Assembly: GCA_009797885.1 (NCBI GenBank)
Contig: WNKP01000008.1
Span: forward strand, 124,001-188,000
DNA length: 64,000 nucleotides
Origin: Flavobacteriaceae bacterium GF1
Lineage (GTDB): Bacteria > Bacteroidota > Bacteroidia > Flavobacteriales > Flavobacteriaceae
Direction of reading: 5' to 3'
In this document: positions 1 to 64,000 of the stretch, piece after piece
How the letters are laid out: every line of letters begins with the position of its first letter
How positions within the stretch are numbered: position 1 is the stretch's first letter
Notes under the pieces: generated by a model
Database searches by the model: none
Told to the model about the DNA's origin: nothing
Seen by the model: the letters and a program-made list of their open reading frames with translations, nothing else
Program-made: the position numbers and the translations under genes

Positions 1-1526
1 TTAATACGTCTGAGGAGTTCGTAGTTTTTGTCGCCAATCATTAAGGGAATAAACTCCGCCCGGACAATACCGTCGCCATGTTCCCCGCTAAAACTTCCGT
101 TATATTTTTTGGTCAAATGGGCAACTTCGGTTGTAATCTTTCGGAACAGTGCCACATCATCGGATTTCTTAAGGTTTAAAATGGGCCGTAAATGGAGTTC
201 CCCTGCACCGGCATGGGCATAGTAAACCGCTTGCTGCCGATACCCTTCCATAATTGCCGTGAACTCCGCGATGAAATCCTTTAGATCGTCCAGGGCCACC
301 GCAGTGTCCTCAATACACGCTACTGCTTTTCTATCCCCTACGATGTTTCCCAACAGGCCAAGACCCGCTTTTCGCAATTCTATGGCCTTTTGGATATCGC
401 CATCATACAAAACCGGACTGGCATAGCTGCGTCCCGTTTTTCCAATGGTTTTCAATAAATCGGTAACGGCTTTCTCCCGTTCTTCAATGGAATTTGCCTT
501 CACTTCCAGCATTAAGATGGCCGCAGGGTCCCCTTCCACAAAAAAGCGATTCTCCAGTTGTTGTCGGTTGTTTTTGGTACAATCCAAAATTACCTTGTCC
601 ATCATTTCACATAGATGGAGCTGGTGTTGCATTACCGGGGCCACATCGGCCAGACAGTCTTCCAAGGTATGGTATTGGGTACATACCATGGCCGTATATT
701 CCGGGGGGAGCACGTCCAATTGAAGTGTGATTTCAGTGGTAATTGCCAAAGTACCCTCACTACCACACAGCAACTTGCAAAAGTTAAAAGCCTTTTTTGA
801 GTGGCCAAAAACTTCATTCTTGAGCAATTCATCCACGGCATACCCCGTATTTCGGCGGTGTATCTTGGGACTGGGGAACTCTTTTTCGATTTCGGTCACA
901 ATTTCTTGATTTGAAAGCTCCCCCTCCAACCTGGCGTACAGTTGTCCTTCCAAATCCTTTTGTGCGGCCTTGGTACTGAACCCGGTTTGGGTAACTTCCC
1001 CAAAGGATACTTCATTCCCATCGGAAAGCACTGCCTTCAAGGCCACTACTTTGTCCCGCGTTACCCCATATTGAATCGATGTGGTCCCAGAACTATTGTT
1101 GCCCACCATTCCACCAATCATACAACGATTTGAGGTAGATGTATCCGGTCCAAAGAATAGACCGTGGGGTTTTAAAAATCGATTCAGTTCATCCCTCACC
1201 ACACCAGGTTGTACAACTACCCGTTGTTTTTCCTTGTCCAAATGGAGAATCCTGGTTAGATATCTGGAGGTATCCACAATGATGCCATCACCTACGCATT
1301 GACCGGCCAAAGACGTTCCCGCCGACCTTGGAATCAGCCCCACTTTGTTCCCAGTAGCAAAAAGGACCAGTTTTTTTAGATCATCCCCATTTTTTGGATA
1401 AGCGACCGCCAAGGGAATTTTTCGGTACACGGAAGCGTCCGTGGCGTAGATGGATTTTGTGAGGTCATCGTACATTAACTCCCCTTTCAGTTCTTGGGAA
1501 AGTGAAAAAAGTGAAGATTTATTCAA
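1..1526 (-). CDS. FAD-binding oxidase, GlcD/D-lactate dehydrogenase type (partial, C-terminal part beyond left edge)
   Basis: The minus strand is open from about 1526 to the left edge and encodes the N-terminal ~508 residues of a flavoprotein of the GlcD/YdiJ type. The residues match the FAD-binding type 4 fold: a PRSAGTSLAGQ stretch near residue 65, then the GPDTSTSNRCMIGGMVGNNS FAD-phosphate loop near residue 120, and the FAD-oxidase C-domain ending in GSFSGEHGDGIVR near the edge. Family members of this architecture normally run to ~970 residues with an Fe-S ferredoxin and CCG cysteine-rich domain after the flavin part, so roughly half the gene is missing here. Substrate is a 2-hydroxy acid (lactate, glycolate or 2-hydroxyglutarate); I cannot tell which. 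The start is uncertain: the first ATG is at 1475, but the in-frame TTG at 1526 keeps a SLSQELKGEL segment that I believe homologues share. A -7-like TAACTTTG lies at 1566-1573 on this strand. Confidence 0.85.
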   Translation of the reverse strand, partial: MNKSSLFSLSQELKGELMYDDLTKSIYATDASVYRKIPLAVAYPKNGDDLKKLVLFATGNKVGLIPRSAGTSLAGQCVGDGIIVDTSRYLTRILHLDKEKQRVVVQPGVVRDELNRFLKPHGLFFGPDTSTSNRCMIGGMVGNNSSGTTSIQYGVTRDKVVALKAVLSDGNEVSFGEVTQTGFSTKAAQKDLEGQLYARLEGELSNQEIVTEIEKEFPSPKIHRRNTGYAVDELLKNEVFGHSKKAFNFCKLLCGSEGTLAITTEITLQLDVLPPEYTAMVCTQYHTLEDCLADVAPVMQHQLHLCEMMDKVILDCTKNNRQQLENRFFVEGDPAAILMLEVKANSIEEREKAVTDLLKTIGKTGRSYASPVLYDGDIQKAIELRKAGLGLLGNIVGDRKAVACIEDTAVALDDLKDFIAEFTAIMEGYRQQAVYYAHAGAGELHLRPILNLKKSDDVALFRKITTEVAHLTKKYNGSFSGEHGDGIVRAEFIPLMIGDKNYELLRRI

Positions 1527-1565
1527 TGTGGAACAATTTTTGGACGGTAAAATAAGTTTTGTTTC

Positions 1566-1573
1566 CAAAGTTA
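1566..1573 (-). promoter_or_regulatory. Possible Bacteroidota -7 promoter element
   Basis: Read on the minus strand this is TAACTTTG, an exact match to the Bacteroidota -7 consensus TAnnTTTG. It lies about 40 bases upstream of the TTG start at 1526 of the FAD oxidase. No clear -33 TTTG was found, so this is a weak call. Confidence 0.35.
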
Positions 1574-1615
1574 TGGACAAAACTATTCTTTAATTTTCAA
1601 CTAAAAACGAACTGT

Positions 1616-2110
1616 ATGAAGATTACCACATTTTTTAGCATTACATTTTTATTTGCAACTTCTTTCCTGAGCGCCCAGAGCATTGCCGATCATGCCCTCG
1701 GACTACGTTTGGGGGACAGCGATGGTCTTGGCGCGGAGATTTCATATCAAAAATCCATTGGTCGGTACAATCGCGCCGAATTCAATTTAGGTTGGCGGGA
1801 CAGCCGGGAGTTCGATGCCTTTAAACTTACCGGACTGTACCAATGGGTGCATAATTTGGATGGTGGATTCAATTGGTATTACGGTTTTGGCGGCGGTATT
1901 GGCAATGTGGATTTTGAAGCCGTACCCAACGGAGATGATGATGATGGGTTCTTTGTATTTGGGGCCGGGAACATTGGGCTGGAATACGATTTTGACATCC
2001 CCTTGTTGATTTCATTGGATTTTAGACCGGAATTGGGCCTCATTGGTTATGATGGGTTTGATGACAACTTTGACTTTGATATTGCATTGGGTATACGTTA
2101 TCAATTTTAG
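1616..2110 (+). CDS. Small outer-membrane beta-barrel-like protein
   Basis: A 164-residue protein with a cleavable signal peptide (residues 1 to about 20, ending in SFLSAQ). The mature part alternates hydrophobic and polar residues in short glycine- and aromatic-rich strands (for example WYYGFGGGIG and GLEYDFDIPLLISLDF) and ends in a terminal aromatic strand GIRYQF; a C-terminal Phe is typical of outer-membrane barrels. The Asp-rich loop NGDDDDG could bind cations. An in-frame start exists at 1559, but the ATG at 1616 begins directly with the signal peptide and is preferred. A strong terminator follows at 2134. It resembles the small porin-like barrels common in flavobacteria; no specific substrate can be assigned. 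Confidence 0.75.
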   Translation: MKITTFFSITFLFATSFLSAQSIADHALGLRLGDSDGLGAEISYQKSIGRYNRAEFNLGWRDSREFDAFKLTGLYQWVHNLDGGFNWYYGFGGGIGNVDFEAVPNGDDDDGFFVFGAGNIGLEYDFDIPLLISLDFRPELGLIGYDGFDDNFDFDIALGIRYQF

Positions 2111-2133
2111 CTTGTTTGACCTTACTATATATG

Positions 2134-2158
2134 AAGTGCTCCAAGGAGCACTTTTTTT
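2134..2158 (+). terminator. Rho-independent terminator after the barrel gene
   Basis: A 9-base stem AAGTGCTCC / GGAGCACTT is followed by a run of T residues (2152-2158). It sits 24 bases after the stop codon at 2110, as expected for an intrinsic terminator. Confidence 0.85.
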
Positions 2159-2175
2159 ATGCCTTGCAATATCAT

Positions 2176-2183
2176 TACCTTTG
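2176..2183 (+). promoter_or_regulatory. Bacteroidota -7 element before the TlpA-like gene
   Basis: TACCTTTG matches TAnnTTTG exactly and lies 21 bases before the ATG at 2204, just downstream of the preceding gene's terminator. A matching -33 TTTG is not evident. Confidence 0.45.
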
Positions 2184-2203
2184 GACCAAATTTTAAATCA
2201 GTC

Positions 2204-3316
2204 ATGAAAAAATTTGTTGTAGGTCTTCTGATTACCGTTCTTTTTGCGGCTTGTAATTCCACTCCTGAAGGTTATGTGCTCAATGGCGAATTGCGGGGGG
2301 ATGTAGAGAATGGCACAAAAGTCTTTTTAAAAACTGCGGATTCCCTAAGAAGGGCATTGATAGACATTGATACGGCCACAGTGGAAAATGGGCAATTTAC
2401 CTTTTTGGGCAATTCGGATGTTCCCCAAATGTATTATCTGTTTATTGATGGAATAAGGGGCAATTGCCCAATCATCATGGAAAATGGGGAAATCATCTTT
2501 AAAGCACAAGTGGACAGCCTCACCTTTGCCGAAATAAAGGGTACCCCCCAAAACAATTTGTTCATGGATTATATGGAAGAATCCAGGAGATTGGGTTCCA
2601 TGTCCAAAACGATGAACGACGATTTTAGGAAAGCCAGCCTTGCCAAGGATACGGCTACAGTAGAAGCATTACGGGCCGAATATTTTGAATTGCAGGAAAG
2701 AGCAAAGGATTTTGAGCTGGATTTTGTCAAGGCGCATCCAGATGCACTGATATCTGCCTTGATTTTGGAAAAAATAATGGCGTCGAAAGTGTTGCCCTTT
2801 GATGAAGTTCAAAGCCTTTATGAAGCCCTTACCCCGGAAGTTAAGAACTCCAAACCTGGGAAGCGCATGGAAAAAGAACTGGAAAAGGCAAAAACTACTG
2901 CCATAGGCACCAAAGCTCCCGATTTTTCAGGACCTACACCCAATGGGGAACAATTGGCCCTGAACGATGTCAAGGGAAAATTGACCTTGATCGATTTTTG
3001 GGCCGCATGGTGCAAGCCATGCCGGATGGAGAACCCCAATATTGTCTCCGTCTATGAAAAATACAAGGATAAAGGACTTAATGTGGTGGGTGTCTCCCTA
3101 GATCGAAAAAAGGAAGACTGGATAAAGGCCATTGAAAGTGATGGATTGTCATGGAACCATGTATCCCATCTTCAATATTTTAACGATCCCATTGCACAGA
3201 TGTACCAGGTAAATGCTATACCAGCTGCATTTCTATTGGATGAAAATGGGGTCATTGTAGCTAAAAACCTCCGTGGGCCGGCCCTGGAGCAGAAAGTTGC
3301 GGAGCTTTTGAATTAA
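2204..3316 (+). CDS. TlpA-like thiol-disulfide lipoprotein (DUF4369 + thioredoxin domain)
   Basis: A 370-residue lipoprotein with lipobox LFAAC (Cys17). Residues ~20-115 look like the DUF4369 beta domain found only in Bacteroidota, followed by a charged helical linker, and a C-terminal AhpC/TSA-Redoxin thioredoxin fold from ~232. The redox motif WCKPC places cysteines at 270 and 273, and the cis-proline segment NAIPAAFLLD is present. Members of this family sit in the periplasm on a membrane and reduce or isomerise disulfides, for example during cytochrome c maturation or envelope stress; the partner here is unknown. An in-frame ATG at 2159 would put 15 residues before the signal peptide, so 2204 is chosen. 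It is monocistronic between two terminators. Confidence 0.88.
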   Translation: MKKFVVGLLITVLFAACNSTPEGYVLNGELRGDVENGTKVFLKTADSLRRALIDIDTATVENGQFTFLGNSDVPQMYYLFIDGIRGNCPIIMENGEIIFKAQVDSLTFAEIKGTPQNNLFMDYMEESRRLGSMSKTMNDDFRKASLAKDTATVEALRAEYFELQERAKDFELDFVKAHPDALISALILEKIMASKVLPFDEVQSLYEALTPEVKNSKPGKRMEKELEKAKTTAIGTKAPDFSGPTPNGEQLALNDVKGKLTLIDFWAAWCKPCRMENPNIVSVYEKYKDKGLNVVGVSLDRKKEDWIKAIESDGLSWNHVSHLQYFNDPIAQMYQVNAIPAAFLLDENGVIVAKNLRGPALEQKVAELLN

Positions 3317-3337
3317 AATGGAAATTACTTCCAATAG

Positions 3338-3370
3338 AAAAGCCCCGCCAATTGAATTGGCGGGGCTTTT
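3338..3370. terminator. Bidirectional intrinsic terminator
   Basis: A near-perfect inverted repeat, arms AAAAGCCCCGCCAATT and AATTGGCGGGGCTTTT, lies between the converging stops at 3316 (+) and 3385 (-). A-rich on the left and T-rich on the right, it can terminate both genes. Confidence 0.9.
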
Positions 3371-3384
3371 TATGTATTCCAATG

Positions 3385-5019
3385 TTAGAATTTGTCCTGA
3401 ACGTCATCAAAGTCTCCCGTCACCGTTGCTCCCTCTTCAATCTGGACGTCCCCAAAAATATTGATACGGGAATTGTCGCCCAAAAATTCCAATTTAGCGT
3501 TTTCCCCAAGAATAAGGTCACCATAAACCGTAAGATCTCCCTCTATCCTAACCGTTGCATTTTCGGCCAAAGAGAAGTTTCGCCTTCTATTGTTTCGTGC
3601 GGTAACCAGCGTTCCACGTAATTCAAACAAGGCATTGGCACTGATATCCACGGCATTCCTGACCGTCCAGGTACCACATAGGAGCAGTGCACCATCAACA
3701 CTCATGTTCGAGAGGCGTCGGGAACCACTGTAGGCCAGTTCGTCCTGTGCCCCTACCCTAAGGTTTGCACTCCCCGAATATCTGGGGGTGTCCGCACATC
3801 TCGCCGCCAAATCGTCGGAAGGTTTGTTCATTTTGATAATTTGCAGCCCTCTTTTTCCCGAAGCTGCAAAAATGTAATCCCCTTTGGAAGCTACATAATT
3901 GATGGAACCTTGGAGTTCAATGATCCCAACGATGTCCACCCCCTCGTTATCTTCGGAAAGACAGAGTCCTGCCCCACCATTTGCCATGAGCAGTACATCT
4001 TCATTTAGTGCTGTGGCATTGGTCACAATATTGGTTTGGGCAACTTCCGAAGGATTGATCGGAATGGGAACATGTTCAATTAATGCCCCCGTTGCGGTAT
4101 TATAGATTCCTGCCCCTTTTGAACCTTCCGCGACCACCACTTTTTCATCTGAGAAATCAAGTGTCCGTTTATCGGCCAATCTAAAGTCGGAGTCGATGGG
4201 AATCTGTCGGGTCTCAGCGAAATTGGCATCCAGGAAACGTACCCCAAAACTGGCATCCAAGACCGCAATTTGGCCGTCGTTCATGGCTAGGGAACGCAAA
4301 TCCGGATAAGGGGTTTCATTGGTAATCTCCAAACTGTTTTTATCAAATTCCGTGACATAGCCATCCCGGCCACTGGTCATGATGACCGAGCTCGGGGTAA
4401 TGATAATATCATTGGCCACAAATCCTTCCTGAAACCCATAGAATATGCCACTGGAAAGATTGAACCGTCCGTTGGAAACCGCGATTTTGGCCACAAAGGA
4501 GTTGGCCAAAGCGGTAACCGATTTTTCAGCATCCACCCCACCGGCCGCATATACAAATCCATTGTCAAACTTTAAGGAATTGATATCCGCATTCAAATAG
4601 TACAAACGTGAGGTGACCCTCGGTCGTAAGGGATCGCCAATATAAATAATATCAATACCGCCCACATAATCGGAATCAATGGTGTTATAGGACACATAGG
4701 CATAGTCCCCCACAATATGGACATGGGAAGCCGTTAGGTTTTCGCCACCATTAAAAGAAGGGGGATTTACCTGCGCCACAAGGGTCAATGGATAATCACC
4801 GGCTTGCTCGTCATTGGATTTGGACTGGACCCCAATATTTTGGTCTTCCTCATAAATATCCAAAACGCCACTGTCATCATAATTGATACTGTTGTCCAAT
4901 ACCGTCGTATTGGTTTCCATTTGAATATCATCATCCCCATCCACAAAAACGGTCGTGGAATCGGAACAGGAAATCGAAAAAATTAGGACGAAAAGACTAG
5001 GTAGTAGTATCCTTTTCAT
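3385..5019 (-). CDS. Secreted beta-propeller (LVIVD-like) lipoprotein with C-terminal beta-solenoid-like tail
   Basis: A 544-residue lipoprotein: signal peptide ending at lipobox FSISC (Cys18), then an Asp-rich acidic stretch. Residues ~75-400 consist of repeated segments of the type 'VxGDYAYVSYN', 'LKFDNGFVYAAGG' and 'YIFAASGKRGLQIIKM', which fit LVIVD-type beta-propeller blades. The last ~120 residues change character to short hydrophobic repeats (NATVRIEGDLTVYGDLILGE and similar), like a bactofilin-type or right-handed beta-helix coil. Such proteins are presented on the outer surface; the function is unknown. It is transcribed alone, with a terminator shared with the thioredoxin-like gene, and lies downstream of a rhomboid protease gene on the same strand (149-base spacer). 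Confidence 0.7.
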   Translation of the reverse strand: MKRILLPSLFVLIFSISCSDSTTVFVDGDDDIQMETNTTVLDNSINYDDSGVLDIYEEDQNIGVQSKSNDEQAGDYPLTLVAQVNPPSFNGGENLTASHVHIVGDYAYVSYNTIDSDYVGGIDIIYIGDPLRPRVTSRLYYLNADINSLKFDNGFVYAAGGVDAEKSVTALANSFVAKIAVSNGRFNLSSGIFYGFQEGFVANDIIITPSSVIMTSGRDGYVTEFDKNSLEITNETPYPDLRSLAMNDGQIAVLDASFGVRFLDANFAETRQIPIDSDFRLADKRTLDFSDEKVVVAEGSKGAGIYNTATGALIEHVPIPINPSEVAQTNIVTNATALNEDVLLMANGGAGLCLSEDNEGVDIVGIIELQGSINYVASKGDYIFAASGKRGLQIIKMNKPSDDLAARCADTPRYSGSANLRVGAQDELAYSGSRRLSNMSVDGALLLCGTWTVRNAVDISANALFELRGTLVTARNNRRRNFSLAENATVRIEGDLTVYGDLILGENAKLEFLGDNSRINIFGDVQIEEGATVTGDFDDVQDKF

Positions 5020-5137
5020 AACATGTAGGCTTTAAAAAGTTTAGGTGCTACTGTAACGAACCCATATCCCGTATGTTATGTGAATTGTAGTACTTTTTCG
5101 ATAAAATGCAGGTTTTTATTGAATTATTCTCAATAAA

Positions 5138-5151
5138 TAAGAATATTCTTA
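5138..5151. repeat. 14-base perfect palindrome in the rhomboid/lipoprotein spacer
   Basis: TAAGAATATTCTTA lies in the 149-base spacer between the rhomboid gene stop (5169) and the lipoprotein start (5019). It could be an operator for the lipoprotein or a weak hairpin; AT-rich palindromes also arise by chance. Confidence 0.4.
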
Positions 5152-5168
5152 CAAATAAATGCAACGAT

Positions 5169-5819
5169 TTATAGTTTTCCCGCTCTCCCTAAAACAAAAA
5201 GAATAATAATGGGTACCGCAAGTAAGATGACCATTAACGTATCCGTTGCCAATAATGAAGGCTTAAAAATCAAAGTGGTGACGTACCCCCCTATGGCCCC
5301 GCCAAAATGAGCGCTATGACCAATATTGCCAATCCTGCTTTTCATTCCATAAATGGAATACAACAAATAGCCGATACCCAATACATAGGCAGGTAGTGGA
5401 ATTGGTATGAACATAATACCCAAACGCATATCCGGTTGCAATAAAATAGCAGCATACAGAATACCCGTAACAGCGCCACTGGCCCCTACCGCACTGTAGT
5501 AGGGTTCGTCCTTATGAAAAAACAAGGCCAAAAGGCTGCCCGCAAGCAGACTAATGAAATACATGATCACAAACTTGGAAGGTCCAAACCAGGTGATGAC
5601 CACATTGGCGAAAAAAAATAGGGTAATCATGTTGAACAACAAATGGGAAAAATCCACATGCAAAAAACCGGAAGTGACCGTACGTTCGCGTTGCCCCGCA
5701 TTTACGGCGCCAATACTGAACTTATAGCGTTCAAAAAAAGCACGATCATTAAACCCTTTTACAGATACCAGAAAATTGGCGGCAATAATGGCTATGGTAG
5801 CCATATGCAAGTTGTACAT
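5169..5819 (-). CDS. Rhomboid family intramembrane serine protease
   Basis: A 216-residue polytopic membrane protein with six predicted helices. The rhomboid signature is complete: HLLFN (His59, Asn63) in TM2, GASG with the catalytic Ser114 in TM4, and GHSAHFGGAIGG with the catalytic His171 in TM6. Length is normal for the compact bacterial form. Rhomboids cleave transmembrane segments of other membrane proteins; the substrate is unknown. The start at 5819 is used; Met6 (MATIAI) is an alternative. It is divergent from the acyltransferase at 5871 with a 51-base shared promoter region. Confidence 0.92.
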   Translation of the reverse strand: MYNLHMATIAIIAANFLVSVKGFNDRAFFERYKFSIGAVNAGQRERTVTSGFLHVDFSHLLFNMITLFFFANVVITWFGPSKFVIMYFISLLAGSLLALFFHKDEPYYSAVGASGAVTGILYAAILLQPDMRLGIMFIPIPLPAYVLGIGYLLYSIYGMKSRIGNIGHSAHFGGAIGGYVTTLIFKPSLLATDTLMVILLAVPIIILFVLGRAGKL

Positions 5820-5837
5820 GATTGACGGTTTGGCCGT

Positions 5838-5854
5838 AAATATAGCTATATTTG
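5838..5854. promoter_or_regulatory. Shared divergent promoter with 16-base palindrome
   Basis: AAATATAGCTATATTT (5838-5853) is a perfect palindrome in the 51-base gap between rhomboid (-) and acyltransferase (+). The right half plus the next base forms TATATTTG (5847-5854), an exact -7 element 17 bases before the acyltransferase ATG. The mirrored half gives TATATTTA for the rhomboid direction, so one palindrome can serve both directions. Confidence 0.5.
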
Positions 5855-5870
5855 ACCATTCAAATTACGT

Positions 5871-6779
5871 ATGCAATTACTGGTATATCTCTTGGCCTAT
5901 CCCCTGCTATGGTTGGTTTCAAGACTTCCATTCGGCTTATTGTACTTTCTTTCGGACGCATTGTATCCCTTGATTTACAAAGTCATCGGTTATCGTAAGA
6001 AAGTGGTACGTGAAAACCTTTCCCTGGTCTTTCCCGATAAGACCCGGTCCGAACGCCTTTCCATTGAAAAGGGCTTCTTTAGACATATGTGCGATATGTT
6101 TCTCGAAATGATAAAAACCATTGGCATATCCAATAAACAATTACGGAAAAGATTTGTTTTTACCAATTTGGAAGTTTTGCACCAACTTGAGAAAAAGGGT
6201 AAAAGTGTCATGCTGATGTTTCCCCATTATGCAAGTTGGGAATGGGTCATTGCCCTTGATGCGCATATCGAATCAAAAGGTTATGCCATTTATTTGCCCA
6301 TTCAAAACAAGTACTTTGACAAATTGATCAGGGATATTCGGGAAAAATTTGGTACTACCTTAATCACTACAAAAACGACGAGGGCCATTGTAGCCAAAAA
6401 CAGAAAAGAAGGGCAGTTAAGCATGTACGGTATTTTAAGCGATCAGTCCCCTATGATCAGTAAGGCACAACATTTTACCGATTTTATGGGAATAACCGTT
6501 CCCGTGCATGTTGGTGCGGAGGACTTGTGCAAAAATCTGGACTTACCGGCCGTGTATTTGAAAGTAACCAAAAGAAAACGGGGTCATTACGAGGGTAGTT
6601 TTAAGTTGCTGGCGGAACATCCCAGGGATTATACCAATTTTGCAATTACCGATTTGTTTTTAAACGAGGTGGAACAATCCATACGGGAAAAGCCTGAATT
6701 TTATTTTTGGACACATAAACGATGGAAGCATCGGAATAAAGTTCCGACAAAATACCTGGACATTTCCAAAAACCAGTGA
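5871..6779 (+). CDS. Lysophospholipid/lipid A acyltransferase (LpxL/HtrB family)
   Basis: A 302-residue protein of the LpxL/HtrB late acyltransferase family, which transfers acyl chains from acyl-ACP to lipid A precursors or related lipids at the inner leaflet of the inner membrane. An N-terminal hydrophobic helix (residues 1-30) anchors it, and the catalytic HX4E motif is FPHYASWEW (His119, Glu124). The second motif region with DQSP follows (ILSDQSP). Length matches the family. Its stop is directly followed by the TTG start of the alpha/beta hydrolase, so the two are probably co-transcribed. Confidence 0.9.
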   Translation: MQLLVYLLAYPLLWLVSRLPFGLLYFLSDALYPLIYKVIGYRKKVVRENLSLVFPDKTRSERLSIEKGFFRHMCDMFLEMIKTIGISNKQLRKRFVFTNLEVLHQLEKKGKSVMLMFPHYASWEWVIALDAHIESKGYAIYLPIQNKYFDKLIRDIREKFGTTLITTKTTRAIVAKNRKEGQLSMYGILSDQSPMISKAQHFTDFMGITVPVHVGAEDLCKNLDLPAVYLKVTKRKRGHYEGSFKLLAEHPRDYTNFAITDLFLNEVEQSIREKPEFYFWTHKRWKHRNKVPTKYLDISKNQ

Positions 6780-6780
6780 A

Positions 6781-7635
6781 TTGAAAATTCAAATCCAAGA
6801 AAACCTTTTTTTGAGGCTACTGTTGCTGGGATGTATTTTGCTTTTAAACTCGTGCTTTACCATGCGAACTTCCCCAAGAAAGACCAAACTATTTTTTGCT
6901 GAAAGGAATATCGCCTTTATCGATTCCGCGGTACGGATCAAGAATCGGACCATACGTTATATACAGACTGGGAATACGAACAAACAGACCCTTGTTTTTG
7001 TCCATGGCTCACCGGGAAGCTGGGATGCCTGGAAATCGTACCTCAGTGATACCGTCCTACTTAAACATTTTAGGATGATTGCCCCCGATCGTCCCGGTTT
7101 TGGGTTCAGTAATTTCCGGAAAAGCTCAAATTTGGATGAGCAGGCCTTATTGTTAAATGCGCTTGTCAACCAACTTAAGAATGGACAAACCACTACTTTG
7201 GTTGGGCACTCTTATGGAGGGCCTTTAATTGTAAAAATGGCCCTTGACAATCCAAATCTCTTCCACAACCTTTATATTCTTGCGGGTGCTGTGGATCCAG
7301 AAGCCGAAAAACCTGAAAAATGGCGAAAGCCCTTAACCTGGGTTCCTCTAAAGTATTTGGTGCCAGGTGCCCTAAAACCTTCCAATGATGAGATTTGGAT
7401 GTTAAAAAAGGATCTGTGGAACATGAAACCGAGATTGGCCGCCTTATACCAAAACACTGTTATTATCCACGGCACCAATGACAAATTGGTTCCCTACAGC
7501 AATGTGGATTTTATGCAAAGGGAATTTGTGAACGTCTCCAACCTGGAAGTCATCCGAATAGAAGATGAAAACCATTTTATCGTGTGGAACCGTGAAGGGT
7601 TGATCAAAGAAAAGTTATTGGATTTGGTCAAATAG
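6781..7635 (+). CDS. Alpha/beta hydrolase lipoprotein
   Basis: A 284-residue alpha/beta hydrolase with a complete triad: nucleophile Ser144 in GHSYGG, Asp234 in GTNDKLVP and His265 in DENHFIVW; the oxyanion HG (75-76) lies in HGSPGS. A hydrophobic N terminus followed by LLNSC (Cys25) suggests a lipoprotein. The start is a TTG two bases after the acyltransferase stop; the only ATG nearby would remove the signal peptide. Family members cleave esters or amides; context beside a lipid acyltransferase hints at a lipid-related substrate, which is inference. Confidence 0.82.
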   Translation: MKIQIQENLFLRLLLLGCILLLNSCFTMRTSPRKTKLFFAERNIAFIDSAVRIKNRTIRYIQTGNTNKQTLVFVHGSPGSWDAWKSYLSDTVLLKHFRMIAPDRPGFGFSNFRKSSNLDEQALLLNALVNQLKNGQTTTLVGHSYGGPLIVKMALDNPNLFHNLYILAGAVDPEAEKPEKWRKPLTWVPLKYLVPGALKPSNDEIWMLKKDLWNMKPRLAALYQNTVIIHGTNDKLVPYSNVDFMQREFVNVSNLEVIRIEDENHFIVWNREGLIKEKLLDLVK

Positions 7636-7697
7636 TGTCGTTTTTATCCCGTAAGCTATTGCAACGTAGTTACGACTCAAGTAAAAAAATAGATGCT

Positions 7698-8159
7698 ATG
7701 AAAAGAATACTGGTATCCCTGGTAATGACTTTGACCTTATCCACTGCCCTTTTTTCACAAGCATTCAATTCCATACCCACGAACCGGGAAATCTCCCAAT
7801 TGCCAAACGGTTGGTATACATTTAAGCTTGATGGTGTGGCCTTTGATGTGGAAATTGAGTTCGGAAAATACAAAAAGGGAAATATTAGCTGGTTGGATGG
7901 CAGTACCTATTCCGGGGATTTGAACGGTGTTCATATCTCCGGAAAAGGGAGCTACACTTGGCCAGACGGTTCCCAATACCTGGGCTGCTTTAGAAGGCAT
8001 CAACGTCATGGCAAAGGTTCCCAGATTGCCGGGGATGGTTCCAAATGGAGCGGTAAATGGAAGAACAATCAAAAAAATGGCAAGGGTACAACCTTTGATA
8101 CCAATGGAGCTAAACTACAAGATAGTACCTGGGAAGCTGGTCAACTTCTGGAGAAATAA
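7698..8159 (+). CDS. Secreted MORN-repeat protein
   Basis: A 153-residue protein with signal peptide (residues 1 to ~20, ending LFSQA). At least three MORN-type repeats follow: YSGDLNGVHISGKGSYTWPDG, YLGCFRRHQRHGKGS and WSGKWKNNQKNGKGTTF, each with the Gly/Tyr/Trp pattern of the repeat. MORN repeats form flat beta-hairpin stacks that bind membranes or proteins. An in-frame GTG at 7635 abuts the hydrolase stop, but the ATG at 7698 starts at the signal peptide. Function unknown. Confidence 0.72.
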   Translation: MKRILVSLVMTLTLSTALFSQAFNSIPTNREISQLPNGWYTFKLDGVAFDVEIEFGKYKKGNISWLDGSTYSGDLNGVHISGKGSYTWPDGSQYLGCFRRHQRHGKGSQIAGDGSKWSGKWKNNQKNGKGTTFDTNGAKLQDSTWEAGQLLEK

Positions 8160-8276
8160 CGGTCGGTAATGACCAACAGGAAGATGTTGGCAGTGGAATA
8201 CCATATCGAAGTGATCTATGATATTTCTGGGGACAGTTAAGTGACATTCCGTATCTTGATGACTTAATCCGTTTCA

Positions 8277-9944
8277 ATGAAAGATATCGATATTGCCCGT
8301 CAAGTAGCTTTAAAACCCATTATGGCCATTGCGGAAAAGTTAGGTGTTCCTGTTGCGCAAATTGAACCTTATGGTAAGGATAAGGCCAAGATTCCGGTGG
8401 AGTTGATAGACCATGACAAAGTAGGGCAATCCAACTTAATCCTGGTTTCTGCCATTTCCCCTACCCCTGCAGGTGAAGGAAAGACCACCATGTCCATTGG
8501 TCTTACCGAAGGCCTGAACCGATTGGGGAAAAAAGCGACGGTAGTACTTCGGGAACCTTCATTGGGGCCGGTGTTTGGAATCAAAGGTGGGGCTACCGGT
8601 GGGGGCTACTCCCAAGTATTGCCCATGGAGGACATCAACCTTCATTTTACCGGGGATTTTTCGGCAATTGAAAAAGCCCACAATCTCTTATCTGCATTGA
8701 TTGACAACAATATCCAAAGTAAAACGGCTTCCTTAAACCTGGATCCCAGGACCATTTCGTGGAAACGGGTTGTGGATATGAACGACCGATCCTTGCGCCA
8801 CGTAATCGTTGGTCTGGGAGGAACAGCTTCCGGAATTCCAAGGGAAACCGGATTTGATATCACCGCAGCTTCTGAAATCATGGCCATCCTTTGCCTGGCC
8901 AATGATCTGAAGGATCTTAAAAAGCGTCTCGGTTCCATTTTTGTTGGCTACACCTTTGATGGACAGCCCCTTTATGCCAGGGATTTGAAAGCCGAAGGGG
9001 CCATGACCGTGCTTCTTAAAGATGCCATAAAGCCAAATTTGGTTCAGACCATTGAAGGAAATCCGGCCATTATCCATGGCGGGCCATTTGCGAACATCGC
9101 CCAGGGGACCAACTCGGTCATCGCCACTAGAATGGGAATGACCTTTTCGGAGTATACGGTGACCGAAGCCGGTTTCGGGTTCGATTTGGGTGCCGAAAAG
9201 TTTTTTGACATTAAATGTCAAAGTGCGGGTCTCTCACCCAAGGCAGTGGTATTGACCACTACCATCCGCGCATTGAAATATCATGGTGGGCAGGCTTTGA
9301 CCGATTTAAAGGAGCCCAACACGGAAGCACTTCAAAAAGGGGTTTCCAATTTGGAAAAGCATGTGGAGAACATTAAGCAGTTCAATGTGGAGCCCATTAT
9401 TGCCATTAATCGTTTTGTCACCGATAGTGATGATGAAATCGCCCTTATTCAATCAACGGCAAAAGCGTTGGGGGTCTGCGTATCCTTGGCCGAGGTCTGG
9501 GCAAAAGGTGGCGAAGGTGCATTGGATTTGGCCAAACATGTGGTGGAGGTATGCCAAGGGGCAACTACAACATTTACGCCTATGTATGATTGGAAAGATT
9601 CCATCATGGCCAAAATTGAAAAAATCGCCACTTCCATTTATGGTGCAGAACATGTGGATTATAGCGTACAGGCGAAAAAGGACCTAAGAAAAATCAAGAA
9701 TTTGGGATTAGAGCATTTACCCGTTTGTATCGCAAAGACCCAAAAATCGCTCTCGGACAATCCTAAACTATTGGGAAGGCCCAAAGATTTTATTATTACC
9801 GTTCGTGAAATTGAGATTGCCGCCGGTGCGGGATTTGTAATCCCCATTACCGGAAATATCATGCGGATGCCCGGATTGCCCGCTAAACCAGCATCAGAAC
9901 ATATTGATATTGATAATGAAGGAAATGTATCAGGCCTATTTTAA
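8277..9944 (+). CDS. fhs: Formate--tetrahydrofolate ligase
   Basis: A 555-residue enzyme, the standard length, that makes 10-formyl-THF from formate, THF and ATP in cytosolic one-carbon metabolism. The P-loop SPTPAGEGKTT (residues 61-71) and the family blocks LREPSLGPVFGIKGGATGGG and EAGFGFDLGAEKF are intact. The start ATG gives MKDIDIARQV, the usual beginning. The 117-base upstream gap shows no convincing promoter. The next gene begins after 61-70 bases. Confidence 0.96.
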   Translation: MKDIDIARQVALKPIMAIAEKLGVPVAQIEPYGKDKAKIPVELIDHDKVGQSNLILVSAISPTPAGEGKTTMSIGLTEGLNRLGKKATVVLREPSLGPVFGIKGGATGGGYSQVLPMEDINLHFTGDFSAIEKAHNLLSALIDNNIQSKTASLNLDPRTISWKRVVDMNDRSLRHVIVGLGGTASGIPRETGFDITAASEIMAILCLANDLKDLKKRLGSIFVGYTFDGQPLYARDLKAEGAMTVLLKDAIKPNLVQTIEGNPAIIHGGPFANIAQGTNSVIATRMGMTFSEYTVTEAGFGFDLGAEKFFDIKCQSAGLSPKAVVLTTTIRALKYHGGQALTDLKEPNTEALQKGVSNLEKHVENIKQFNVEPIIAINRFVTDSDDEIALIQSTAKALGVCVSLAEVWAKGGEGALDLAKHVVEVCQGATTTFTPMYDWKDSIMAKIEKIATSIYGAEHVDYSVQAKKDLRKIKNLGLEHLPVCIAKTQKSLSDNPKLLGRPKDFIITVREIEIAAGAGFVIPITGNIMRMPGLPAKPASEHIDIDNEGNVSGLF

Positions 9945-10014
9945 GACCAGTGACGGCAAAATGGAGGGGCAATTGTTTATTGGTAACTTTCGAAATCGTC
10001 TTAAAATGACACTC

Positions 10015-10545
10015 ATGAAGAATATCGTATCCCTATTTCTAGTACTGCCCTTCTTCTTTTTATACGCCCAAGAAAGACAGGTACCAGAGGAAATCATGAA
10101 ATCCATAAAAAAACAGGTTTGGACCCCTTTTATGGAAGCCTATACAGAACTGGACGCAAAAAAACTAAAATCAATACATGCCGGGGATATCTTTCGTGTT
10201 ACCATCGATCAAAATGACGTACGGACCGGTGAGGCTTATTTAGAGGAATTTGGCGGCTTTTTGGAGCAGGTAAAGGATCGTAAGGGCAAATTGGGGATTG
10301 CCTTTGCCATCTTGACCACTGCTATTGACAGTTCCGGTGATTTGGCCTATCAAACTGGATACTATGAGTTTAGTTCACAAGGTGAAAATGATCAGGACCT
10401 AGTGGTTAGGGGCTATGGCCATTTCAACGTTGGATTACGAAAAACCAATGGGGTTTGGAAACTCTTTCTGGATTCGGACAAAAGAATCGATATCACCAAA
10501 GCCGAATTCGAGGCGCAGGAAATCGTATATCGGTTAAAGCTGTGA
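10015..10545 (+). CDS. Secreted NTF2/SnoaL-like protein (DUF4440 type)
   Basis: A ~176-residue secreted protein with a signal peptide (FLVLPFFFLYAQ) and a single NTF2-like cone domain (WTPFMEAYTELDAKKLKSIH ... GYGHFNVGLRKTNGVWKLFLD). This is the DUF4440/SnoaL pattern, a fold used for binding small ligands or as a nuclear-transport-like domain; no catalytic residues can be assigned. In-frame starts exist at 9904 and 10006; the ATG at 10015 best fits the signal peptide. It converges on glmM, with the stops one base apart and no terminator between. Confidence 0.65.
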   Translation: MKNIVSLFLVLPFFFLYAQERQVPEEIMKSIKKQVWTPFMEAYTELDAKKLKSIHAGDIFRVTIDQNDVRTGEAYLEEFGGFLEQVKDRKGKLGIAFAILTTAIDSSGDLAYQTGYYEFSSQGENDQDLVVRGYGHFNVGLRKTNGVWKLFLDSDKRIDITKAEFEAQEIVYRLKL

Positions 10546-10546
10546 C

Positions 10547-11935
10547 TCAAATACCCGCTATCCCCTTAATTTCTTCAATAATCCGGTCGGCCAGCCCATC
10601 AGCTTCCGCCTGACTTTTTGCTTCGGTATAAATACGGATAATGGGTTCGGTGTTTGATTTTCTAAGGTGTACCCAATTTTCCGGGAAATCAATCTTTACC
10701 CCATCCACCGTACTGATATCTTCATGTTTATACTTGTTGTACATCGATTCCAGTAACGCATCAACATTTAAGTCCGGTGTCAATTGGATTTTCTTTTTGC
10801 TCATAAAATAGGCAGGGTAGCTTGCCCGCAACTCAGCAACCGTACCTCCCCGTTCGGACAGCAACATTAAGAACAAAGCTGTTCCCACCAAAGCATCACG
10901 ACCATAATGACTTTCCGGATAAATGATACCGCCATTACCTTCTCCTCCTATCACTGCATTGGTGGCCTTCATTTTTGCGACCACATTGACCTCGCCCACG
11001 GCAGCAGCCTCATAGCTTCCACCATGTTTCTCGGTCACATCCCGTAAGGCACGCGAAGAAGAAAGGTTGGATACGGTATTGCCTTTGGTCTTACCCAGAA
11101 CGTAGTCTGCACACGCGACCAAAGTATATTCCTCCCCGAACATCTCGCCATCATTGCTTACAAAGGCAAGGCGGTCCACATCGGGATCCACAACGATGCC
11201 AAAATCAGCCTTTTCTTCCACCACTTTTTTACAGATATCCCCCAAATGTTCCTTTAAGGGTTCTGGATTATGGGGAAAATGCCCAGTGGGTTCGCAGTAG
11301 AGCTCCACAACCTTCACGCCAAGATGTTTTAGAAGCCTGGGGATGGCAATACCTCCAGTGGAGTTTACGCCATCAACAACCACCTTAAATCCGCCTTTGC
11401 GAATGGTTTCCGCATCAACCAGGCGCAGGTCCAGAACTTCTTCAATATGCTTCTCAATAAAGGTGTCATTTTTGGTGATCGTTCCCAATTCATCCACTTC
11501 GGCAAAATAAAAGTCCTCCTTTTCTGCGAGCTCCAGGATTTTGGCCCCCTCGGTAGCGTCCAAAAACTCCCCCTTTTCATTTAAAAGTTTTAGGGCATTC
11601 CATTGTTTGGGGTTATGGCTGGCGGTCAGGATAATCCCCCCATCGGCCTTTTTTAGGGGAACGGCAATTTCTACCGTTGGCGTTGTGGACAATCCCAAAT
11701 CCACAACATCTATTCCAAGACCAACCAAGGTTGATATGACCAAATTTTGTATCATTTCACCGGAAAGACGGGCATCACGACCAATCACTACCTTAAGGTT
11801 TTCCCTTTGGGTATGATCCTTCAACCATGCGCCATAAGCAGCAGCAAACTTTACAGTATCGATTGGGGTCAGATTATCACCGGTATTCCCTCCAATGGTT
11901 CCCCGAATTCCTGAAATGGATTTGATCAGCGTCAT
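10547..11935 (-). CDS. glmM: Phosphoglucosamine mutase / phosphohexomutase
   Basis: A 462-residue alpha-D-phosphohexomutase. The phosphoserine loop TASHNPKQWN places the catalytic Ser at 106, the metal loop DPDVDR is near residue 240, the sugar loop GEGNGG and the C-terminal phosphate site RKSNTEPIIRIY follow. In Bacteroidota the protein of this architecture is annotated as GlmM, converting glucosamine-6-P to glucosamine-1-P for UDP-GlcNAc; phosphomannomutase activity cannot be excluded. The in-frame start at 11971 would add 12 residues before MTLIKSISGIRGT; the ATG at 11935 is chosen. Confidence 0.88.
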   Translation of the reverse strand: MTLIKSISGIRGTIGGNTGDNLTPIDTVKFAAAYGAWLKDHTQRENLKVVIGRDARLSGEMIQNLVISTLVGLGIDVVDLGLSTTPTVEIAVPLKKADGGIILTASHNPKQWNALKLLNEKGEFLDATEGAKILELAEKEDFYFAEVDELGTITKNDTFIEKHIEEVLDLRLVDAETIRKGGFKVVVDGVNSTGGIAIPRLLKHLGVKVVELYCEPTGHFPHNPEPLKEHLGDICKKVVEEKADFGIVVDPDVDRLAFVSNDGEMFGEEYTLVACADYVLGKTKGNTVSNLSSSRALRDVTEKHGGSYEAAAVGEVNVVAKMKATNAVIGGEGNGGIIYPESHYGRDALVGTALFLMLLSERGGTVAELRASYPAYFMSKKKIQLTPDLNVDALLESMYNKYKHEDISTVDGVKIDFPENWVHLRKSNTEPIIRIYTEAKSQAEADGLADRIIEEIKGIAGI

Positions 11936-11953
11936 ATTGTTAAAAAGTTTTTG

Positions 11954-11961
11954 CAAATATA
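11954..11961 (-). promoter_or_regulatory. -7 promoter element for glmM
   Basis: Read on the minus strand this is TATATTTG, an exact TAnnTTTG, 19 bases before the glmM ATG at 11935. It also supports that start over 11971. Confidence 0.5.
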
Positions 11962-12003
11962 TGCGGACCATGGTTACCGAATGTTGCCAATTTGTAAATT
12001 CGA

Positions 12004-12600
12004 ATGGTGAATTTTTTAGCCCATATCTATCTTTCCTTTGAAGATCCCGAAATTACCTTGGGCAATTTTTTTGCCGATCATATCCGTGGCAACAAATACA
12101 AGCATCTTCCCGATAAACTTCAGAAAGGGGTTTTATTGCATAGGGCCATTGATTCCTTTACGGATGCCCACCCCATTCCAAGGATGAGCAGTAAACGATT
12201 GCACAAGAATTACAGTCACTATAGCAGGGTTATTGTGGATATTTATTACGACCATTTTTTGGCCAAAAACTGGATGGATTATTCCGACACCCCCTTACAG
12301 GAATTTGTAGCGGGATTTTATGACCTTTTGAAAAGCAATTACGATATATTGCCGTTGGGTACACAACGTATGATGCCTTATATGATTGCGGACAATTGGC
12401 TCTACAACTATTCCAACCTTGAAGGTATTTCCCGCGTATTGAACGGTATGAACCGACGCACACAGAATAAATCCAAAATGAATTTTGCCATTTTGGACTT
12501 GAAAGCGCATTATTCAGACTTTGAAAATGAGTTCAAATCCTTTTTTGCAGAATTGATTACCTTTTCCCAACAAAAATTCAACGAATTATGCGCAAGCTAA
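12004..12600 (+). CDS. Acyl carrier protein phosphodiesterase-like (AcpH, DUF479)
   Basis: A 198-residue protein matching the AcpH/DUF479 family, which removes phosphopantetheine from acyl carrier protein. The metal-binding HD-like pattern is visible: FLAHIYLSF at the N terminus, GNFFADHIRG, and LLHRAIDSFTDAHP. Length fits. It starts 68 bases from the divergent glmM start and its last 13 bases overlap the gamma-glutamyltransferase start, so the two are translationally linked. Confidence 0.85.
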   Translation: MVNFLAHIYLSFEDPEITLGNFFADHIRGNKYKHLPDKLQKGVLLHRAIDSFTDAHPIPRMSSKRLHKNYSHYSRVIVDIYYDHFLAKNWMDYSDTPLQEFVAGFYDLLKSNYDILPLGTQRMMPYMIADNWLYNYSNLEGISRVLNGMNRRTQNKSKMNFAILDLKAHYSDFENEFKSFFAELITFSQQKFNELCAS

Positions 12601-14270
12601 TACTATTGCTTTCCTTACTCCTTTTCGTTCATTGCAAACAGGCCCCCGTAATCCCCACCGGTTTGGTCACCGAGAAAGCCATGGTAGTCTCTGCACGCAA
12701 GGAGGCATCCAAAATTGGAGTCGCGATTATGGAGAAAGGTGGCAATGCCTTTGATGCCATGGTTGCTACGGAGTTGGCCCTGGCGGTCGCCTATCCTTTT
12801 GCTGGAAATCTTGGCGGCGGTGGGTTTATGGTATATCGGAAAAAAAATGGTGAAGTTGGTGGTTTGGATTATAGGGAGAAAGCCCCATTGGCCGCCCACA
12901 GGGATATGTACCTGGATTCCTTGGGCAATGTAATTCCGAATATGAGTACGGTTGGCGCAACGGCTGTAGGTGTCCCGGGAACGGTGGCCGGTGTTTTTGA
13001 AGTACACGAAAAATTTGGTTCCCTACCCATGACAACCATCCTAAAACCCATCATTGCCCTTGCAAAAAAGGGGGTTGTGGTCACGGAAAAACAAGCAAAA
13101 CGGCTGGAAGGATACCGAGAGCGTTTTATTGAAGTCAATGGGGATAGCACCAAATTTGCACACCCCTTTAAAGCTGGGGATACCATTAAATATCCTGCCC
13201 TGGCCGCTACCCTGACCAAATTGTCCGTTGAAGGCAAGGACGGGTTCTATACCGGAGAAGTTGCAGAAAAATTAGCTGATTTTATCCAAGGGAGAGGCGG
13301 TTTTATCACCACCGAGGATTTGGAAAAATATGAAGCCGTATGGAGGCAGCCGATTATTTTTGACTATAAGGACCTGAAGATTATAAGTATGAGTCCGCCC
13401 AGTAGTGGTGGCGTTACCATGAACCAAATGTTCAAAATGATGGAGCCCTATGCCATTGGTGACTATGGACACAACTCCACCAAGGCCATTCAGCTATTTA
13501 CCGAAGCGGCCCGAAGGGCCTATGCCGACCGAAACTACTTCTTGGGTGACCCGGATTTTGTTGATATCCCAATAGATCTTTTGGTAGGCCAAAACTATCT
13601 GGCGGAGCGGTTTTCCGACTTTTCCTTTGAAGCGGCAACCCCCTCGGAACGTGTTTCCCATGGTGTAGTGGAAATTGTGGAAAGTATGGAAACCACCCAC
13701 TACTCCATTGTTGATGATGAAGGCAATGCCATATCGGCCACCACCACTTTGAATGGGGGCTATGGCTCTAAGCTTTACCATCCCGAATTGGGCTTCTTTT
13801 TGAACAATGAAATGGACGATTTCAGTTCCAAGATCGGAGTGCCAAATATGTTTGGCCTTATTGGAGCGGAGGCCAATGGTATCGCACCGGAAAAACGGAT
13901 GTTAAGTAGTATGACACCCACTATTGTAGAAAAGGACGGAACATTGTATATGGTGGTTGGCACACCTGGTGGTTCCACCATCATTACCGCCGTTGCCCAA
14001 ACTATCCTAAATGTGTATGAATTCAATCTGAGTATGCAAGAGGCGGTTAACGCACCTCGTTTTCACCACCAGTGGTTACCGGATATGATCATGTTTGAAG
14101 AGGAAGGCTTTTCCACGGAGCTAAAGGAAGAACTCAAATCCAAAGGGTATCCCATTTTAGAAGGAAGGACCCGGATTATTGGCAAAGTGGACGCCATTCG
14201 TGTATTGCCCGATGGGCGACTGGAAGGAGGGGCCGATAAACGTGGGGATGATAAAGCAATGGGGTTTTAA
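12588..14270 (+). CDS. ggt: Gamma-glutamyltransferase
   Basis: A 560-residue Ntn hydrolase that cleaves gamma-glutamyl bonds such as in glutathione. N-terminal lipobox VHC (Cys16) marks it as a periplasmic lipoprotein. The autoprocessing site and nucleophile are Thr369 in ETTHYSIVD, and the small-subunit lid and GGY and PSSGG motifs (SPPSSGGVTMNQ; TPGGSTI) are intact. Length is normal. It overlaps the upstream gene by 13 bases and the ATP-grasp gene by one base (TAATG). Confidence 0.95.
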   Translation: MRKLILLLSLLLFVHCKQAPVIPTGLVTEKAMVVSARKEASKIGVAIMEKGGNAFDAMVATELALAVAYPFAGNLGGGGFMVYRKKNGEVGGLDYREKAPLAAHRDMYLDSLGNVIPNMSTVGATAVGVPGTVAGVFEVHEKFGSLPMTTILKPIIALAKKGVVVTEKQAKRLEGYRERFIEVNGDSTKFAHPFKAGDTIKYPALAATLTKLSVEGKDGFYTGEVAEKLADFIQGRGGFITTEDLEKYEAVWRQPIIFDYKDLKIISMSPPSSGGVTMNQMFKMMEPYAIGDYGHNSTKAIQLFTEAARRAYADRNYFLGDPDFVDIPIDLLVGQNYLAERFSDFSFEAATPSERVSHGVVEIVESMETTHYSIVDDEGNAISATTTLNGGYGSKLYHPELGFFLNNEMDDFSSKIGVPNMFGLIGAEANGIAPEKRMLSSMTPTIVEKDGTLYMVVGTPGGSTIITAVAQTILNVYEFNLSMQEAVNAPRFHHQWLPDMIMFEEEGFSTELKEELKSKGYPILEGRTRIIGKVDAIRVLPDGRLEGGADKRGDDKAMGF

Positions 14271-15190
14271 TGGCTGGATTGGATGTCGTATTACTTACTG
14301 CTGACGCGTATTTGGATGCGGAAACCCAAAATCCATTGGCACGCAACGTGGTTTTGGAAGACGGCTTGGTTGCGAAGGCCTTAAAAAACGAAGGGTTGAA
14401 TTTGGACATAAAATCGTGGTCCGATCCCCTATTTGATTGGAACAGCACGGACTATGTACTGATTCGTACACCCTGGGACTATTTTGAACGCTTTGAAGAT
14501 TTCATGGCATGGTTCCAAACCACTTCAAAAAAAACCAAGTTCATCAATAGCGAGGCCCTTGTCCATTGGAATATTGACAAGAATTATTTGAAGGAACTTC
14601 GGGACAAGGGTATCCGGTTGCCCAATACGTACTTTATTCCCTCATCTTCAAATGGTTCACTGGAAGAAGCCATGGCCCTTGCTGAACAACAGTTCGGACA
14701 CAAATGTACTACCTGGGTATTGAAACCCTGTATTGCGGCCGGGGCGTTCAATACCTATAAGTTTAGTACGGAAGAAGCGAAAGGATATCAAGATCGGTAC
14801 AAAAAGCTGATTCAAAAGAAAGACTTTATGCTTCAGGAATTTCAACAAAGTATTGTGCGCAAAGGGGAAATCTCCCTGATGTTGTTCAATGGCGTGTATT
14901 CCCATGCCGTTCTTAAGAAAGCCAAAGCCGGTGATTTTCGTGTACAGGACGATTATGGAGGTACGGTGGAATTATACGAAGCTTCAAACAAAGAAATTGC
15001 TTTTGCCCAACAGGTAGTACAGGTATGTAAGGAAATGCCATTGTACGCCAGAGTTGATATTTTGGAAGACAATAGGGGCAAACTCGCTCTGGCCGAATTG
15101 GAAATTTTTGAACCTGAACTTTGGTTCCGGTTTAAACCTGATTCTGCAAAAGCACTGGCCCATTCGATAAAAGAAACTTTTTTCACATGA
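14270..15190 (+). CDS. ATP-grasp ligase domain protein (RimK-like)
   Basis: A 306-residue cytosolic protein with the ATP-grasp fold: N-terminal Rossmann-like lobe (LDVVLLTADAY, then RTPWDYFER), ATP-binding Lys in TWVLKPCIAAGAFNTYKF, and the metal-binding ELEIFEPELWFR near the C terminus. ATP-grasp ligases join a carboxylate to an amine or thiol. It is overlapped with ggt upstream (TAATG) and an unknown membrane-anchored protein downstream (ATGA), suggesting a pathway that makes or handles gamma-glutamyl or peptide compounds; this is inference. Without a search I cannot name the substrate. Confidence 0.82.
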   Translation: MAGLDVVLLTADAYLDAETQNPLARNVVLEDGLVAKALKNEGLNLDIKSWSDPLFDWNSTDYVLIRTPWDYFERFEDFMAWFQTTSKKTKFINSEALVHWNIDKNYLKELRDKGIRLPNTYFIPSSSNGSLEEAMALAEQQFGHKCTTWVLKPCIAAGAFNTYKFSTEEAKGYQDRYKKLIQKKDFMLQEFQQSIVRKGEISLMLFNGVYSHAVLKKAKAGDFRVQDDYGGTVELYEASNKEIAFAQQVVQVCKEMPLYARVDILEDNRGKLALAELEIFEPELWFRFKPDSAKALAHSIKETFFT

Positions 15191-15888
15191 AACGGATTGT
15201 AAGGATTTTAGGAATTGGATTGGGATTGCTGATCCTTATTGGATTGATTTTTGGTGTTATCGCCCATGAAGCCTTACCGGAAGGACAAACAGGTCCGGAG
15301 GCGGACAGGCTCGCCCAAAAAATGTTGGACGCCTTAAACCATGAAAAATATAGCGAAACCCGCTATCTGGAATGGTCCTATCAAGGAGGGCGTAATCAGT
15401 ATAAATGGGATAAGCAGTTGGGGCTATGCCAGGTAAAATGGGATGACTATGAAGTTGATTTGAACCTATCAAAACCTAATGAAAGTAAGGTCATTAAAAA
15501 GGGTGAGCTACTTCCAAAAGATGAGGGAGAGGCGATTGTGGAAAAAGCCCTGGCCTATTTTAACAACGATTCCTTTTGGCTGGTAGCCCCATACAAGGTG
15601 TTCGATGCGGGGACCACACGTAGTATCGTGGTTTTGGAGGACGGCACGGAGGGTTTATTGATTACGTATAACAGTGGTGGGACCACACCAGGGGATAGTT
15701 ATTTATGGAAGCTCAATCCCAATGGATTTCCCAATAGCTATAAAATGTGGGTAAAAATCATCCCCATAGGAGGATTGGAAGCCACATGGGACGATTGGAT
15801 GGTAGTGGAAAGCGGTGCTTTTTTACCCAAAAGCCATACGTTGGGGCCCGTTACCTTAAGCATGGGTGATGTAAAGGGGTACAACTAA
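15187..15888 (+). CDS. Membrane-anchored protein of unknown function
   Basis: A 233-residue protein with one N-terminal transmembrane helix or uncleaved signal (residues 5-27, ILGIGLGLLILIGLIFGVI) and a soluble outside domain rich in Trp, Tyr and Gly (WSYQGGRNQYKWDK, SYLWKLNPNGFPNSYKMWV, ATWDDWMVVESGAF). I do not recognise a family. It overlaps the ATP-grasp gene by four bases (ATGA), so it is co-translated with it. Confidence 0.75.
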   Translation: MKRIVRILGIGLGLLILIGLIFGVIAHEALPEGQTGPEADRLAQKMLDALNHEKYSETRYLEWSYQGGRNQYKWDKQLGLCQVKWDDYEVDLNLSKPNESKVIKKGELLPKDEGEAIVEKALAYFNNDSFWLVAPYKVFDAGTTRSIVVLEDGTEGLLITYNSGGTTPGDSYLWKLNPNGFPNSYKMWVKIIPIGGLEATWDDWMVVESGAFLPKSHTLGPVTLSMGDVKGYN

Positions 15889-15923
15889 TTGCACAAATCT
15901 GCTGAAACCGTTAACTTCATCGT

Positions 15924-16442
15924 ATGCTAAAAGGTCATGGAATTGTTTTTGCACTTGGGACGCTCACTCTATGTTTTTTAGGGGCGTGCAATCCCCAAAA
16001 CGAACAGCCCAAAGGGGTCGATCTTTCAAAGCACGCTGCAAAAATCAATCCCGAAATTCCCCTTGAAAAAGGTAGCAGTTACCTTTCCGTATATTCCGAT
16101 GTATACAGTTATTCCGAACAATTAAAACACAGCTTAACGGCGACGATCAGTTTAAGGAACTTGGATGAATCCAATCCGATATACATTTCTAGGGCAGAGT
16201 ATTTTGATACCAGTGGAAAAATGATCCTGAACTATGTACCACAGCCCATTGCATTAAAACCTTTGGAGACCATAAATATCATCATTGAAGAGACTGATGA
16301 AAGTGGTGGTACCGGAGCTAATTTTGTTTTCGATTGGGCAATTCCCAAAGGCGGTATTGAACCGTTGTTTGAAGCTATAATGATATCCACCAAAGGACAG
16401 CAAGGGCTTTCCTTTGCCACTACGGGACATCGCATTAGATGA
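15924..16442 (+). CDS. DUF3124 lipoprotein
   Basis: A 172-residue lipoprotein (lipobox LGAC, Cys22) with the DUF3124 pattern: YLSVYSDVYSYSEQLKHSLTATISLRN, PIYISRAEYFDTSGK and IIEETDESGGTGANFVFDW. The family is found across bacteria in periplasmic proteins, function unknown. It ends 15 bases before the stop of the converging channel gene. Confidence 0.82.
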   Translation: MLKGHGIVFALGTLTLCFLGACNPQNEQPKGVDLSKHAAKINPEIPLEKGSSYLSVYSDVYSYSEQLKHSLTATISLRNLDESNPIYISRAEYFDTSGKMILNYVPQPIALKPLETINIIIEETDESGGTGANFVFDWAIPKGGIEPLFEAIMISTKGQQGLSFATTGHRIR

Positions 16443-16457
16443 ATCTTTGGAGTTGGA

Positions 16458-17522
16458 TCATAATTCGGTCAGTCCAAACTCGGATAGAATGATTTCCCAT
16501 TCCTGGGTCTCCGCAATTTCCAATATCCGTTGTGAAATAGCCTGTTCCAATGCTACGGCATCTTTCTTGATTCCAAAGGCATAAAACTGCACATCAAACT
16601 TGAGGGGTAATAGTTCCAATTGTTTTAAGTCGGCATCTTTCTTAATGCGGTATTGCAGGATGGGTTCGTCATAAATAAAAGCATCCAATTGATGGTTCTT
16701 TAGGGCTTTTAGACCGGGGACCACCCCTTCAAACTCCTCAACATCCTTAAAAAAATGGACTTTTAAAAAATCCCTGGCCTCGGAACCTTTTATAGTGCCT
16801 ACCTTTCGTTCTTTAAATGCATTAAAACTATCATTACTGTTTGCAAGTTGATCGACCGTGAGACTGGAGGCAATACTTGCCGTTAACCCGGAAACAAAGA
16901 GCAATCCACTGAGCATTAGCCCCATTGCTGCAATTTTACCCCCTCTTGTCCTTGGGGATTTATCGCCATACCCTACTGTGGTCAAGGTAACGGCGGACCA
17001 CCACAGTCCATCCCAAACCCCTTTATGGTTTTTACGGAACTCCGGATTTCCCCTACGTTCAAAAAACCATGCCAGTGTACCAAAAAACAGTAATATAATG
17101 AGCAATAGCAAAAACCCTTTAAGGAAATTCAACTTAAAGAACGAAGCAATAAACTGTCGCAGTTTTTGAAAAGAGGATTCTTGTGCCACTGCAACGGAAG
17201 AATGTGAGGCAAAAAACGAATGTGTAAATTCCATATCCTTACTTCTATGGCCCGTAATGGTCAAAGGATTGATGGACACATCCACATCACCCCGTTTAAG
17301 GGCATCCAACATGTCGGAGAAATTCATTTGCTTCAGCTCGTATTCCAGTTCCAGGTCGTTTGCCACCTGCCTCCAAAGCCAAACATTTATTCCCTCCAAC
17401 AAGCCATCTTCCTGAATGATAAATGGCGCTGCGGGTGCATAGGCCACCACCAAGGTATCCTTGGGGGTCTGCCCCATTAAAAACTGAACGGTTATAAAGA
17501 ACAGAAGTAATGGTTTGGTCAT
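16458..17522 (-). CDS. Ligand-gated potassium channel of the prokaryotic glutamate receptor (GluR0) type
   Basis: A 354-residue protein with an amino-acid binding protein (SBP_bac_3) split by a K+ channel pore. Residues 1-17 are a signal peptide; 20-~125 are lobe S1 (VVAYAPAAPFIIQEDG, DVSINPLTITGHR). TM1 covers ~133-155, the pore helix and filter TTVGYGD are at 181-187 and TM2 is ~195-222. S2 is ~228-354 (VGTIKGSEARDF, DAFIYDEPILQY). The TVGYGD filter is that of K+-selective channels, and the order S1-TM1-pore-TM2-S2 is that of GluR0. Length matches. The ligand, probably an amino acid, cannot be told from the sequence. Confidence 0.92.
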   Translation of the reverse strand: MTKPLLLFFITVQFLMGQTPKDTLVVAYAPAAPFIIQEDGLLEGINVWLWRQVANDLELEYELKQMNFSDMLDALKRGDVDVSINPLTITGHRSKDMEFTHSFFASHSSVAVAQESSFQKLRQFIASFFKLNFLKGFLLLLIILLFFGTLAWFFERRGNPEFRKNHKGVWDGLWWSAVTLTTVGYGDKSPRTRGGKIAAMGLMLSGLLFVSGLTASIASSLTVDQLANSNDSFNAFKERKVGTIKGSEARDFLKVHFFKDVEEFEGVVPGLKALKNHQLDAFIYDEPILQYRIKKDADLKQLELLPLKFDVQFYAFGIKKDAVALEQAISQRILEIAETQEWEIILSEFGLTEL

Positions 17523-17596
17523 ACGCTTGACTGGTATTTCAATTTAAATATACATCGATTCGTCTTCACCAATAAAAATTTTGAACAATTTGGGGT

Positions 17597-17616
17597 ACAA
17601 TGACCTATATCATTGT
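17597..17616. promoter_or_regulatory. Inverted repeat, CRP/FNR-like operator candidate
   Basis: ACAATGA CCTATA TCATTGT: seven-base arms with a six-base centre. The TGA-N6-TCA core is that recognised by CRP/FNR-family regulators. It lies in the 144-base region between the divergent channel gene and the unknown secreted protein at 17667. Confidence 0.4.
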
Positions 17617-17666
17617 TAATAAAAGAAGTTCCCCATAGCTTCGTACCCGATTTAAATATAATCAAT

Positions 17667-18110
17667 ATGGTAGCTAGAACTAAATCACTGATTGCAATTG
17701 CCTTACTGACTTGCTGCATGGTGTATGCACAAAAGGGTTTTGAAAAGGAAATAGGGTTCGATGACGATCCAATTCCAATAGAATTGATCGAATTGAACGG
17801 TGTAGTGAGTAGTGTTTATGAAGCTTCTTGTGATTTTACCTATGGAAAATCCGAAACCGAACTTCATCTTTTGGTCTTAACCGATGAAGAACAAGAAGTA
17901 CATGTCCATTTGGGACCAGTTTGGGCCACCTCCATCTGGACTGATGGAATAGAAGGACATGTCGTTAGCCTTATTGTTTTCCCCATAGAGCATCTTCCCC
18001 ATAACCATTACGTTGCCAAAGAATTACATTGGGACGGCCATAATGCGGAATTTAGGGATGAATATTTAAAACCATTTTGGGTAAACGGCTATAACCAAGG
18101 AATTTGGTAA
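17667..18110 (+). CDS. Small secreted protein of unknown function
   Basis: A 147-residue protein with a signal peptide (residues 1 to ~21, ALLTCCMVYAQ). The mature domain carries VHVHLGPVWATSIW and an HNHYVAKELHWDGHNAEF histidine-rich segment that could bind metal. I do not recognise the family. The ATG at 17667 begins the signal peptide; an upstream in-frame start at 17613 would overlap the palindrome at 17597-17616. It is divergent from the ion channel gene. Confidence 0.65.
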   Translation: MVARTKSLIAIALLTCCMVYAQKGFEKEIGFDDDPIPIELIELNGVVSSVYEASCDFTYGKSETELHLLVLTDEEQEVHVHLGPVWATSIWTDGIEGHVVSLIVFPIEHLPHNHYVAKELHWDGHNAEFRDEYLKPFWVNGYNQGIW

Positions 18111-18219
18111 AATCCAGGCAGGTAGTACAGGAACGTTAGGACTTTCGGTTAAAATCATTTTTACTTGTATTACCTGCTTTTTCCATACCACCACCCGTGA
18201 TGCATTTTGAATAGCGATA

Positions 18220-18273
18220 GGTATCGAGAATATGGTTACGAAGGTAAAAGTGCTATTTCTCGATACCGTTTTT
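18220..18273. terminator. Inverted repeat, possible terminator after the secreted unknown
   Basis: GGTATCGAGAA (18220-18230) and TTCTCGATACC (18257-18267) are perfect 11-base arms separated by 26 bases and followed by GTTTTTAT. It lies in the 228-base gap between the converging genes 17667-18110 and 18339-19091. The loop is long, and 'ttctcgatacc' cores resemble interspersed flavobacterial repeats, so a repeat element is an alternative. Confidence 0.4.
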
Positions 18274-18338
18274 ATGGGCACGCCTCAAAAACTGCTCAAA
18301 TTGAGAAGCCTTTAGCAAAGCCATTTCGGATACTTCCA

Positions 18339-19091
18339 CTAGTTTTTAAGCTGTCTCTTTAATTCTTCCATCGATTCCTGCAATTGTTTGAGCAGGCCGT
18401 GATTGCTTGTGGGGTTCAAATCAAAGGTAAGTTTGCTACTGACTTCCCAAATCTCCTGGATGTGAAAGGGTTTAATATCATAAGGTGGATAATTTTCATT
18501 GGTGGATACCAGGGTAATGTTATTGGAGTTCGGTCGCTTTTCAATCTTTTTGACCATAATGGAATCTTGAAGCACCACCACGTACATTTTATTGGGACTT
18601 ACGTGATCTATATGTTCTATGGCCCGGGCCATCACCCAATCGTTGGGATACAGATTGGGGAGCATACTGTCCCCTTCCACCTGAAAACCGCGATAGGTGG
18701 CATTGCGAAACTCTGGTATGGGGAGATCAAAAGCGGGTAGTTGTTTGTACCAACTGGTGTCCGCAATGTTTTGGGGATAGCCTGCCGCAGCCTTGGCATT
18801 GACCAAAACCATGTTTTCATTATCCTCGCTGTCTACGGTCACTACTTTGGGAATGACACTGGTTTTGGCAGTATCCAGATGTTTGGCATCACTCTCCCCA
18901 AACAGCCACAACGGATTTATTTTAAACTGTCGCAACAATTCCGATACCACCTTACCGGACAATTTGGTCTTTCCCCGTTCAATATCCGCGGTCGTATTGG
19001 AAACTCCCAATAACCTGGCAAATTCTGCCTGGGTATAGCCCAAATCCCTTCGTATTTCAGAAAACCGCTTCAGTGTCAATTCATTTTCCAT
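18339..19091 (-). CDS. XRE-family repressor with S24/LexA-like autoprotease domain
   Basis: A 250-residue two-domain repressor. Residues ~5-61 form an XRE helix-turn-helix (YTQAEFARLLGVSNTTADIERGK). The C-terminal half is a peptidase S24 domain: cleavage-type site AAAGY (Ala103-Gly104), catalytic Ser142 in VEGDSMLPNLYP and Lys181 in DSIMVKKIEKR. This is the layout of phage CI and LexA-like repressors that self-cleave on RecA filaments. Start at the ATG at 19091; an in-frame TTG at 19097 adds two residues. A minus-strand -7-like TATATTTG at 19095-19102 would place the RNA start almost at the ATG. It is divergent from a DNA repair cassette with four operator copies between them, so it probably represses both. 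Confidence 0.93.
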   Translation of the reverse strand: MENELTLKRFSEIRRDLGYTQAEFARLLGVSNTTADIERGKTKLSGKVVSELLRQFKINPLWLFGESDAKHLDTAKTSVIPKVVTVDSEDNENMVLVNAKAAAGYPQNIADTSWYKQLPAFDLPIPEFRNATYRGFQVEGDSMLPNLYPNDWVMARAIEHIDHVSPNKMYVVVLQDSIMVKKIEKRPNSNNITLVSTNENYPPYDIKPFHIQEIWEVSSKLTFDLNPTSNHGLLKQLQESMEELKRQLKN

Positions 19092-19107
19092 ACCCAAATA
19101 TAGTGTA

Positions 19108-19187
19108 TTTGGAATATTTCCAAAAATATTTTTGGACTATTTCCATATTTAGGAATATTTCCATACTTTTGATTGGAATATTTCCAA
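19108..19187. promoter_or_regulatory. Four operator copies between the S24 repressor and the repair cassette
   Basis: The 11-base core GGAATATTTCC occurs at 19111-19121, 19152-19162 and 19175-19185, and GGACTATTTCC (one mismatch) at 19134-19144. The outer two are extended palindromes with arms such as TTTGGAA/TTCCAAA around a TAT centre (19108-19124; TTGGAA/TTCCAA at 19173-19187). Core starts are spaced 23, 18 and 23 bases. A -7 element TACTTTTG (19164-19171) for the radical SAM gene lies between the last two copies, and the first copy abuts the repressor's own start. This is what a cooperatively bound repressor controlling both directions would need. Confidence 0.8.
19164..19171 (+). promoter_or_regulatory. 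-7 promoter element of the repair cassette
   Basis: TACTTTTG, an exact TAnnTTTG, sits 20 bases before the radical SAM ATG and is flanked on both sides by operator cores, so bound repressor would block polymerase. Confidence 0.55.
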
Positions 19188-19191
19188 GTAG

Positions 19192-20457
19192 ATGAACTTT
19201 GAACGTATTAAAGAGAAACTGAACATTTTGGCGGATGCTGCCAAATATGACGTTTCCTGTGCCAGTAGCGGAAGTACCAGGACCAATAAAAACAAAGGTC
19301 TTGGCAACGCTACCCGTATGGGAATCTGCCATAGTTATACGGAAGATGGTCGTTGTGTTTCCCTTTTAAAAATATTGCTGACCAATCACTGCATTTATGA
19401 TTGTGCCTATTGTGTGTCCCGCAGGAGCAACGATATTAAAAGAGCTGGTTTTAAGATTCAGGAAGTAGTGGATTTGACCATCAACTTCTATCGCAGGAAC
19501 TATATCGAAGGGCTTTTTTTAAGTTCCGGAATCTTTAAAAGTCCCGACCATACCATGGAACGTTTGGTCCGTGTGGCCAAAAAATTGCGGGAAGAGGAGA
19601 ATTTCAATGGCTACATCCATTTAAAATCCATTCCGGGATGTAGTGACGAATTGATGTACGAGGCCGGGTTGTATGCGGACCGATTGTCGGTCAACATAGA
19701 AATCCCCACCATTTCCGGCCTTAAATTATTGGCCCCGGAAAAGGAGCATCAAGACTTTACCAAGCCCATGCGCAAAGTGAAAAATGAAATCGTCCGGTAC
19801 CATAATGAACGAAAGCTTATCCGAAGTACCCCAAAATATGCCCCCGCAGGGCAAAGCACACAAATGATCGTAGGTGCAACTGGGGAGACCGATAAGGATA
19901 TTATGTATTCCGCTACCTATTATTATAAGACCTACAGTATGAAACGGGTCTATTATTCGGGTTATGTCCCGGTCTTGGAAGATAGTCGTTTGCCTTCCCT
20001 AACAGCCAAAGTACCCATGCTACGGGAGAATAGACTGTATCAAACGGATTGGTTGTTGCGGTTCTATGGGTTTGCCGTAAATGAACTATTGAACAATGCC
20101 CATCCCAATTTGGATGTGGATGTGGACCCCAAGCTTTCCTGGGCCTTGCGGAATTTACATCATTTTCCCGTGGACATCAACAAGGCGGACAAGCGAATGC
20201 TGGCCCGGGTACCGGGGTTGGGGATGCAATCCGTTGGGAAAATTTTGAGTGCTAGACGATTTCGAAAATTGAACTGGGACCATCTCAAAAAAATGGGAGT
20301 GGCCCTCAACCGTGCCAAGTATTTTATGGTGTGTGATTCCCGCCATTGGGAACGCCGTGATTTGGATGCGGATAAAATCAAAGGACTGATTTTGCAGAAC
20401 TCGTCCGGGAAGTTTAGAAATCAGTACAGTCAACAATTGTCATTGTTTAACCAATGA
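19192..20457 (+). CDS. Radical SAM protein, putative DNA modification/repair type
   Basis: A 421-residue radical SAM enzyme. The [4Fe-4S] motif CX3CX2C is HCIYDCAYC (Cys67, Cys71, Cys74). The sequence around it (KYDVSCASSGSTR at the start, RMGICHSYTEDGRCVSLLK, RRNYIEGLFLSSGIFKSPD) matches the family annotated as 'putative DNA modification/repair radical SAM protein'. The C-terminal part has a helix-hairpin-helix (ADKRMLARVPGLGMQSVGKI), a DNA-contacting motif. In other bacteria it is usually paired with the DUF4130-type protein, as here. The exact reaction is not established, as far as I know. It starts five bases after the last operator copy. Confidence 0.88.
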   Translation: MNFERIKEKLNILADAAKYDVSCASSGSTRTNKNKGLGNATRMGICHSYTEDGRCVSLLKILLTNHCIYDCAYCVSRRSNDIKRAGFKIQEVVDLTINFYRRNYIEGLFLSSGIFKSPDHTMERLVRVAKKLREEENFNGYIHLKSIPGCSDELMYEAGLYADRLSVNIEIPTISGLKLLAPEKEHQDFTKPMRKVKNEIVRYHNERKLIRSTPKYAPAGQSTQMIVGATGETDKDIMYSATYYYKTYSMKRVYYSGYVPVLEDSRLPSLTAKVPMLRENRLYQTDWLLRFYGFAVNELLNNAHPNLDVDVDPKLSWALRNLHHFPVDINKADKRMLARVPGLGMQSVGKILSARRFRKLNWDHLKKMGVALNRAKYFMVCDSRHWERRDLDADKIKGLILQNSSGKFRNQYSQQLSLFNQ

Positions 20458-20458
20458 T

Positions 20459-20625
20459 TGGAAAATTCGTCAATTCGATTGATTTTATTGGAGTTGAGCG
20501 TAGTGAAACTCAGAAAATAGTATGGAGAATGGAATTTTTAAAACATATGCCCGCTTGTTCTCGATACAATTCCAACAAGTTGGAACCACTCGAACTGACA
20601 CGGAAAGTCAAGAAACAAGGATATC
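20459..20625. repeat. Decayed flavobacterial intergenic repeat sequence
   Basis: This AT-rich stretch between the radical SAM gene and the small ORF contains fragments such as GTTGAGCGTAGTGAAACTC, TTCTCGATACAATTCC and CACTCGAACTGAC. I recognise these as pieces of interspersed repeats that recur in flavobacterial genomes. No convincing gene is visible in it. Confidence 0.4.
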
Positions 20626-20799
20626 ATGGAAAGAACACTAAGGAAACCGAACTATTTGGAACGCAAGCGCCAGGCCATTTTGGACATGGGCTATACGTAT
20701 GTCAGATTTCGAAGTAGGGCGAAAAAGTCGCTGCGAACACTTAAAAAAATCATGCAAAACAATATAGGTCATTTTGAATGTCATGTTGAGCGCAATTGA
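20626..20799 (+). CDS. Small basic protein of unknown function
   Basis: An ATG-to-TGA frame of 57 residues, MERTLRKPNYLERKRQAI then LDMGYTYVRFRSRAKKSL and a shorter basic tail. It is rich in Arg and Lys, and codon use looks ordinary for the window. The last ~10 residues read through an interspersed-repeat fragment (aatgtcatgttgagcgcaattg), suggesting the tail was added by repeat insertion. It sits between the radical SAM and DUF4130-type genes. Not recognised; could be a DNA- or RNA-binding accessory protein of the cassette, or a chance frame. Confidence 0.45.
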   Translation: MERTLRKPNYLERKRQAILDMGYTYVRFRSRAKKSLRTLKKIMQNNIGHFECHVERN

Positions 20800-20860
20800 A
20801 ACGGATATGGGAAATCCAGGTTCCTGCCTTCCCTTCAACAGGCTCGTAGCGACAAGCTGA
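20776..20860. repeat. Interspersed repeat fragment
   Basis: Two fragments, around 20776-20800 (catgttgagcgcaattgaaac) and 20830-20862 (cccttcaacaggctcgtagc then gacaagctgaaatg), resemble the decayed halves of one flavobacterial inverted-repeat element of the type CATGTTGAGCGCAGTCGAAAC ... CCCTTCGACAAGCTC. Recognition is by eye from general familiarity. Confidence 0.45.
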
Positions 20861-20868
20861 AATGATAA

Positions 20869-21156
20869 CATCAAAAAACAAAATATCATGAAAAACTCGT
20901 TACTGGTACCAATTTTTTCCTTCTTCCGCAGTATAAGAAGCCATTTCCGTAAAGAATTCCTGAAGCCTTGGAAGGAATTTAGGAAGTGGGTTCAGGTTTT
21001 TGCCGACAAAGCAAAAAATACCTCGGAAGAAGTGCCTTTTCTTTTGGTTCGTTTTCTTTGGGCAAGCAAAGAAAATGAACAAGAAGCTTATCTCCATGTA
21101 GTTCTTTGTCGCACTGTCACAAATAAAGCATCAAAAAACAAAATATCATGAAAAAC
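20869..21156. repeat. 28-base perfect direct repeat bounding a 232-base segment
   Basis: The 28 bases at 20869-20896 recur exactly at 21129-21156; both copies contain the ATG-AAA-AAC that begins the DUF4130-type gene at the right copy. The segment between holds a hairpin and no supported gene. This is what an insertion with duplication of its target, or a tandem duplication of the gene start, would leave. Confidence 0.75.
21047..21080. repeat. 14-base hairpin inside the direct-repeat segment
   Basis: GTTCGTTTTCTTTG (21047-21060) and CAAAGAAAATGAAC (21067-21080) pair at 13 of 14 positions around a GGCAAG loop. This core is typical of flavobacterial interspersed hairpin repeats and lies inside the segment bounded by the 28-base direct repeats. 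Confidence 0.6.
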
Positions 21157-21954
21157 GCAACAATGGATTCCCAACTACAAGGGAATGACAAAAAAACCAC
21201 ACTCATTTATGATGGGAGTTTCAACGGCTTTCTTACCGCTGTCTTCATTGCCTTTGAAGAAAAATTAAACGTGGCGGACATTCAAAAGAACGGTCAGGCC
21301 CAAAATGGACTGTTTTCCGAGAACGAAACCATTTTTACCCATGTGGATAAGGCCAAACGGGTGTGGAATGGGGTCCGTGCCAAAAGCTATAATGCCATTA
21401 GCAACATTTACTTTGCTTTTTTAAGTGAAACCGAAGGTGTGGAACGGCTTCTTTTTGAATACATCCAAAAATTGATGGCCCAGAAGGGAAAACAGGCCGA
21501 TTTTTCCGATGGGACCGTTCTGTACATTTCACAGTTGGCCAGAAAAGTAGGACGTGAAAAACACCGTATGGAAGCCTTTGTCCGTTTTCAGTTGACCAAG
21601 GACAATATTTATTTTGCCAATATAGAACCGGACTTTGATGTATTGCCGCTGATCTCCAAACATTTTCGAAATCGGTATGCCGACCAGCAATGGCTGATTT
21701 ATGACGTCAAACGTCGCTATGGGATTTTTTATAATTTGGAAGGAGTAGAAATCGTTTCCTTAAACCTGGACAAAATCCATTTTAACCGTACCCGAAAAAG
21801 CAAGGCCTTTACGGATGGGGAATACGAATATCAAGACCTTTGGAATAATTATTTTAAAAGCACCCACATCAAATCGCGTATCAATAGAAAATTGCATACA
21901 CAACATATCCCTAAACGCTATTGGAAGTACCTCTCTGAGAAAAAGGCAGTTTAG
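21148..21954 (+). CDS. DUF4130-family probable DNA metabolism protein
   Basis: A 268-residue protein of the DUF4130 (TIGR03915) family that accompanies the radical SAM DNA modification/repair protein; KTTLIYDGSFNGFLTAVF, then RVERLL-type segments and QHIPKRYWKYLSEK at the C terminus support this. The family is thought to act on DNA, but the chemistry is unknown. Start options are the ATG at 21148, which lies in the right copy of the direct repeat, or Met6 at 21163. Together with the radical SAM and the HEAT-repeat gene it forms a repair cassette under the S24 repressor. Confidence 0.85.
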   Translation: MKNATMDSQLQGNDKKTTLIYDGSFNGFLTAVFIAFEEKLNVADIQKNGQAQNGLFSENETIFTHVDKAKRVWNGVRAKSYNAISNIYFAFLSETEGVERLLFEYIQKLMAQKGKQADFSDGTVLYISQLARKVGREKHRMEAFVRFQLTKDNIYFANIEPDFDVLPLISKHFRNRYADQQWLIYDVKRRYGIFYNLEGVEIVSLNLDKIHFNRTRKSKAFTDGEYEYQDLWNNYFKSTHIKSRINRKLHTQHIPKRYWKYLSEKKAV

Positions 21955-22008
21955 ATTTTTCGACGCCTCCATTAGTGTATAGGACCCTTATGAAAGTAAA
22001 TTAGTGTG

Positions 22009-22051
22009 CCCTGAGCGACTTGTACTGAGCTTGTCAAAGTAAGTCGAAGGG
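22009..22051. repeat. Interspersed hairpin repeat
   Basis: CCCTGAGCGACTT (from 22009) and AAGTCGAAGGG (to 22051) form imperfect inverted arms around a short inner hairpin (ACTGAGCTTGTCAAAGT). It lies in the 123-base gap before the alkylation-repair gene and matches the flavobacterial 'CCCTGAGC...GTCGAAGGG' repeat type, from general familiarity. Confidence 0.65.
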
Positions 22052-22077
22052 TGAGGAAAAAACTAGCAATCTAAAAA

Positions 22078-22851
22078 GTGGCTTATAAACAACTCAAATT
22101 ATGGTTTGACCGGGACTTGGCGGTACTATTGGCCGACAAACTGCTAAGCAATGGAGTTCAATTTGATAAAGATGCTTTTGTCCATATCGCTACCCAAGGG
22201 CTGGATGATCTGGAACTCAAAGGTCGCGTGGAGTATATCGCGGATGCGTTGTACCAGCATCTGCCCTTTGACTATCAAGAAGCCATTTCAAGACTTGTTG
22301 CCATTCTTGGACCGGAAAATGAAAAGGAAACGGGCATGTTCAAGGAGTTTTATTGGGTAATGCCCATTGCCAAATATGTGGAGAAGTATGGTTTGGTCAA
22401 TTTTGATGTTTCCATGCATGCCATTTATGAAATTACCAAACGCAATACCGGGGAATACACCATTCGTCCCTTTTTGGAAAAGCGTCCTCAAAAAACCCTA
22501 AGCCTGCTGGAGCAATGGGCAAAGGACCCCAACAAACATGTACGGCGATTGGCCAGTGAAGGGGTACGGCCCCGACTGCCCTGGGCGGGAAAATTGGACC
22601 AGTTTATCCAAGATCCCACGCCCATTCTGCCCATTTTGGAAAACCTTAAGGACGACCCCAGTAAATATGTGCAAAAGTCAGTGGCGAATTGTATCAATGA
22701 TGTTTTAAAGGACAATCCCAAAGTTGGAAAAACATTAATTGAAAGCTGGGCGACCAATAGTACCAAAGAACGTAAGTGGATCATAAAACATGCCCTACGG
22801 AATTTGGTAAAGGCCAATGAGGGTTGGGCCGTTAAGATTGTGGCGCGATAG
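22078..22851 (+). CDS. DNA alkylation repair protein (HEAT-like repeat, AlkC/AlkD type)
   Basis: A 257-residue all-helical protein of HEAT-like repeats. The stretch HVRRLASEGVRPRLPWAGKL is characteristic of the AlkC-type alkylpurine glycosylases, which excise 3-methyladenine and related cationic lesions by cradling DNA in a HEAT-repeat superhelix. The start is a GTG at 22078 (MAYKQLKLWFDRDLA). It is the third gene of the cassette after a repeat-filled 123-base gap. The catalytic carboxylate cannot be picked out without an alignment. Confidence 0.85.
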   Translation: MAYKQLKLWFDRDLAVLLADKLLSNGVQFDKDAFVHIATQGLDDLELKGRVEYIADALYQHLPFDYQEAISRLVAILGPENEKETGMFKEFYWVMPIAKYVEKYGLVNFDVSMHAIYEITKRNTGEYTIRPFLEKRPQKTLSLLEQWAKDPNKHVRRLASEGVRPRLPWAGKLDQFIQDPTPILPILENLKDDPSKYVQKSVANCINDVLKDNPKVGKTLIESWATNSTKERKWIIKHALRNLVKANEGWAVKIVAR

Positions 22852-22938
22852 AAAATTGGATGTCTTTCCTGTACCAAAGTAGTATTGAAAGTTTCTATCC
22901 TGGGAAAAGGTAGGTCAACCGTTTAGACATGACGATAA

Positions 22939-23637
22939 TTAGAGCAAGGATAAGGCCATTTCAACCATCGTCCGAAACGAAACCTCGCGTTCTTTATGGC
23001 TTAATTGTTCCTTGGTCACCAAAGAATCCGAAATGGTCAATAGGGTCAAGGCTTCTATGCCGTATTTAGCGGCCAAGGTGTAGATACCGGCCGTTTCCAT
23101 TTCCACACAGAGCACACCATAATCGGCCCATTTTTTGTAATAGTCGGGGTTGTCGTCATAAAAAATATCCGAGGACAGAATGTTCCCCGCTTTTATGGGA
23201 ATATTCCATTCCGTGGCATAGCGAATGGCCTTTTGGAACAGTTCAAAGCTGGCCGTTGGTGCATAATTGGCATGCGGAAATCGTGAAGCATTCACATTGG
23301 AATCCGTGGAGGCCGCCATGGCCACCACAATATCATTGAGTTGTACATCAACCTGATAGGAACCTGCGGAACCCACACGAATAATCTGCTTTACCCCATA
23401 TTCTTTGATGAGCTCGTTGCAATACACCAAGGTAGAGGGAATCCCCATTCCACCGCCCTGTACCGACACTTTTTTTCCTTCATAAGTTCCCGTATAGCCC
23501 AGCATACCGCGAACTTGATTATAGCAAAAGACCTCTTCCAAGAAGGTCTCTGCAATCCATTTGGCGCGCAACGGATCTCCAGGTAACAATACTGTTGGGG
23601 CAATTTCCCCGTCTTTGGCTTCAAGATGTACGGACAT
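22939..23637 (-). CDS. deoD: Purine-nucleoside phosphorylase, DeoD type
   Basis: A 232-residue hexameric-type PNP that phosphorolyses purine (deoxy)nucleosides. Family blocks are intact: LLPGDPLRAKWIAETFLE, VSVQGGGMGIPSTLVYCNEL, IIRVGSAGSYQ and VEMETAGIYTLAAKYG with the catalytic DS segment SDSLV. Normal length. It is the last gene of a minus-strand operon with deoC (9-base gap). Confidence 0.95.
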   Translation of the reverse strand: MSVHLEAKDGEIAPTVLLPGDPLRAKWIAETFLEEVFCYNQVRGMLGYTGTYEGKKVSVQGGGMGIPSTLVYCNELIKEYGVKQIIRVGSAGSYQVDVQLNDIVVAMAASTDSNVNASRFPHANYAPTASFELFQKAIRYATEWNIPIKAGNILSSDIFYDDNPDYYKKWADYGVLCVEMETAGIYTLAAKYGIEALTLLTISDSLVTKEQLSHKEREVSFRTMVEMALSLL

Positions 23638-23646
23638 AGCGGTTAT

Positions 23647-24288
23647 TTAGGTTTTGACCAAAATGGGTCCTGAGGAAGTTCCGATTCGGGAAACGCCCAG
23701 TTCAATATATTGCAGGGCAGTGGATCTATCCCGAATGCCCCCGGACGCTTTTATCAGGGCTTTATCGCCCACAATGGATTTTATTAACCGAACATCGTCC
23801 AAAGTAGCCCCGCCGGTTCCGAAACCTGTGGATGTTTTGACAAAATCGGCACCTGCCGATACCGCCAAATGGCTGGCCCTTTTCTTCTCATCATCAGTCA
23901 AATAACAGGTTTCCAGAATAACCTTTAATACCTTCTCCCCTATCCCTTCCTTAATTTGGGCAATTTCGTCCTGCACATTGGCATCCCATCCCGATTTTAG
24001 CCAACCTATGTTGAGGACCATATCTACTTCGTCCGCACCCTTGTTCACGGCATCTTTCGCTTCAAAAATTTTTGCTTCGGTGGTCATAGCTCCCAAAGGA
24101 AACCCAATGACCGTTGCTACTTGGGTGGCCTGTCCCTGCAATTGGTTTACCGCCATTTCCACATAACAGCCATTTACACAAACGGCCTTAAATCCGTGGC
24201 CAATGGCCTCTTGACACAATTTTTTAATATCGGCCTCGGTAGCTTGAGGTTTTAAAAGGGTATGGTCAATATATGGTGCTAATTCCAT
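23647..24288 (-). CDS. deoC: Deoxyribose-phosphate aldolase
   Basis: A 213-residue class I aldolase splitting deoxyribose-5-P into acetaldehyde and glyceraldehyde-3-P. The Schiff-base Lys is Lys151 in DFVKTSTGFGTGGAT, and the second active-site Lys is in IKASGGIRD. The N terminus IDHTLLKPQAT is typical. It works with deoD (next) and the nucleoside hydrolase upstream in deoxynucleoside salvage. Confidence 0.96.
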   Translation of the reverse strand: MELAPYIDHTLLKPQATEADIKKLCQEAIGHGFKAVCVNGCYVEMAVNQLQGQATQVATVIGFPLGAMTTEAKIFEAKDAVNKGADEVDMVLNIGWLKSGWDANVQDEIAQIKEGIGEKVLKVILETCYLTDDEKKRASHLAVSAGADFVKTSTGFGTGGATLDDVRLIKSIVGDKALIKASGGIRDRSTALQYIELGVSRIGTSSGPILVKT

Positions 24289-24298
24289 TACTGGTCAA

Positions 24299-24823
24299 TT
24301 ATTTGGTTCGTTCCCCTATAAATTGATCACTTTTATTTTTGAAGAGCACATTAAAACTCGTCAAGGACCCATAAATTCGGGTGACGTATTGTTGCAAATC
24401 CACCTTTTCTTGATCGTCCAGATTTTTACTGCTGTTGATTTTTTGTTCCATGACCCGCAGTCGATCACGTACCATGACAATTTTATGAAAAAAGGTGTCG
24501 ATGGGCATTTCTTTATTCGCCAGATTATCCCCGGGTTCCAAGATGAGTTTCCCTCCTCTCCATTTATCCGCAATGGCTACCCTTTCATGGGTATCACCCC
24601 ACTTTTTTAGTATGGATACCAAGGAGCTTTCCACATCAAAAAGGCTTACGGTATCCACATCATCATCCGATCGTTCAATAACTTCAAAATCGGCATCCAA
24701 ATCTAGGGTCTCCAATCCATTTTCGATAAAAGTGACCCAATAATGTTGGGAGGATACATTGGTGACCACCCCTTTTCCATATTCGGGATGGTCTATGCGA
24801 GAGCCTATACCCAATAATTTCAT
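24299..24823 (-). CDS. Conserved protein with N-terminal SH3-like (UvrD/CarD-type) barrel
   Basis: A 174-residue soluble protein. The start GIGSRIDHPEYGKGVVTNV resembles the small Tudor/SH3-like barrel of CarD and the UvrD C terminus (pattern G-x-H-x3-G-x-G-V-V), which binds RNA polymerase. The rest is acidic helices (DDDVDTVSLFDVESSLVSIL and RDRLRVMEQKI). I do not know its function. Start at 24823; an upstream in-frame start at 24850 would add nine residues. It is the first gene of the deoC-deoD operon, with a 10-base gap to deoC. Confidence 0.7.
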   Translation of the reverse strand: MKLLGIGSRIDHPEYGKGVVTNVSSQHYWVTFIENGLETLDLDADFEVIERSDDDVDTVSLFDVESSLVSILKKWGDTHERVAIADKWRGGKLILEPGDNLANKEMPIDTFFHKIVMVRDRLRVMEQKINSSKNLDDQEKVDLQQYVTRIYGSLTSFNVLFKNKSDQFIGERTK

Positions 24824-24858
24824 AGCATACGTTTTGATAAAAATCGTCAATTCGAGTG

Positions 24859-24888
24859 ATTCCGACCCGATAGCTATCGGGTCGGAAT
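24859..24888. repeat. 30-base perfect palindrome
   Basis: ATTCCGACCCGATAGC and TATCGGGTCGGAAT are perfect arms of a 30-base palindrome, built on the CCCGATAGCTATCGGG core common in flavobacterial intergenic repeats. It sits 46 bases after the stop of the nucleoside hydrolase gene on the minus strand and may end its transcript. Confidence 0.85.
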
Positions 24889-24933
24889 TACTGGAACCGA
24901 CATTAGTGTTCTATTCTTCTGCTCAAAAATACC

Positions 24934-25812
24934 CTACTCCTTTTCAAAAGACAACAGGGTATTGTAAAAATCTTGGTAAATCGCATTGGCATCAATGCTT
25001 TTGTAAAAGGTAATTGGACGTTTGCCACTATCACGGGAAGTGGTAATACGTTCTGTTTCAGCAAAATTGGGATTGATGTACGCGGCTACCAATGCCAAAT
25101 CCCACAAGACCCTACTTTTTCGGGAGCCGTCCAAATGTCCGTCCCAACGTTTCAGTAAAAATCGCCCTATATCGTAGTTTCCAATTTCCCTGGAAAGCTC
25201 TTTATATGCAATTTCCATGGCAACGGCCACACTTACGGGCATAATGGAAAGCGCAACCTCTGAATCCAATAGATAGTCCAAAGCAAATGGATCCATCATG
25301 GGGTTAAAATCATTTCGTTTTAAGACTCCGGAATCAAAATCCATTGTTGTTCCCAACCAATATACATGCAGTTTTTTGGCAATTTCGGGTTCTATAAACA
25401 CAGCGGATGCGACGTTGGTCAACGCCCCCAAAGCCAGAATGGTAACTTGTTCGTTCGTCTTGGCCTGCTTTATAATTTCGTAGGCCGCCGCAGAATGTTG
25501 GGCACGATCGCCCCAATCGTACATACGCGCCATTGCGCCACGAAGGGTTTTTACCTCCAATCCCAATTCACCCAATAGTTGCTGATTCAATCGATGACTG
25601 TTTTCCATGGAACGCGGTTCGGTCCAGTGGCTGGTTTGCCAGTGGGCAGCATTTAAGGCCGTAACTTCAACCGTGGGTTCCAGTAAAATTCTAACGAGGG
25701 CGTACAGATCATCGACTTCATTGCCCGTATCGGCATCCACAATGACCTGCCGTTTTTGGGCGTGCCCAAAAAGCACTCCCAACAGCACAAAAAAAAGAAC
25801 AAGGTATCGCAT
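24934..25812 (-). CDS. Secreted nucleoside hydrolase
   Basis: A 292-residue inosine/uridine-preferring nucleoside hydrolase with a signal peptide (residues 1-~18, LLGVLFGHAQ), so it acts in the periplasm. The Ca2+ and ribose-binding signature is VIVDADTGNEVDD (Asp26, Asp28, Asp34, Asp35). It cleaves nucleosides to base plus ribose; with deoC and deoD next door it feeds nucleoside salvage. The family segment FNPMMDPFALDYL holds the C-terminal Asp. It is divergent from uvrA with a 111-base gap. Confidence 0.93.
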   Translation of the reverse strand: MRYLVLFFVLLGVLFGHAQKRQVIVDADTGNEVDDLYALVRILLEPTVEVTALNAAHWQTSHWTEPRSMENSHRLNQQLLGELGLEVKTLRGAMARMYDWGDRAQHSAAAYEIIKQAKTNEQVTILALGALTNVASAVFIEPEIAKKLHVYWLGTTMDFDSGVLKRNDFNPMMDPFALDYLLDSEVALSIMPVSVAVAMEIAYKELSREIGNYDIGRFLLKRWDGHLDGSRKSRVLWDLALVAAYINPNFAETERITTSRDSGKRPITFYKSIDANAIYQDFYNTLLSFEKE

Positions 25813-25897
25813 GGATTAGGTGTATTTCCCTAAAAATACCTGAAAACATTTACAAAACCACAACATAATCCTACTTCTTTTTTAGTTCCCAAAACCG

Positions 25898-25905
25898 TAT
25901 TTTTG
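25898..25905 (+). promoter_or_regulatory. -7 promoter element of uvrA
   Basis: TATTTTTG matches TAnnTTTG and lies 18 bases before the uvrA ATG. No LexA-like operator (GGAATATTTCC core) was seen here. Confidence 0.5.
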
Positions 25906-25923
25906 CAGCTTTGCTGTGACTCA

Positions 25924-28785
25924 ATGATAAATTACGAGGAAAACATCGAGGTTAAGGGCGCTCGCGTGCACAACCTCAAAAATATCGATGTCACCATACC
26001 CCGCGAAAAGTTGGTGGTCATTACCGGACTTTCCGGTAGCGGAAAATCTTCCTTGGCCTTTGACACCATTTATGCGGAAGGACAACGCCGTTACATCGAA
26101 ACGTTTTCGGCCTATGCCCGACAATTTTTAGGGGGATTGGAACGCCCGGATGTGGACAAAATTGATGGACTCTCCCCCGTAATTGCCATTGAGCAAAAGA
26201 CTACTTCAAAATCACCCCGTTCCACCGTAGGGACCATTACCGAGGTGTACGATTTTCTTCGCCTTCTTTATGCCCGAGCAAGTGACGCCTACAGCTACAA
26301 TACCGGTGAAAAAATGGTCAGCTATAGTGATGAACAGATAAAGCAGCTGATCATACAGGCATACGAGGGCAAAAAGATCAATGTCCTGGCACCAGTAATC
26401 AAATCCCGTAAAGGGCACTATCGCGAGCTTTTTGAGCAAATTGGCAAACAGGGTTTTGTTAAGGCCAGAGTGGATGGAGAAATCCTGGACATTGTCAAGG
26501 GGTTGAAGGTGGACCGCTACAAAACACACGATATTGAAATTGTTATTGATCGATTAAAGATCACAGCCAGTGAAGAGTTGGACAAACGCCTGACCGAAAC
26601 CATAAATACGGCCATGTACAGTGGCAATAACGTACTTATGGTCCTGGAAGAGGGAGAATCCGAGCCACGTTATTTTAGCCGGGATTTGATGTGTCCCAGT
26701 ACGGGTATCTCCTACCCCACACCGGAACCCAACACCTTCTCCTTCAATTCCCCAAAGGGAATGTGCCCTGAATGCAATGGACTGGGCCATGTATATGAAG
26801 TAAACGAGGAGAAGATATTCCCCAATAAAAAACTGTCCATAAAAGCCGGCGGTATTGCCCCATTGGGGGAATACAAACGTTCCTGGGCCTTTAAACAATT
26901 GGAGACCATTGGCCAGCGTTATGGTTTTGACCTGGAAACACCCATTGAAAAAATTCCTGCCGAGGCCATGGACGTCATTCTCAATGGTGGTAAGGAAAGC
27001 TTTTCCGTGAATTCCAAAACATTGGGGGTGAGAAGGGAATACAGTATTGATTATGAGGGTATTTCCAATTTTATAAAAAATCAGTTTGAAGAGGCCAATT
27101 CCACCTCAATAAAACGATGGGCAAAGGAATATATGGACAAGATCTGTTGTCCCAGTTGCGGAGGCTCTAGGTTACGCAAAGAATCCCTCTATTTTAAAAT
27201 CCAGGGCAAGAATATTGCAGAATTGGCGCAGATGGATATTGCCGAATTAGCTGCCTTCTTCAATACCCTTTACGATACATTGGATGGTAACCAAAAGAAA
27301 ATCGCCGAGGAAATAGTAAAGGAAATTAACGCTAGGATCGGATTTCTGCTGGACGTTGGTTTGGATTATCTCTCCTTGAATCGGGGTTCCAAAACCCTAT
27401 CTGGAGGAGAGGCGCAACGCATTCGTTTGGCCACGCAGATCGGTTCCCAATTGGTAGGGGTACTCTATATCCTGGATGAACCCAGTATTGGACTGCACCA
27501 AAGGGACAACGCACGTTTGATCCAGAGCTTGGAGTCGCTCAGGGATATTGGTAATTCGGTTATTGTGGTCGAACATGACCGGGACATGATAGAAGCCGCG
27601 GACCATGTAATTGATATTGGGCCCAAAGCGGGAAAACACGGAGGCGAAATCATTTCAGAAGGTCCACCTGAAGCATTGGCCACCCATCATACCCTTACAG
27701 CGGATTATATTACCGGGGAAAGGGAAATTGAAGTACCGTCAAAACGCAGGAAAGGGACCGGTAAAAAGATTACCCTTTCGGGTTGTACGGGAAACAACTT
27801 AAAAAATATAAGTGTTGATTTTCCCCTGGGCAAAATGATCGGTGTAACAGGGGTCTCTGGCAGTGGAAAATCCACCTTGATCAATGAGACGCTCTATCCA
27901 ATCATGAACGCCCATTATTTCAATGGCGTTAAAAAGCCCATGCCCTACAAAAAAATTACCGGCCTGGAACATATCGATAAGGTAATCGATATCAACCAAT
28001 CCCCCATAGGACGCACACCGCGTTCCAATCCAGCTACCTATACCGGTGTATTCAGTGAAATACGCTCTTTGTTTTCAAAGACCACCGAGGCTACCATTAG
28101 GGGATACAAACCAGGACGGTTTAGCTTTAATGTCCAAGGAGGACGGTGTGAAACCTGCCAGGGAGGTGGATTAAAAATCATCGAAATGAATTTCCTCCCC
28201 GATGTTTATGTAGAATGTGAAACTTGCAATGGTAAGCGTTTTAATCGGGAAACCTTGGAGATTCGTTACAAAGGCAAGTCCATTGCCGATGTTTTGGAAA
28301 TGACGATTGACGAAGCCGTGGATTTTTTTGAAAATATCCCTAAAATCCATCGAAAACTGAAGACCATTAAGGATGTAGGTCTGGGCTATATTTCCTTGGG
28401 ACAGCAATCCACCACATTGTCCGGCGGGGAGGCCCAACGCGTAAAACTGGCCACGGAATTGTCCAAAAGGGATACGGGCAACACCTTTTACATTTTGGAC
28501 GAACCCACTACAGGCCTGCATTTTGAGGACATCCGTGTTTTGATGGAAGTATTGAATAAGTTGGTCGACAAAGGCAATACCGTTCTTGTCATAGAACACA
28601 ATATGGATGTCATCAAAATGATGGACCATATTATTGACATAGGTTACGAAGGGGGACGTGGTGGTGGTATGGTCGTTGCCAAAGGAACGCCGGAACAGGT
28701 AATTAAGGGTGGAAAGGGTTACACTGCCCAATTTTTGAAGAAAGAATTGGAAAACTCCAATAAAAAAATAGCCAAAGCCGTTTAA
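25924..28785 (+). CDS. uvrA: Excinuclease ABC subunit A
   Basis: A 953-residue nucleotide-excision-repair ATPase. Two ABC modules: Walker [14 protein letters not shown] near residue 35 and [13 protein letters not shown] in the second half, each with signature LSGGEAQR. The zinc modules are present as [10 protein letters not shown] and CCPSCGGSR in the first insertion and [16 protein letters not shown] in the second. Length normal. The start is at 25924 ([12 protein letters not shown]); an upstream in-frame start would add seven residues without family support. The preceding gene is divergent; the LOG-family gene follows after nine bases. Confidence 0.98.
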
Positions 28786-28794
28786 CAGAATAGT

Positions 28795-29481
28795 ATGAGA
28801 AAAGAACAGCACCATAAAGGCTGGAACGAAATCAAGACCAATGATTCGTGGGCCATATTTAAGATAATGGGTGAATTTGTCAATGGATTTGAACGGATGA
28901 GCCTCATAGGTCCCTGCGTGTCCATTTTTGGTTCAGCAAGGATACGCCCCGGCGACACCTACTATGAACTGGCAGTGAATGTGGCCAGGCGTATTGCAGA
29001 ATCGGGCTACGGCGTAATTACCGGAGGTGGTCCGGGTATCATGGAAGCAGGTAACAAAGGAGCGAATATGGCCGGGGGAACTTCTGTGGGCCTGAATATC
29101 GATCTTCCTTTTGAACAACACGATAATCCCTTTATAGATTCCGATAAGAGTTTGGATTTTGACTATTTCTTTGTCCGAAAAGTAATGTTTGTGAAGTACA
29201 GTCAAGGTTTTGTGGTCATGCCAGGTGGTTTTGGAACTTTGGACGAACTTTTTGAAGCGATGACATTGATCCAAACCAACAAAATACACACTTTTCCCAT
29301 TATTTTGGTGGGTACCGAATTCTGGAGTGGCCTGCTGGACTGGATTAAAAGTACCATGCTGGAAGCTGGGAACATTAGTGCTCACGATATGGATTTGATC
29401 CGGCTTGTGGATACGGAAGATGAAGTGGTTGAAATTATAGATGCCTTTTACAAGGGCAATACCTTAAGTCCCAATTTTTAA
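28795..29481 (+). CDS. LOG-family (TIGR00730) Rossmann-fold protein
   Basis: A 228-residue member of the LOG family with the signature PGGXGTXXE (PGGFGTLDE) and the GGGPGIMEAGNKGA phosphate loop. LOG proteins are lysine-decarboxylase-like Rossmann folds; several hydrolyse nucleoside monophosphates of modified bases, as plant cytokinin-activating LOG does. In bacteria the exact role is unclear. It follows uvrA by nine bases and is probably co-transcribed. Confidence 0.9.
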   Translation: MRKEQHHKGWNEIKTNDSWAIFKIMGEFVNGFERMSLIGPCVSIFGSARIRPGDTYYELAVNVARRIAESGYGVITGGGPGIMEAGNKGANMAGGTSVGLNIDLPFEQHDNPFIDSDKSLDFDYFFVRKVMFVKYSQGFVVMPGGFGTLDELFEAMTLIQTNKIHTFPIILVGTEFWSGLLDWIKSTMLEAGNISAHDMDLIRLVDTEDEVVEIIDAFYKGNTLSPNF

Positions 29482-29495
29482 ACCAATAAGCGCTC

Positions 29496-32333
29496 TTGAA
29501 AGTTCCCTTTGTCCATTACACCTTATTTTTAGCGATTGTCCTGTATGGTTTACCGGGACATGCCCAGCATAAAAATAGGGTCACGGCCACTTTACGGGGA
29601 GAGGACCACACCATTACCATCAGTCAACAGTTTTCCTATACCAATCAATCCCAGACGGGATTGAATGTATTGTACTTCAATGATTGGAACCATTCGTATT
29701 CCAGCAAAAAAACAGCGCTTGCCAAAAGGTTTGGCGAAGAGTTCAACAGAAGCCTGCACCTGGCCAAGGATAAGAACAGGGGCTTCACGGAAATCACGAG
29801 TATAGTTGATAAGGATTACCGCGGATTGGAATGGGAAAGAACCGAGGAAAGGGAAATTATTAGGGTGACCCTTGCCGAAACCCTGGAGCCAGGGGCATCA
29901 ATCGATTTGTTTTTTACCTATGATGTGGATTTGCCCAGTAGCCGTTACACCGATTATGGACATGGCTATTTGGGGGGATATTATTTACGGGATTGGTACC
30001 TCACCCCAGCTGTTTTTGATAAAGAGTGGAAACTCTATGCCAATAAGGACTTAAATGACCTGAATACCGAAATTACCGATACGGAAATACGTTTAAATTT
30101 TCCGAAGGGATTATATCTGGCGACTAATTATGAAGTGGTCACACTTACCAATATTTCTATAAGCAACCACGCCTATCTCACGGCAAAAAATCGTAAGAAT
30201 TGCCAAATCGTGCTCACCCCTGAAAAGCGGTTTACAACCCATGCCACATCCTTCCTAACGGTAACTACCGATATAGAAGCTTCAAAGTACGATAAGAACT
30301 CACAGGGCATCTCCATAGATAGGGTGGCCACCTTTATCGAAAGGAATTTAGGGCACTATCCACATAAGAACCTACTGGTGGCCGAAGTGGACTACGCCAG
30401 AAACCCCTTGTATGGATTGGGACTATTGCCCAGTTTTATAAGACCTTATCGTGAGCAATTCCAATTTGAGATGAAATTTCTCAAAACAGCCTTGTACAAT
30501 TTTGTGGAAGAAACCTTGTTTTTGGATGAGCGCAAGGAACGGTGGGTCCATGATGGCATTGTCAATTACCTGATGATCAAGTATGTGGATGAGTATTATC
30601 CCGATCAAAAGTTTACGGGAAAGCTATCCAAGGTATGGGGGTTTCGTTCCTACAATCTGGCCCAAATGCATTTTAATGAGCAATATTACCTCCTTCAAAT
30701 GACGTCTGTAAGACGAAACGACCATCAGTCGCTCTCTACCCCCAACGATTCCCTAACCCGATGGAACCAGAAGATTGCCAACCGCTATAAGGCCGGGCTC
30801 GGTTTGGCCTATCTTGGTGAATATATAGGCTATGATCGTGTGGATAACAGTATTACCGAGTTCTTTGAGGAATTCAAACTAAAGCCACATGTTCAAGCAT
30901 CGGATATGGAACGTATCCTTAAAAAGAGATCGGAAAAGGATATCAACTGGTTTTTTGATGAATATGTCGCCCTTCGCAACAATATTGACTTTAAAATCAA
31001 AAAAGTATCAAAAACGGAGGATTCCATTTCGTTCACCATTAAAAATAAAACGGGCAGTAAGGTCCCCATATCCCTTTTTGGACTCCAAAAAGATTCCATC
31101 GTTTCAAAATACTGGTTCACGGGCATAGACACTACCAGTAGTTTTACGGTTCCCAACAATGGTGAAAACCGGTTGGTGTTGAATTACGACAAAAAAATTC
31201 CGGAGGTAAACCAGGACAATAACTGGAAAAGTCTCAACGGCTTTTTTACCAGCAATAAAAAATTACAGTTCCGTTTTTTTAAGGATACTGAAAACCCCTA
31301 TTACAACCAATTGTTCTATGTGCCCGAATTTAAATTTAATGTCAATGATGGACTTTCGGCCGGGGTCAGTTTAAATAACAGACCCTTTATCTTAAGACCT
31401 TTCTCTTTTGATATTAAGCCGAGGTATGCCACAAAGGAAAGGTCCATAGTTGGTAGTGCAAACCTTACCAAGCGGCAGTTTTTCAATGAAGGAAAGTTGA
31501 ATTTCATCAGTTATTCCCTTAGTGGCGGAACTTCTTTTTTTGATGAAAGATCCCGATTTACCACCATTACCCCTTCCATAAACTTTGTTTGGCGCCCAGA
31601 GGATTTCATTTCCAATCGGAGGCAATTTATGTTTTTTAGGGTACGAAATGTGTTTCGGAACATTGACGAAAACATTATTGACCAAATCGATACGGAACCT
31701 GATTTTACGGTCTTTAACCTACGTTACGGGGATATCGACAACAATATTCTCCGGTTTCGGTCGTGGATTGTTGATGCTCAGGTAGCAGGGGATTTCTCAA
31801 AAGTTTCCTTTGAATGGGAACAACGGACCCTATTCGACAATAATCGCCAATTGAATTTACGACTCTACGCCGGAAAATTCATTACCAACAATTCGAACTC
31901 AGACTTTTTTAGTTTTGCCCTAGATCGTCCCACGGATTATTTATTTGACCTGCCCTATCTCAACAGATCGCAAAATGCCACGGGCTTTACCAGTCAGCAA
32001 TTCATTTTGGCGGAAGGGGGATTCAAATCCATTTTTGACGATCGCTTTGGTAATGATTGGATACTTACAGGGAATCTCAGCTTTAACCTCTGGCAATGGC
32101 TGGAGCTATACGGGGATATCGGAGGTATAAAGGATCAGGATGAACGGGCAAGATTCAAGTATGGCTATGGGGTGCGTTTGAATTTGGTTACGGACTTTTT
32201 TGAACTGTATTTTCCCATTTATTCCAACAACGGTTACGAAATTGCGCAGCCCAATTACGGGGAACGTATCCGATTTGTAGTTACGGTAAGCCCAAGAATA
32301 CTCACGGGACTCTTTACAAGACGATGGTTTTAA
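29496..32333 (+). CDS. Secreted M1-like (gluzincin-fold) protein fused to an outer-membrane barrel, zinc motif lost
   Basis: A 945-residue secreted protein with signal peptide (GLPGHAQ, ~residues 1-24). The first ~500 residues follow the M1 aminopeptidase layout: N-terminal beta domain (RGLEWERTEEREIIRVTLAE, YLRDWYLTPA), then the equivalent of the zinc helix with WVHDGIVNYLMIKYVDEYYP, where catalytic M1 enzymes carry HEXXH and WLHEGF. I see no HEXXH anywhere, so catalysis of this type appears lost. From ~600 on, barrel-like strands lead to a C-terminal aromatic residue (LFTRRWF). Begins at a TTG at 29496; role unknown, perhaps transport or binding. It comes 14 bases after the LOG gene. Confidence 0.75.
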   Translation: MKVPFVHYTLFLAIVLYGLPGHAQHKNRVTATLRGEDHTITISQQFSYTNQSQTGLNVLYFNDWNHSYSSKKTALAKRFGEEFNRSLHLAKDKNRGFTEITSIVDKDYRGLEWERTEEREIIRVTLAETLEPGASIDLFFTYDVDLPSSRYTDYGHGYLGGYYLRDWYLTPAVFDKEWKLYANKDLNDLNTEITDTEIRLNFPKGLYLATNYEVVTLTNISISNHAYLTAKNRKNCQIVLTPEKRFTTHATSFLTVTTDIEASKYDKNSQGISIDRVATFIERNLGHYPHKNLLVAEVDYARNPLYGLGLLPSFIRPYREQFQFEMKFLKTALYNFVEETLFLDERKERWVHDGIVNYLMIKYVDEYYPDQKFTGKLSKVWGFRSYNLAQMHFNEQYYLLQMTSVRRNDHQSLSTPNDSLTRWNQKIANRYKAGLGLAYLGEYIGYDRVDNSITEFFEEFKLKPHVQASDMERILKKRSEKDINWFFDEYVALRNNIDFKIKKVSKTEDSISFTIKNKTGSKVPISLFGLQKDSIVSKYWFTGIDTTSSFTVPNNGENRLVLNYDKKIPEVNQDNNWKSLNGFFTSNKKLQFRFFKDTENPYYNQLFYVPEFKFNVNDGLSAGVSLNNRPFILRPFSFDIKPRYATKERSIVGSANLTKRQFFNEGKLNFISYSLSGGTSFFDERSRFTTITPSINFVWRPEDFISNRRQFMFFRVRNVFRNIDENIIDQIDTEPDFTVFNLRYGDIDNNILRFRSWIVDAQVAGDFSKVSFEWEQRTLFDNNRQLNLRLYAGKFITNNSNSDFFSFALDRPTDYLFDLPYLNRSQNATGFTSQQFILAEGGFKSIFDDRFGNDWILTGNLSFNLWQWLELYGDIGGIKDQDERARFKYGYGVRLNLVTDFFELYFPIYSNNGYEIAQPNYGERIRFVVTVSPRILTGLFTRRWF

Positions 32334-32463
32334 TTGCGAAATCAACAATATTTCATTCACAAATGAAGCTTTAATTGTTATTTTCTTCTTTTAAAGTGGC
32401 ATTTTTTGTCATTTTAAGAATAAAATATGACAAAAGTCGTTTTTTTAAAAGCGCTCTTTTTGA

Positions 32464-32471
32464 TACTTTTG
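32464..32471 (+). promoter_or_regulatory. -7 promoter element of the E1 gene
   Basis: TACTTTTG, an exact TAnnTTTG, lies 18 bases before the ATG at 32490. This fits the start at 32490 and not the in-frame ATG at 32427, which lies upstream of the element. Confidence 0.5.
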
Positions 32472-32489
32472 CACCAAATTCCTAACTAC

Positions 32490-34901
32490 ATGAAAACTGA
32501 CCCTAAAACAAGCAATGACATTTCGTTTGAGGATTTTAAAGATCAAATCTTAAATGATTACAGGATTGCTGTTGTAAGTAGGGAATGCAGTCTCTTGGGC
32601 CGTAGGGAGGTTTTGACCGGAAAGGCAAAATTTGGAATTTTCGGAGATGGTAAGGAGTTACCGCAGTTGGCAATGGCCAGGGCTTTTAGGGACGGTGATT
32701 TTAGAAGTGGTTATTACAGGGACCAAACGTTTATGATGGCTTTGGGCTATTTGGGGCCAAAAGAATTTTTTCATGGATTGTATGCCACTACGGATTTGAA
32801 CAAAGATCCCATGAGTGCAGGTCGGCAAATGGGAGGACATTTCGTGACACACAGTCTTAACGAAGATGGGACATGGAAGGATTTGACCAAACAAAAGAAC
32901 AGTAGTGCGGACATTTCCTGTACCGCCGGGCAGATGCCCCGTTTATTAGGTTTGGCCCAGGCTTCCAAAATATATAGGGAGGTTCCGGAAATTGATCCAA
33001 CCAATTTCTCCAATAACGGAAATGAGGTAGCCTGGGGAACCATAGGAAATGCCAGTACCAGTGAAGGGCACTTTTTTGAGACCTTAAACGCTGCAGGAGT
33101 TATGCAGGTACCCATGGTCATCAGTATTTGGGACGATGAATATGGAATATCCGTACCCCAGGAGTTCCATACCGTAAAAAGTGATATTTCCGAAGCGCTG
33201 AGTGGATTCCAAAAAACCGATACAAAAAATGGGTTTGAACTTATAAAAGTACCTGGTTGGGATTATACGGCATTGATACATGCCTATGAAAATGCATCGG
33301 ATAGTGCAAGGGAATCCCATATTCCCGTATTGATACACGTGACCGAGCTTACCCAACCCCAAGGGCATTCAACTTCGGGCTCCCACGAACGATATAAAAG
33401 TGCCGAGCGCCTTGAATGGGAACGCGAAAATGACTGCAACAAACGGTTCCGGGAGTGGATCATCCAAAACAGCATTGCCGGAGAGGAGACCTTAAAGAAT
33501 ATTGAGAAGTCCTGTAAGCAAGAGGTGAGAAATGCCAAGAAAGAAGCATGGGCCGAGTTTCTATCCCCCAATCTTGCCGAGAAAAGGAGGGTAATAGGAC
33601 TTTTGGAAAACCTTGCGGCGACCAGCCCCAATAAATCGTTTATCAATAAGGTCAAAAATGACCTTATTGCGATAGATGAACCCATTAAAAGGGATTTGCT
33701 CTCCCATGCAAGAAAGTCCTTGCGCTATGTTATTGGAGAAGAAAACGAATCCAAAAAAGCACTGCAGACCTGGGTAAATGGTTACCTCAAGGAAACACAA
33801 CCAAAATACAGTTCACATCTTTATAGCGAACTCTCGGTCAATGCTACGACAATACCCGAAATCAAACCCGTTTACGCAGAAAATGGGGAAACAGTCGATG
33901 GAAGGATCATCCTTAGGGACAATTTCGACAAACTTTTTGAAAAATATCCCAAAGCCCTTGTTTTTGGAGAGGATACCGGAAATATTGGGGACGTAAACCA
34001 AGGGCTGGAAGGTTTACAAAACAAATATGGGAAATTACGTATCGCAGATACTGGAATTCGGGAAACCACCATTGTTGGGCAGGGCATCGGAATGGCCCTC
34101 CGGGGATTGAGGCCCATTGCGGAAATTCAATATTTGGATTACATCCTTTATGCCATTCAAACCTTGAGCGATGACTTGGCCACCCTTCACTACCGAACGG
34201 TAGGTAAGCAAATGGCGCCATTGATCATCCGTACGCGCGGACATCGATTGGAAGGTATCTGGCACTCCGGATCTCCAATGGGCGGATTGGTGCATTTGTT
34301 GCGTGGGATGCACATCCTGGTTCCAAGAAACATGACCAAAGCAGCTGGTTTTTACAATACCCTTATGCAGGGTAATGAGCCTGCCCTGGTTATTGAAAGC
34401 TTAAATGGATATCGCTTAAAAGAACCAAAACCTACCAACCTTGGGGAATTCCGTACACCAATAGGTGTTGTGGAAACCGTTAAGGAAGGAACGGATATTA
34501 CCTTGGTGTCCTACGGTTCCACATTACGAATGGTACTTAAAGTGGCCAAGGAGCTTTTGGAAGTTGGTATTGATGCTGAAGTCATTGATGCCCAATCACT
34601 GCTTCCTTTTGATATTCATCATGATGTGGTAAAAAGTATTCAGAAGACCAACAGGTTATTGGTTATTGATGAGGACGTTCCCGGAGGTGGGTCCGCTTAT
34701 TTGTTGCAGGAAATTGTGGAAAAACAAGGCGCCTATCAATATCTGGACAGTGCACCGCAAACCTTATCCGCCAAAGCGCATCGTCCCGCCTATGCCACGG
34801 ATGGTGATTATTTTTCAAAACCCAACGAGGAGGACATTTTTGAAAAGGTGTATGCCATTATGCACGAAGCGCAACCAAACAATTATCCAAGTTTGAGATA
34901 A
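32490..34901 (+). CDS. 2-oxoacid dehydrogenase E1, fused alpha and beta subunits
   Basis: An 803-residue thiamine-diphosphate enzyme in which E1 alpha and beta are fused. The alpha half runs to ~430 (GYYRDQTFMMALGYL, GDGKELPQLAMARAF; ThDP motif GTIGNASTSEGHFFETLNAA). The beta half contains FGEDTGNIGDVNQGLEGL, GQGIGMALRGLRPIAEIQYLDY and IDAQSLLPFDI. It is the decarboxylating component of a branched-chain or pyruvate-type dehydrogenase complex. The E2 and E3 partners are not in this window. Start at 32490 as argued from the promoter. Confidence 0.92.
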   Translation: MKTDPKTSNDISFEDFKDQILNDYRIAVVSRECSLLGRREVLTGKAKFGIFGDGKELPQLAMARAFRDGDFRSGYYRDQTFMMALGYLGPKEFFHGLYATTDLNKDPMSAGRQMGGHFVTHSLNEDGTWKDLTKQKNSSADISCTAGQMPRLLGLAQASKIYREVPEIDPTNFSNNGNEVAWGTIGNASTSEGHFFETLNAAGVMQVPMVISIWDDEYGISVPQEFHTVKSDISEALSGFQKTDTKNGFELIKVPGWDYTALIHAYENASDSARESHIPVLIHVTELTQPQGHSTSGSHERYKSAERLEWERENDCNKRFREWIIQNSIAGEETLKNIEKSCKQEVRNAKKEAWAEFLSPNLAEKRRVIGLLENLAATSPNKSFINKVKNDLIAIDEPIKRDLLSHARKSLRYVIGEENESKKALQTWVNGYLKETQPKYSSHLYSELSVNATTIPEIKPVYAENGETVDGRIILRDNFDKLFEKYPKALVFGEDTGNIGDVNQGLEGLQNKYGKLRIADTGIRETTIVGQGIGMALRGLRPIAEIQYLDYILYAIQTLSDDLATLHYRTVGKQMAPLIIRTRGHRLEGIWHSGSPMGGLVHLLRGMHILVPRNMTKAAGFYNTLMQGNEPALVIESLNGYRLKEPKPTNLGEFRTPIGVVETVKEGTDITLVSYGSTLRMVLKVAKELLEVGIDAEVIDAQSLLPFDIHHDVVKSIQKTNRLLVIDEDVPGGGSAYLLQEIVEKQGAYQYLDSAPQTLSAKAHRPAYATDGDYFSKPNEEDIFEKVYAIMHEAQPNNYPSLR

Positions 34902-35495
34902 TAGATTTCACTCTCTAGGACCCACACAGTTTGCGGCTTGTGATTTTAAAGCGTATCAAAAATAAAATCACAATTTGCAATACCGCTTCTGTTACCTCTT
35001 TTATTGCTTAAAACTGCACTACCCGTACTTGAGCAGGAGTTACATTTCCCTAAAAGTCCTTTCCATTTTCTGAAGTAGTCCATACTTGCCGATTAAACCT
35101 CAAAGCATTCCTGTTGTAAAAAGAACATCACGCCAATGCGGCTTGAGACTTACGAAGCCGTTGATTGGAGGGTAATGGTACCTGTAGCTTGTATTCAATA
35201 TTCCAAAGCATACAAAAAGCCCTGACGCCACATCGTGGCTTTAATAAACCCAAGATGTATCTATGGGAAAACCAGATAGATTTAAAGTTCTTCAAGGTTT
35301 TATCCCAGTAAAGTTGGAACAGAATAGTGTTAAAGTGGTTACAAACACTTAAAAAAAGGGGGCAAACCCATTGTGCCTATTGATGAAATATAAAAAACAA
35401 AAGATATTTATCCCTTACTGTGCAAGACACAGGCAGCGAGCATTGATAGGGGCGGACTTGAACCGATTCCGGCCAAAAAACAACCGAAATTAAAA
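34902..35495. other. 594-base gap before nhaA without a supported gene
   Basis: An AT-rich spacer. It holds an inverted repeat, TTGTGATTTT (34938-34947) and AAAATCACAA (34974-34983), with outer TTGC/GCAA extensions. A 45-codon minus-strand frame (34946-35083) ends within this repeat and contains a segment CNSCSSTGSAVLSNKR; I have no family for it, and it may be a remnant. Nothing else recognisable was seen. The region probably marks the left side of an acquired segment carrying nhaA. Confidence 0.4.
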
Positions 35496-36797
35496 ATGAT
35501 ACAAAGAATTATTACAACCCCATTTCAAAAATTTGTTAAAGCGGAGAGTTTAGCAGGAATCTTGCTTTTTGGAACAACCATAATTGCCCTTATCTGGGCA
35601 AATTCACCTTATGGCGGGTATTATGAAGGTTTATGGAAACAAACCATCGGAATTTCTATTCAAAACTTTGAGTTAAAGAAACCATTGATTCTTTGGATAA
35701 ATGATGGATTAATGTCAATCTATTTCTTCGTAATAGGTTTGGAACTAAAAAGGGAACTACTTATTGGAGAACTCAATAAAGTAAAAAAGGTAATCTTTCC
35801 TTTTATCGCTGCATTAGGTGGTATAATAGTACCTGTTGGTTTGTATTTTCTTTTAAATCAAGATCCCGAAACAGAAAAAGGTTGGGCAATTTCAATGGCT
35901 ACCGATATCGCTTTTGCACTGGCATTTTTAAGCACATTGGGTAAACGCATTCCAATTAGCCTTAAAGTTTTTCTGATTGCTTTTGCCATTATAGATGATA
36001 TAGCAGCCGTTCTTGTTATTGCCATATTTTATAGTGTAAATGTAAGTTGGGGCTATGTTCTATTTGGCCTTCTGCTGATAACGCTTTTGGCTATTCTGTA
36101 CCATACAAAAAGATATTCTTTTGCCATAGGAATAGTTTTGGCTGTCATTATTTGGTTCCTATTTTTAAAATCCGGTGTTCATCCCACAATTGCTGGGGTT
36201 CTTCTTGCTTTTACCATTCCATTAAAAAGAAAGATCAATATGAAGTTATATTCCGTTCAACTCAGTATTATTTCAAAAAAACTAATGGGTGTTTCAAATG
36301 GTGGAAAAAAACATTTGTTGAGTAAAACTGAAATAAATTATATCGATAATTTGGACAACCTGACTTTTGAAGTTCGTTCACCTTTACAACATCTGGAACA
36401 CAAGCTACACAGTTTGATCGCTTATTTTATCCTACCCATTTTTGCCTTTGCGAATGCGGGGGTGTTTATAAGTCTGGACAGTGATTTCAACTTTTCCCTA
36501 TTGACCAATATTGCCATTAGCTTATTTGTTGGAAAGATGATTGGGGTTGCTCTTTTTTCGTATCTCGGAAATAAGCTTGGAATCATTGAATTACCGGCTG
36601 GAGTCGATTATAAGCAGATATTGGGAATTTCCGCCATTGCGGGCATTGGATTTACCATGTCAATCTTTATTGGCAATTTGGCCTTTTACGGAGATTCAGT
36701 GAATATTAATTCAGCAAAAATTGGAATTATTATTGGATCTATCACTTCTGCGATGGTGGGATACACTATTTTGAGACTAACGAGTTCCAATAAATAA
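35496..36797 (+). CDS. nhaA: Na+/H+ antiporter NhaA
   Basis: A 433-residue, ~12-helix inner-membrane antiporter that exports Na+ or Li+ in exchange for H+. The paired active-site aspartates are Asp167-Asp168 in AIIDDIAAV, and the second motif ATDIAFAL precedes them. Length matches NhaA. By eye its codons are more AT-rich (about 35-38% GC in sampled lines) than neighbours in the mid 40s, and it has gene-poor flanks of several hundred bases on each side, so it may be recently acquired. It is monocistronic. Confidence 0.95.
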   Translation: MIQRIITTPFQKFVKAESLAGILLFGTTIIALIWANSPYGGYYEGLWKQTIGISIQNFELKKPLILWINDGLMSIYFFVIGLELKRELLIGELNKVKKVIFPFIAALGGIIVPVGLYFLLNQDPETEKGWAISMATDIAFALAFLSTLGKRIPISLKVFLIAFAIIDDIAAVLVIAIFYSVNVSWGYVLFGLLLITLLAILYHTKRYSFAIGIVLAVIIWFLFLKSGVHPTIAGVLLAFTIPLKRKINMKLYSVQLSIISKKLMGVSNGGKKHLLSKTEINYIDNLDNLTFEVRSPLQHLEHKLHSLIAYFILPIFAFANAGVFISLDSDFNFSLLTNIAISLFVGKMIGVALFSYLGNKLGIIELPAGVDYKQILGISAIAGIGFTMSIFIGNLAFYGDSVNINSAKIGIIIGSITSAMVGYTILRLTSSNK

Positions 36798-37107
36798 ACT
36801 AAAGTATCATACAAAACCCATTTGCCCGGAAGTTCGTTACGCACAGGAATATAGGGTTAGGACTTTCTCCTTTGCTTGTTATGGAGTAACATTCAGAAGA
36901 AAACTTTACTATAGACCTTTCGCTATCCGCCAGTTGCAACTTATGGTTTTCAGGATAACCTAAGCCATAAAAACTATACCTTCTAGTGCCTACCCATACG
37001 CATCGCAGAAAGCCAGATTGCGCTATGAGGCAAATTACCCATGGTTAAGACAAAAAATCTCCCCATCGTCATTTCCATGCCATAACGTAGGGGAGACTTT
37101 TGGGTCG
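36798..37107. other. 310-base gap after nhaA, ending in a terminator for the M16 gene
   Basis: No gene seen. Apart from the terminator at 37052-37099 it contains only AT-rich, unremarkable sequence with no repeats I can recognise. Confidence 0.5.
37052..37099 (-). terminator. Intrinsic terminator of the M16 protease gene
   Basis: Read on the minus strand, TCTCCCC (from 37096) pairs with GGGGAGA (to 37058) across a ~25-base loop and is followed by a T run (37057-37052). It lies 8 bases after the stop at 37108. Confidence 0.65.
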
Positions 37108-39888
37108 TTAGTTCTTTAGGTCCGTTCCTTGATCGGTCATTGCCGGCACTGTTGGATTGCCATCGGCATCGATTTCAATGATATCATCAAAACCGAGTTC
37201 ATCCAAGTTGGAAATGATCTTGGCCCGGTCCCCCACCATAAACCAATTTACCTCTTCAGGTTTTACCACTTTTTTACTTACCTCTTTGATATCGTTCAAA
37301 GAAAGTTCCCGCACACTTTTATCATAGGTCTGATAATAGTCGTTGGGAAGGTTATACCTGACCATATTCCTCACGGAACTGTTTACGGCACTGTTCGTCT
37401 CCCACTGTCCGGGAAGCTTTAATACCTGATTGGTCTTTACTTTATCCAATTCGTCCTGTGTGGGGGGTCTGGAAGTTAGAAAATCCCCGATTTCCTTTCG
37501 CAATTCGGTAACTGATTCTGCGGTTTTATCCGTTTGTACCGGGGCGTAAAGAATAAAGGGACGTTCCTCCTTGGAACCCAGGACAAAACCACCGGCACCA
37601 TAAGACCAGTGTTTGTCCTCACGCAAATTCATGTTGATACGCGATGTGAAATCCCCACCAAGAATGCTTACCATTTGCTCCAAGGCAACCTCGGACAGGC
37701 CTCCGTATTTATCCGTTAAATGTCCCGCTATGATAACCGATTGCTGGGAATCCGGACGATTCATTAAATAAAGGGTATTCCTAGTATTTGTATTTGGTGC
37801 GGTAAAGGCCACCTGGGGAACCTCTCCTTTTTTCCATTTCCCCAGTGATTTTTGAAGTTTTGCCTTCAGCATATCCATGGAAACATCCCCGGTAACAATC
37901 AGAGTGGAGTTGTTGGGCTTGATCCAAGTATCATAAAATTGAACAATATTATCCCTTGTGAGTTTTTCAACGGTTTCCTCATACCCCGTTCCGGTGTATG
38001 GTGAGCTGTACGGATGTCCTTCGCCATACAAGTACTTATTCATGACCCTTAGGGCCATGGCCACGGGCTGGGATTTTTCCTGCCTGATGTCATTGATCTG
38101 CTCGTTCTTTAACCTGTCAAATTCCTTAGCTGGGAACTCCGGATTAAGGACTACATCCGCAAATAGATCCAAGCTTGCATCCAAGCTCTGTTTTAAAGTG
38201 GACATGTAGACATTGGATTGGTCCTGATTGGAAAACGTATTTAGGGAAGCACCCAATAATTGTAGTGTTTCATTGATCTGCAATGCGTTCTTTTCCTTGG
38301 TACCCTCATCCAGAAGGTTCATGGCCAATTCTGCCGTACCGGGACTCGATAAATGATCGGTTTTATAACCTGCATCGGTCACTAAGTTGATAATTACCGT
38401 GGGTACACCTGTCCTTTGCGCCAAAACAACTTCCAGGCCATTGGATAAGGTTGCGCGTTGCAAATCCGGAAACTTAGAGCTTTTTTGCGGTCCCAGTTCC
38501 GGTAGTTTGCTCCTATCCACTGTTGATTGTTCCACATCATATTCCGGAAAGGGTTTGCAGACCAAAATATGCTTGCCTTTGGTCAGCCATTTTTTAGCAG
38601 TATTTTTCAAATCCGCTACCGTGGCCTCCTCAACATATTTTAGTTGGGTTTTATAATAGGAAGCATCTCCATGATAGGTCTGGTTGGACGCCAAGATATC
38701 GGATACCCCTCCAAATCCCCCAATACGCTCCAATCCTTTGATAAAGTTGGCGAAATAATTTGCCTTTACCCTTTTCAATTCTGCTTCTGTAGGACCTTCT
38801 TCAATAAACTTGGCAATCTCCTCCCAAAGTTGTTTTTCCAGTTTTTTGGCATCTTCCCCAGGCTTAACGTTAAGATAGGCAATGAACCTACTGGCTATTT
38901 CACTGGAAGCTTGAAACGATACGGCGGCGCTGGCCGACTGGTCCTCATATACAAACTTTTTGTACAAACGGGAATTCTTTCCATTGGTCAAAATGGCCGT
39001 GATCAAATCAAAATGAAGATCTTCACGTGAACCGTACTGCGGCGTGTTCCATGCAAACAAAACCCGTGTTTCGGGTACTCTGTCCTCATATACTTGATAC
39101 GAATCATACACCTTATTGGGGATATTTACTTCCTGGCGCTCCACGGTCGGTCCCGATGGGATATCCCCAAAATACTTGACCACCTTTTGATAAACTTCAT
39201 CGGGATTTACATCCCCTGCAATGGCCAATACGGCATTGGCCGCTCCGTAATATGACTTGAACCATTCCTGTACATCTTCCAAAGAAGCGCCATTAATGTC
39301 TTCCATTTCCCCAATGACCGTCCAGGAATAGGGATGGCCTTTAGGGTACATGGCCTTGGTCAAATAGTCCCATTGCATTCCATAAGGATTGTTCTCCCCT
39401 TGACGCTTTTCATTCTTTACCACACCTCGTTGCTCATCCAGTTTTGCCTGATCAATTGCACCCAGTAGGTGTCCCATTCGGTCAGATTCCAAAAACAGTA
39501 CTTGGTCTAAAGCAGCTATGGGAACGTTTTGGAAATAATTGGTCCTGTCATTATTGGTAGTCCCGTTCAAATCCGTGGCACCAATACGTTCCAACGCCTG
39601 AAAATAATCGGTGTTGTAATTTTCACTACCATTGAACATCAAGTGTTCAAATAAATGCGCAAAGCCACTCTTTCCCAATTTTTCGTTTTTGGAACCGACA
39701 TGGTACCATACGTTAACTGCAACAATGGGAGCTTTATGATCTTCATGGACCAATAAGGTAAGGCCATTTTTTAAGGTGTACTTCTTGTAGGGAATTTCAA
39801 TATCATCTGCTTTAAACTGAAAGTCTTGTGCCGATAGTCCATTGGCACATAGGAAGGTCAATACCAATATGCAAAGTAATTTTCTCAT
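37108..39888 (-). CDS. M16-family zinc protease, two-domain
   Basis: A 926-residue secreted protease. The signal peptide ends near CANGLSAQ (residue ~21). The inverted zinc motif HXXEH is HLFEH (His78, Glu81, His82) in the first M16 domain; the second domain (from ~500) has the catalytically silent fold (SSPGTAELAMNLLDEGT). Two-domain M16 proteins (pitrilysin-like) act in the periplasm and degrade peptides. The start at 39888 (MRKLLCILVL) is preferred to the one at 39990, which would add 34 residues before the signal peptide. It is divergent from the AraC gene. Confidence 0.92.
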   Translation of the reverse strand: MRKLLCILVLTFLCANGLSAQDFQFKADDIEIPYKKYTLKNGLTLLVHEDHKAPIVAVNVWYHVGSKNEKLGKSGFAHLFEHLMFNGSENYNTDYFQALERIGATDLNGTTNNDRTNYFQNVPIAALDQVLFLESDRMGHLLGAIDQAKLDEQRGVVKNEKRQGENNPYGMQWDYLTKAMYPKGHPYSWTVIGEMEDINGASLEDVQEWFKSYYGAANAVLAIAGDVNPDEVYQKVVKYFGDIPSGPTVERQEVNIPNKVYDSYQVYEDRVPETRVLFAWNTPQYGSREDLHFDLITAILTNGKNSRLYKKFVYEDQSASAAVSFQASSEIASRFIAYLNVKPGEDAKKLEKQLWEEIAKFIEEGPTEAELKRVKANYFANFIKGLERIGGFGGVSDILASNQTYHGDASYYKTQLKYVEEATVADLKNTAKKWLTKGKHILVCKPFPEYDVEQSTVDRSKLPELGPQKSSKFPDLQRATLSNGLEVVLAQRTGVPTVIINLVTDAGYKTDHLSSPGTAELAMNLLDEGTKEKNALQINETLQLLGASLNTFSNQDQSNVYMSTLKQSLDASLDLFADVVLNPEFPAKEFDRLKNEQINDIRQEKSQPVAMALRVMNKYLYGEGHPYSSPYTGTGYEETVEKLTRDNIVQFYDTWIKPNNSTLIVTGDVSMDMLKAKLQKSLGKWKKGEVPQVAFTAPNTNTRNTLYLMNRPDSQQSVIIAGHLTDKYGGLSEVALEQMVSILGGDFTSRINMNLREDKHWSYGAGGFVLGSKEERPFILYAPVQTDKTAESVTELRKEIGDFLTSRPPTQDELDKVKTNQVLKLPGQWETNSAVNSSVRNMVRYNLPNDYYQTYDKSVRELSLNDIKEVSKKVVKPEEVNWFMVGDRAKIISNLDELGFDDIIEIDADGNPTVPAMTDQGTDLKN

Positions 39889-40030
39889 TTTGAAGGGTTT
39901 TAGATTGTAATTTGATTGATAAACTTTAATAATACAAGATAACAAATAGTTACTTACAGCGCTTGTTTCGGTTAAAATATAAGAAGCCAATGAAAAGGAA
40001 TAATGTCTATTTTTAACGAAAAACTAGTTC

Positions 40031-41206
40031 GTGTTTTTAACGTTTCCTGATTTCAATATTTGGAGTACTCCCCTGCTCTTACTTACACTACAAGGACTTA
40101 TTTTTGCTTTTCTACTCTTACAACGATACCTGAAAAAGGGAAACGTCTCTGACCTGTTCCTATTTTCCATTCTAGTGATCACTTGTTACCATCAAACTTG
40201 TTATACCGTTGGTTTTATGGGATGGTACGATACGTTTAGGAACACCAAGATCAATTATGCCTTGATAACGCTTTCCGTGGCTATTGCACCGCTGATCTAT
40301 CTTTATGTGAAATCGGTGACCATGTCCGAATTTCAATTTAGAAAAAAGGATTGGCTCCACTTCATCCCGGCGATCAGTATCATCGTCTACAGAATCATCA
40401 TTTATACCTACGATGCGAGTCAAAGCGGGTTTTCCGAAACCCAAAACGGCTACCTGAAAATTCATTTGGACGAAGCTTTTGTATTACCTATATATGACGT
40501 TTTCGGCTACTTCCAGAACTTCCTTTATTTGGCCTTTACGTTCCAGTTATTCTATTTCTATCGAAAAAAGATCAAGGAATACTTTTCCAATATCTACAAA
40601 TTGGAACTCAACTGGATCCTTTCCTTTTTAATCCTGTATTCCATTCTTTATTTCTATGGGTTTGTCCAGACACTGATTGCAGAGTTTGTCATGGAACTGA
40701 ACTACATGCAGCGATGGTGGATGGTACTTCTTACGGGAGTGGTCATTGTCTACGTGGGCATAAAGGGCTATTTTACGGACACCACCAAACTTAAAAAACT
40801 GAATTTCAGCTTTGCCCCTACCCGTGTAAGTATTCCAGAAGCTCCAAGCCTCAGTTCAAAAGCTGTTACCGAGGAGGCCGTTAACCAGTTGAAAACACTT
40901 ATGGAATCCCAAAAACCTTATCTGAACCCAGAACTGAACCTTGCGGACCTATCCGAGTTGGCAAATATGAATAGGGCACAACTTTCGGAAACCATCAATA
41001 GTGGTTTTGGAAAGAACTTCAACGATTTTATAAATCAATATCGAATTGATGAATTCAAAAAAATGTTGGAGGCGAACAAACAAAATAAACTATCCCTCCT
41101 CGGAATGGCCTTTGATTGTGGGTTCAACAGCAAAGCGACCTTTAACAGGGTGTTTAAAAAAATAACCCAGCTCTCCCCCACCGACTATCTGAAAACCACG
41201 GTTTAG
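40031..41206 (+). CDS. Membrane-embedded AraC-family regulator
   Basis: A 391-residue regulator whose N-terminal ~240 residues form about seven transmembrane helices (LLLTLQGLIFAFLLL, YALITLSVAIAPLIYLY and more) and whose C-terminal ~100 residues are an AraC/XylS DNA-binding domain with two helix-turn-helices (MNRAQLSETINSGFGKNFNDF; GMAFDCGFNSKATFNRVFKK). This layout is common in Bacteroidota. It may respond to a membrane signal and regulate the DoxX gene following it. The start is a GTG at 40031. Confidence 0.85.
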   Translation: MFLTFPDFNIWSTPLLLLTLQGLIFAFLLLQRYLKKGNVSDLFLFSILVITCYHQTCYTVGFMGWYDTFRNTKINYALITLSVAIAPLIYLYVKSVTMSEFQFRKKDWLHFIPAISIIVYRIIIYTYDASQSGFSETQNGYLKIHLDEAFVLPIYDVFGYFQNFLYLAFTFQLFYFYRKKIKEYFSNIYKLELNWILSFLILYSILYFYGFVQTLIAEFVMELNYMQRWWMVLLTGVVIVYVGIKGYFTDTTKLKKLNFSFAPTRVSIPEAPSLSSKAVTEEAVNQLKTLMESQKPYLNPELNLADLSELANMNRAQLSETINSGFGKNFNDFINQYRIDEFKKMLEANKQNKLSLLGMAFDCGFNSKATFNRVFKKITQLSPTDYLKTTV

Positions 41207-41230
41207 ATACATTTTTCAATTGATCTAAGA

Positions 41231-41274
41231 CGTCTCAAATCGTATTTGATACCTATCCATTATGATTTGAAACG
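41231..41274. promoter_or_regulatory. Inverted repeat, operator candidate before doxX
   Basis: CGTCTCAAATCGT (41231-41243) and ATGATTTGAAACG (41262-41274) are imperfect inverted arms, 11 of 13 positions matching, in the 123-base gap between the AraC gene and the DoxX gene. It could be the operator of the AraC protein. Confidence 0.45.
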
Positions 41275-41329
41275 TAGGAATGGCAGACATTTTTGAGTTT
41301 TGACCTGTTCAATAAAAACTAAAAATGTC

Positions 41330-41821
41330 ATGAAAAATGTAATTCAAATTATTTTACGTCCCATTATCCAAAAGCATTGGTTGGGGGATCTCATGTTCGC
41401 AGTACCACGTTTTATCTGTGGCCTACTTCTCGCTGTGGATTTTGGTGCTTCAAAATTTGGTATGCCCTGGACTGCGGATAGTCAGCACCTTAACCTATTT
41501 GAAGTTGCCGCCTGGTTTCCAAAGGATGTTGCCGAATACGGGGGAATATTTGCCGTTTCTCCCATATTTTTTGCTTGGATGGGCGCATTTAGTGAAGCCG
41601 TTGGAGGCCTGTTTCTCGCCTTTGGTTTAAAAACAAGGTTTTCGGCCTTCCTTATTATGTGCACCATGCTGGTTGCCATATTTTTTCAAAAATGGGGTCA
41701 AGGTACCTGGGGAATGTTGCCCGCAATGGGATTTCTCTGGATAGCCATTTTTCATTTCTATTTGGGTTCAGGACGATTTGGATTGGACTACCTATTGAGC
41801 AAAAAACTATATAAACTTTAA
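41330..41821 (+). CDS. DoxX-family membrane protein
   Basis: A 163-residue protein with four transmembrane helices (FAVPRFICGLLLAVDFGASKFG; AVSPIFFAWMGAFSEAVGGLFLA; FLIMCTMLVAIFFQ; FLWIAIFHFYLG). DoxX proteins are small inner-membrane proteins linked to quinone or sulfur redox chemistry in some bacteria; the reaction is usually unknown. The start at 41330 is chosen; the upstream start at 41300 adds residues with no support. It follows the AraC gene and precedes the frameshifted gene by three bases. Confidence 0.85.
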   Translation: MKNVIQIILRPIIQKHWLGDLMFAVPRFICGLLLAVDFGASKFGMPWTADSQHLNLFEVAAWFPKDVAEYGGIFAVSPIFFAWMGAFSEAVGGLFLAFGLKTRFSAFLIMCTMLVAIFFQKWGQGTWGMLPAMGFLWIAIFHFYLGSGRFGLDYLLSKKLYKL

Positions 41822-41824
41822 ACT

Positions 41825-42219
41825 ATGAAATCAATGATCAAAAGGGTAACGGTGCTAACATCCCTTACCCTACTTTTCGCCTGTGTACAAGAAGAACATC
41901 TTAAAACCGTAACCTTTACAGTAGATATGTCCAGCATGGAAAATATAGGAAATGTAGGGATTAGGGGCAGTTTACAAGTCCACCCTGGCAAGTGACCCTC
42001 CCCATGACAGATCGGAATGGGGATGGGATTTATGAACTGACGCTCTCTGAAACGACAGCACAATCCTCGGTAGCATTCAAATTTGTCAATCGGGACAATA
42101 TATTCGAATTGGACTGTAAGCCCAATCGTACCATTCAATTTGAGTATAAACCGGAAACACTGGAATACCATGCAATCTTTAATGTTGAAGGGGGAGATCA
42201 AAAAAGCATAAAACCCTGA
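41825..42219 (+). pseudogene. Frameshifted secreted CBM/early-set-type protein
   Basis: The first frame (41825-41995) encodes a lipoprotein start (TLLFAC, Cys20) and KTVTFTVDMSSMENIGNVG before a stop at 41993. The continuation, SPPWQVTLPMTDRNGDGIYE through CKPNRTIQFEYK to the stop at 42217-42219, is in the -1 frame. Both parts read as one carbohydrate-binding-module-like beta domain. A one-base deletion near 41970-41980 would explain this. It may be a true pseudogene, a sequencing error, or, less likely, a site of programmed frameshifting. It is three bases after the DoxX gene. Confidence 0.7.
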
Positions 42220-42323
42220 AAGGGTACCAAGGTCTGTCCAAAAAAATCAATAGGTAGTAATGATGATCCACCATTGGATGTGACCGGAAATTTTGGCGGG
42301 GGAAGTAATTCGTTCAAAAATTT

Positions 42324-42331
42324 TAGATTTG
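42324..42331 (+). promoter_or_regulatory. -7 promoter element of the second doxX gene
   Basis: TAGATTTG matches TAnnTTTG and lies 22 bases before the ATG at 42354. Confidence 0.45.
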
Positions 42332-42353
42332 CATAAATTAATTTCCCCCACAA

Positions 42354-42731
42354 ATGAAAAGTAGTTTTCTAACTAACATTGGTCTTGCCCTTTTACGAAT
42401 AGTACCTTCTTTAATGCTAATGACCCACGGATATCCCAAATTACAAAAGTTGATTTCCGGTAATTTGGAATTTGCCAATCCATTGGGTATTGGTGAGGGC
42501 CCATCACTTTTTTTGACGGTAATTGGTGAGTTTGTAGCACCAATACTATTGATTTTTGGATATAAGACCCGATTTGCCGCCCTTCCGGCATTGTTGACCA
42601 TGTTGGTGGCCGGTTTTGTTGTCCATGGTCCCGATCCGTTTGGCAAAAAGGAGCTGGCCTTACTGTATGCTACCTGCTTTGCCACCATAATTCTCTTGGG
42701 ACCAGGGAAATACAGTGTGGACAGAAAGTAG
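42354..42731 (+). CDS. DoxX-family membrane protein (short)
   Basis: A 125-residue, four-helix DoxX protein (LALLRIVPSLMLMTHGYPKL; LFLTVIGEFVAPILLIFGY; LPALLTMLVAGFVVHG). The charge and helix order match the DoxX family. It has its own promoter and converges with holA, the stops being one base apart. Confidence 0.85.
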   Translation: MKSSFLTNIGLALLRIVPSLMLMTHGYPKLQKLISGNLEFANPLGIGEGPSLFLTVIGEFVAPILLIFGYKTRFAALPALLTMLVAGFVVHGPDPFGKKELALLYATCFATIILLGPGKYSVDRK

Positions 42732-42732
42732 G

Positions 42733-43734
42733 TCAATAGATAAGGCCCAACAATTCCTTTAACAGGTCGTCCTGCGAAATATTCTGGGCACCCAATCCCT
42801 TTCCCTTTAAATCCAGTTCTCTAAGGCCCGAAATAATTTTGCTTACCCTTTTCATGGGGTAGTTTTTTGCGGCAATTTGATACTCCCCAATAAAGTAGGG
42901 GTTTATCCCCAGACTTTGGGAAACCGATTTTGAGGAATGGTCGTTCAAACCATGGTATTGCAACAACTGTGAAAAAAAAGTATGTAGCAATGTCACGGTA
43001 ACCACAAATGGATTGTCCTTTGGGTTTTGTGAAAAATACCGGATGATATGACTGGTCTTGGAGATATTCCGTTCCGCAATGGCCTTTTTTAATTCAAAAT
43101 TGTTGTAATCCTTGCTTATCCCAATGTGCTTTTCAATAAGCTCTGGGGTAATCTCCTGGCCCTTTTCAATGGACAGGTACAACTTTTGTAATTCGTTGTC
43201 GATTTTGCTTAGATCGGTTCCTAGATATTCAACCAACATGGCCGAGGATTTGGGGGAAATTCCATATCCCTTGCCAGAAAGCACCCTGCGAATCCAGTCG
43301 GCAATCTGGTTTTCGTACAATTTTTTACTTTCAAACAAAACTCCGGATTGGACAACGGATTTGTACAACTTCTTTCTCTTGTCCAGCTTTTTATACTTGT
43401 AACACACTACCAGGACCGTAGTGGGCTGAAGGTTTTGACAGTAGGAGGTCAATTGTTCTATATTTCGGGACAGGTGTTGCGCTTCCTTTACCACCAAAAC
43501 CTGGTGTTCGGCCATCATGGGGTATCGTTTGGCATGTGATACGATTTCATCCACGGAAGTCTCCTTTCCGTAAACCACCATTTGGTTGAATCCACGCTCC
43601 TCTTCCGTAAGGACGTTTTGGGCAATAAAATCCGCTATCTTATCAATATAGTAGGGCTCATCCCCCATTAAAAAGTATATGGGTTTAATATCCCCTGCCT
43701 TTATGGCCGATACTATCTGTTTTACTTCTTTCAT
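42733..43734 (-). CDS. holA: DNA polymerase III subunit delta
   Basis: A 333-residue clamp-loader delta subunit, which pries open the beta clamp during loader action. Its AAA+-like first domain begins with PIYFLMGDEPYYIDKIADFI and EERGFNQMVVYGKE; the C-terminal collar (LHTFFSQLLQYHGLND ... YPMKRVSKIISGLRELD) is recognisable. Length is normal. It is divergent from an HsdR-N-like gene across 26 bases. Confidence 0.9.
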   Translation of the reverse strand: MKEVKQIVSAIKAGDIKPIYFLMGDEPYYIDKIADFIAQNVLTEEERGFNQMVVYGKETSVDEIVSHAKRYPMMAEHQVLVVKEAQHLSRNIEQLTSYCQNLQPTTVLVVCYKYKKLDKRKKLYKSVVQSGVLFESKKLYENQIADWIRRVLSGKGYGISPKSSAMLVEYLGTDLSKIDNELQKLYLSIEKGQEITPELIEKHIGISKDYNNFELKKAIAERNISKTSHIIRYFSQNPKDNPFVVTVTLLHTFFSQLLQYHGLNDHSSKSVSQSLGINPYFIGEYQIAAKNYPMKRVSKIISGLRELDLKGKGLGAQNISQDDLLKELLGLIY

Positions 43735-43760
43735 TATGAAAAAAACTTCACTTTTGCCTT

Positions 43761-44207
43761 ATGGAACGTCTTAATTTCCCAAAATTCAACTTTAGGGTTA
43801 AAAATACCGAAAATCAACTTCGCATATTTGACATTGTCCGTAAAAAGTTTGTGGTCCTTCATCCCGAAGAATGGGTCAGGCAACATGTGGTCCACTATCT
43901 TTCGGCCATTAAAAAATACCCTTTGGGACATATCAATATCGAAAAACAATTACTGCTGCATGGACTTAGAAAGCGATATGATGTGATTGTCCTTAATACC
44001 GATGGTTCCATTGAAATCCTCGTGGAATGTAAATCCCCAAAAGTATCCATAACCCAAAACACTTTTGACCAAATGGCAAGATATAATTTAAGGGCAAATT
44101 CCAAATACCTCATGGTCACCAATGGTATGGAGCACTATTATTGTAAGATGGACATGGAAAATGAAAAATATCGATTTCTAAAGGATATTCCTGATTTTAG
44201 CCGTTAA
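43761..44207 (+). CDS. Solo HsdR N-terminal-type PD-(D/E)XK protein
   Basis: A 148-residue protein matching the N-terminal domain of type I restriction enzyme R subunits. The nuclease motif is visible: Asp74 in RYDVIVLN, Glu89 and Lys91 in LVECKSP, plus Gln104. Alone, without helicase, HsdS or HsdM, it cannot be a standard type I enzyme. Its position divergent to holA is, I believe, recurrent in Bacteroidota, suggesting a housekeeping DNA role. The glycosyltransferase follows with a 12-base gap. Confidence 0.8.
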   Translation: MERLNFPKFNFRVKNTENQLRIFDIVRKKFVVLHPEEWVRQHVVHYLSAIKKYPLGHINIEKQLLLHGLRKRYDVIVLNTDGSIEILVECKSPKVSITQNTFDQMARYNLRANSKYLMVTNGMEHYYCKMDMENEKYRFLKDIPDFSR

Positions 44208-44219
44208 TTTGCAGCCGTT

Positions 44220-45221
44220 TTGAAGGTAGCTATCGCGATACTGAACTGGAACGGGGCCGAACTGTTGAAACGGTTCCTCCCGAGTGTTTTGGAATTTTCC
44301 GAAGGTGCGGATATCTATGTCATAGACAATGCCTCTACAGACGATTCGGTCAGTGTTCTCAAAGAAAAGTTTCCAGAGGTGCATGTGGTCCAAAATGACA
44401 AAAACCATGGATTCGCCGGAGGGTATAATCTTGGTCTCAAATCAATAGACGCCGATATTTATTGTCTTTTAAACTCTGATGTCGAGGTTACCAAAAACTG
44501 GTTGCCCCCGATTTTGGAACAATTTAAAACCAACCGGGACCTTGCCATAGCCCAACCCAAGATCCTGGATTTGAACAACCCGACCTATTTTGAGTATGCC
44601 GGGGCAGCTGGAGGCTTTATTGACAAGTTGGGCTATCCCTTTTGTAGGGGGCGTATTTTCCAGGCATTGGAAAAAGACCAGGGGCAGTACAACGATATCA
44701 AGGAGGTTTTCTGGGCGACCGGGGCCTGTATGTTCATTAGAAGTGCCGTTTTTAAGGAGCTCCAAGGTTTTGATGACGATTATTTTGCGCATCAAGAGGA
44801 AATCGATCTTTGTTGGCGGGCAAAAAACAATGGACATGCCGTGTATTATATTGGCCATAGTGAGGTGTTCCATATGGGAGGTTTTACATTGGAGAACTCC
44901 AATCCCCATAAAACCTTTCTAAACTTTAGAAATTCCCTGTACACCATCACCAAAAACCTGCCGGCAAAATCCGCTTACCCCATTTTGTTTTTCCGTTTGG
45001 TGTTGGATGGGATTGCCGCACTCCGTTTTTTAGCCCAGTTTAGGGCAAGGCACGCATTTGCCATTCTTAAAGCGCACCTGAGTTTTTATCGCAACTTTTC
45101 CATGATTTACCGAAAAAGGGAAAAGACTAATTTTTTGATAAAATATTATCCTGTGAAATCTATAGTATGGTCGCACTTCGTACATCAGGTTAGCAACTAT
45201 AACATTTTAGTAAAAGATTAA
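44220..45221 (+). CDS. Glycosyltransferase family 2
   Basis: A 333-residue GT-A-fold transferase. The nucleotide-sugar site is visible: VAIAILNWNG at the start, YVIDNASTDDSV and the DxD-type LLNSDVEV. A C-terminal membrane-associated amphipathic region follows (FRLVLDGIAALRFLAQF). It probably adds sugars to a polysaccharide or lipid; the donor is unknown. The start is a TTG at 44220. Confidence 0.85.
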   Translation: MKVAIAILNWNGAELLKRFLPSVLEFSEGADIYVIDNASTDDSVSVLKEKFPEVHVVQNDKNHGFAGGYNLGLKSIDADIYCLLNSDVEVTKNWLPPILEQFKTNRDLAIAQPKILDLNNPTYFEYAGAAGGFIDKLGYPFCRGRIFQALEKDQGQYNDIKEVFWATGACMFIRSAVFKELQGFDDDYFAHQEEIDLCWRAKNNGHAVYYIGHSEVFHMGGFTLENSNPHKTFLNFRNSLYTITKNLPAKSAYPILFFRLVLDGIAALRFLAQFRARHAFAILKAHLSFYRNFSMIYRKREKTNFLIKYYPVKSIVWSHFVHQVSNYNILVKD

Positions 45222-45233
45222 CGATAGAGAAAT

Positions 45234-45262
45234 TTTGCCCAATCCGTTTTTATCTAATTTTG
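45234..45262 (+). promoter_or_regulatory. Bacteroidota promoter (-33 TTTG, -7 TAATTTTG) of ompA-like gene
   Basis: TTTG (45234-45237), 17 bases, TAATTTTG (45255-45262). Both boxes match the Bacteroidota consensus with the expected spacing. It fixes the OmpA start at 45316 rather than at the in-frame TTG at 45235, which lies inside it. Confidence 0.75.
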
Positions 45263-45315
45263 GCGGAATAATTAGGAAAAATCGTATCTATTTAACCATT
45301 GAAATATTTAGTATT

Positions 45316-46164
45316 ATGAAAAAAGTTTTTCTAGGGATGCTTGGTCTGGCCGTTTTATTGAGCTCTTGTGTTTCCCAAAAAAAATACGCGGAACTGGAGG
45401 CTAAGCATAAAGAAGCCCAGGATTTGTTGAACTCTGCTACTGTGAAACTTAATGATTGCCTGGAAGAAAAGGCAACGGCAACTTCCAAAATGAAGGCTTT
45501 GGAAGATCAAAACGCCTTCTTACGTGCCAATAACCAGGAATTGATCAACAACATGGGGGATTTGACCACCTTAACTGCAAAAGGGGCAGAAAACCTTGAA
45601 AAATCATTGGAAAGCCTTCGCGAAAAAGATTTGACCATTAGAAGACTACAAGATGCCGTGACCCGAAGGGATTCCGTTAACCTTTCTTTGGTACAGAGCC
45701 TTAAAGGTGTTTTGGGCAATTTGGATGATGAGGACATCGAAGTCAGTGTGGAAAAAGGAGTTGTTTTCGTATCCATTTCGGACAAACTTCTGTTTAGAAG
45801 CGGTAGTTATAATGTAACAAATGCTGCCAAAGAAGTGCTGGGCAAGGTGGCCAAGGTGGTAAACAACAAGCCCGATTTTGAATTTATGGTGGAAGGTCAT
45901 ACGGATGATGTACCTTACCGAAGTGGGGTATTGTTGGATAACTGGGATTTGAGTGCCAAAAGGGCAACTTCAATCGTAAGGATACTTCAAAATGATTATG
46001 GAGTGGATCCAAAACGAATGACGGCTGCTGGAAGGTCGGAATATATTCCTGTTTCTACTACAGAAAAGGCCAGGAACAGAAGGACACGTATAGTGGTACT
46101 TCCAAAATTGGATCAGTTCTACAGCATGATAGAGGAAGGAATGAAAGATCCTGCCATCAACTAG
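45316..46164 (+). CDS. OmpA-family lipoprotein
   Basis: A 282-residue outer-membrane-type lipoprotein (lipobox LLSSC, Cys18). Residues ~25-140 are a coiled coil (KHKEAQDLLNSATVKLND, LEKSLESLREKDLTIRRL), and the C-terminal ~120 residues are an OmpA peptidoglycan-binding domain (FMVEGHTDDVP, NWDLSAKRATSIVRIL, GRSEYIPVS, RNRRTRIVVLP) with the conserved Asp and Arg that contact diaminopimelate. It anchors the outer membrane to peptidoglycan. It ends in a strong terminator at 46188. Confidence 0.93.
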   Translation: MKKVFLGMLGLAVLLSSCVSQKKYAELEAKHKEAQDLLNSATVKLNDCLEEKATATSKMKALEDQNAFLRANNQELINNMGDLTTLTAKGAENLEKSLESLREKDLTIRRLQDAVTRRDSVNLSLVQSLKGVLGNLDDEDIEVSVEKGVVFVSISDKLLFRSGSYNVTNAAKEVLGKVAKVVNNKPDFEFMVEGHTDDVPYRSGVLLDNWDLSAKRATSIVRILQNDYGVDPKRMTAAGRSEYIPVSTTEKARNRRTRIVVLPKLDQFYSMIEEGMKDPAIN

Positions 46165-46187
46165 GTATTCCTAGTGGACAAGTAAAC

Positions 46188-46217
46188 AAAAAGGGCGGTC
46201 AATTGACCGCCCTTTTT
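46188..46217. terminator. Bidirectional intrinsic terminator
   Basis: A 12-base-arm palindrome AAGGGCGGTCAA/TTGACCGCCCTT (46191-46214) flanked by A and T runs lies between the converging stops at 46164 and 46221. Confidence 0.92.
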
Positions 46218-46220
46218 TGT

Positions 46221-46841
46221 TTAAAAAATATCGATGGAGCCCTTTCCTTCCCTTAGGATCAAGGGTTCCCCATCGGAAAGGTCGACGATGGTAGAGGCCA
46301 CGTTATCCCCATATCCCCCATCGATGACAATATCCACGAGATTTTGCCATTTCTCAAAAATAAGTTCCGGATCTGTGGTGTATTCCAGGACATCATCTTC
46401 GTCATGTATGGAAGTGGAAACAATGGGATTTCCAAGAGCCTTCACCAAACTGGTAACAATGGAATTGTTTGGCACACGAATCCCCACCGTTTTCTTTTTT
46501 TTGAAATCCTTTGGAAGATTGTTGTTGCCGGGCAATACAAAAGTATACGGGCCGGGAAGGGCCCGCTTCAATATCTTAAAGGTCGCGGTATCTATTTGCC
46601 GCACATAGTCCGAAAGATTACTTAAATCCGCACAAACAAAAGACCAGTTGGCCTTGGAAAGTTTTACGCCCTTTATGCGGGCAATCTTTTCCAGGGCCTT
46701 TGTATTGGTAATATCGCAACCCAAACCATAAACCGTATCCGTTGGGTAAATGATCAGTCCTCCTTTTTTAAGGACGGATACTACTTCGGCAACCTTTTTG
46801 GGGTCCGGATTTTCTTCATACAACCTAATGAACCTAGCCAC
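46221..46841 (-). CDS. L-threonylcarbamoyladenylate synthase (Sua5/YrdC/YciO family)
   Basis: A 206-residue YrdC-fold protein. GGLIIYPTDTVYGLGCDITN is the ATP and bicarbonate-binding core, and RALPGPYTFVLPG and TVGIRVPNN are the rest of the signature. Enzymes of this family make threonylcarbamoyl-AMP for the t6A base of ANN-reading tRNAs; YciO paralogues differ slightly. Start is GTG at 46841, four to eight bases from a minus-strand TAAATTTG at 46849-46856, so the transcript may be nearly leaderless. Confidence 0.85.
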   Translation of the reverse strand: MARFIRLYEENPDPKKVAEVVSVLKKGGLIIYPTDTVYGLGCDITNTKALEKIARIKGVKLSKANWSFVCADLSNLSDYVRQIDTATFKILKRALPGPYTFVLPGNNNLPKDFKKKKTVGIRVPNNSIVTSLVKALGNPIVSTSIHDEDDVLEYTTDPELIFEKWQNLVDIVIDGGYGDNVASTIVDLSDGEPLILREGKGSIDIF

Positions 46842-46848
46842 TAATTCC

Positions 46849-46856
46849 CAAATTTA
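46849..46856 (-). promoter_or_regulatory. -7 promoter element, nearly leaderless
   Basis: Read on the minus strand, TAAATTTG (an exact TAnnTTTG). The predicted RNA start falls within a few bases of the GTG at 46841. Confidence 0.4.
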
Positions 46857-46934
46857 GAGTTGTACGTTTTTTAGTACAGATCATATACTTTAATCATTTT
46901 CTAATCGTTTTTAGATTGTCCCAAATGAATCATT

Positions 46935-48761
46935 ATGAACAGTATTAGGGGAAGAATACTACTTGCTTTTTTAGCATTGTGCCTATTGGTAACCCCTTTC
47001 GTAATTTTTTCGTACAGCTCCCACAAAAAAGTCAATAGGGCGAAGTACTTTAAGGAGCAGGTCGTTTTTTTCAATATTAACCGCTTAAAAGCGGCCAGTG
47101 CATTCTCCAATGTCCTAGATACTGATACTAAGATAGATTCTTTTTACCTATCTGGAAGCACAAAAAACCTGAAACGTTACAAAAACTATGTAGGGGTTGC
47201 GGATGATGCCCTCCATGTAGTAAAATCGTCCGAATTTTCACGGGATACCCTTGTAAGTGGAAGGCTCGATGCCATCCAGAGGAATATTGAAGCGCTACAA
47301 TCCATCATAGATACCGTCCTTGCCTTACAAGTAAAAAGGGGATTCAAGGATTTTGGCCTTGAAGGGAACATGAGGCAACATATCCATAGCCTGGAAAATG
47401 TTGACGGCATCACCTTGGCAGAAAACCTGATGTTGCGCAGACACGAAAAAGATTTTTTTCTCAGGGACGACCCCATCTATACCCAATTACTAAATAAAAA
47501 ATCGGATTCCATTATACAAAGGATGTCCGCAAATACCGAAAAAAATCAAAAATCAATAGACGTCCTTAAAAACTACCAGAAGAGTTTTAATGCCATTGTA
47601 TCCCTCGAGCGCGAAATCGGAAACGAGAACAGTGGATATGTAAGGGAAATTTATGCTTTGGACCGAAAGTTGGACCATGGGATAAACCAGCTCTATCAAA
47701 TAGTGGATACTAATCTGCAACTGTTGACCAATAGTATCCGTTCGTACATCGTGCTCTTTTTTGTGATTACGGTAGTTTTTGCAATACTCTTCAGTATCTT
47801 TTTCTCGGGGCATATTTCAATTCCATTACAGCGTTTGGTAACGGACATGGACTATATAACCGAAAAAAACTTTGAAGGGGGCCTAATGGTACAACCGGGA
47901 ATAAACGTCAGTGAGATCAACAAGCTTACCTCGACCTATAATTCGCTGATTGCAAAAATACGCCATCAAATTGTTGACCTTAATGAAAACAATAAGGCAC
48001 TCAATGGATTGAATGTAAAGCTTAAGGAGTCAGAAGAGGAATTAAAGGAAGCCTCCAGGGTAAAGGACAAATTTTTCTCCATAATCTCCCATGATCTAAG
48101 GGGGCATACCAGCAATGTACTTTCCCTTGCCAAAATTCTTGATGAAGAGTCCGCCTTAAGTGAAAAAGAAAAAACAGTTTTCACCAAGTATCTGGTGGAT
48201 TCCTCACAAAACCTTCAACTTTTATTGGATAATCTTCTCAACTGGGCCAAGACTCAGATGAACGATCATGATATGTCCAAAAAAGCGTTCCATGTAAGTA
48301 AGCTTATTGAGGGCAACATGACACTGTTCAAAGACAATGCCCTACGAAAGGGCGTCGCTATGGAATTTGAAAACAGTAAGGTCTCAAAGGCATTTGCCGA
48401 TAAGGATATGATGGATTTTGTGATACGGAACCTTCTTTCCAATGCGTTGAAGTTCACGACCAAAGGAGATATGGTAACATTCCGTCTTTCGGAGAAGGAC
48501 AATTATATAGCAATCAGTATTTCAGATACCGGAGTGGGAATGACCGAAAAACAAATGGATACCCTGATGAACGCCAATGCAGAAGGCTATACCACCAAAG
48601 GAACACAGAACGAAATTGGAACCGGACTTGGCTTTTCCATTTGTAAGGATTTTGTGGAGCGAAATGGAGGTAAAATCAATATTTCCTCCGAACGTGGTGC
48701 AGGTAGTGTCTTTTCGTTTACGGTTCCTACCAGCCTAACCCGGGAAAGCATTCTTTCTTAA
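46935..48761 (+). CDS. Sensor histidine kinase
   Basis: A 608-residue membrane kinase: TM1 ~10-28 (LLAFLALCLLVTPFVIF), a helical sensor region of chemoreceptor-like character (residues ~40-270), TM2 ~276-295 (IVLFFVITVVFAILFSIFF), HAMP (ISIPLQRLVTDMDYITE), coiled coil, and kinase core. The phosphoacceptor is His386 in SIISHDLRGH; the ATP lid has DTGVGM and GTGLGFSICKDF. There is no response regulator beside it, so it is orphan here. It converges on uvrD with a four-base overlap of stops. Confidence 0.92.
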   Translation: MNSIRGRILLAFLALCLLVTPFVIFSYSSHKKVNRAKYFKEQVVFFNINRLKAASAFSNVLDTDTKIDSFYLSGSTKNLKRYKNYVGVADDALHVVKSSEFSRDTLVSGRLDAIQRNIEALQSIIDTVLALQVKRGFKDFGLEGNMRQHIHSLENVDGITLAENLMLRRHEKDFFLRDDPIYTQLLNKKSDSIIQRMSANTEKNQKSIDVLKNYQKSFNAIVSLEREIGNENSGYVREIYALDRKLDHGINQLYQIVDTNLQLLTNSIRSYIVLFFVITVVFAILFSIFFSGHISIPLQRLVTDMDYITEKNFEGGLMVQPGINVSEINKLTSTYNSLIAKIRHQIVDLNENNKALNGLNVKLKESEEELKEASRVKDKFFSIISHDLRGHTSNVLSLAKILDEESALSEKEKTVFTKYLVDSSQNLQLLLDNLLNWAKTQMNDHDMSKKAFHVSKLIEGNMTLFKDNALRKGVAMEFENSKVSKAFADKDMMDFVIRNLLSNALKFTTKGDMVTFRLSEKDNYIAISISDTGVGMTEKQMDTLMNANAEGYTTKGTQNEIGTGLGFSICKDFVERNGGKINISSERGAGSVFSFTVPTSLTRESILS

Positions 48762-51082
48762 CCATCAATCACCTCTAACTTCGCAAAGCGCAGCAACAAT
48801 TTCTTCACATCCCCCCTTTCGAACTGTATTTCTGCTTTTTTATCGTTTCCAACTCCCTCTATTTTCAATACTTTGCCCTTTCCAAAACGGGTGTGGTTCA
48901 CCATGCTACCTATGGCTAAATCCAGTGTTCCGGAAGAGGTGTGATCGGGGTTGCCAAGATTTGGTTTTAACTTCCTAAGTTTCCTTAACTGGTTTTCCGA
49001 AGGCTGGGGACCGGAAGGTGGTGTTCCATTTTTAGGTTTTACTTGACGTAACTTGGTTTTATCCACTTCTCCCCAAATATCATTGCCAATTAGGGATTTA
49101 TAGCGATAGCCATCAGTAATGGGCGTTAGATTTTCAATATATTGTTCATCGATCTCCTCCAAAAACCGACTGGGTTCGGCATCGATCAATTTTCCCCAGC
49201 GATACCGATTGCGCGTGTAGGTAAGATACGCCTGTTTTTCGGCCCTCGTCAAGGCCACATAAAAGAGGCGGCGTTCCTCTTCCAGTTCACTTCGGGTATT
49301 CATGCTCATGGCCGAGGGGAACAGCTCCTCTTCCATTCCAACAATATAGACAAAGGGAAATTCCAATCCTTTGGCCAAGTGAATGGTCATTAAAGCCACC
49401 CTATCGTCATCCCCAATGTCCTTATCCATATCGGTCGCCAATGCCACATCTTCCAAAAATTCGGTAAGACTGCCCGTGGCCTCTGCCAATTCCTTCTGGC
49501 CTTCCACAAAATCCTGGATACCATTGAGCAATTCCTCGATATTTTCCAATCGTCCTATGCCCTCTGGCGTACCATCCTTCTTAAATTCCAACAACAGTCC
49601 CGTCTTTTTGGCCACGTGTTCCGCAAGGACAAAGGCATCTGCACTTTCGTTTAGGATTTGGAAGCTCTTGATCATGGTAACAAAATCCCCAAGCTTGTTT
49701 TTGGTACCGGAATTGATCTTCAGGTCCAGCGTATCCAAACGTTCCATGACCTCAAATATCGAACGGTCGTAATGATTGGCGGCAACGGTCAATTTGTCCA
49801 CTGTCGTTTGTCCAATACCCCTGGACGGGAAGTTAATGACCCGTTTTAAGGCCTCTTCGTCCTTGGGATTTACAACCAATCTTAAATAGGCAAGAACATC
49901 CTTTATTTCCTTCCGTTGGTAAAATGACAGCCCACCGTAAATGCGATAGGGAATGTCCTTTTTTCTTAGGGCATCTTCAATGGCCCTGGATTGTGAATTG
50001 GTTCGATACAAAACCGCAAACGCGCCATTTCCAAGTTGTTGTTGCATTTTGTTCTCAAAAATGGAACTGGCCACATATCGGCCCTCTTCAGCATCCGTAT
50101 CACTTCGATGTATTTTTATTTTGTTACCATCATCATTGGCCGTCCATACCACCTTCTCCAATTGGTTTTTGTTTTTGGCGATAATGGAATTGGCCGCATT
50201 GACAATGTTTTTTGTGGAACGGTAGTTTTGTTCCAGACGGTATACGCCAACATCATCATAATCCCTTTGGAAATTGAGGATGTTGCTGATATTGGCACCA
50301 CGGAACGAATAAATACTTTGCGCATCATCCCCCACCACACAAATGTTTTGATAACGGTCCGCCAATGCCCTAACGATTAAGTATTGTGAGTGATTGGTGT
50401 CCTGATACTCATCCACCAATATATATTTAAACCGTTCCTGGTACTTCATGAGCACTTCCGGAAAACGGTTCAGCAGTTCATTGGTGCGCAGCAGGAGATC
50501 GTCAAAATCCATGGCTCCCGCCTTAAAACAACGATCCACATAGTTTTGGTAAATCTCGCCCATCCTCGGACGCTTGGCCATGGCATCCCCTTCCATCAAT
50601 TCAGGATTCTGAAAATACGCCTTAACGGTAATCAGGCTGTTCTTATAGGAAGAAATCCTATTTTGGATTTGTTTGTACTTGTAAATATCCTTGTCCAGGC
50701 CCATTTCCTTAATAATGGAAGCAATTAAACGTTGGGAGTCCTGGGTATCGTAAATGGTAAAGTTGCTTGGAAAGCCCAATTTATCACCATCATAACGCAA
50801 CAAGCGGGCAAAAATGGAATGGAAGGTACCCATCCAAAGGTTTTTCGCTTCGGAGGCGCCTACAATATTGGCAATACGCTTTTTCATCTCGCGCGCCGCT
50901 TTGTTGGTAAAGGTCAATGCCAAAATATTAAAGGAATCCACCCCTTGCTCCATTAAATGTGCAATGCGATAGGTCAATACCCTGGTTTTTCCGGAACCGG
51001 CACCAGCTATGACCATAAGTGGACCCTCTTTGTGTAGCACGGGACTCCGTTGGGCATCATTTAGTTCATCCAGATATGACAT
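48758..51082 (-). CDS. UvrD/PcrA-type DNA helicase
   Basis: A 774-residue superfamily I helicase. Motifs: Walker A AGAGSGKTRVLTYR, LTFTNKAAREMKKR, FRGANISNILNFQRDYD with preceding VDEYQDTNHSQ, YRSTKNIVNAAN, VALMTIHLAKGLEFP and VALTRAEKQAYLTYTR. The C-terminal MVNHTRFGKGKVLKIEG barrel is the RNA polymerase-binding Tudor-like domain of PcrA. Acts in nucleotide-excision and mismatch repair and in removing RNA polymerase. Converges on the sensor kinase gene. Confidence 0.95.
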   Translation of the reverse strand: MSYLDELNDAQRSPVLHKEGPLMVIAGAGSGKTRVLTYRIAHLMEQGVDSFNILALTFTNKAAREMKKRIANIVGASEAKNLWMGTFHSIFARLLRYDGDKLGFPSNFTIYDTQDSQRLIASIIKEMGLDKDIYKYKQIQNRISSYKNSLITVKAYFQNPELMEGDAMAKRPRMGEIYQNYVDRCFKAGAMDFDDLLLRTNELLNRFPEVLMKYQERFKYILVDEYQDTNHSQYLIVRALADRYQNICVVGDDAQSIYSFRGANISNILNFQRDYDDVGVYRLEQNYRSTKNIVNAANSIIAKNKNQLEKVVWTANDDGNKIKIHRSDTDAEEGRYVASSIFENKMQQQLGNGAFAVLYRTNSQSRAIEDALRKKDIPYRIYGGLSFYQRKEIKDVLAYLRLVVNPKDEEALKRVINFPSRGIGQTTVDKLTVAANHYDRSIFEVMERLDTLDLKINSGTKNKLGDFVTMIKSFQILNESADAFVLAEHVAKKTGLLLEFKKDGTPEGIGRLENIEELLNGIQDFVEGQKELAEATGSLTEFLEDVALATDMDKDIGDDDRVALMTIHLAKGLEFPFVYIVGMEEELFPSAMSMNTRSELEEERRLFYVALTRAEKQAYLTYTRNRYRWGKLIDAEPSRFLEEIDEQYIENLTPITDGYRYKSLIGNDIWGEVDKTKLRQVKPKNGTPPSGPQPSENQLRKLRKLKPNLGNPDHTSSGTLDLAIGSMVNHTRFGKGKVLKIEGVGNDKKAEIQFERGDVKKLLLRFAKLEVIDG

Positions 51083-51195
51083 TGATCCTTCCTTAAACTG
51101 AAGAGGTGAAATTAGCCATTAATTGGAGTTTCAAAAAATGTAACCTTCAATATTTTTACACAGTCGATGTGAGCCTAAGAATTTCGGGGAGCTCT

Positions 51196-51387
51196 GGTTG
51201 AGGGTTAAAGGTTAAAGGTTAAAGGTTGAGAGTTAAGGGTCAAGAATTAGGATGCACAATGGGGCAAGTGTTGTGTCTCATATCCCATATCCCATATCCC
51301 ATATCTCATGTCTTGTGTCTTGTGTCTTGTGTCTTGACTCTTAACTCTTGACTCTTGACTCTTGACTCTTGTTTCTTAGCTCTTGCA
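51196..51387. repeat. Two tracts of heptanucleotide repeats
   Basis: Left tract (51196-51251): seven-base units GGTTGAG, GGTTAAA x3, GGTTGAG, AGTTAAG, GGTCAAG, AATTAGG. Right tract (51276-51387): sixteen units including TCTCATA, TCCCATA x3, TCTCATG, TCTTGTG x3, TCTTGAC, TCTTAAC, TCTTGAC x3 and three variants. All units are seven bases long. The left units read on the other strand (CTTGACC, CTTAACT) resemble the right tract, so the two are inverted with respect to each other around a 24-base centre. No gene overlaps it, and it ends 59 bases before the DsrE-like ATG. Confidence 0.9.
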
Positions 51388-51446
51388 GCACAACGGTAGT
51401 GCCCCCATGATGGTTCATTTGAATTCCATTTAATATCTTAGGCATC

Positions 51447-51986
51447 ATGAAACCATTACTTCGCGTTCTTGTACTCAGTATGCTCTTGACATATACCGGA
51501 AAAGCCCAGGAAAAGAAAACCGGTCCCATAATTAAGGACTATGGAAAGGTGTGGGCCATTACCTCCCCAGATTACAAAATTGAAGCGGATGCTGAATTCA
51601 AGGTGGTATTTGATATCATGGATAGTCCCGAAGATACTTCCAAACGCAATGGAAGTATTGAAACCGCCGCTCGTTTTTTGAATATGCATGCCCAAAGTGG
51701 GGTGTCTCCTGAAAATATGAAAGTTGCCCTTGTAGTACACAATAAGGCATCCAAGGATATCATCACCAACCAAGCCTATCAAAAACGTTTTGGAGTGGAA
51801 AATCCCAATGCCGAAATGGTGCAGCAATTGCTGGATGCCGGGGTCGAATTTATTTTTTGTGGGCAATCATCACTATCCCGAGATTTTCCGAGACAGGAAA
51901 CCATGGAAGGCGTGCAGCTTTCCCTCTCGGCAATGACAGCCCTAATACAGTTACAAAACAATGGATATCGCCTGATAAAATTTTAA
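51447..51986 (+). CDS. Secreted DsrE-family protein
   Basis: A 179-residue protein with a signal peptide (SMLLTYTGKAQ) and a DsrE/DsrF-like alpha/beta fold: KVVFDIMDSPEDTSKRNGSI, VALVVHNKASKDII, LLDAGVEFIFCGQSSLSR. DsrE proteins carry or bind sulfur species, but the Cys here is only one (Cys in FIFCGQS), so the role is unsure. Ten bases before the M20 gene, likely the same transcript. Confidence 0.8.
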   Translation: MKPLLRVLVLSMLLTYTGKAQEKKTGPIIKDYGKVWAITSPDYKIEADAEFKVVFDIMDSPEDTSKRNGSIETAARFLNMHAQSGVSPENMKVALVVHNKASKDIITNQAYQKRFGVENPNAEMVQQLLDAGVEFIFCGQSSLSRDFPRQETMEGVQLSLSAMTALIQLQNNGYRLIKF

Positions 51987-51996
51987 ACACTCGATC

Positions 51997-53277
51997 ATGA
52001 AAATTAAAACTACAGTACTGTTATTCCTCTTTTCCTTCATGGCATTCGCGCAGGGACCAAATCTTGAAGACGATTACAAAGCCGTTGAACACAAAGTAAT
52101 AGAATGGCGGCATGACATCCATCAAAATCCGGAACTGGGGAACCGGGAATTCAGGACTGCGAAAAAAATTGCCGATCATTTGAGGTCCCTCGGGATTGAG
52201 GTCACCACAGGGGTGGCGCATACCGGGGTCGTTGGGGTCTTAAAGGGGACTAAACCCGGCAAGGTGGTAGGCCTACGCGCCGATATTGATGCACTTCCCG
52301 TGACCGAACGGAATGACCTACCCTTTAAATCTACGGTCACTTCAGAATTTTTAGGGGAAAAAGTGGGTGTAATGCACGCCTGTGGACATGATACCCATAC
52401 CGCCATCCTTATGGGTGTTGCCGAAGTATTATCCAAGAATAAGGACCAAATCAACGGGATGGTAAAATTCATTTTTCAACCTGCCGAAGAAGGGCCACCT
52501 CCCGGAGAAGAAGGTGGGGCCTTGTTGATGGTAAAGGAAGGAGTGCTAAAAAATCCTGATGTGGATGCCATATTTGGATTGCACATTAACTCCCAAACAC
52601 CGGTTGGAACCATCCGATATAAAGCAGGGGGCACCATGGCCGCGGCACAGAGTTTTACCATAACGGTAAAGGGTAAGCAAAGTCACGGTTCACAACCCTG
52701 GTCGGGTGTTGACCCCATTTTGATAAGCGCGAAAATTATTGATGGCTTACAAACCATTATAAGTCGGGAGGCCAATTTGACCAATGAGGCTGCGGTTATT
52801 ACCGTAGGTAAAATTAAAAGTGGGGTCCGGTCCAATATCATTCCGGAAACCGCAGAAATGATTGGTACCATACGAACTTTGGACTATGATATGAAAGCTC
52901 ACATCAACAAGCGGATGCAGGAGATGGTGTCCACTATCGCCAAGGCCTATGGTGGAGAGGCCACTTGTGAAATCAAGGATGCTACGGATATAACATTCAA
53001 CGACCCGGATTTGGTGGCTCAGATGTTGCCCACTTTGCAGCGCGTGGCCGGTAAGGAAAATGTGGTGAACGGCAAAGCCGTGACCGGAGCGGAGGATTTT
53101 TCCTATTTCCAAAGGGAAGTTCCTGGGTTTTATTTTTTCCTGGGCGGAATGACCCCCGGAAATACCACACCCTATCCGCACCACACCCCGGATTTTAAAA
53201 TTGACGATTCCGGTATGCAATTAGGGGTAAAGGCCATGACCGAACTTACCCTGGATTATTTGAATGCAGGGAAATAG
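51997..53277 (+). CDS. Secreted M20-family amidohydrolase
   Basis: A 426-residue M20D-type (hippurate/aminoacylase-like) hydrolase with a signal peptide (FSFMAFAQ). Metal ligands are in HACGHDTHTA (His127 first), IFQPAEEGPPPGEEG and the C-terminal EDFSYF. Such enzymes release an acyl group from N-acyl amino acids. It is the second gene after the DsrE protein. Confidence 0.9.
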   Translation: MKIKTTVLLFLFSFMAFAQGPNLEDDYKAVEHKVIEWRHDIHQNPELGNREFRTAKKIADHLRSLGIEVTTGVAHTGVVGVLKGTKPGKVVGLRADIDALPVTERNDLPFKSTVTSEFLGEKVGVMHACGHDTHTAILMGVAEVLSKNKDQINGMVKFIFQPAEEGPPPGEEGGALLMVKEGVLKNPDVDAIFGLHINSQTPVGTIRYKAGGTMAAAQSFTITVKGKQSHGSQPWSGVDPILISAKIIDGLQTIISREANLTNEAAVITVGKIKSGVRSNIIPETAEMIGTIRTLDYDMKAHINKRMQEMVSTIAKAYGGEATCEIKDATDITFNDPDLVAQMLPTLQRVAGKENVVNGKAVTGAEDFSYFQREVPGFYFFLGGMTPGNTTPYPHHTPDFKIDDSGMQLGVKAMTELTLDYLNAGK

Positions 53278-53334
53278 TATTGTTGTATTAGACGAAATCA
53301 ATAGGCATAATATCGACATCCCTGCCAATTTACA

Positions 53335-53487
53335 ATGAAAGATATTCCAGTAAATGTAGATGATGACTATCTTAGCAGCGATTTAATATCCGTTTACGGT
53401 TACGAAAAAACAAGGGTGCCGTTTAGATCTATGAAGGATGTATGGAACTGTGCCCGCCTAGGCGGTAAAACCAAAGCTTATGCATAA
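53335..53487 (+). CDS. Small protein, 50 residues, unknown
   Basis: ATG-to-TAA frame of 50 codons (MKDIPVNVDDDYLSSDL, SVYGYEKTRVPFRSMKD, then VWNCARLGGKTKAYA). Its last eight bases overlap the start of the following OmpA-like gene at 53480, so they could be translationally linked. Codon choice is normal for the window. No family is recognised; it may be a remnant or a real small protein. Confidence 0.4.
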   Translation: MKDIPVNVDDDYLSSDLISVYGYEKTRVPFRSMKDVWNCARLGGKTKAYA

Positions 53488-54250
53488 AAAAATTACGTTA
53501 GTCCTCTTATTGTTTGTCGGAACAGTGTTTACAGTGGAATCACAAAAGAAAAAGGACCTATTGGATGAAATTGCAATGCTCAAGGACAGCATTACAAATC
53601 TGAACGATTCCATCTCCAAAGCCAGTAGACAGGTCAATGTAAGTGTTTCCAAGGCCGCACTTTTCGAAAAAGAGAATGTTGAATTGCGGGATGCCAATGC
53701 CACCTTATTGAAGAATTTGAGCAGTTTTTCCCAAATCTCCAAACAGAATACGGAAACGGTGAACAAAGCCTTGGCCAGCTTAAAGGCCAAAGAAGGCCAA
53801 TTGCAGTTCATTACGGATAACTTCAGCCAAAACGATTCCACGGCCATTGGTATTCTTACCCAAGCCAAACAGACCTTGGGGCCGGATGCCAAGATCGGCA
53901 TAAGCAACGGGGATGTGATCATTTCCAATAGTATGGATTTTCTTTTTGAAAATGACCAGGACACCACCCTAACCGAAGGTGCACGGACTTTTTTGCCAAA
54001 AGTGGCACAAATACTGATTGCCAATCCGGACAGACAGGTCTTTGTTGAAGGTTTGAACATTACCGGGGAATTTGGGTTGACCTACCAACAATCCTTTTCG
54101 GTGGCCAATGCCTTAATGACCGTGGAGGGGATAAAACCGGAGAACTTGAATATCCTGGTCAAGGACGGAAATTTTAAAGAGGGAATCAATATTCGACTCA
54201 CCTCCAATAAGGAAGAGTTTTATGCACAGTTGAAGGAGGAATTCAAATAG
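53480..54250 (+). CDS. Degenerate OmpA-like secreted coiled-coil protein
   Basis: A 256-residue secreted protein (signal peptide ending in FTVESQ) with a coiled coil (residues ~25-110, KDLLDEIAMLKDSITNLNDS) and a C-terminal domain laid out like OmpA (IGISNGDVIISNSMDFLFEN, VFVEGLNITGEFGLTYQQSFSVANALM). It parallels the OmpA lipoprotein at 45316 segment by segment, but the conserved peptidoglycan-binding Asp and Arg (TDD, RNRR) are missing, and there is no lipobox. It has probably lost cell-wall binding. Confidence 0.7.
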   Translation: MHKKITLVLLLFVGTVFTVESQKKKDLLDEIAMLKDSITNLNDSISKASRQVNVSVSKAALFEKENVELRDANATLLKNLSSFSQISKQNTETVNKALASLKAKEGQLQFITDNFSQNDSTAIGILTQAKQTLGPDAKIGISNGDVIISNSMDFLFENDQDTTLTEGARTFLPKVAQILIANPDRQVFVEGLNITGEFGLTYQQSFSVANALMTVEGIKPENLNILVKDGNFKEGINIRLTSNKEEFYAQLKEEFK

Positions 54251-54311
54251 AATTGCCATATACTTTTCATCATAGTTTACCGTTCTTAACACATCTAAAC
54301 CAAAACACAAC

Positions 54312-54830
54312 ATGAGCGGAGACCAGATTTTTCAATTGTTTGCCTATTTGTTACCCGCTGTGGTCACTGGAGCCGTAGCATTCTATTTTTTTCGTTTACA
54401 TACTAGAAATGAAGAAGGACGAAGACGATTTTTATTACATAAGGATTCCCAAAAAGAAACCTTGCCGATCCGATTGCAGGCCTATGAACGTATGGTCTTG
54501 TTCTTGGAACGTATAGCCATCAATAATCTGGTGGTGCGGGTTGCTCCAAAAGGACAGAACAAATCCAATTATGAAAACTTGCTCATCAAACAAATTGAGA
54601 ACGAATTTGAGCACAACCTCTCCCAGCAGGTGTATATGAGCGATGAGTGTTGGAATATCATCAAAGCGGCGAAAAGTGCCACTATTCAGATTATTCGATC
54701 CGCGGGAATGAGCGATTCGGAATCGGCCGATAAACTCCGTGAGGATATCTTAAACCAGTCCATGGAAAAACAGTCGCCATCTGCTACTGCTTTGGCATTT
54801 GTAAAAAAAGAGATTGGTGATCTTTGGTAA
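54312..54830 (+). CDS. Conserved membrane-anchored protein, probable DUF7935
   Basis: A 172-residue protein with one N-terminal helix (FAYLLPAVVTGAVAFYFF) and a cytosolic charged helical domain (RLQAYERMVLFLERIAINNLVVR; MSDECWNIIKAAKSATIQIIR). I recall this type in Bacteroidota as DUF7935, but cannot confirm it; role unknown. 61 bases after the OmpA-like gene. Confidence 0.65.
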   Translation: MSGDQIFQLFAYLLPAVVTGAVAFYFFRLHTRNEEGRRRFLLHKDSQKETLPIRLQAYERMVLFLERIAINNLVVRVAPKGQNKSNYENLLIKQIENEFEHNLSQQVYMSDECWNIIKAAKSATIQIIRSAGMSDSESADKLREDILNQSMEKQSPSATALAFVKKEIGDLW

Positions 54831-54923
54831 AAAATCCACATTGATTATTTCAATGAGGCACGCTATCTATTGAACCCCTCTTGAGTTCATTAAAAAGGGA
54901 TTCCTTTACGGACCCACTATTGA

Positions 54924-55838
54924 TCACTCGTGTAAATCCGGCTCAATGGGCATGCTTTCCACATTCTTGTTCTTGGCATAGAGGTATCCTTTTTTCCACC
55001 ATAACCGCATCTTTTCCTTGTTGAAAATAAGGGAGTTTGTGGTCAAAACGGTTGGGGTGTAATACAGATTGATAATGGCATCCCGTTGATTGGCCACCAG
55101 CTTTCCCACACGTATATTCTGGTTTTCGATCCGATCTAACACAAAGGAAAACATACTGGTCAAAAGCTCAAAGGGGTTTCGGGATGGCATTCTATTGTAA
55201 TAGCTCACTTCGGTGCGAAGCACTACAACATCTATTTCGGTCGCCCCACGAATGATGGCCTCTTCAATGGGAACAAGACTTCCCAGGCCCCCATCGGCAT
55301 ATTCACAACCATTTTTTCGAACCAAACTCATAAAAGGGGTGTAATTGGCAGAAATCCAAATCCAGTCACAGAATTCATCGTAATCAAAATCGTTGATGGA
55401 TTTGTATTCAATGCGGTTAAGGGAAAGGTTGGATACCGTGACCACGATATCCTTCGGCCCCTTTTTTAAGGTATTGAACTCTTCCTGTGTAATGCTGTTT
55501 CGGATTAACTCCCTTAGGTTCTCACTTTCCCCAAAGGTTTTTTTGCCCCTAATAAAGTTCTTAAGAATGTTCCAATGGTTCATTCCAATAAGATCGGCAC
55601 CAAATTTTTTCCGAATCACAAACGGGCAGTTATTGAAAATACTATCCTGATCGACGGAAGAATAGATGTCACGAATTTTAGTGATCTTTCCCAATCCCAA
55701 ATGGGATATCAATAGACTTCCCGTTGAAGTACCTACCAGGATATCATACTCCTTTTTTGCTTCCTCAATCAGGTAATGGGCCACTCCCCCAGCAAAGGCG
55801 CCCTTACTACCGCCACCGGAAATCACCAATGCTTTCAT
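54924..55838 (-). CDS. Patatin-like phospholipase
   Basis: A 304-residue patatin: oxyanion loop GGGSKGAF (residues 8-15), nucleophile Ser38 in GTSTG and the dyad Asp182 in ADGGLGS. Such enzymes are lipid acyl hydrolases. The start is at 55838; the frame is open further up to 55988, but this would run into the M1 gene. Its ATG overlaps the M1 stop (ATGA), so they are an operon with coupled translation. Confidence 0.9.
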   Translation of the reverse strand: MKALVISGGGSKGAFAGGVAHYLIEEAKKEYDILVGTSTGSLLISHLGLGKITKIRDIYSSVDQDSIFNNCPFVIRKKFGADLIGMNHWNILKNFIRGKKTFGESENLRELIRNSITQEEFNTLKKGPKDIVVTVSNLSLNRIEYKSINDFDYDEFCDWIWISANYTPFMSLVRKNGCEYADGGLGSLVPIEEAIIRGATEIDVVVLRTEVSYYNRMPSRNPFELLTSMFSFVLDRIENQNIRVGKLVANQRDAIINLYYTPTVLTTNSLIFNKEKMRLWWKKGYLYAKNKNVESMPIEPDLHE

Positions 55839-58000
55839 GGACTGAGTACGTTTTTTAGTGTTCTCCTTTCCTTTTCCGAGAGTTTTCCCTTCAGGGCGAG
55901 CAATTGATTTTTCCCATCCTGTAAAGCGTTTATTTCGCGAATTAGCTTTCTGGATGATTTTTTGAATTGCCAAATATGGTGATCGCACGCCTGGACAAGG
56001 TTTCTGAGGGAGACATCATTTAATGCACGTATTTGATGTAAATATTGGAAAGCCAATTGCCGTACCTCAAAATTGAAATGCGAAGCCGTATAGCCATTCA
56101 GTTCGTCATAAAAGGATTTCTTGCTTTCCGGTTGGTAATCTTCACTTAGCAACGCCAGTGTCAGCCACAGTAACCTTACATTTTTGTTGGGCAGTCCCAC
56201 TACCCCATCCAATTGATCTAAATAAGCCCCGCGATTTTTGGGGAAAGCACTCCAGAGTTTAAACAGAACGGTTTCTTGGGTCACATAGCTCTGATCGGTC
56301 AACATACGTTCAAAATCGGATTGCAATTCCTTTGATACTTTAGGAATCGCCAACGCAACTGCCTGTCTTGTCCTCAAAGGTGTATTGGCAATGATTTTAC
56401 TTAAACTGGAATCTGGAATCTGGTTGCCATAGGTAAAAATGAACTGTCGTTTAAATTCTTCGGGGATTCCATTTTCCTTTAGCAATGCCAATTGCTGTTC
56501 ATCCATAATCGTTGTGTCCGTAACGGTATGTTCCATCTCAAGGAAAAGCTTCAAGGACTTGTTTGCTTTCTTTAGATGGGCCTTTACTTCTTGCCATGGG
56601 AATTCCTCACTTTCCAACCACCTTTCACGGTATTGGGTCAAGTCCAAACCTGAAACCCCCTCCATTTCTGTAAGAAAATTGTCAATGGTAACGTTCATAA
56701 AGGCATATTTCTCCAAATAGGCCTTAATTCCCTTTCTAAAGGCAACTTCCCCAATTTCCTCACGAAGCATGGCCAGTGCCCAGGCCCCTTTTTCATAAAA
56801 GGTCAGACTATTGGCATTGGGGTCCGTTAAAGCCTCCCCACCCTCATTTTCAGAAAGGTTGTGCAAGGTTTTGGCCGTTTGGTACAACTTCCAGTAAAAA
56901 TAGTCTTCTCCAAATACTTCTTTTTCGGCCAAATAGGCGTAAAAAGTGGCAAAACCTTCATGTAGCCAATGGTGTTTACCGCTAACTTCGGTAACCATAT
57001 TGCCAAACCACTGGTGTACCAGTTCGTGCGCATTGACATTGACATAATTTTTATCCACAAAGGCGATGGAATCGACCACATATTGATTGGAGAATACGGT
57101 ACAGGACGTATTTTCCATACCCGCATAGAGAAAATCCTGAACAGGGACCTGCTTGTAGTTTTGCCATGGGTATGGAACACCGATTTCTTCCTCCAAAAAA
57201 TCAAACAGCTCCTTTGTATAGCGATATGTAGGTTCTACTTTTAGACTGTCCTTAGGTACATAATACAGTTCTATGGGCACTCCAGAGTGGGATTGTATCA
57301 CTTTTTTGTCGAAACTTCCGATCACAAAGGCGGCCAGATAGCTGCTCATGGGATGGTTCATATCAAAATGCCATTTCACTGATTCATTATCCATAGTTTT
57401 ATCCGTTAACCTTCCATTGGATATAACGGTATGTTCCCTATCAGCCGTAATGGTGAAGTCGAACTCTATTTTATCGTTCATATCATCAATGGAAGGCAAC
57501 CAATGACTGGTATACTTCCCTTGTCCCTGGGTCCATATTTGGGCTTTTTTTCGATTATGTAGATGTAATAATTTGGAATTTAGTGCGGATACTATACCCT
57601 TGTATGTAGGGTTTAAGCCATCGGTCTTTTTTAGAACCGAATCCAGCCCATCCCAACCCGTGAAATATACCGCTTGATTCGGTTTGACGGAATAAGTCAA
57701 TTCCAAAAGGTGATTACCAAGCTTTCTAGGTGCCTTGACACCAATCCTTTGGTTTGAATTTGAATATTTGATTTTCTTTCCATTCAATTCGACCTTTTCA
57801 AAAGTCATGTTTACGGCATCCAAAAAAATGGAATCCGTCCTAGAAATCAAGTCAAACTCATAGGTAGCCCATCCCTTTATTGTTTTATTGGAAAAAGAAG
57901 GGGTGATTTTAGCATCCGCTTTAATGAAATCCACACTTTTCTGTCGCTGCGAAAAACAGAGCAGGGACAACAATAAAAAAACAGGAAACAAATATCTCAT
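55835..58000 (-). CDS. M1-family aminopeptidase
   Basis: A 721-residue secreted zinc aminopeptidase (signal peptide LLSLLCFSQ). GAMEN-type exopeptidase motif YAGMEN (292-297), and zinc site HELVHQW (His325, Glu326, His329) with Glu348 in WLHEGF. Cleaves N-terminal residues of peptides in the periplasm. The start at 58000 (MRYLFPVFLL) begins the signal peptide; the start at 58024 adds eight residues. It is the upstream gene of patatin with a four-base overlap. Confidence 0.95.
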   Translation of the reverse strand: MRYLFPVFLLLSLLCFSQRQKSVDFIKADAKITPSFSNKTIKGWATYEFDLISRTDSIFLDAVNMTFEKVELNGKKIKYSNSNQRIGVKAPRKLGNHLLELTYSVKPNQAVYFTGWDGLDSVLKKTDGLNPTYKGIVSALNSKLLHLHNRKKAQIWTQGQGKYTSHWLPSIDDMNDKIEFDFTITADREHTVISNGRLTDKTMDNESVKWHFDMNHPMSSYLAAFVIGSFDKKVIQSHSGVPIELYYVPKDSLKVEPTYRYTKELFDFLEEEIGVPYPWQNYKQVPVQDFLYAGMENTSCTVFSNQYVVDSIAFVDKNYVNVNAHELVHQWFGNMVTEVSGKHHWLHEGFATFYAYLAEKEVFGEDYFYWKLYQTAKTLHNLSENEGGEALTDPNANSLTFYEKGAWALAMLREEIGEVAFRKGIKAYLEKYAFMNVTIDNFLTEMEGVSGLDLTQYRERWLESEEFPWQEVKAHLKKANKSLKLFLEMEHTVTDTTIMDEQQLALLKENGIPEEFKRQFIFTYGNQIPDSSLSKIIANTPLRTRQAVALAIPKVSKELQSDFERMLTDQSYVTQETVLFKLWSAFPKNRGAYLDQLDGVVGLPNKNVRLLWLTLALLSEDYQPESKKSFYDELNGYTASHFNFEVRQLAFQYLHQIRALNDVSLRNLVQACDHHIWQFKKSSRKLIREINALQDGKNQLLALKGKLSEKERRTLKNVLSP

Positions 58001-58047
58001 ACGTAGCCTATCCTCAAAATTCAAGCCAATTTAGCTATTTTAGTTCG

Positions 58048-60588
58048 ATGCAATCCGGTGTTCTTCATACTCCTTTGGTTTATCTAAAAGGTGTTGGCCC
58101 CAACAGGGCCGAAACCTTAAAGGCGGAACTGGGATTGGAGACCTTTGGCGACCTGCTCCAACTTTATCCCAATCGATATCTGGACAAAACCCAATACTAT
58201 AAGATCGACCAACTAAAGGATAGTGGTGCGGATGTTCAGATCGTAGGCAAAATTGTCCACGTAAAGACCATAGAACAAAAACGGGGCAAACGCCTGGAAG
58301 CCTCTTTTGTGGATGGCACCGGGGAAATGAAATTAGTATGGTTTCGATCCCAAAAATGGATTCGGGAAAATCTTAAGATCAACGAACCCTATGTGGTTTT
58401 TGGTCGAATCAATCGATACGGCAGTGCTTTTTCCATGCCCCATCCCGAAATGGAATTGCTCAAAGACCACCAGGCCGGACTTAAGATTGGCATGCAGCCC
58501 ATTTACCCGTCTACGGAAAAGTTAAGCGCCAAGGGCATTACCAATCGGGCCGTAAGCAAAATGGTACAGCAGCTCTTTTTGGAAACCAAGGCCAATTTCG
58601 CAGAGACCCTATCAAAAAGTCTAATTGAGGAATTTAAACTAATGGCGAAAGCCGATGCCCTTTTGAACATTCATTTTCCAAAAAGTCAGGAGTTGTTAGC
58701 CAAGGCCCAGTTTCGGCTAAAATTTGAGGAACTATTTTTCATTCAGCTCCAATTGCTATCCAAAAAAGCAGCGCGGAAAAAGAAAATCAAAGGCTTACCT
58801 TTTACCGAGGTGGGGGAAAAATTCAATGATTTCTTCAAAAACCACCTTCCCTTCGAATTGACCAATGCCCAAAAACGGGTCATCAAGGAAATTCGAAACG
58901 ATATGGGTAGCTCAGCCCAAATGAACCGGCTTTTGCAGGGGGATGTGGGTTCGGGCAAGACCATTGTTGCCCTAATGTGTATGCTTTTGGCCATTGATAA
59001 CGGCTTTCAGGCCTGTCTAATGGCCCCCACTGAAATTTTGGCGCAACAGCACTACAATGGCCTCAAGGATCTGTTGGGCAAAATGGATTTAAAGATTGCC
59101 TTGCTCACAGGTTCAACCAAACGGGCGGAACGCACTTTTTTGCACAATCAATTGGAAAATGGGAATCTAAATATTTTGGTGGGCACCCATGCCGTTTTGG
59201 AAGATAAGGTTCACTTTAAAAATTTGGGATTGGCCATTATTGATGAGCAACATCGTTTTGGTGTGGCACAACGGTCCAAATTATGGCACAAAGGCAGCCC
59301 ACCCCAAATCCCTCCCAAAGGGAGGGTGGCCGAAATCCATCACAAATACCAAACAGCGAGACCTTCTGCCTATAAGATGTTAAAAGAACTTCAACGGGAG
59401 CGGAAAAAACATACCACGGAAGCCGAGCGCATTCTTTGGGAGCAATTAAAGACCAAACAACTTGGAATAAAGTTTAGAAGGCAACATATTATTGATGAGT
59501 TTATCGTCGATTTTGTTTGTCTACCCAAAAAATTGATTGTTGAAGTGGATGGCGGATACCATGGCACTCCGTCTCAAAAAGAAGCTGATACCATACGAAC
59601 GAAGATTTTGAATGAATTTGGGTACAAAGTTATACGGTTTACCAACGAAGAAGTAATCGGAGCTATCGGCACCGTTCTCAAAAAAATAGAGGACGAATTA
59701 AATAACCTCCCCTTGGGGGAGGAAGGAGGGGCGGTCCCTCCACATATCTTGGTCATGACCGCAACTCCCATTCCACGGACATTGGCCATGAGTCTGTACG
59801 GAGACCTGGACATTTCCGTGATTGATGAACTACCGCCAGGGCGTAAATCCATTAAAACGGTACACCGCTTTGATACCAATCGATTAAAGGTATTTGGATT
59901 CATTAAGGATGAGATTAAGAAAGGCCGTCAGATTTATATTGTATATCCATTGATTCAAGAAAGTGAGGCTTTGGATTACAAAGATTTAATGGATGGCTAT
60001 GAAAGCATTGTCAGGGAGTTCCCGACTCCAGATTATCAAATTTCCATTGTTCACGGGCAGATGAAACCACAGGACAAGGATTATGAAATGGAACGGTTTG
60101 TAAAAGGGGAAACCCAGATTATGGTGGCAACCACCGTGATTGAAGTGGGTGTAAACGTACCCAACGCTTCCGTTATGATCATAGAAAGTGCCGAACGTTT
60201 TGGTTTATCCCAACTCCACCAGTTACGCGGACGTGTAGGAAGGGGTGCGGAACAGAGCTATTGCATCTTAATGACCAGTTATAAACTTTCTGAAGATGCC
60301 AAAACCCGTTTGGAAACCATGTGCAAGACCAATGACGGTTTTGAAATTGCGGAAGTGGATTTAAGACTACGTGGCCCAGGCGACCTTATGGGCACGCAAC
60401 AAAGCGGATTGTTAAACCTAAAAATTGCCGATATCGTAAAGGATAACCCCATTTTAAAAACAGCGAGGTATTGTGCAATCCAAACCCTGAAAAATGACCC
60501 TAAATTGGAAAAAGGGGAAAATTTACCCATTCGAAGGGCGTATGCCGAACTGGTCAAGGATAAGGTCATTTGGGGATACATCAGTTAA
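58048..60588 (+). CDS. recG: ATP-dependent DNA helicase RecG with an in-frame DUF559 endonuclease insert
   Basis: An 846-residue RecG, the helicase that regresses stalled forks and resolves Holliday junctions. The wedge domain, the Walker A GDVGSGKT (~298-305), motif II DEQH (399-402) and the C-terminal motifs (TATPIPRT at 571, QLRGRVGRG) are all intact. Between DEQHRFGVAQRSKLWHKGS and PPHILVMTATP lie ~146 extra residues (418-563), a full DUF559 nuclease domain. Family members are ~700 residues, and 846 minus 146 is 700, so the insert is clean. The frame is kept through it, so the protein may be made as a helicase-nuclease chimera. No intein end residues are seen. Confidence 0.96.
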   Translation: MQSGVLHTPLVYLKGVGPNRAETLKAELGLETFGDLLQLYPNRYLDKTQYYKIDQLKDSGADVQIVGKIVHVKTIEQKRGKRLEASFVDGTGEMKLVWFRSQKWIRENLKINEPYVVFGRINRYGSAFSMPHPEMELLKDHQAGLKIGMQPIYPSTEKLSAKGITNRAVSKMVQQLFLETKANFAETLSKSLIEEFKLMAKADALLNIHFPKSQELLAKAQFRLKFEELFFIQLQLLSKKAARKKKIKGLPFTEVGEKFNDFFKNHLPFELTNAQKRVIKEIRNDMGSSAQMNRLLQGDVGSGKTIVALMCMLLAIDNGFQACLMAPTEILAQQHYNGLKDLLGKMDLKIALLTGSTKRAERTFLHNQLENGNLNILVGTHAVLEDKVHFKNLGLAIIDEQHRFGVAQRSKLWHKGSPPQIPPKGRVAEIHHKYQTARPSAYKMLKELQRERKKHTTEAERILWEQLKTKQLGIKFRRQHIIDEFIVDFVCLPKKLIVEVDGGYHGTPSQKEADTIRTKILNEFGYKVIRFTNEEVIGAIGTVLKKIEDELNNLPLGEEGGAVPPHILVMTATPIPRTLAMSLYGDLDISVIDELPPGRKSIKTVHRFDTNRLKVFGFIKDEIKKGRQIYIVYPLIQESEALDYKDLMDGYESIVREFPTPDYQISIVHGQMKPQDKDYEMERFVKGETQIMVATTVIEVGVNVPNASVMIIESAERFGLSQLHQLRGRVGRGAEQSYCILMTSYKLSEDAKTRLETMCKTNDGFEIAEVDLRLRGPGDLMGTQQSGLLNLKIADIVKDNPILKTARYCAIQTLKNDPKLEKGENLPIRRAYAELVKDKVIWGYIS
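59299..59736 (+). mobile_element. DUF559 endonuclease-coding mobile insert in recG
   Basis: About 438 bases (146 codons) encode HHKYQTARPSAYKMLKELQR, then TTEAERILWEQLKTKQLG, FRRQHIIDEFIVDFVC (Asp488) and KLIVEVDGGYH (Glu499, Asp501), followed by KVIRFTNEEVIGAIGTVL. This is the DUF559 fold, related to Vsr/PD-(D/E)XK nucleases; the catalytic Asp and Glu are kept. The ends are GC-rich hairpins: CCCTCCC AAA GGGAGGG (59310-59326) on the left and CCTCCCC TTG GGGGAGG (59706-59722) on the right. The left end and the right end read on the other strand are similar (CCACCCC ... and CCGCCCC ... each then a hairpin), as terminal inverted repeats. Boundaries are +/-15 bases. A PPQI/PPHI pair may be a remnant of target duplication. 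Confidence 0.8.
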
Positions 60589-60614
60589 AAACGCCCAACA
60601 AGTGCTGGGCGTTT
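60589..60614. terminator. Hairpin terminator between recG and the DUF2911 gene
   Basis: AAACGCCCA (60589-60597) and TGGGCGTTT (60606-60614) form a nine-base stem directly after the recG stop, with a short T run. It converges on the minus-strand gene ending at 60637. Confidence 0.7.
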
Positions 60615-60636
60615 CAAATGAAATAGATAGGTAAGC

Positions 60637-61746
60637 TTAATTGATGTCCGTTCCTTCCTTGAGCTTTTCCATATTGGTAGCAATCGCATTTTTGTTTTGG
60701 GGGTCCGGAGCCCTTTCTTCCGCAATTTTTATGTGCTTCATGGCCGCTTTATAATTGCCCAAGGCAGAATAGCCCCTCGCCAGTCCATAGTCCACGGGCC
60801 ACTGATTCTTATGGTTTTTGGCATTCCATTGAAAAACTTCCAAAGCCTTGTCCTTTTGTCCGGCAGCAATCAATTGCCTTCCGTAACCATGCACTTGGAA
60901 TACGGTCCCCATGGGCATGGCCTCATCCATAATGGTGGTGGCTTCGGCCATGTTACCTTGCTTCATCAATATCCGGGCCTTAATGGCCATATTATTGAAG
61001 GTTTTTTGACTGAAGAATTGACCGGCAATGGCCGCATCGATCCACCCCATGGCTTCCTCCAAGTCCCCACCATTGTTGAGTGCAAAATTGGCCGCTTGCT
61101 CCCAAGTTTGTCGGTTGAACCCTTCCTGGTTCTGCATTTTGGAACGAATATCGGTCAAGACGATATCAGTTACCGGGACCTCAATTTTGAATGGGAACTG
61201 TTTTTTCTCCCAATTCAATGAAGCAACAGCGGAAGTGGCATCCACTTCATTAAATTCAAATTTCAACTGCTCCACATGGGGAATCTCCGCAGTGGAAATA
61301 TCCACTTGCAGTACGTCCTCCGAAGGCTCGTAAAAATAGCTTCCCCAGGCGCCATGATTTTTGGAGAACAGCACTTTGGCCGTATTATCCTCATTGACCA
61401 CCATGTGGAGGCCATATTTTCCGGCAGGTAGTTCCTTACCGGCAATTTTGATGGCATGTGTGGTTTTAAAAATAGTGTTTTCATTGGCTCCTGCACGCCA
61501 TGGGGACTCCTTGGCCGTACCAAATCCAAAATTGTTCATTCCATAGGGAACCAGTTGTCCCCAAATTTCGCGATCGTTCACACTGGGCCGTGAATAAACG
61601 ATGGTAATGTCCGTAATCCCAATACGCTGGGAAACTTTCGCCATCTGACTTCCTCGTGGAAGGTCCAATTGGGCAAAGGCCTCACTATAAAAGCAAAGGC
61701 AGACCAATAATGACATCATCATGGTCGTTAGGTAGCATTTTTTCAT
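60637..61746 (-). CDS. DUF2911 protein with C-terminal TPR-like region
   Basis: A 369-residue secreted protein (signal peptide CFYSEAFA). The DUF2911 domain is clear: LDLPRGSQMAKVSQRIGITD, ITIVYSRPSVNDREIWG, LVPYGMNNFGFGT, RAGANENTIFKTTHAIKIAG and PAGKYGLHM (~residues 28-190). The rest (LEEAMGWIDAAIAGQFFSQK, AKNHKNQWPVDYGLARGYSALGNYKAAMKHI) is a TPR-like repeat region. Widely distributed in Bacteroidota; function unknown. Confidence 0.88.
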   Translation of the reverse strand: MKKCYLTTMMMSLLVCLCFYSEAFAQLDLPRGSQMAKVSQRIGITDITIVYSRPSVNDREIWGQLVPYGMNNFGFGTAKESPWRAGANENTIFKTTHAIKIAGKELPAGKYGLHMVVNEDNTAKVLFSKNHGAWGSYFYEPSEDVLQVDISTAEIPHVEQLKFEFNEVDATSAVASLNWEKKQFPFKIEVPVTDIVLTDIRSKMQNQEGFNRQTWEQAANFALNNGGDLEEAMGWIDAAIAGQFFSQKTFNNMAIKARILMKQGNMAEATTIMDEAMPMGTVFQVHGYGRQLIAAGQKDKALEVFQWNAKNHKNQWPVDYGLARGYSALGNYKAAMKHIKIAEERAPDPQNKNAIATNMEKLKEGTDIN

Positions 61747-62058
61747 TTGTTTGTCTTTAATTAGGTTAACTTATTTCGAGTACTACTAAAAGTATCCATT
61801 GATTTAGGCCCAATTCGTTACTGGGATGTTAAATGAAGGCCCATGATGTTAAAAAAGGTCTTTTTGATTGGGAATTAACAGATAATACAATCAATTTAAC
61901 ATACCAAACCAACGATTAGTATTGATTATAAATTATTGATTTTAATGGTATTAATAGTGCATTTACGGCTTTGGACATCGTAATTGACATAAGTCCCAAA
62001 TGGTCTTAAGATGATTACAAATTTTATATTTGACGGTTAATTTGGAAAAGATTCTGAG
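61747..62058. other. 312-base gap between the DUF2911 gene and leuC
   Basis: An AT-rich divergent intergenic region. Apart from a -7 element for leuC (62024-62031) I see no leader-peptide pattern, riboswitch or repeat in it. Confidence 0.5.
62024..62031 (+). promoter_or_regulatory. -7 promoter element of leuCD
   Basis: TATATTTG, an exact TAnnTTTG, lies 27 bases before the leuC ATG at 62059. Confidence 0.5.
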
Positions 62059-63465
62059 ATGGGCAATACACTCTTCGACAAGGTTTGGGACGCGCACGTG
62101 GTCAAAAAAATAAAAAACGGCCCAGACGTTTTATTTATTGACCGCCACTTGGTTCACGAGGTCACAAGTCCTGTGGCTTTTTTGGGTTTAAAAAATAGGG
62201 GGATTCCCGTTTTGTACGCCGGAAGGACCTTTGCAACCGCGGACCATAATACCCCAACACTCAACCAACACTTACCGGTAAGCGACCCGCTGTCCGCAAA
62301 CCAGTTAAAAGCACTGGAAAAAAACGCGGCTGAACATGGGATTCCGTACTGGGGATTGGGACATGAAAAAAATGGTATTGTCCACGTTATCGGTCCGGAA
62401 AATGGGATTACCCTGCCTGGAGCCACAATTGTATGTGGGGATTCCCATACATCCACCCATGGCGCATTTGGGGCCATTGCGTTTGGTATTGGAACGTCCG
62501 AAGTAGAAATGGTGCTCTCCAGCCAATGTATTATGCAGCCCAAGCCCAAGAGTATGCGTATCAATATCAATGGAAGGCTAAATTTTGGGGTGACCCCTAA
62601 AGATGTGGCATTGTACATTATTTCGCAACTGACCACGTCCGGTGCAACCGGTTATTTTGTGGAGTATGCTGGGGAAGTCTTCCGTAACATGAGTATGGAG
62701 GGACGTATGACCGTCTGCAACCTCAGTATTGAAATGGGGGCCCGTGGCGGTATGATTGCTCCTGACACCACCACATTTGAATATATCAAAGGGCGTGAGT
62801 TTGCCCCCAAAGGTGCCGATTGGGATAAGGCCATGGCGTACTGGGAAACTTTACATTCCGAAGACAATGCCGAATTTGATAAGGAACTCAGCTTTGATGC
62901 CGCCAATATAGAACCCATGATTACCTATGGTACCAATCCCGGAATGGGCTTTGGTATTTCCAACAGTATTCCAAAAGCAGGTGAGGGAACCAGTGCAAAT
63001 ACCTATAAAAAATCCTTGGCCTATATGGATTTTAATGAGGGGGAAGCCATGTTGGGCAAGGCTATTGACTTTGTATTTCTTGGAAGTTGTACCAATGGTA
63101 GAATAGAGGACTTTAGGGCATTTGCCTCCATTGTGAAAGGCAGAAAGAAAGCGGAAAATGTTACGGCATGGTTAGTGCCAGGCTCCCATAAAGTGGAAGA
63201 AGCCATTAAGGAAGAGGGCATTTTGGAAATCCTCCATGAGTCCGGTTTCAAGCTCCGGGAACCAGGTTGTTCTGCTTGTTTGGCCATGAACGATGATAAA
63301 ATTCCGGCAGGAAAATACGCTGTAAGTACGTCCAACAGGAATTTTGAAGGTAGACAGGGACCAGGGGCACGAACCCTTTTGGCAAGCCCATTGGTGGCTG
63401 CGGCTGCCGCAGTAACCGGAGTGGTGACCGATCCCCGTGAACTCATGGAACTGCAAGAAGCCTAA
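62059..63465 (+). CDS. leuC: 3-isopropylmalate dehydratase large subunit
   Basis: A 468-residue aconitase-family protein, normal length. It isomerises 2- to 3-isopropylmalate in leucine synthesis together with leuD. The [4Fe-4S]-binding segments are present: [12 protein letters not shown] and [13 protein letters not shown], and [20 protein letters not shown] near residue 132. [15 protein letters not shown] is the typical start. A heptanucleotide repeat tract separates it from leuD. Confidence 0.97.
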
Positions 63466-63473
63466 TTACCTGT

Positions 63474-63557
63474 AACCATCAACCATCAACCATCAACCAT
63501 CAACCATCAACCATCAACCATCAACCATCAACCATTAATTATTAACCATTAACCATT
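63474..63557. repeat. Heptanucleotide repeat tract between leuC and leuD
   Basis: Eight perfect AACCATC units (63474-63529) followed by four degenerate ones (AACCATT, AATTATT, AACCATT, AACCATT; 63530-63557), twelve units in all, in the 104-base gap between leuC and leuD. The unit size is the same seven bases as in the tract at 51196-51387. Confidence 0.95.
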
Positions 63558-63569
63558 AACTAAAAACCA

Positions 63570-64000
63570 ATGGCATACGACAAATTCAATATACTCACAT
63601 CAACCGCAGTACCACTACCGATTGAAAATGTGGATACGGACCAGATCATTCCTGCGCGCTTCTTAAAGGCTACGGAACGTAAAGGGTTTGGGGACAATCT
63701 TTTTCGGGACTGGCGATACAATCCTGACAACACTCCTAAGTCGCAGTTCGTTTTGAACAATCCCATCTATGGTGGAAAAATTCTGGTCGGCGGCAAAAAC
63801 TTCGGTTCCGGTTCTTCCAGGGAACATGCGGCCTGGGCAGTTTATGACTACGGTTTCCGTTGCGTGGTTTCCAGTTTTTTTGCGGACATTTTCAGAAACA
63901 ACTGCTTGAATGTAGGCGTACTTCCCGTTCAAATTGGTCCTGAATTTTTGGAAAAGGTCTTTAGGGCCATTGAAGCCAATCCTAAAACGGAGTTCAAGGT
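63570..64000 (+). CDS. leuD: 3-isopropylmalate dehydratase small subunit (partial, right edge)
   Basis: The first 143 codons of leuD; the remainder lies beyond the window. [22 protein letters not shown] and [21 protein letters not shown] are the family signature. It pairs with leuC to make isopropylmalate isomerase. The spacer to leuC is 104 bases because of the repeats, instead of the usual few bases, and it might weaken translational coupling. Confidence 0.97.

Follow-up and report, generated by a model that had tools for sequence, protein, structure and literature searches.

The insert within the recG gene of this flavobacterial DNA is probably a small selfish element of the homing type, which moves without splicing, is bounded by hairpins and carries a single open reading frame for a DUF559/EDxHD nuclease. 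Cassettes of this sort recur at identical positions in housekeeping genes and look like an undescribed kind of homing-type element. The case for mobility is built on comparison of sequences. The features in the window (the whole stretch of 64,000 nucleotides that was analysed) are as follows.

58048 to 60588, plus strand: recG coding sequence with the in-frame insert, 846 amino acids
58048 to 59292, plus strand: N-terminal part of the host recG, with the wedge and helicase motifs I and II, ending in ...DEQHRFGVAQRSKLWHK
59293 to 59736, plus strand: inserted cassette of 444 nt, where G007 has 9 nt instead
59296 to 59326, plus strand: left end, the arm AGCCCACCCC followed by the hairpin CCCTCCC-AAA-GGGAGGG (59310 to 59326)
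59383 to 59700, plus strand: DUF559 domain (EDxHD/Vsr-like PD-(D/E)XK), with E460, D488, E499, D501, H505 and D514
59706 to 59732, plus strand: right end, the hairpin CCTCCCC-TTG-GGGGAGG (59706 to 59722) followed by the outer arm GGAGGGGC
59737 to 60588, plus strand: C-terminal part of the host recG, starting with PPHILVMTATPIPRT, motif III onward

Along the 846-residue frame, Pfam recognizes the RecG wedge, DEAD, Helicase_C and RecG_dom3_C domains, with DUF559 at residues 446–551 between the two helicase halves (E 7.4e-32). The original prediction was based on this open reading frame, with motif II at D399-E-Q-H402, motif III at T571-A-T573, and D488 and E499 in the nuclease, and alignment places all of these as claimed. 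Its location of DUF559 inside the helicase core also stands, while its sizes (438 nt, 146 codons, 700 remaining residues) are one codon off. Alignment with the related flavobacterial RecG of G007, which is 96% identical to that of the window, reveals a gain in which 444 nt replace 9 nt; the net gain is 435 nt, or 145 codons, and the remainder is 701 amino acids. The same RecG insert, at 98% identity, is present in a one-contig genome of the window's genus (G002). Chance occurrence is rejected because of the Pfam E-value and because 72 of the 80 named loci listed share the same RecG site. The DNA predicts an 846-residue RecG–nuclease chimera as the expected product. In the window copy, no intron was found with Rfam and no intein or splicing domain with Pfam. 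A sub-threshold Rfam match to CRISPR-DR47 (E 0.12) was judged to be chance.

The inserted domain shows homology to I-Bth0305I, an EDxHD homing endonuclease (HMM E 2.2e-7), and its fold matches that enzyme (PDB 3r3p; Foldseek E 5.5e-5) and, weakly, Vsr (1cw0/1vsr; Foldseek E 0.09–0.11). The predicted catalytic residues are kept in 74–77 of the 77 RecG inserts. The intervals between E460, D488, D501, H505 and D514 are 28/13/4/9, against 29/13/4/5 in VsrA, whose residues are those given in PMC12907096. Median omega of the RecG inserts is 0.10–0.14, indicating purifying selection. Only DUF559-type families match the window insert in Pfam, with no Y1 HUH transposase among them. A DUF559 gene has previously been assigned to the EDxHD family, according to PMC9403480.

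Of 383 RecG-bearing genomes in the family sample, 15 have the RecG site filled; they represent 15 genera, and for 11 of these genera the sample also includes members without the insert. Among named GTDB genomes, a search tuned to this lineage yielded at least 80 loci, with at least six genomes shared with the 15 above; RecG inserts make up 72 of the 80 listed, and the frame is kept across the junctions in 72/72. At least 19 changes between filled and empty states occur on a RecG tree of 118 rows, 12 of them forced by starred branches; the tree leaves out the partial RecGs L183, L192 and L204 and keeps L254 and L258. Empty alleles are clean in 36 of 42 cases, carrying a 9-nt variable linker, and have longer loops in the other 6; these 42 are best matches and chosen congeners rather than a random sample, with the duplicates L129, L287 and L290 removed. 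Another row left out is L028 (G017), which the pattern used in the script missed. Four of the 42 hold recognizable remnants of the right end of the element, and some empty alleles resemble scars left in frame by its ends. The variable linker agrees with the earlier suggestion that the insert is tolerated in a loop. In RecG of T. maritima (1gm5) the two aligned blocks are separated by three residues. A structure model of the whole chimera (pLDDT 70.5, pTM 0.40) is too weak for claims about loops. When the insert DNA was searched in its own genome only itself was found, with no recent copy there.

The cassette is bounded at both ends by inverted GC-rich hairpins. In the window the right end is approximately the reverse complement of the left end, and the end sequences themselves read open in the host frame. 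Of the 77 RecG inserts, 61 have both hairpin arms 6 bp or longer, compared with 1/77 in the middle of the insert and 11/154 in random host windows; these 77-row tests leave out L254 and L258 (partial duplicates) and the partial RecGs L183, L192 and L204. Terminal inverted repeats score a median of 9 versus 5 in controls. The end pattern with its outer arm gives 93 matches versus 1 for the reversed control across 397 genomes, including solo ends apart from full cassettes. Of the genomes with the pattern, 33/36 carry DUF559, versus 155/361 of the others, among the matches listed (Fisher p 6e-9, uncorrected for kinship; the two genome lists were matched by hand). Palindromes number 0–18 per genome in the 21 genomes counted. 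With a spacer of 4, those of the window's own genome show no enrichment (3 forward versus 3 control); enrichment emerges with spacers of 2–5 and with the outer arm added. The hairpins, the recurrence at other genes and the homology to homing endonucleases were absent from the original prediction.

Alternatively, the DUF559 protein may be the transposase of a REP/RAYT-like family that recognizes the inverted hairpin ends, an explanation we consider rather unlikely. The solo and short two-ended copies would then be non-autonomous relatives, and the fixed sites would reflect target preference and in-frame survival. The frequency of paired hairpin arms, the concentration of the end pattern in DUF559-carrying genomes, the sharp cassette edges, the copies at new sites and a two-ended copy of G007 within a 492-aa frame (L250) all favor it. 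Against it, visual inspection of the recG site shows no target-site duplication, and 9 nt are replaced there. Site fidelity is extreme, since all 80 of the 80 named loci listed fall at two sites, though in a search tuned to this lineage. The terminal repeats are also weak in single copies, exceeding every shuffle in 24/77 only.

The search for DUF559 cassettes in other genes, which the original prediction had proposed, found them in frame in LeuRS, IleRS, MetH (two sites), HisD, HemD, RnpA and HsdR, the last including two cassettes before Walker A. These regions were picked for frames above about 330 aa among the DUF559 matches listed and give no estimate of how frequent in-frame DUF559 is. 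RecG and IleRS inserts form one clade (support 99/91), the inserts at MetH sites a and b of G247 are sisters (99/90), and one LeuRS site hosts at least two insert lineages. No obvious vector appeared among viral contigs (79 loci, best identity 56%), phages (3 records) or plasmids (49 records, all below 60% identity).

Inserts and hosts differ in age. In three Maribacter pairs the host recG is saturated (pS 0.72–0.77), whereas insert dS is only 0.12–0.20. The pairs first compared for dS were chosen for unusually alike inserts and hence biased, and an all-pairs comparison replaced them. Among 16 RecG pairs with host dS below 0.6, the insert/host dS ratio is 0.06–0.64 in 13 and 2.2–2.6 in 3. A uniformly slower mutation of the insert is rejected because the ratios span 0.06 to 2.6. 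In more distant pairs the dS of the insert is similar to that of the host, and the protein identities of insert and host in RecG are correlated (rho 0.67), so that part of the insert history is vertical. No case of a young insert in saturated hosts occurs among the 253 LeuRS pairs and 36 MetH pairs (L093, which contains N, is left out of the LeuRS identity and dS tests, and MetH-b rows out of the MetH dS test). The pair L099/L100 has an insert pS of.20 versus.40 for the host.

A RecG with a tethered Vsr-like nuclease might instead be a useful, vertically inherited and often lost domain, which we regard as improbable. Purifying selection on the insert, its conserved predicted active site, the correlated identities and the similar dS at larger distances agree with such domestication. 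The domain is present in 15/383 genomes only, the 36/42 clean empties lack scars, LeuRS, IleRS, MetH, HisD, HemD and RnpA have no common function, and the dS pattern, with insert and host ages that differ in close pairs, weakens this view. The claim that a mobile coding element entered recG with its frame intact gains support from the clean empties, the scar-like alleles and the patchy presence within genera, and is further backed by the mismatch of insert and host divergence and the sister copies in other genes.

It is more improbable still that the cassette is passive cargo, brought in with imported recG DNA through ordinary recombination, while the nuclease serves repair or defence. DUF559 does occur within restriction genes and independently of longer frames, as that explanation would have it. 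Recombination of recG would, however, bring flanks, and in the Maribacter trio the third-position identity falls at the cassette edges, from.91–.95 in the insert to.55–.60 within 10 codons and.50–.53 beyond 30. An artefact, or excision of the insert at the RNA or protein level that would leave no chimera, is hardly credible: the insert occurs in many independent genomes, and a single-contig artefact is rejected because G002 and named isolate genomes carry it, while the window copy has no Rfam intron or intein domain and RNA-level removal would not demand the frame kept in 72/72.

For the homing-type element favored here, we infer the following mechanism of cleavage and transfer. The nuclease would be produced as part of the RecG chimera and would cut or nick an uninvaded recG site, and repair from the filled copy would install the cassette, as in homing. 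No intron or intein would be needed because the cassette sits in variable linkers that tolerate an extra domain. Classical homing predicts consistent co-conversion of flanks, which was not found in 11 pairs picked by hand: in 7 of them the 10 codons closest to the insert on each side exceed the far background, in 4 they fall short of it, and L220/L234 alone would fit a short co-conversion tract (20/20 versus.79). The copied tract would therefore stop at or near the ends of the cassette, where the hairpins perhaps terminate or prime repair. Other observations also speak against homing. The insert is younger in just 56 of the 88 RecG pairs with host pS below 0.62, part of its history in RecG is vertical, and recent independent transfer, as judged from divergence, is clear in RecG only. 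DUF559 exists outside longer frames as well, and PMC12907096 regards the Caulobacter DUF559 protein VsrA as a likely mismatch-repair nuclease.

Like the EDxHD homing endonucleases, with which it shares a catalytic domain with homologous E, D, H and D residues, the cassette has a conserved coding target site and a patchy presence, and in different lineages it enters empty alleles at one fixed recG site, as homing endonucleases do. Unlike them, it has no intron or intein, is fused within the host protein, ends in hairpins and lacks consistent co-conversion. Inteins with a homing endonuclease lie in frame at fixed sites of conserved genes with the nuclease in mid-element. The cassette is likewise in frame, at fixed sites and with a central nuclease, but no splicing domain was found in it and its flanks are short linkers. 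REP/RAYT systems have short hairpin ends, solo copies and an enzyme gene between inverted copies, and the cassette resembles them in all three; it differs in its PD-(D/E)XK-type enzyme in place of a Y1 HUH transposase, its in-frame position inside genes and the 0–18 palindromes per genome in the 21 genomes counted. Insertion sequences share the terminal inverted repeats, while their target-site duplication is not visible by eye around the cassette in recG. Vsr and VsrA resemble it in fold (a weak Foldseek match, to Vsr) and in the predicted E-D-D-H-D residues (those of VsrA from PMC12907096), yet they are free repair proteins, whereas the cassettes lie within other genes. The Rickettsia palindromic elements (RPE) are palindromic mobile DNA open in frame and tolerated in conserved protein genes (PMC2229807). 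The cassette shares with them a palindromic repeat kept in frame inside protein genes, but RPE measure 105–146 bp and have no known mobilizing enzyme, whereas the palindromic ends of the cassette enclose a nuclease ORF and the host phylum is a different one.

Within the openly licensed literature we found no description of in-frame DUF559 cassettes. Association with self-splicing introns or inteins frees homing nucleases to invade conserved coding sequence, according to PMC3943268; here, in contrast, a repair helicase, aminoacyl-tRNA synthetases and MetH bear the nuclease as an additional domain. For RPE-type repeats, transposase-driven movement was a hypothesis without experimental support as of 2007 (PMC2229807). 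The pairing of a nuclease with in-frame palindromic ends makes the question of repeat movement testable in culturable flavobacteria. Tentatively, with chances slightly short of even, the cassettes may form a novel class of autonomous mobile elements in Bacteroidota, in which a hairpin-ended DUF559/EDxHD cassette persists as an additional translated domain within essential proteins, travels from one fixed site to another as a discrete unit, gives rise to non-autonomous copies (solo or two-ended), and supplies the missing type of engine for protein-coding palindromic elements. Annotation may mistake the genes that bear a cassette for meaningful fusions, and conclusions drawn from them about functions in repair or as tRNA synthetases may be wrong.

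Comparison with G007, a genome of the same genus whose RecG is 96% identical to the window's, defines the boundaries of the insert in recG. In G007 the gene runs from ...RSKLWHK through 9 nt, AATGAAATA, into PPHILVMTATPIPRT; in the window, 444 nt occupy the place of these 9. The features concerned are:

58048–60588: RecG open reading frame, 846 aa, with the DUF559 domain at residues 446–551
59293–59736: in-frame DUF559 nuclease insert with hairpin ends

The original prediction of a DUF559 domain gained in frame within RecG is borne out, and alignment confirms its placement of residues D488 and E499; its size of about 146 codons is not, the net gain against G007 being 145. The window copy showed neither an intein domain nor an intron.

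A RecG was identified in 383 of 397 family (Flavobacteriaceae) genomes; 15 of them, each from a different genus, carry the insert (G000, the window's own genome, and G381, G290, G396, G340, G158, G094, G280, G165, G016, G252, G196, G346, G370 and G409). For 11 of these genera, a sampled member has a RecG that aligns as two pieces and lacks the insert, and the loop was read directly in six of them (g1, g7, g20, g52, g130, g195); the remaining four are represented by one sampled genome each. A RecG tree of 118 rows (two of them partial duplicates), built with the insert left out, cannot be explained with fewer than 19 switches between filled and empty states, of which well supported branches force 12. 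Most of the 42 distinct nuclease-less alleles examined are clean, which speaks against repeated loss of an ancestral insert: 36 have a 9-nt loop starting AAT or AAC. The other six have loops of 36–48 nt starting GG, like most filled alleles. Four of these (L016, L276, L278, L280) retain recognisable right-end sequence, e.g. GGGGAGGTTGGAGGGG, and are read as in-frame deletion scars; L032 and L279 have no recognisable right-end sequence.

Judged by synonymous divergence, the insert is not as old as its gene in RecG. Among 77 RecG inserts (2926 pairs), the 16 pairs with host dS below 0.6 gave insert/host dS ratios of 0.06–0.64 in 13 and 2.2–2.6 in three, all three involving Winogradskyella endarachnes; in this species (L236), divergence from three close congeners is much greater in the insert than in recG, as if an insert of another lineage had taken its place. 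The ratio is close to 1 in more distant pairs. With host pS below 0.62 (88 pairs), the insert is the lower in 56. Three Maribacter pairs combine an insert dS of 0.12–0.20 with a host pS of 0.72–0.77; third-position identity in this trio, two of which are metagenome assemblies, is.91–.95 in the insert,.55–.60 in the nearest 10 codons (both sides pooled),.50–.65 at 10–30 codons and.50–.53 beyond. Isolates, too, include pairs with low ratios (Flavobacterium J27, NRK F7 and 9AF; Tenacibaculum). In a hand-picked set of 11 pairs, third-position identity in the nearest 10 codons exceeded the far background in seven and fell below it in four; the pair L220/L234 agrees at 20/20 of these positions against a background of.79, as a short co-converted tract would produce. 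Two results count against mobility of the insert: insert and host protein identities are correlated (rho 0.67, 77 rows), and none of 253 LeuRS and 36 MetH pairs combines a saturated host with a young insert. Within the latter comparison, L099/L100 showed an insert pS of.20 and a host pS of.40.

The domain recurs at fixed sites in other genes. PF04480 matches occur in 188 of the 397 family genomes and, in the phylum (Bacteroidota) sample, in 222 of 395. Sixty regions were taken, namely places among the matches listed with open frames above about 330 aa, plus G002 (same genus as the window, recG filled), G000:C11 and G007. A search for the domain in other genes, proposed with the prediction, found it, among these regions, in six besides RecG.

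Hosts of the 60 DUF559 domains in the 60 regions (three rows assigned by eye)
LeuRS: 24
RecG: 11
HemD N-terminus: 9
MetH site a: 9
MetH site b: 2
HisD C-terminus: 2
IleRS: 2
RnpA N-terminus: 1

One representative per host was tested by NCBIfam/Pfam, giving leucine--tRNA ligase (L083), methionine synthase (L073, L096), isoleucine--tRNA ligase (L118), histidinol dehydrogenase (L085), uroporphyrinogen-III synthase (L075) and ribonuclease P protein (L128); other rows were named by motif. Phylum-sample loci add HsdR (L328, L330, L335) and a type ISP/Eco57I-like restriction protein (L321). These cassettes are in frame. Those of L330 and L335 lie directly before the Walker A stretch of HsdR, that of L328 at another place in the gene; L323 has a frame that matched DUF559-type families only. 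A genome scan with the RecG-type alignment, which is tuned to the window's lineage, placed the best 80 of 208 confirmed loci in RecG (72) and IleRS (8) and none elsewhere; all 72 RecG loci share an identical site with the frame kept across the junctions, and at least six of the 15 insert genomes are among its named loci.

The window's own genome holds a more divergent DUF559 in frame in the RNase P protein N-terminus (G000:C11:791174-791491; L004, L128; Pfam Ribonuclease_P E 1.9e-18). Another (L001 1405-1900; G000:C59:255680-256000) is flanked by GC-rich hairpins and lies outside any longer frame, between what are presumably a helicase gene and a phosphoesterase gene. None of the five DUF559 places of this genome was recognised as MetH; in the close relative G002, a DUF559 lies in a 992-aa frame that is MetH-like by eye (L249, G002:C1:872334).

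In the tree of the 60 domains, RecG inserts form one weakly supported group (90/42), nested in a supported clade with IleRS inserts (99/91). The starred branches imply no fewer than two origins for the LeuRS inserts; L090 and L097, for example, share 85% host identity and 49% insert identity. Genome G247 has both MetH sites filled, with its two copies sisters (99/90). A single site has thus received inserts of different lineages, and a single lineage has reached different sites. The G247 cassettes stand in one MetH gene (L072), an apparent jump inside a single gene.

The model of the DUF559 domain (pLDDT 84, pTM 0.78) matches 3hrl, an endonuclease-like protein of Neisseria (Foldseek E 3.3e-7), and 3r3p, the homing endonuclease I-Bth0305I (5.5e-5), and only weakly Vsr 1cw0/1vsr (0.09–0.11); the sequence profile alone gives 1.4e-27 for 3hrl and 2.2e-7 for 3r3p. 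E460, E499, D501 and H505 are each conserved in 76 of 77 RecG inserts, D488 in 77 and D514 in 74. The predicted nuclease is, by codon comparison, under purifying selection, because insert omega is 0.10–0.14 (median 0.10 for pairs with host dS below 0.6; median 0.14, maximum 0.46, for 65 pairs with insert pS below 0.5). The open frame alone would be no proof of this, since RecG needs an open frame. RecG in filled alleles is, by the same measure, still under purifying selection (median 0.077, 88 pairs; the N-terminal part in empty alleles gave 0.046, from just 4 pairs).

A GC-rich hairpin lies at either end of the insert, the right end being approximately the reverse complement of the left (AGCCC...CTCCC nnn GGGAG); the window's right arm terminates in GGGGCG, the usual form being GGGGCT. 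Perfect arms of 6 bp or more are present in the left 75 nt of 67/77 RecG inserts, the right 75 nt of 68/77 and both ends of 61/77, against 1/77 in the insert middle and 11/154 random host windows. The terminal repeat score has a median of 9 versus 5 in controls, and 24/77 inserts exceed every shuffle. Translated in frame, the ends give SPPQTPPKGR, LPSGEVGGA and similar peptides.

A discrete in-frame nuclease cassette, mobile between lineages, is well supported for RecG by these comparisons and likely for the other hosts. The proposal that a mobile coding element had entered recG with the frame unbroken agrees with the empty alleles, the insert/host dS and the fixed-site recurrence. Movement would be driven by the cassette's own nuclease, through homing-type repair or transposition of the hairpin ends. 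The cassette works most like a homing endonuclease element (such enzymes are treated in PMC3943268), yet it misses one defining feature of every known family tested: the splicing of introns and inteins, the consistent flank co-conversion expected of homing endonuclease elements, the HUH transposase of REP/RAYT, and, unlike Rickettsia palindromic elements (treated with other small mobile repeats in PMC2229807), it is not a bare palindrome. VsrA of Caulobacter is a DUF559 protein (PMC12907096), and PMC9403480 assigns one DUF559 gene to the EDxHD family and cites the 2011 I-Bth0305I paper. No description of the in-frame cassette arrangement was found in the openly licensed literature searched (DUF559, RecG, LeuRS, REP in flavobacteria).

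The ends also occur alone. CTCCCC-N2-5-GGGGAG has 96 forward matches in 21 chosen genomes, its reversed control 3; the pattern extended by the outer arm has 93 matches in 397 genomes (49 forward, 44 reverse strand), its control 1. DUF559 is present in 33 of the 36 genomes with the outer-arm pattern versus 155 of the 361 others (lists matched by hand; Fisher p 6e-9, kinship uncorrected), and in 30/33 when three genomes whose sole match is the end of a full element are left out (p 5e-8, kinship uncorrected). Among 20 inspected loci from the shorter pattern, three have DUF559 nearby and at least four lack the outer arm by eye (L244, L256, L257, L259) and may be plain terminators. By eye, in-frame solo or short palindromic copies lie elsewhere in genes with a full cassette (L073/L130, MetH of G427; L041, LeuRS). 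In G007, whose recG is empty, an element some 90 bp long, with both ends but no nuclease, lies in a 492-aa frame (L250, G007:C10:43201).
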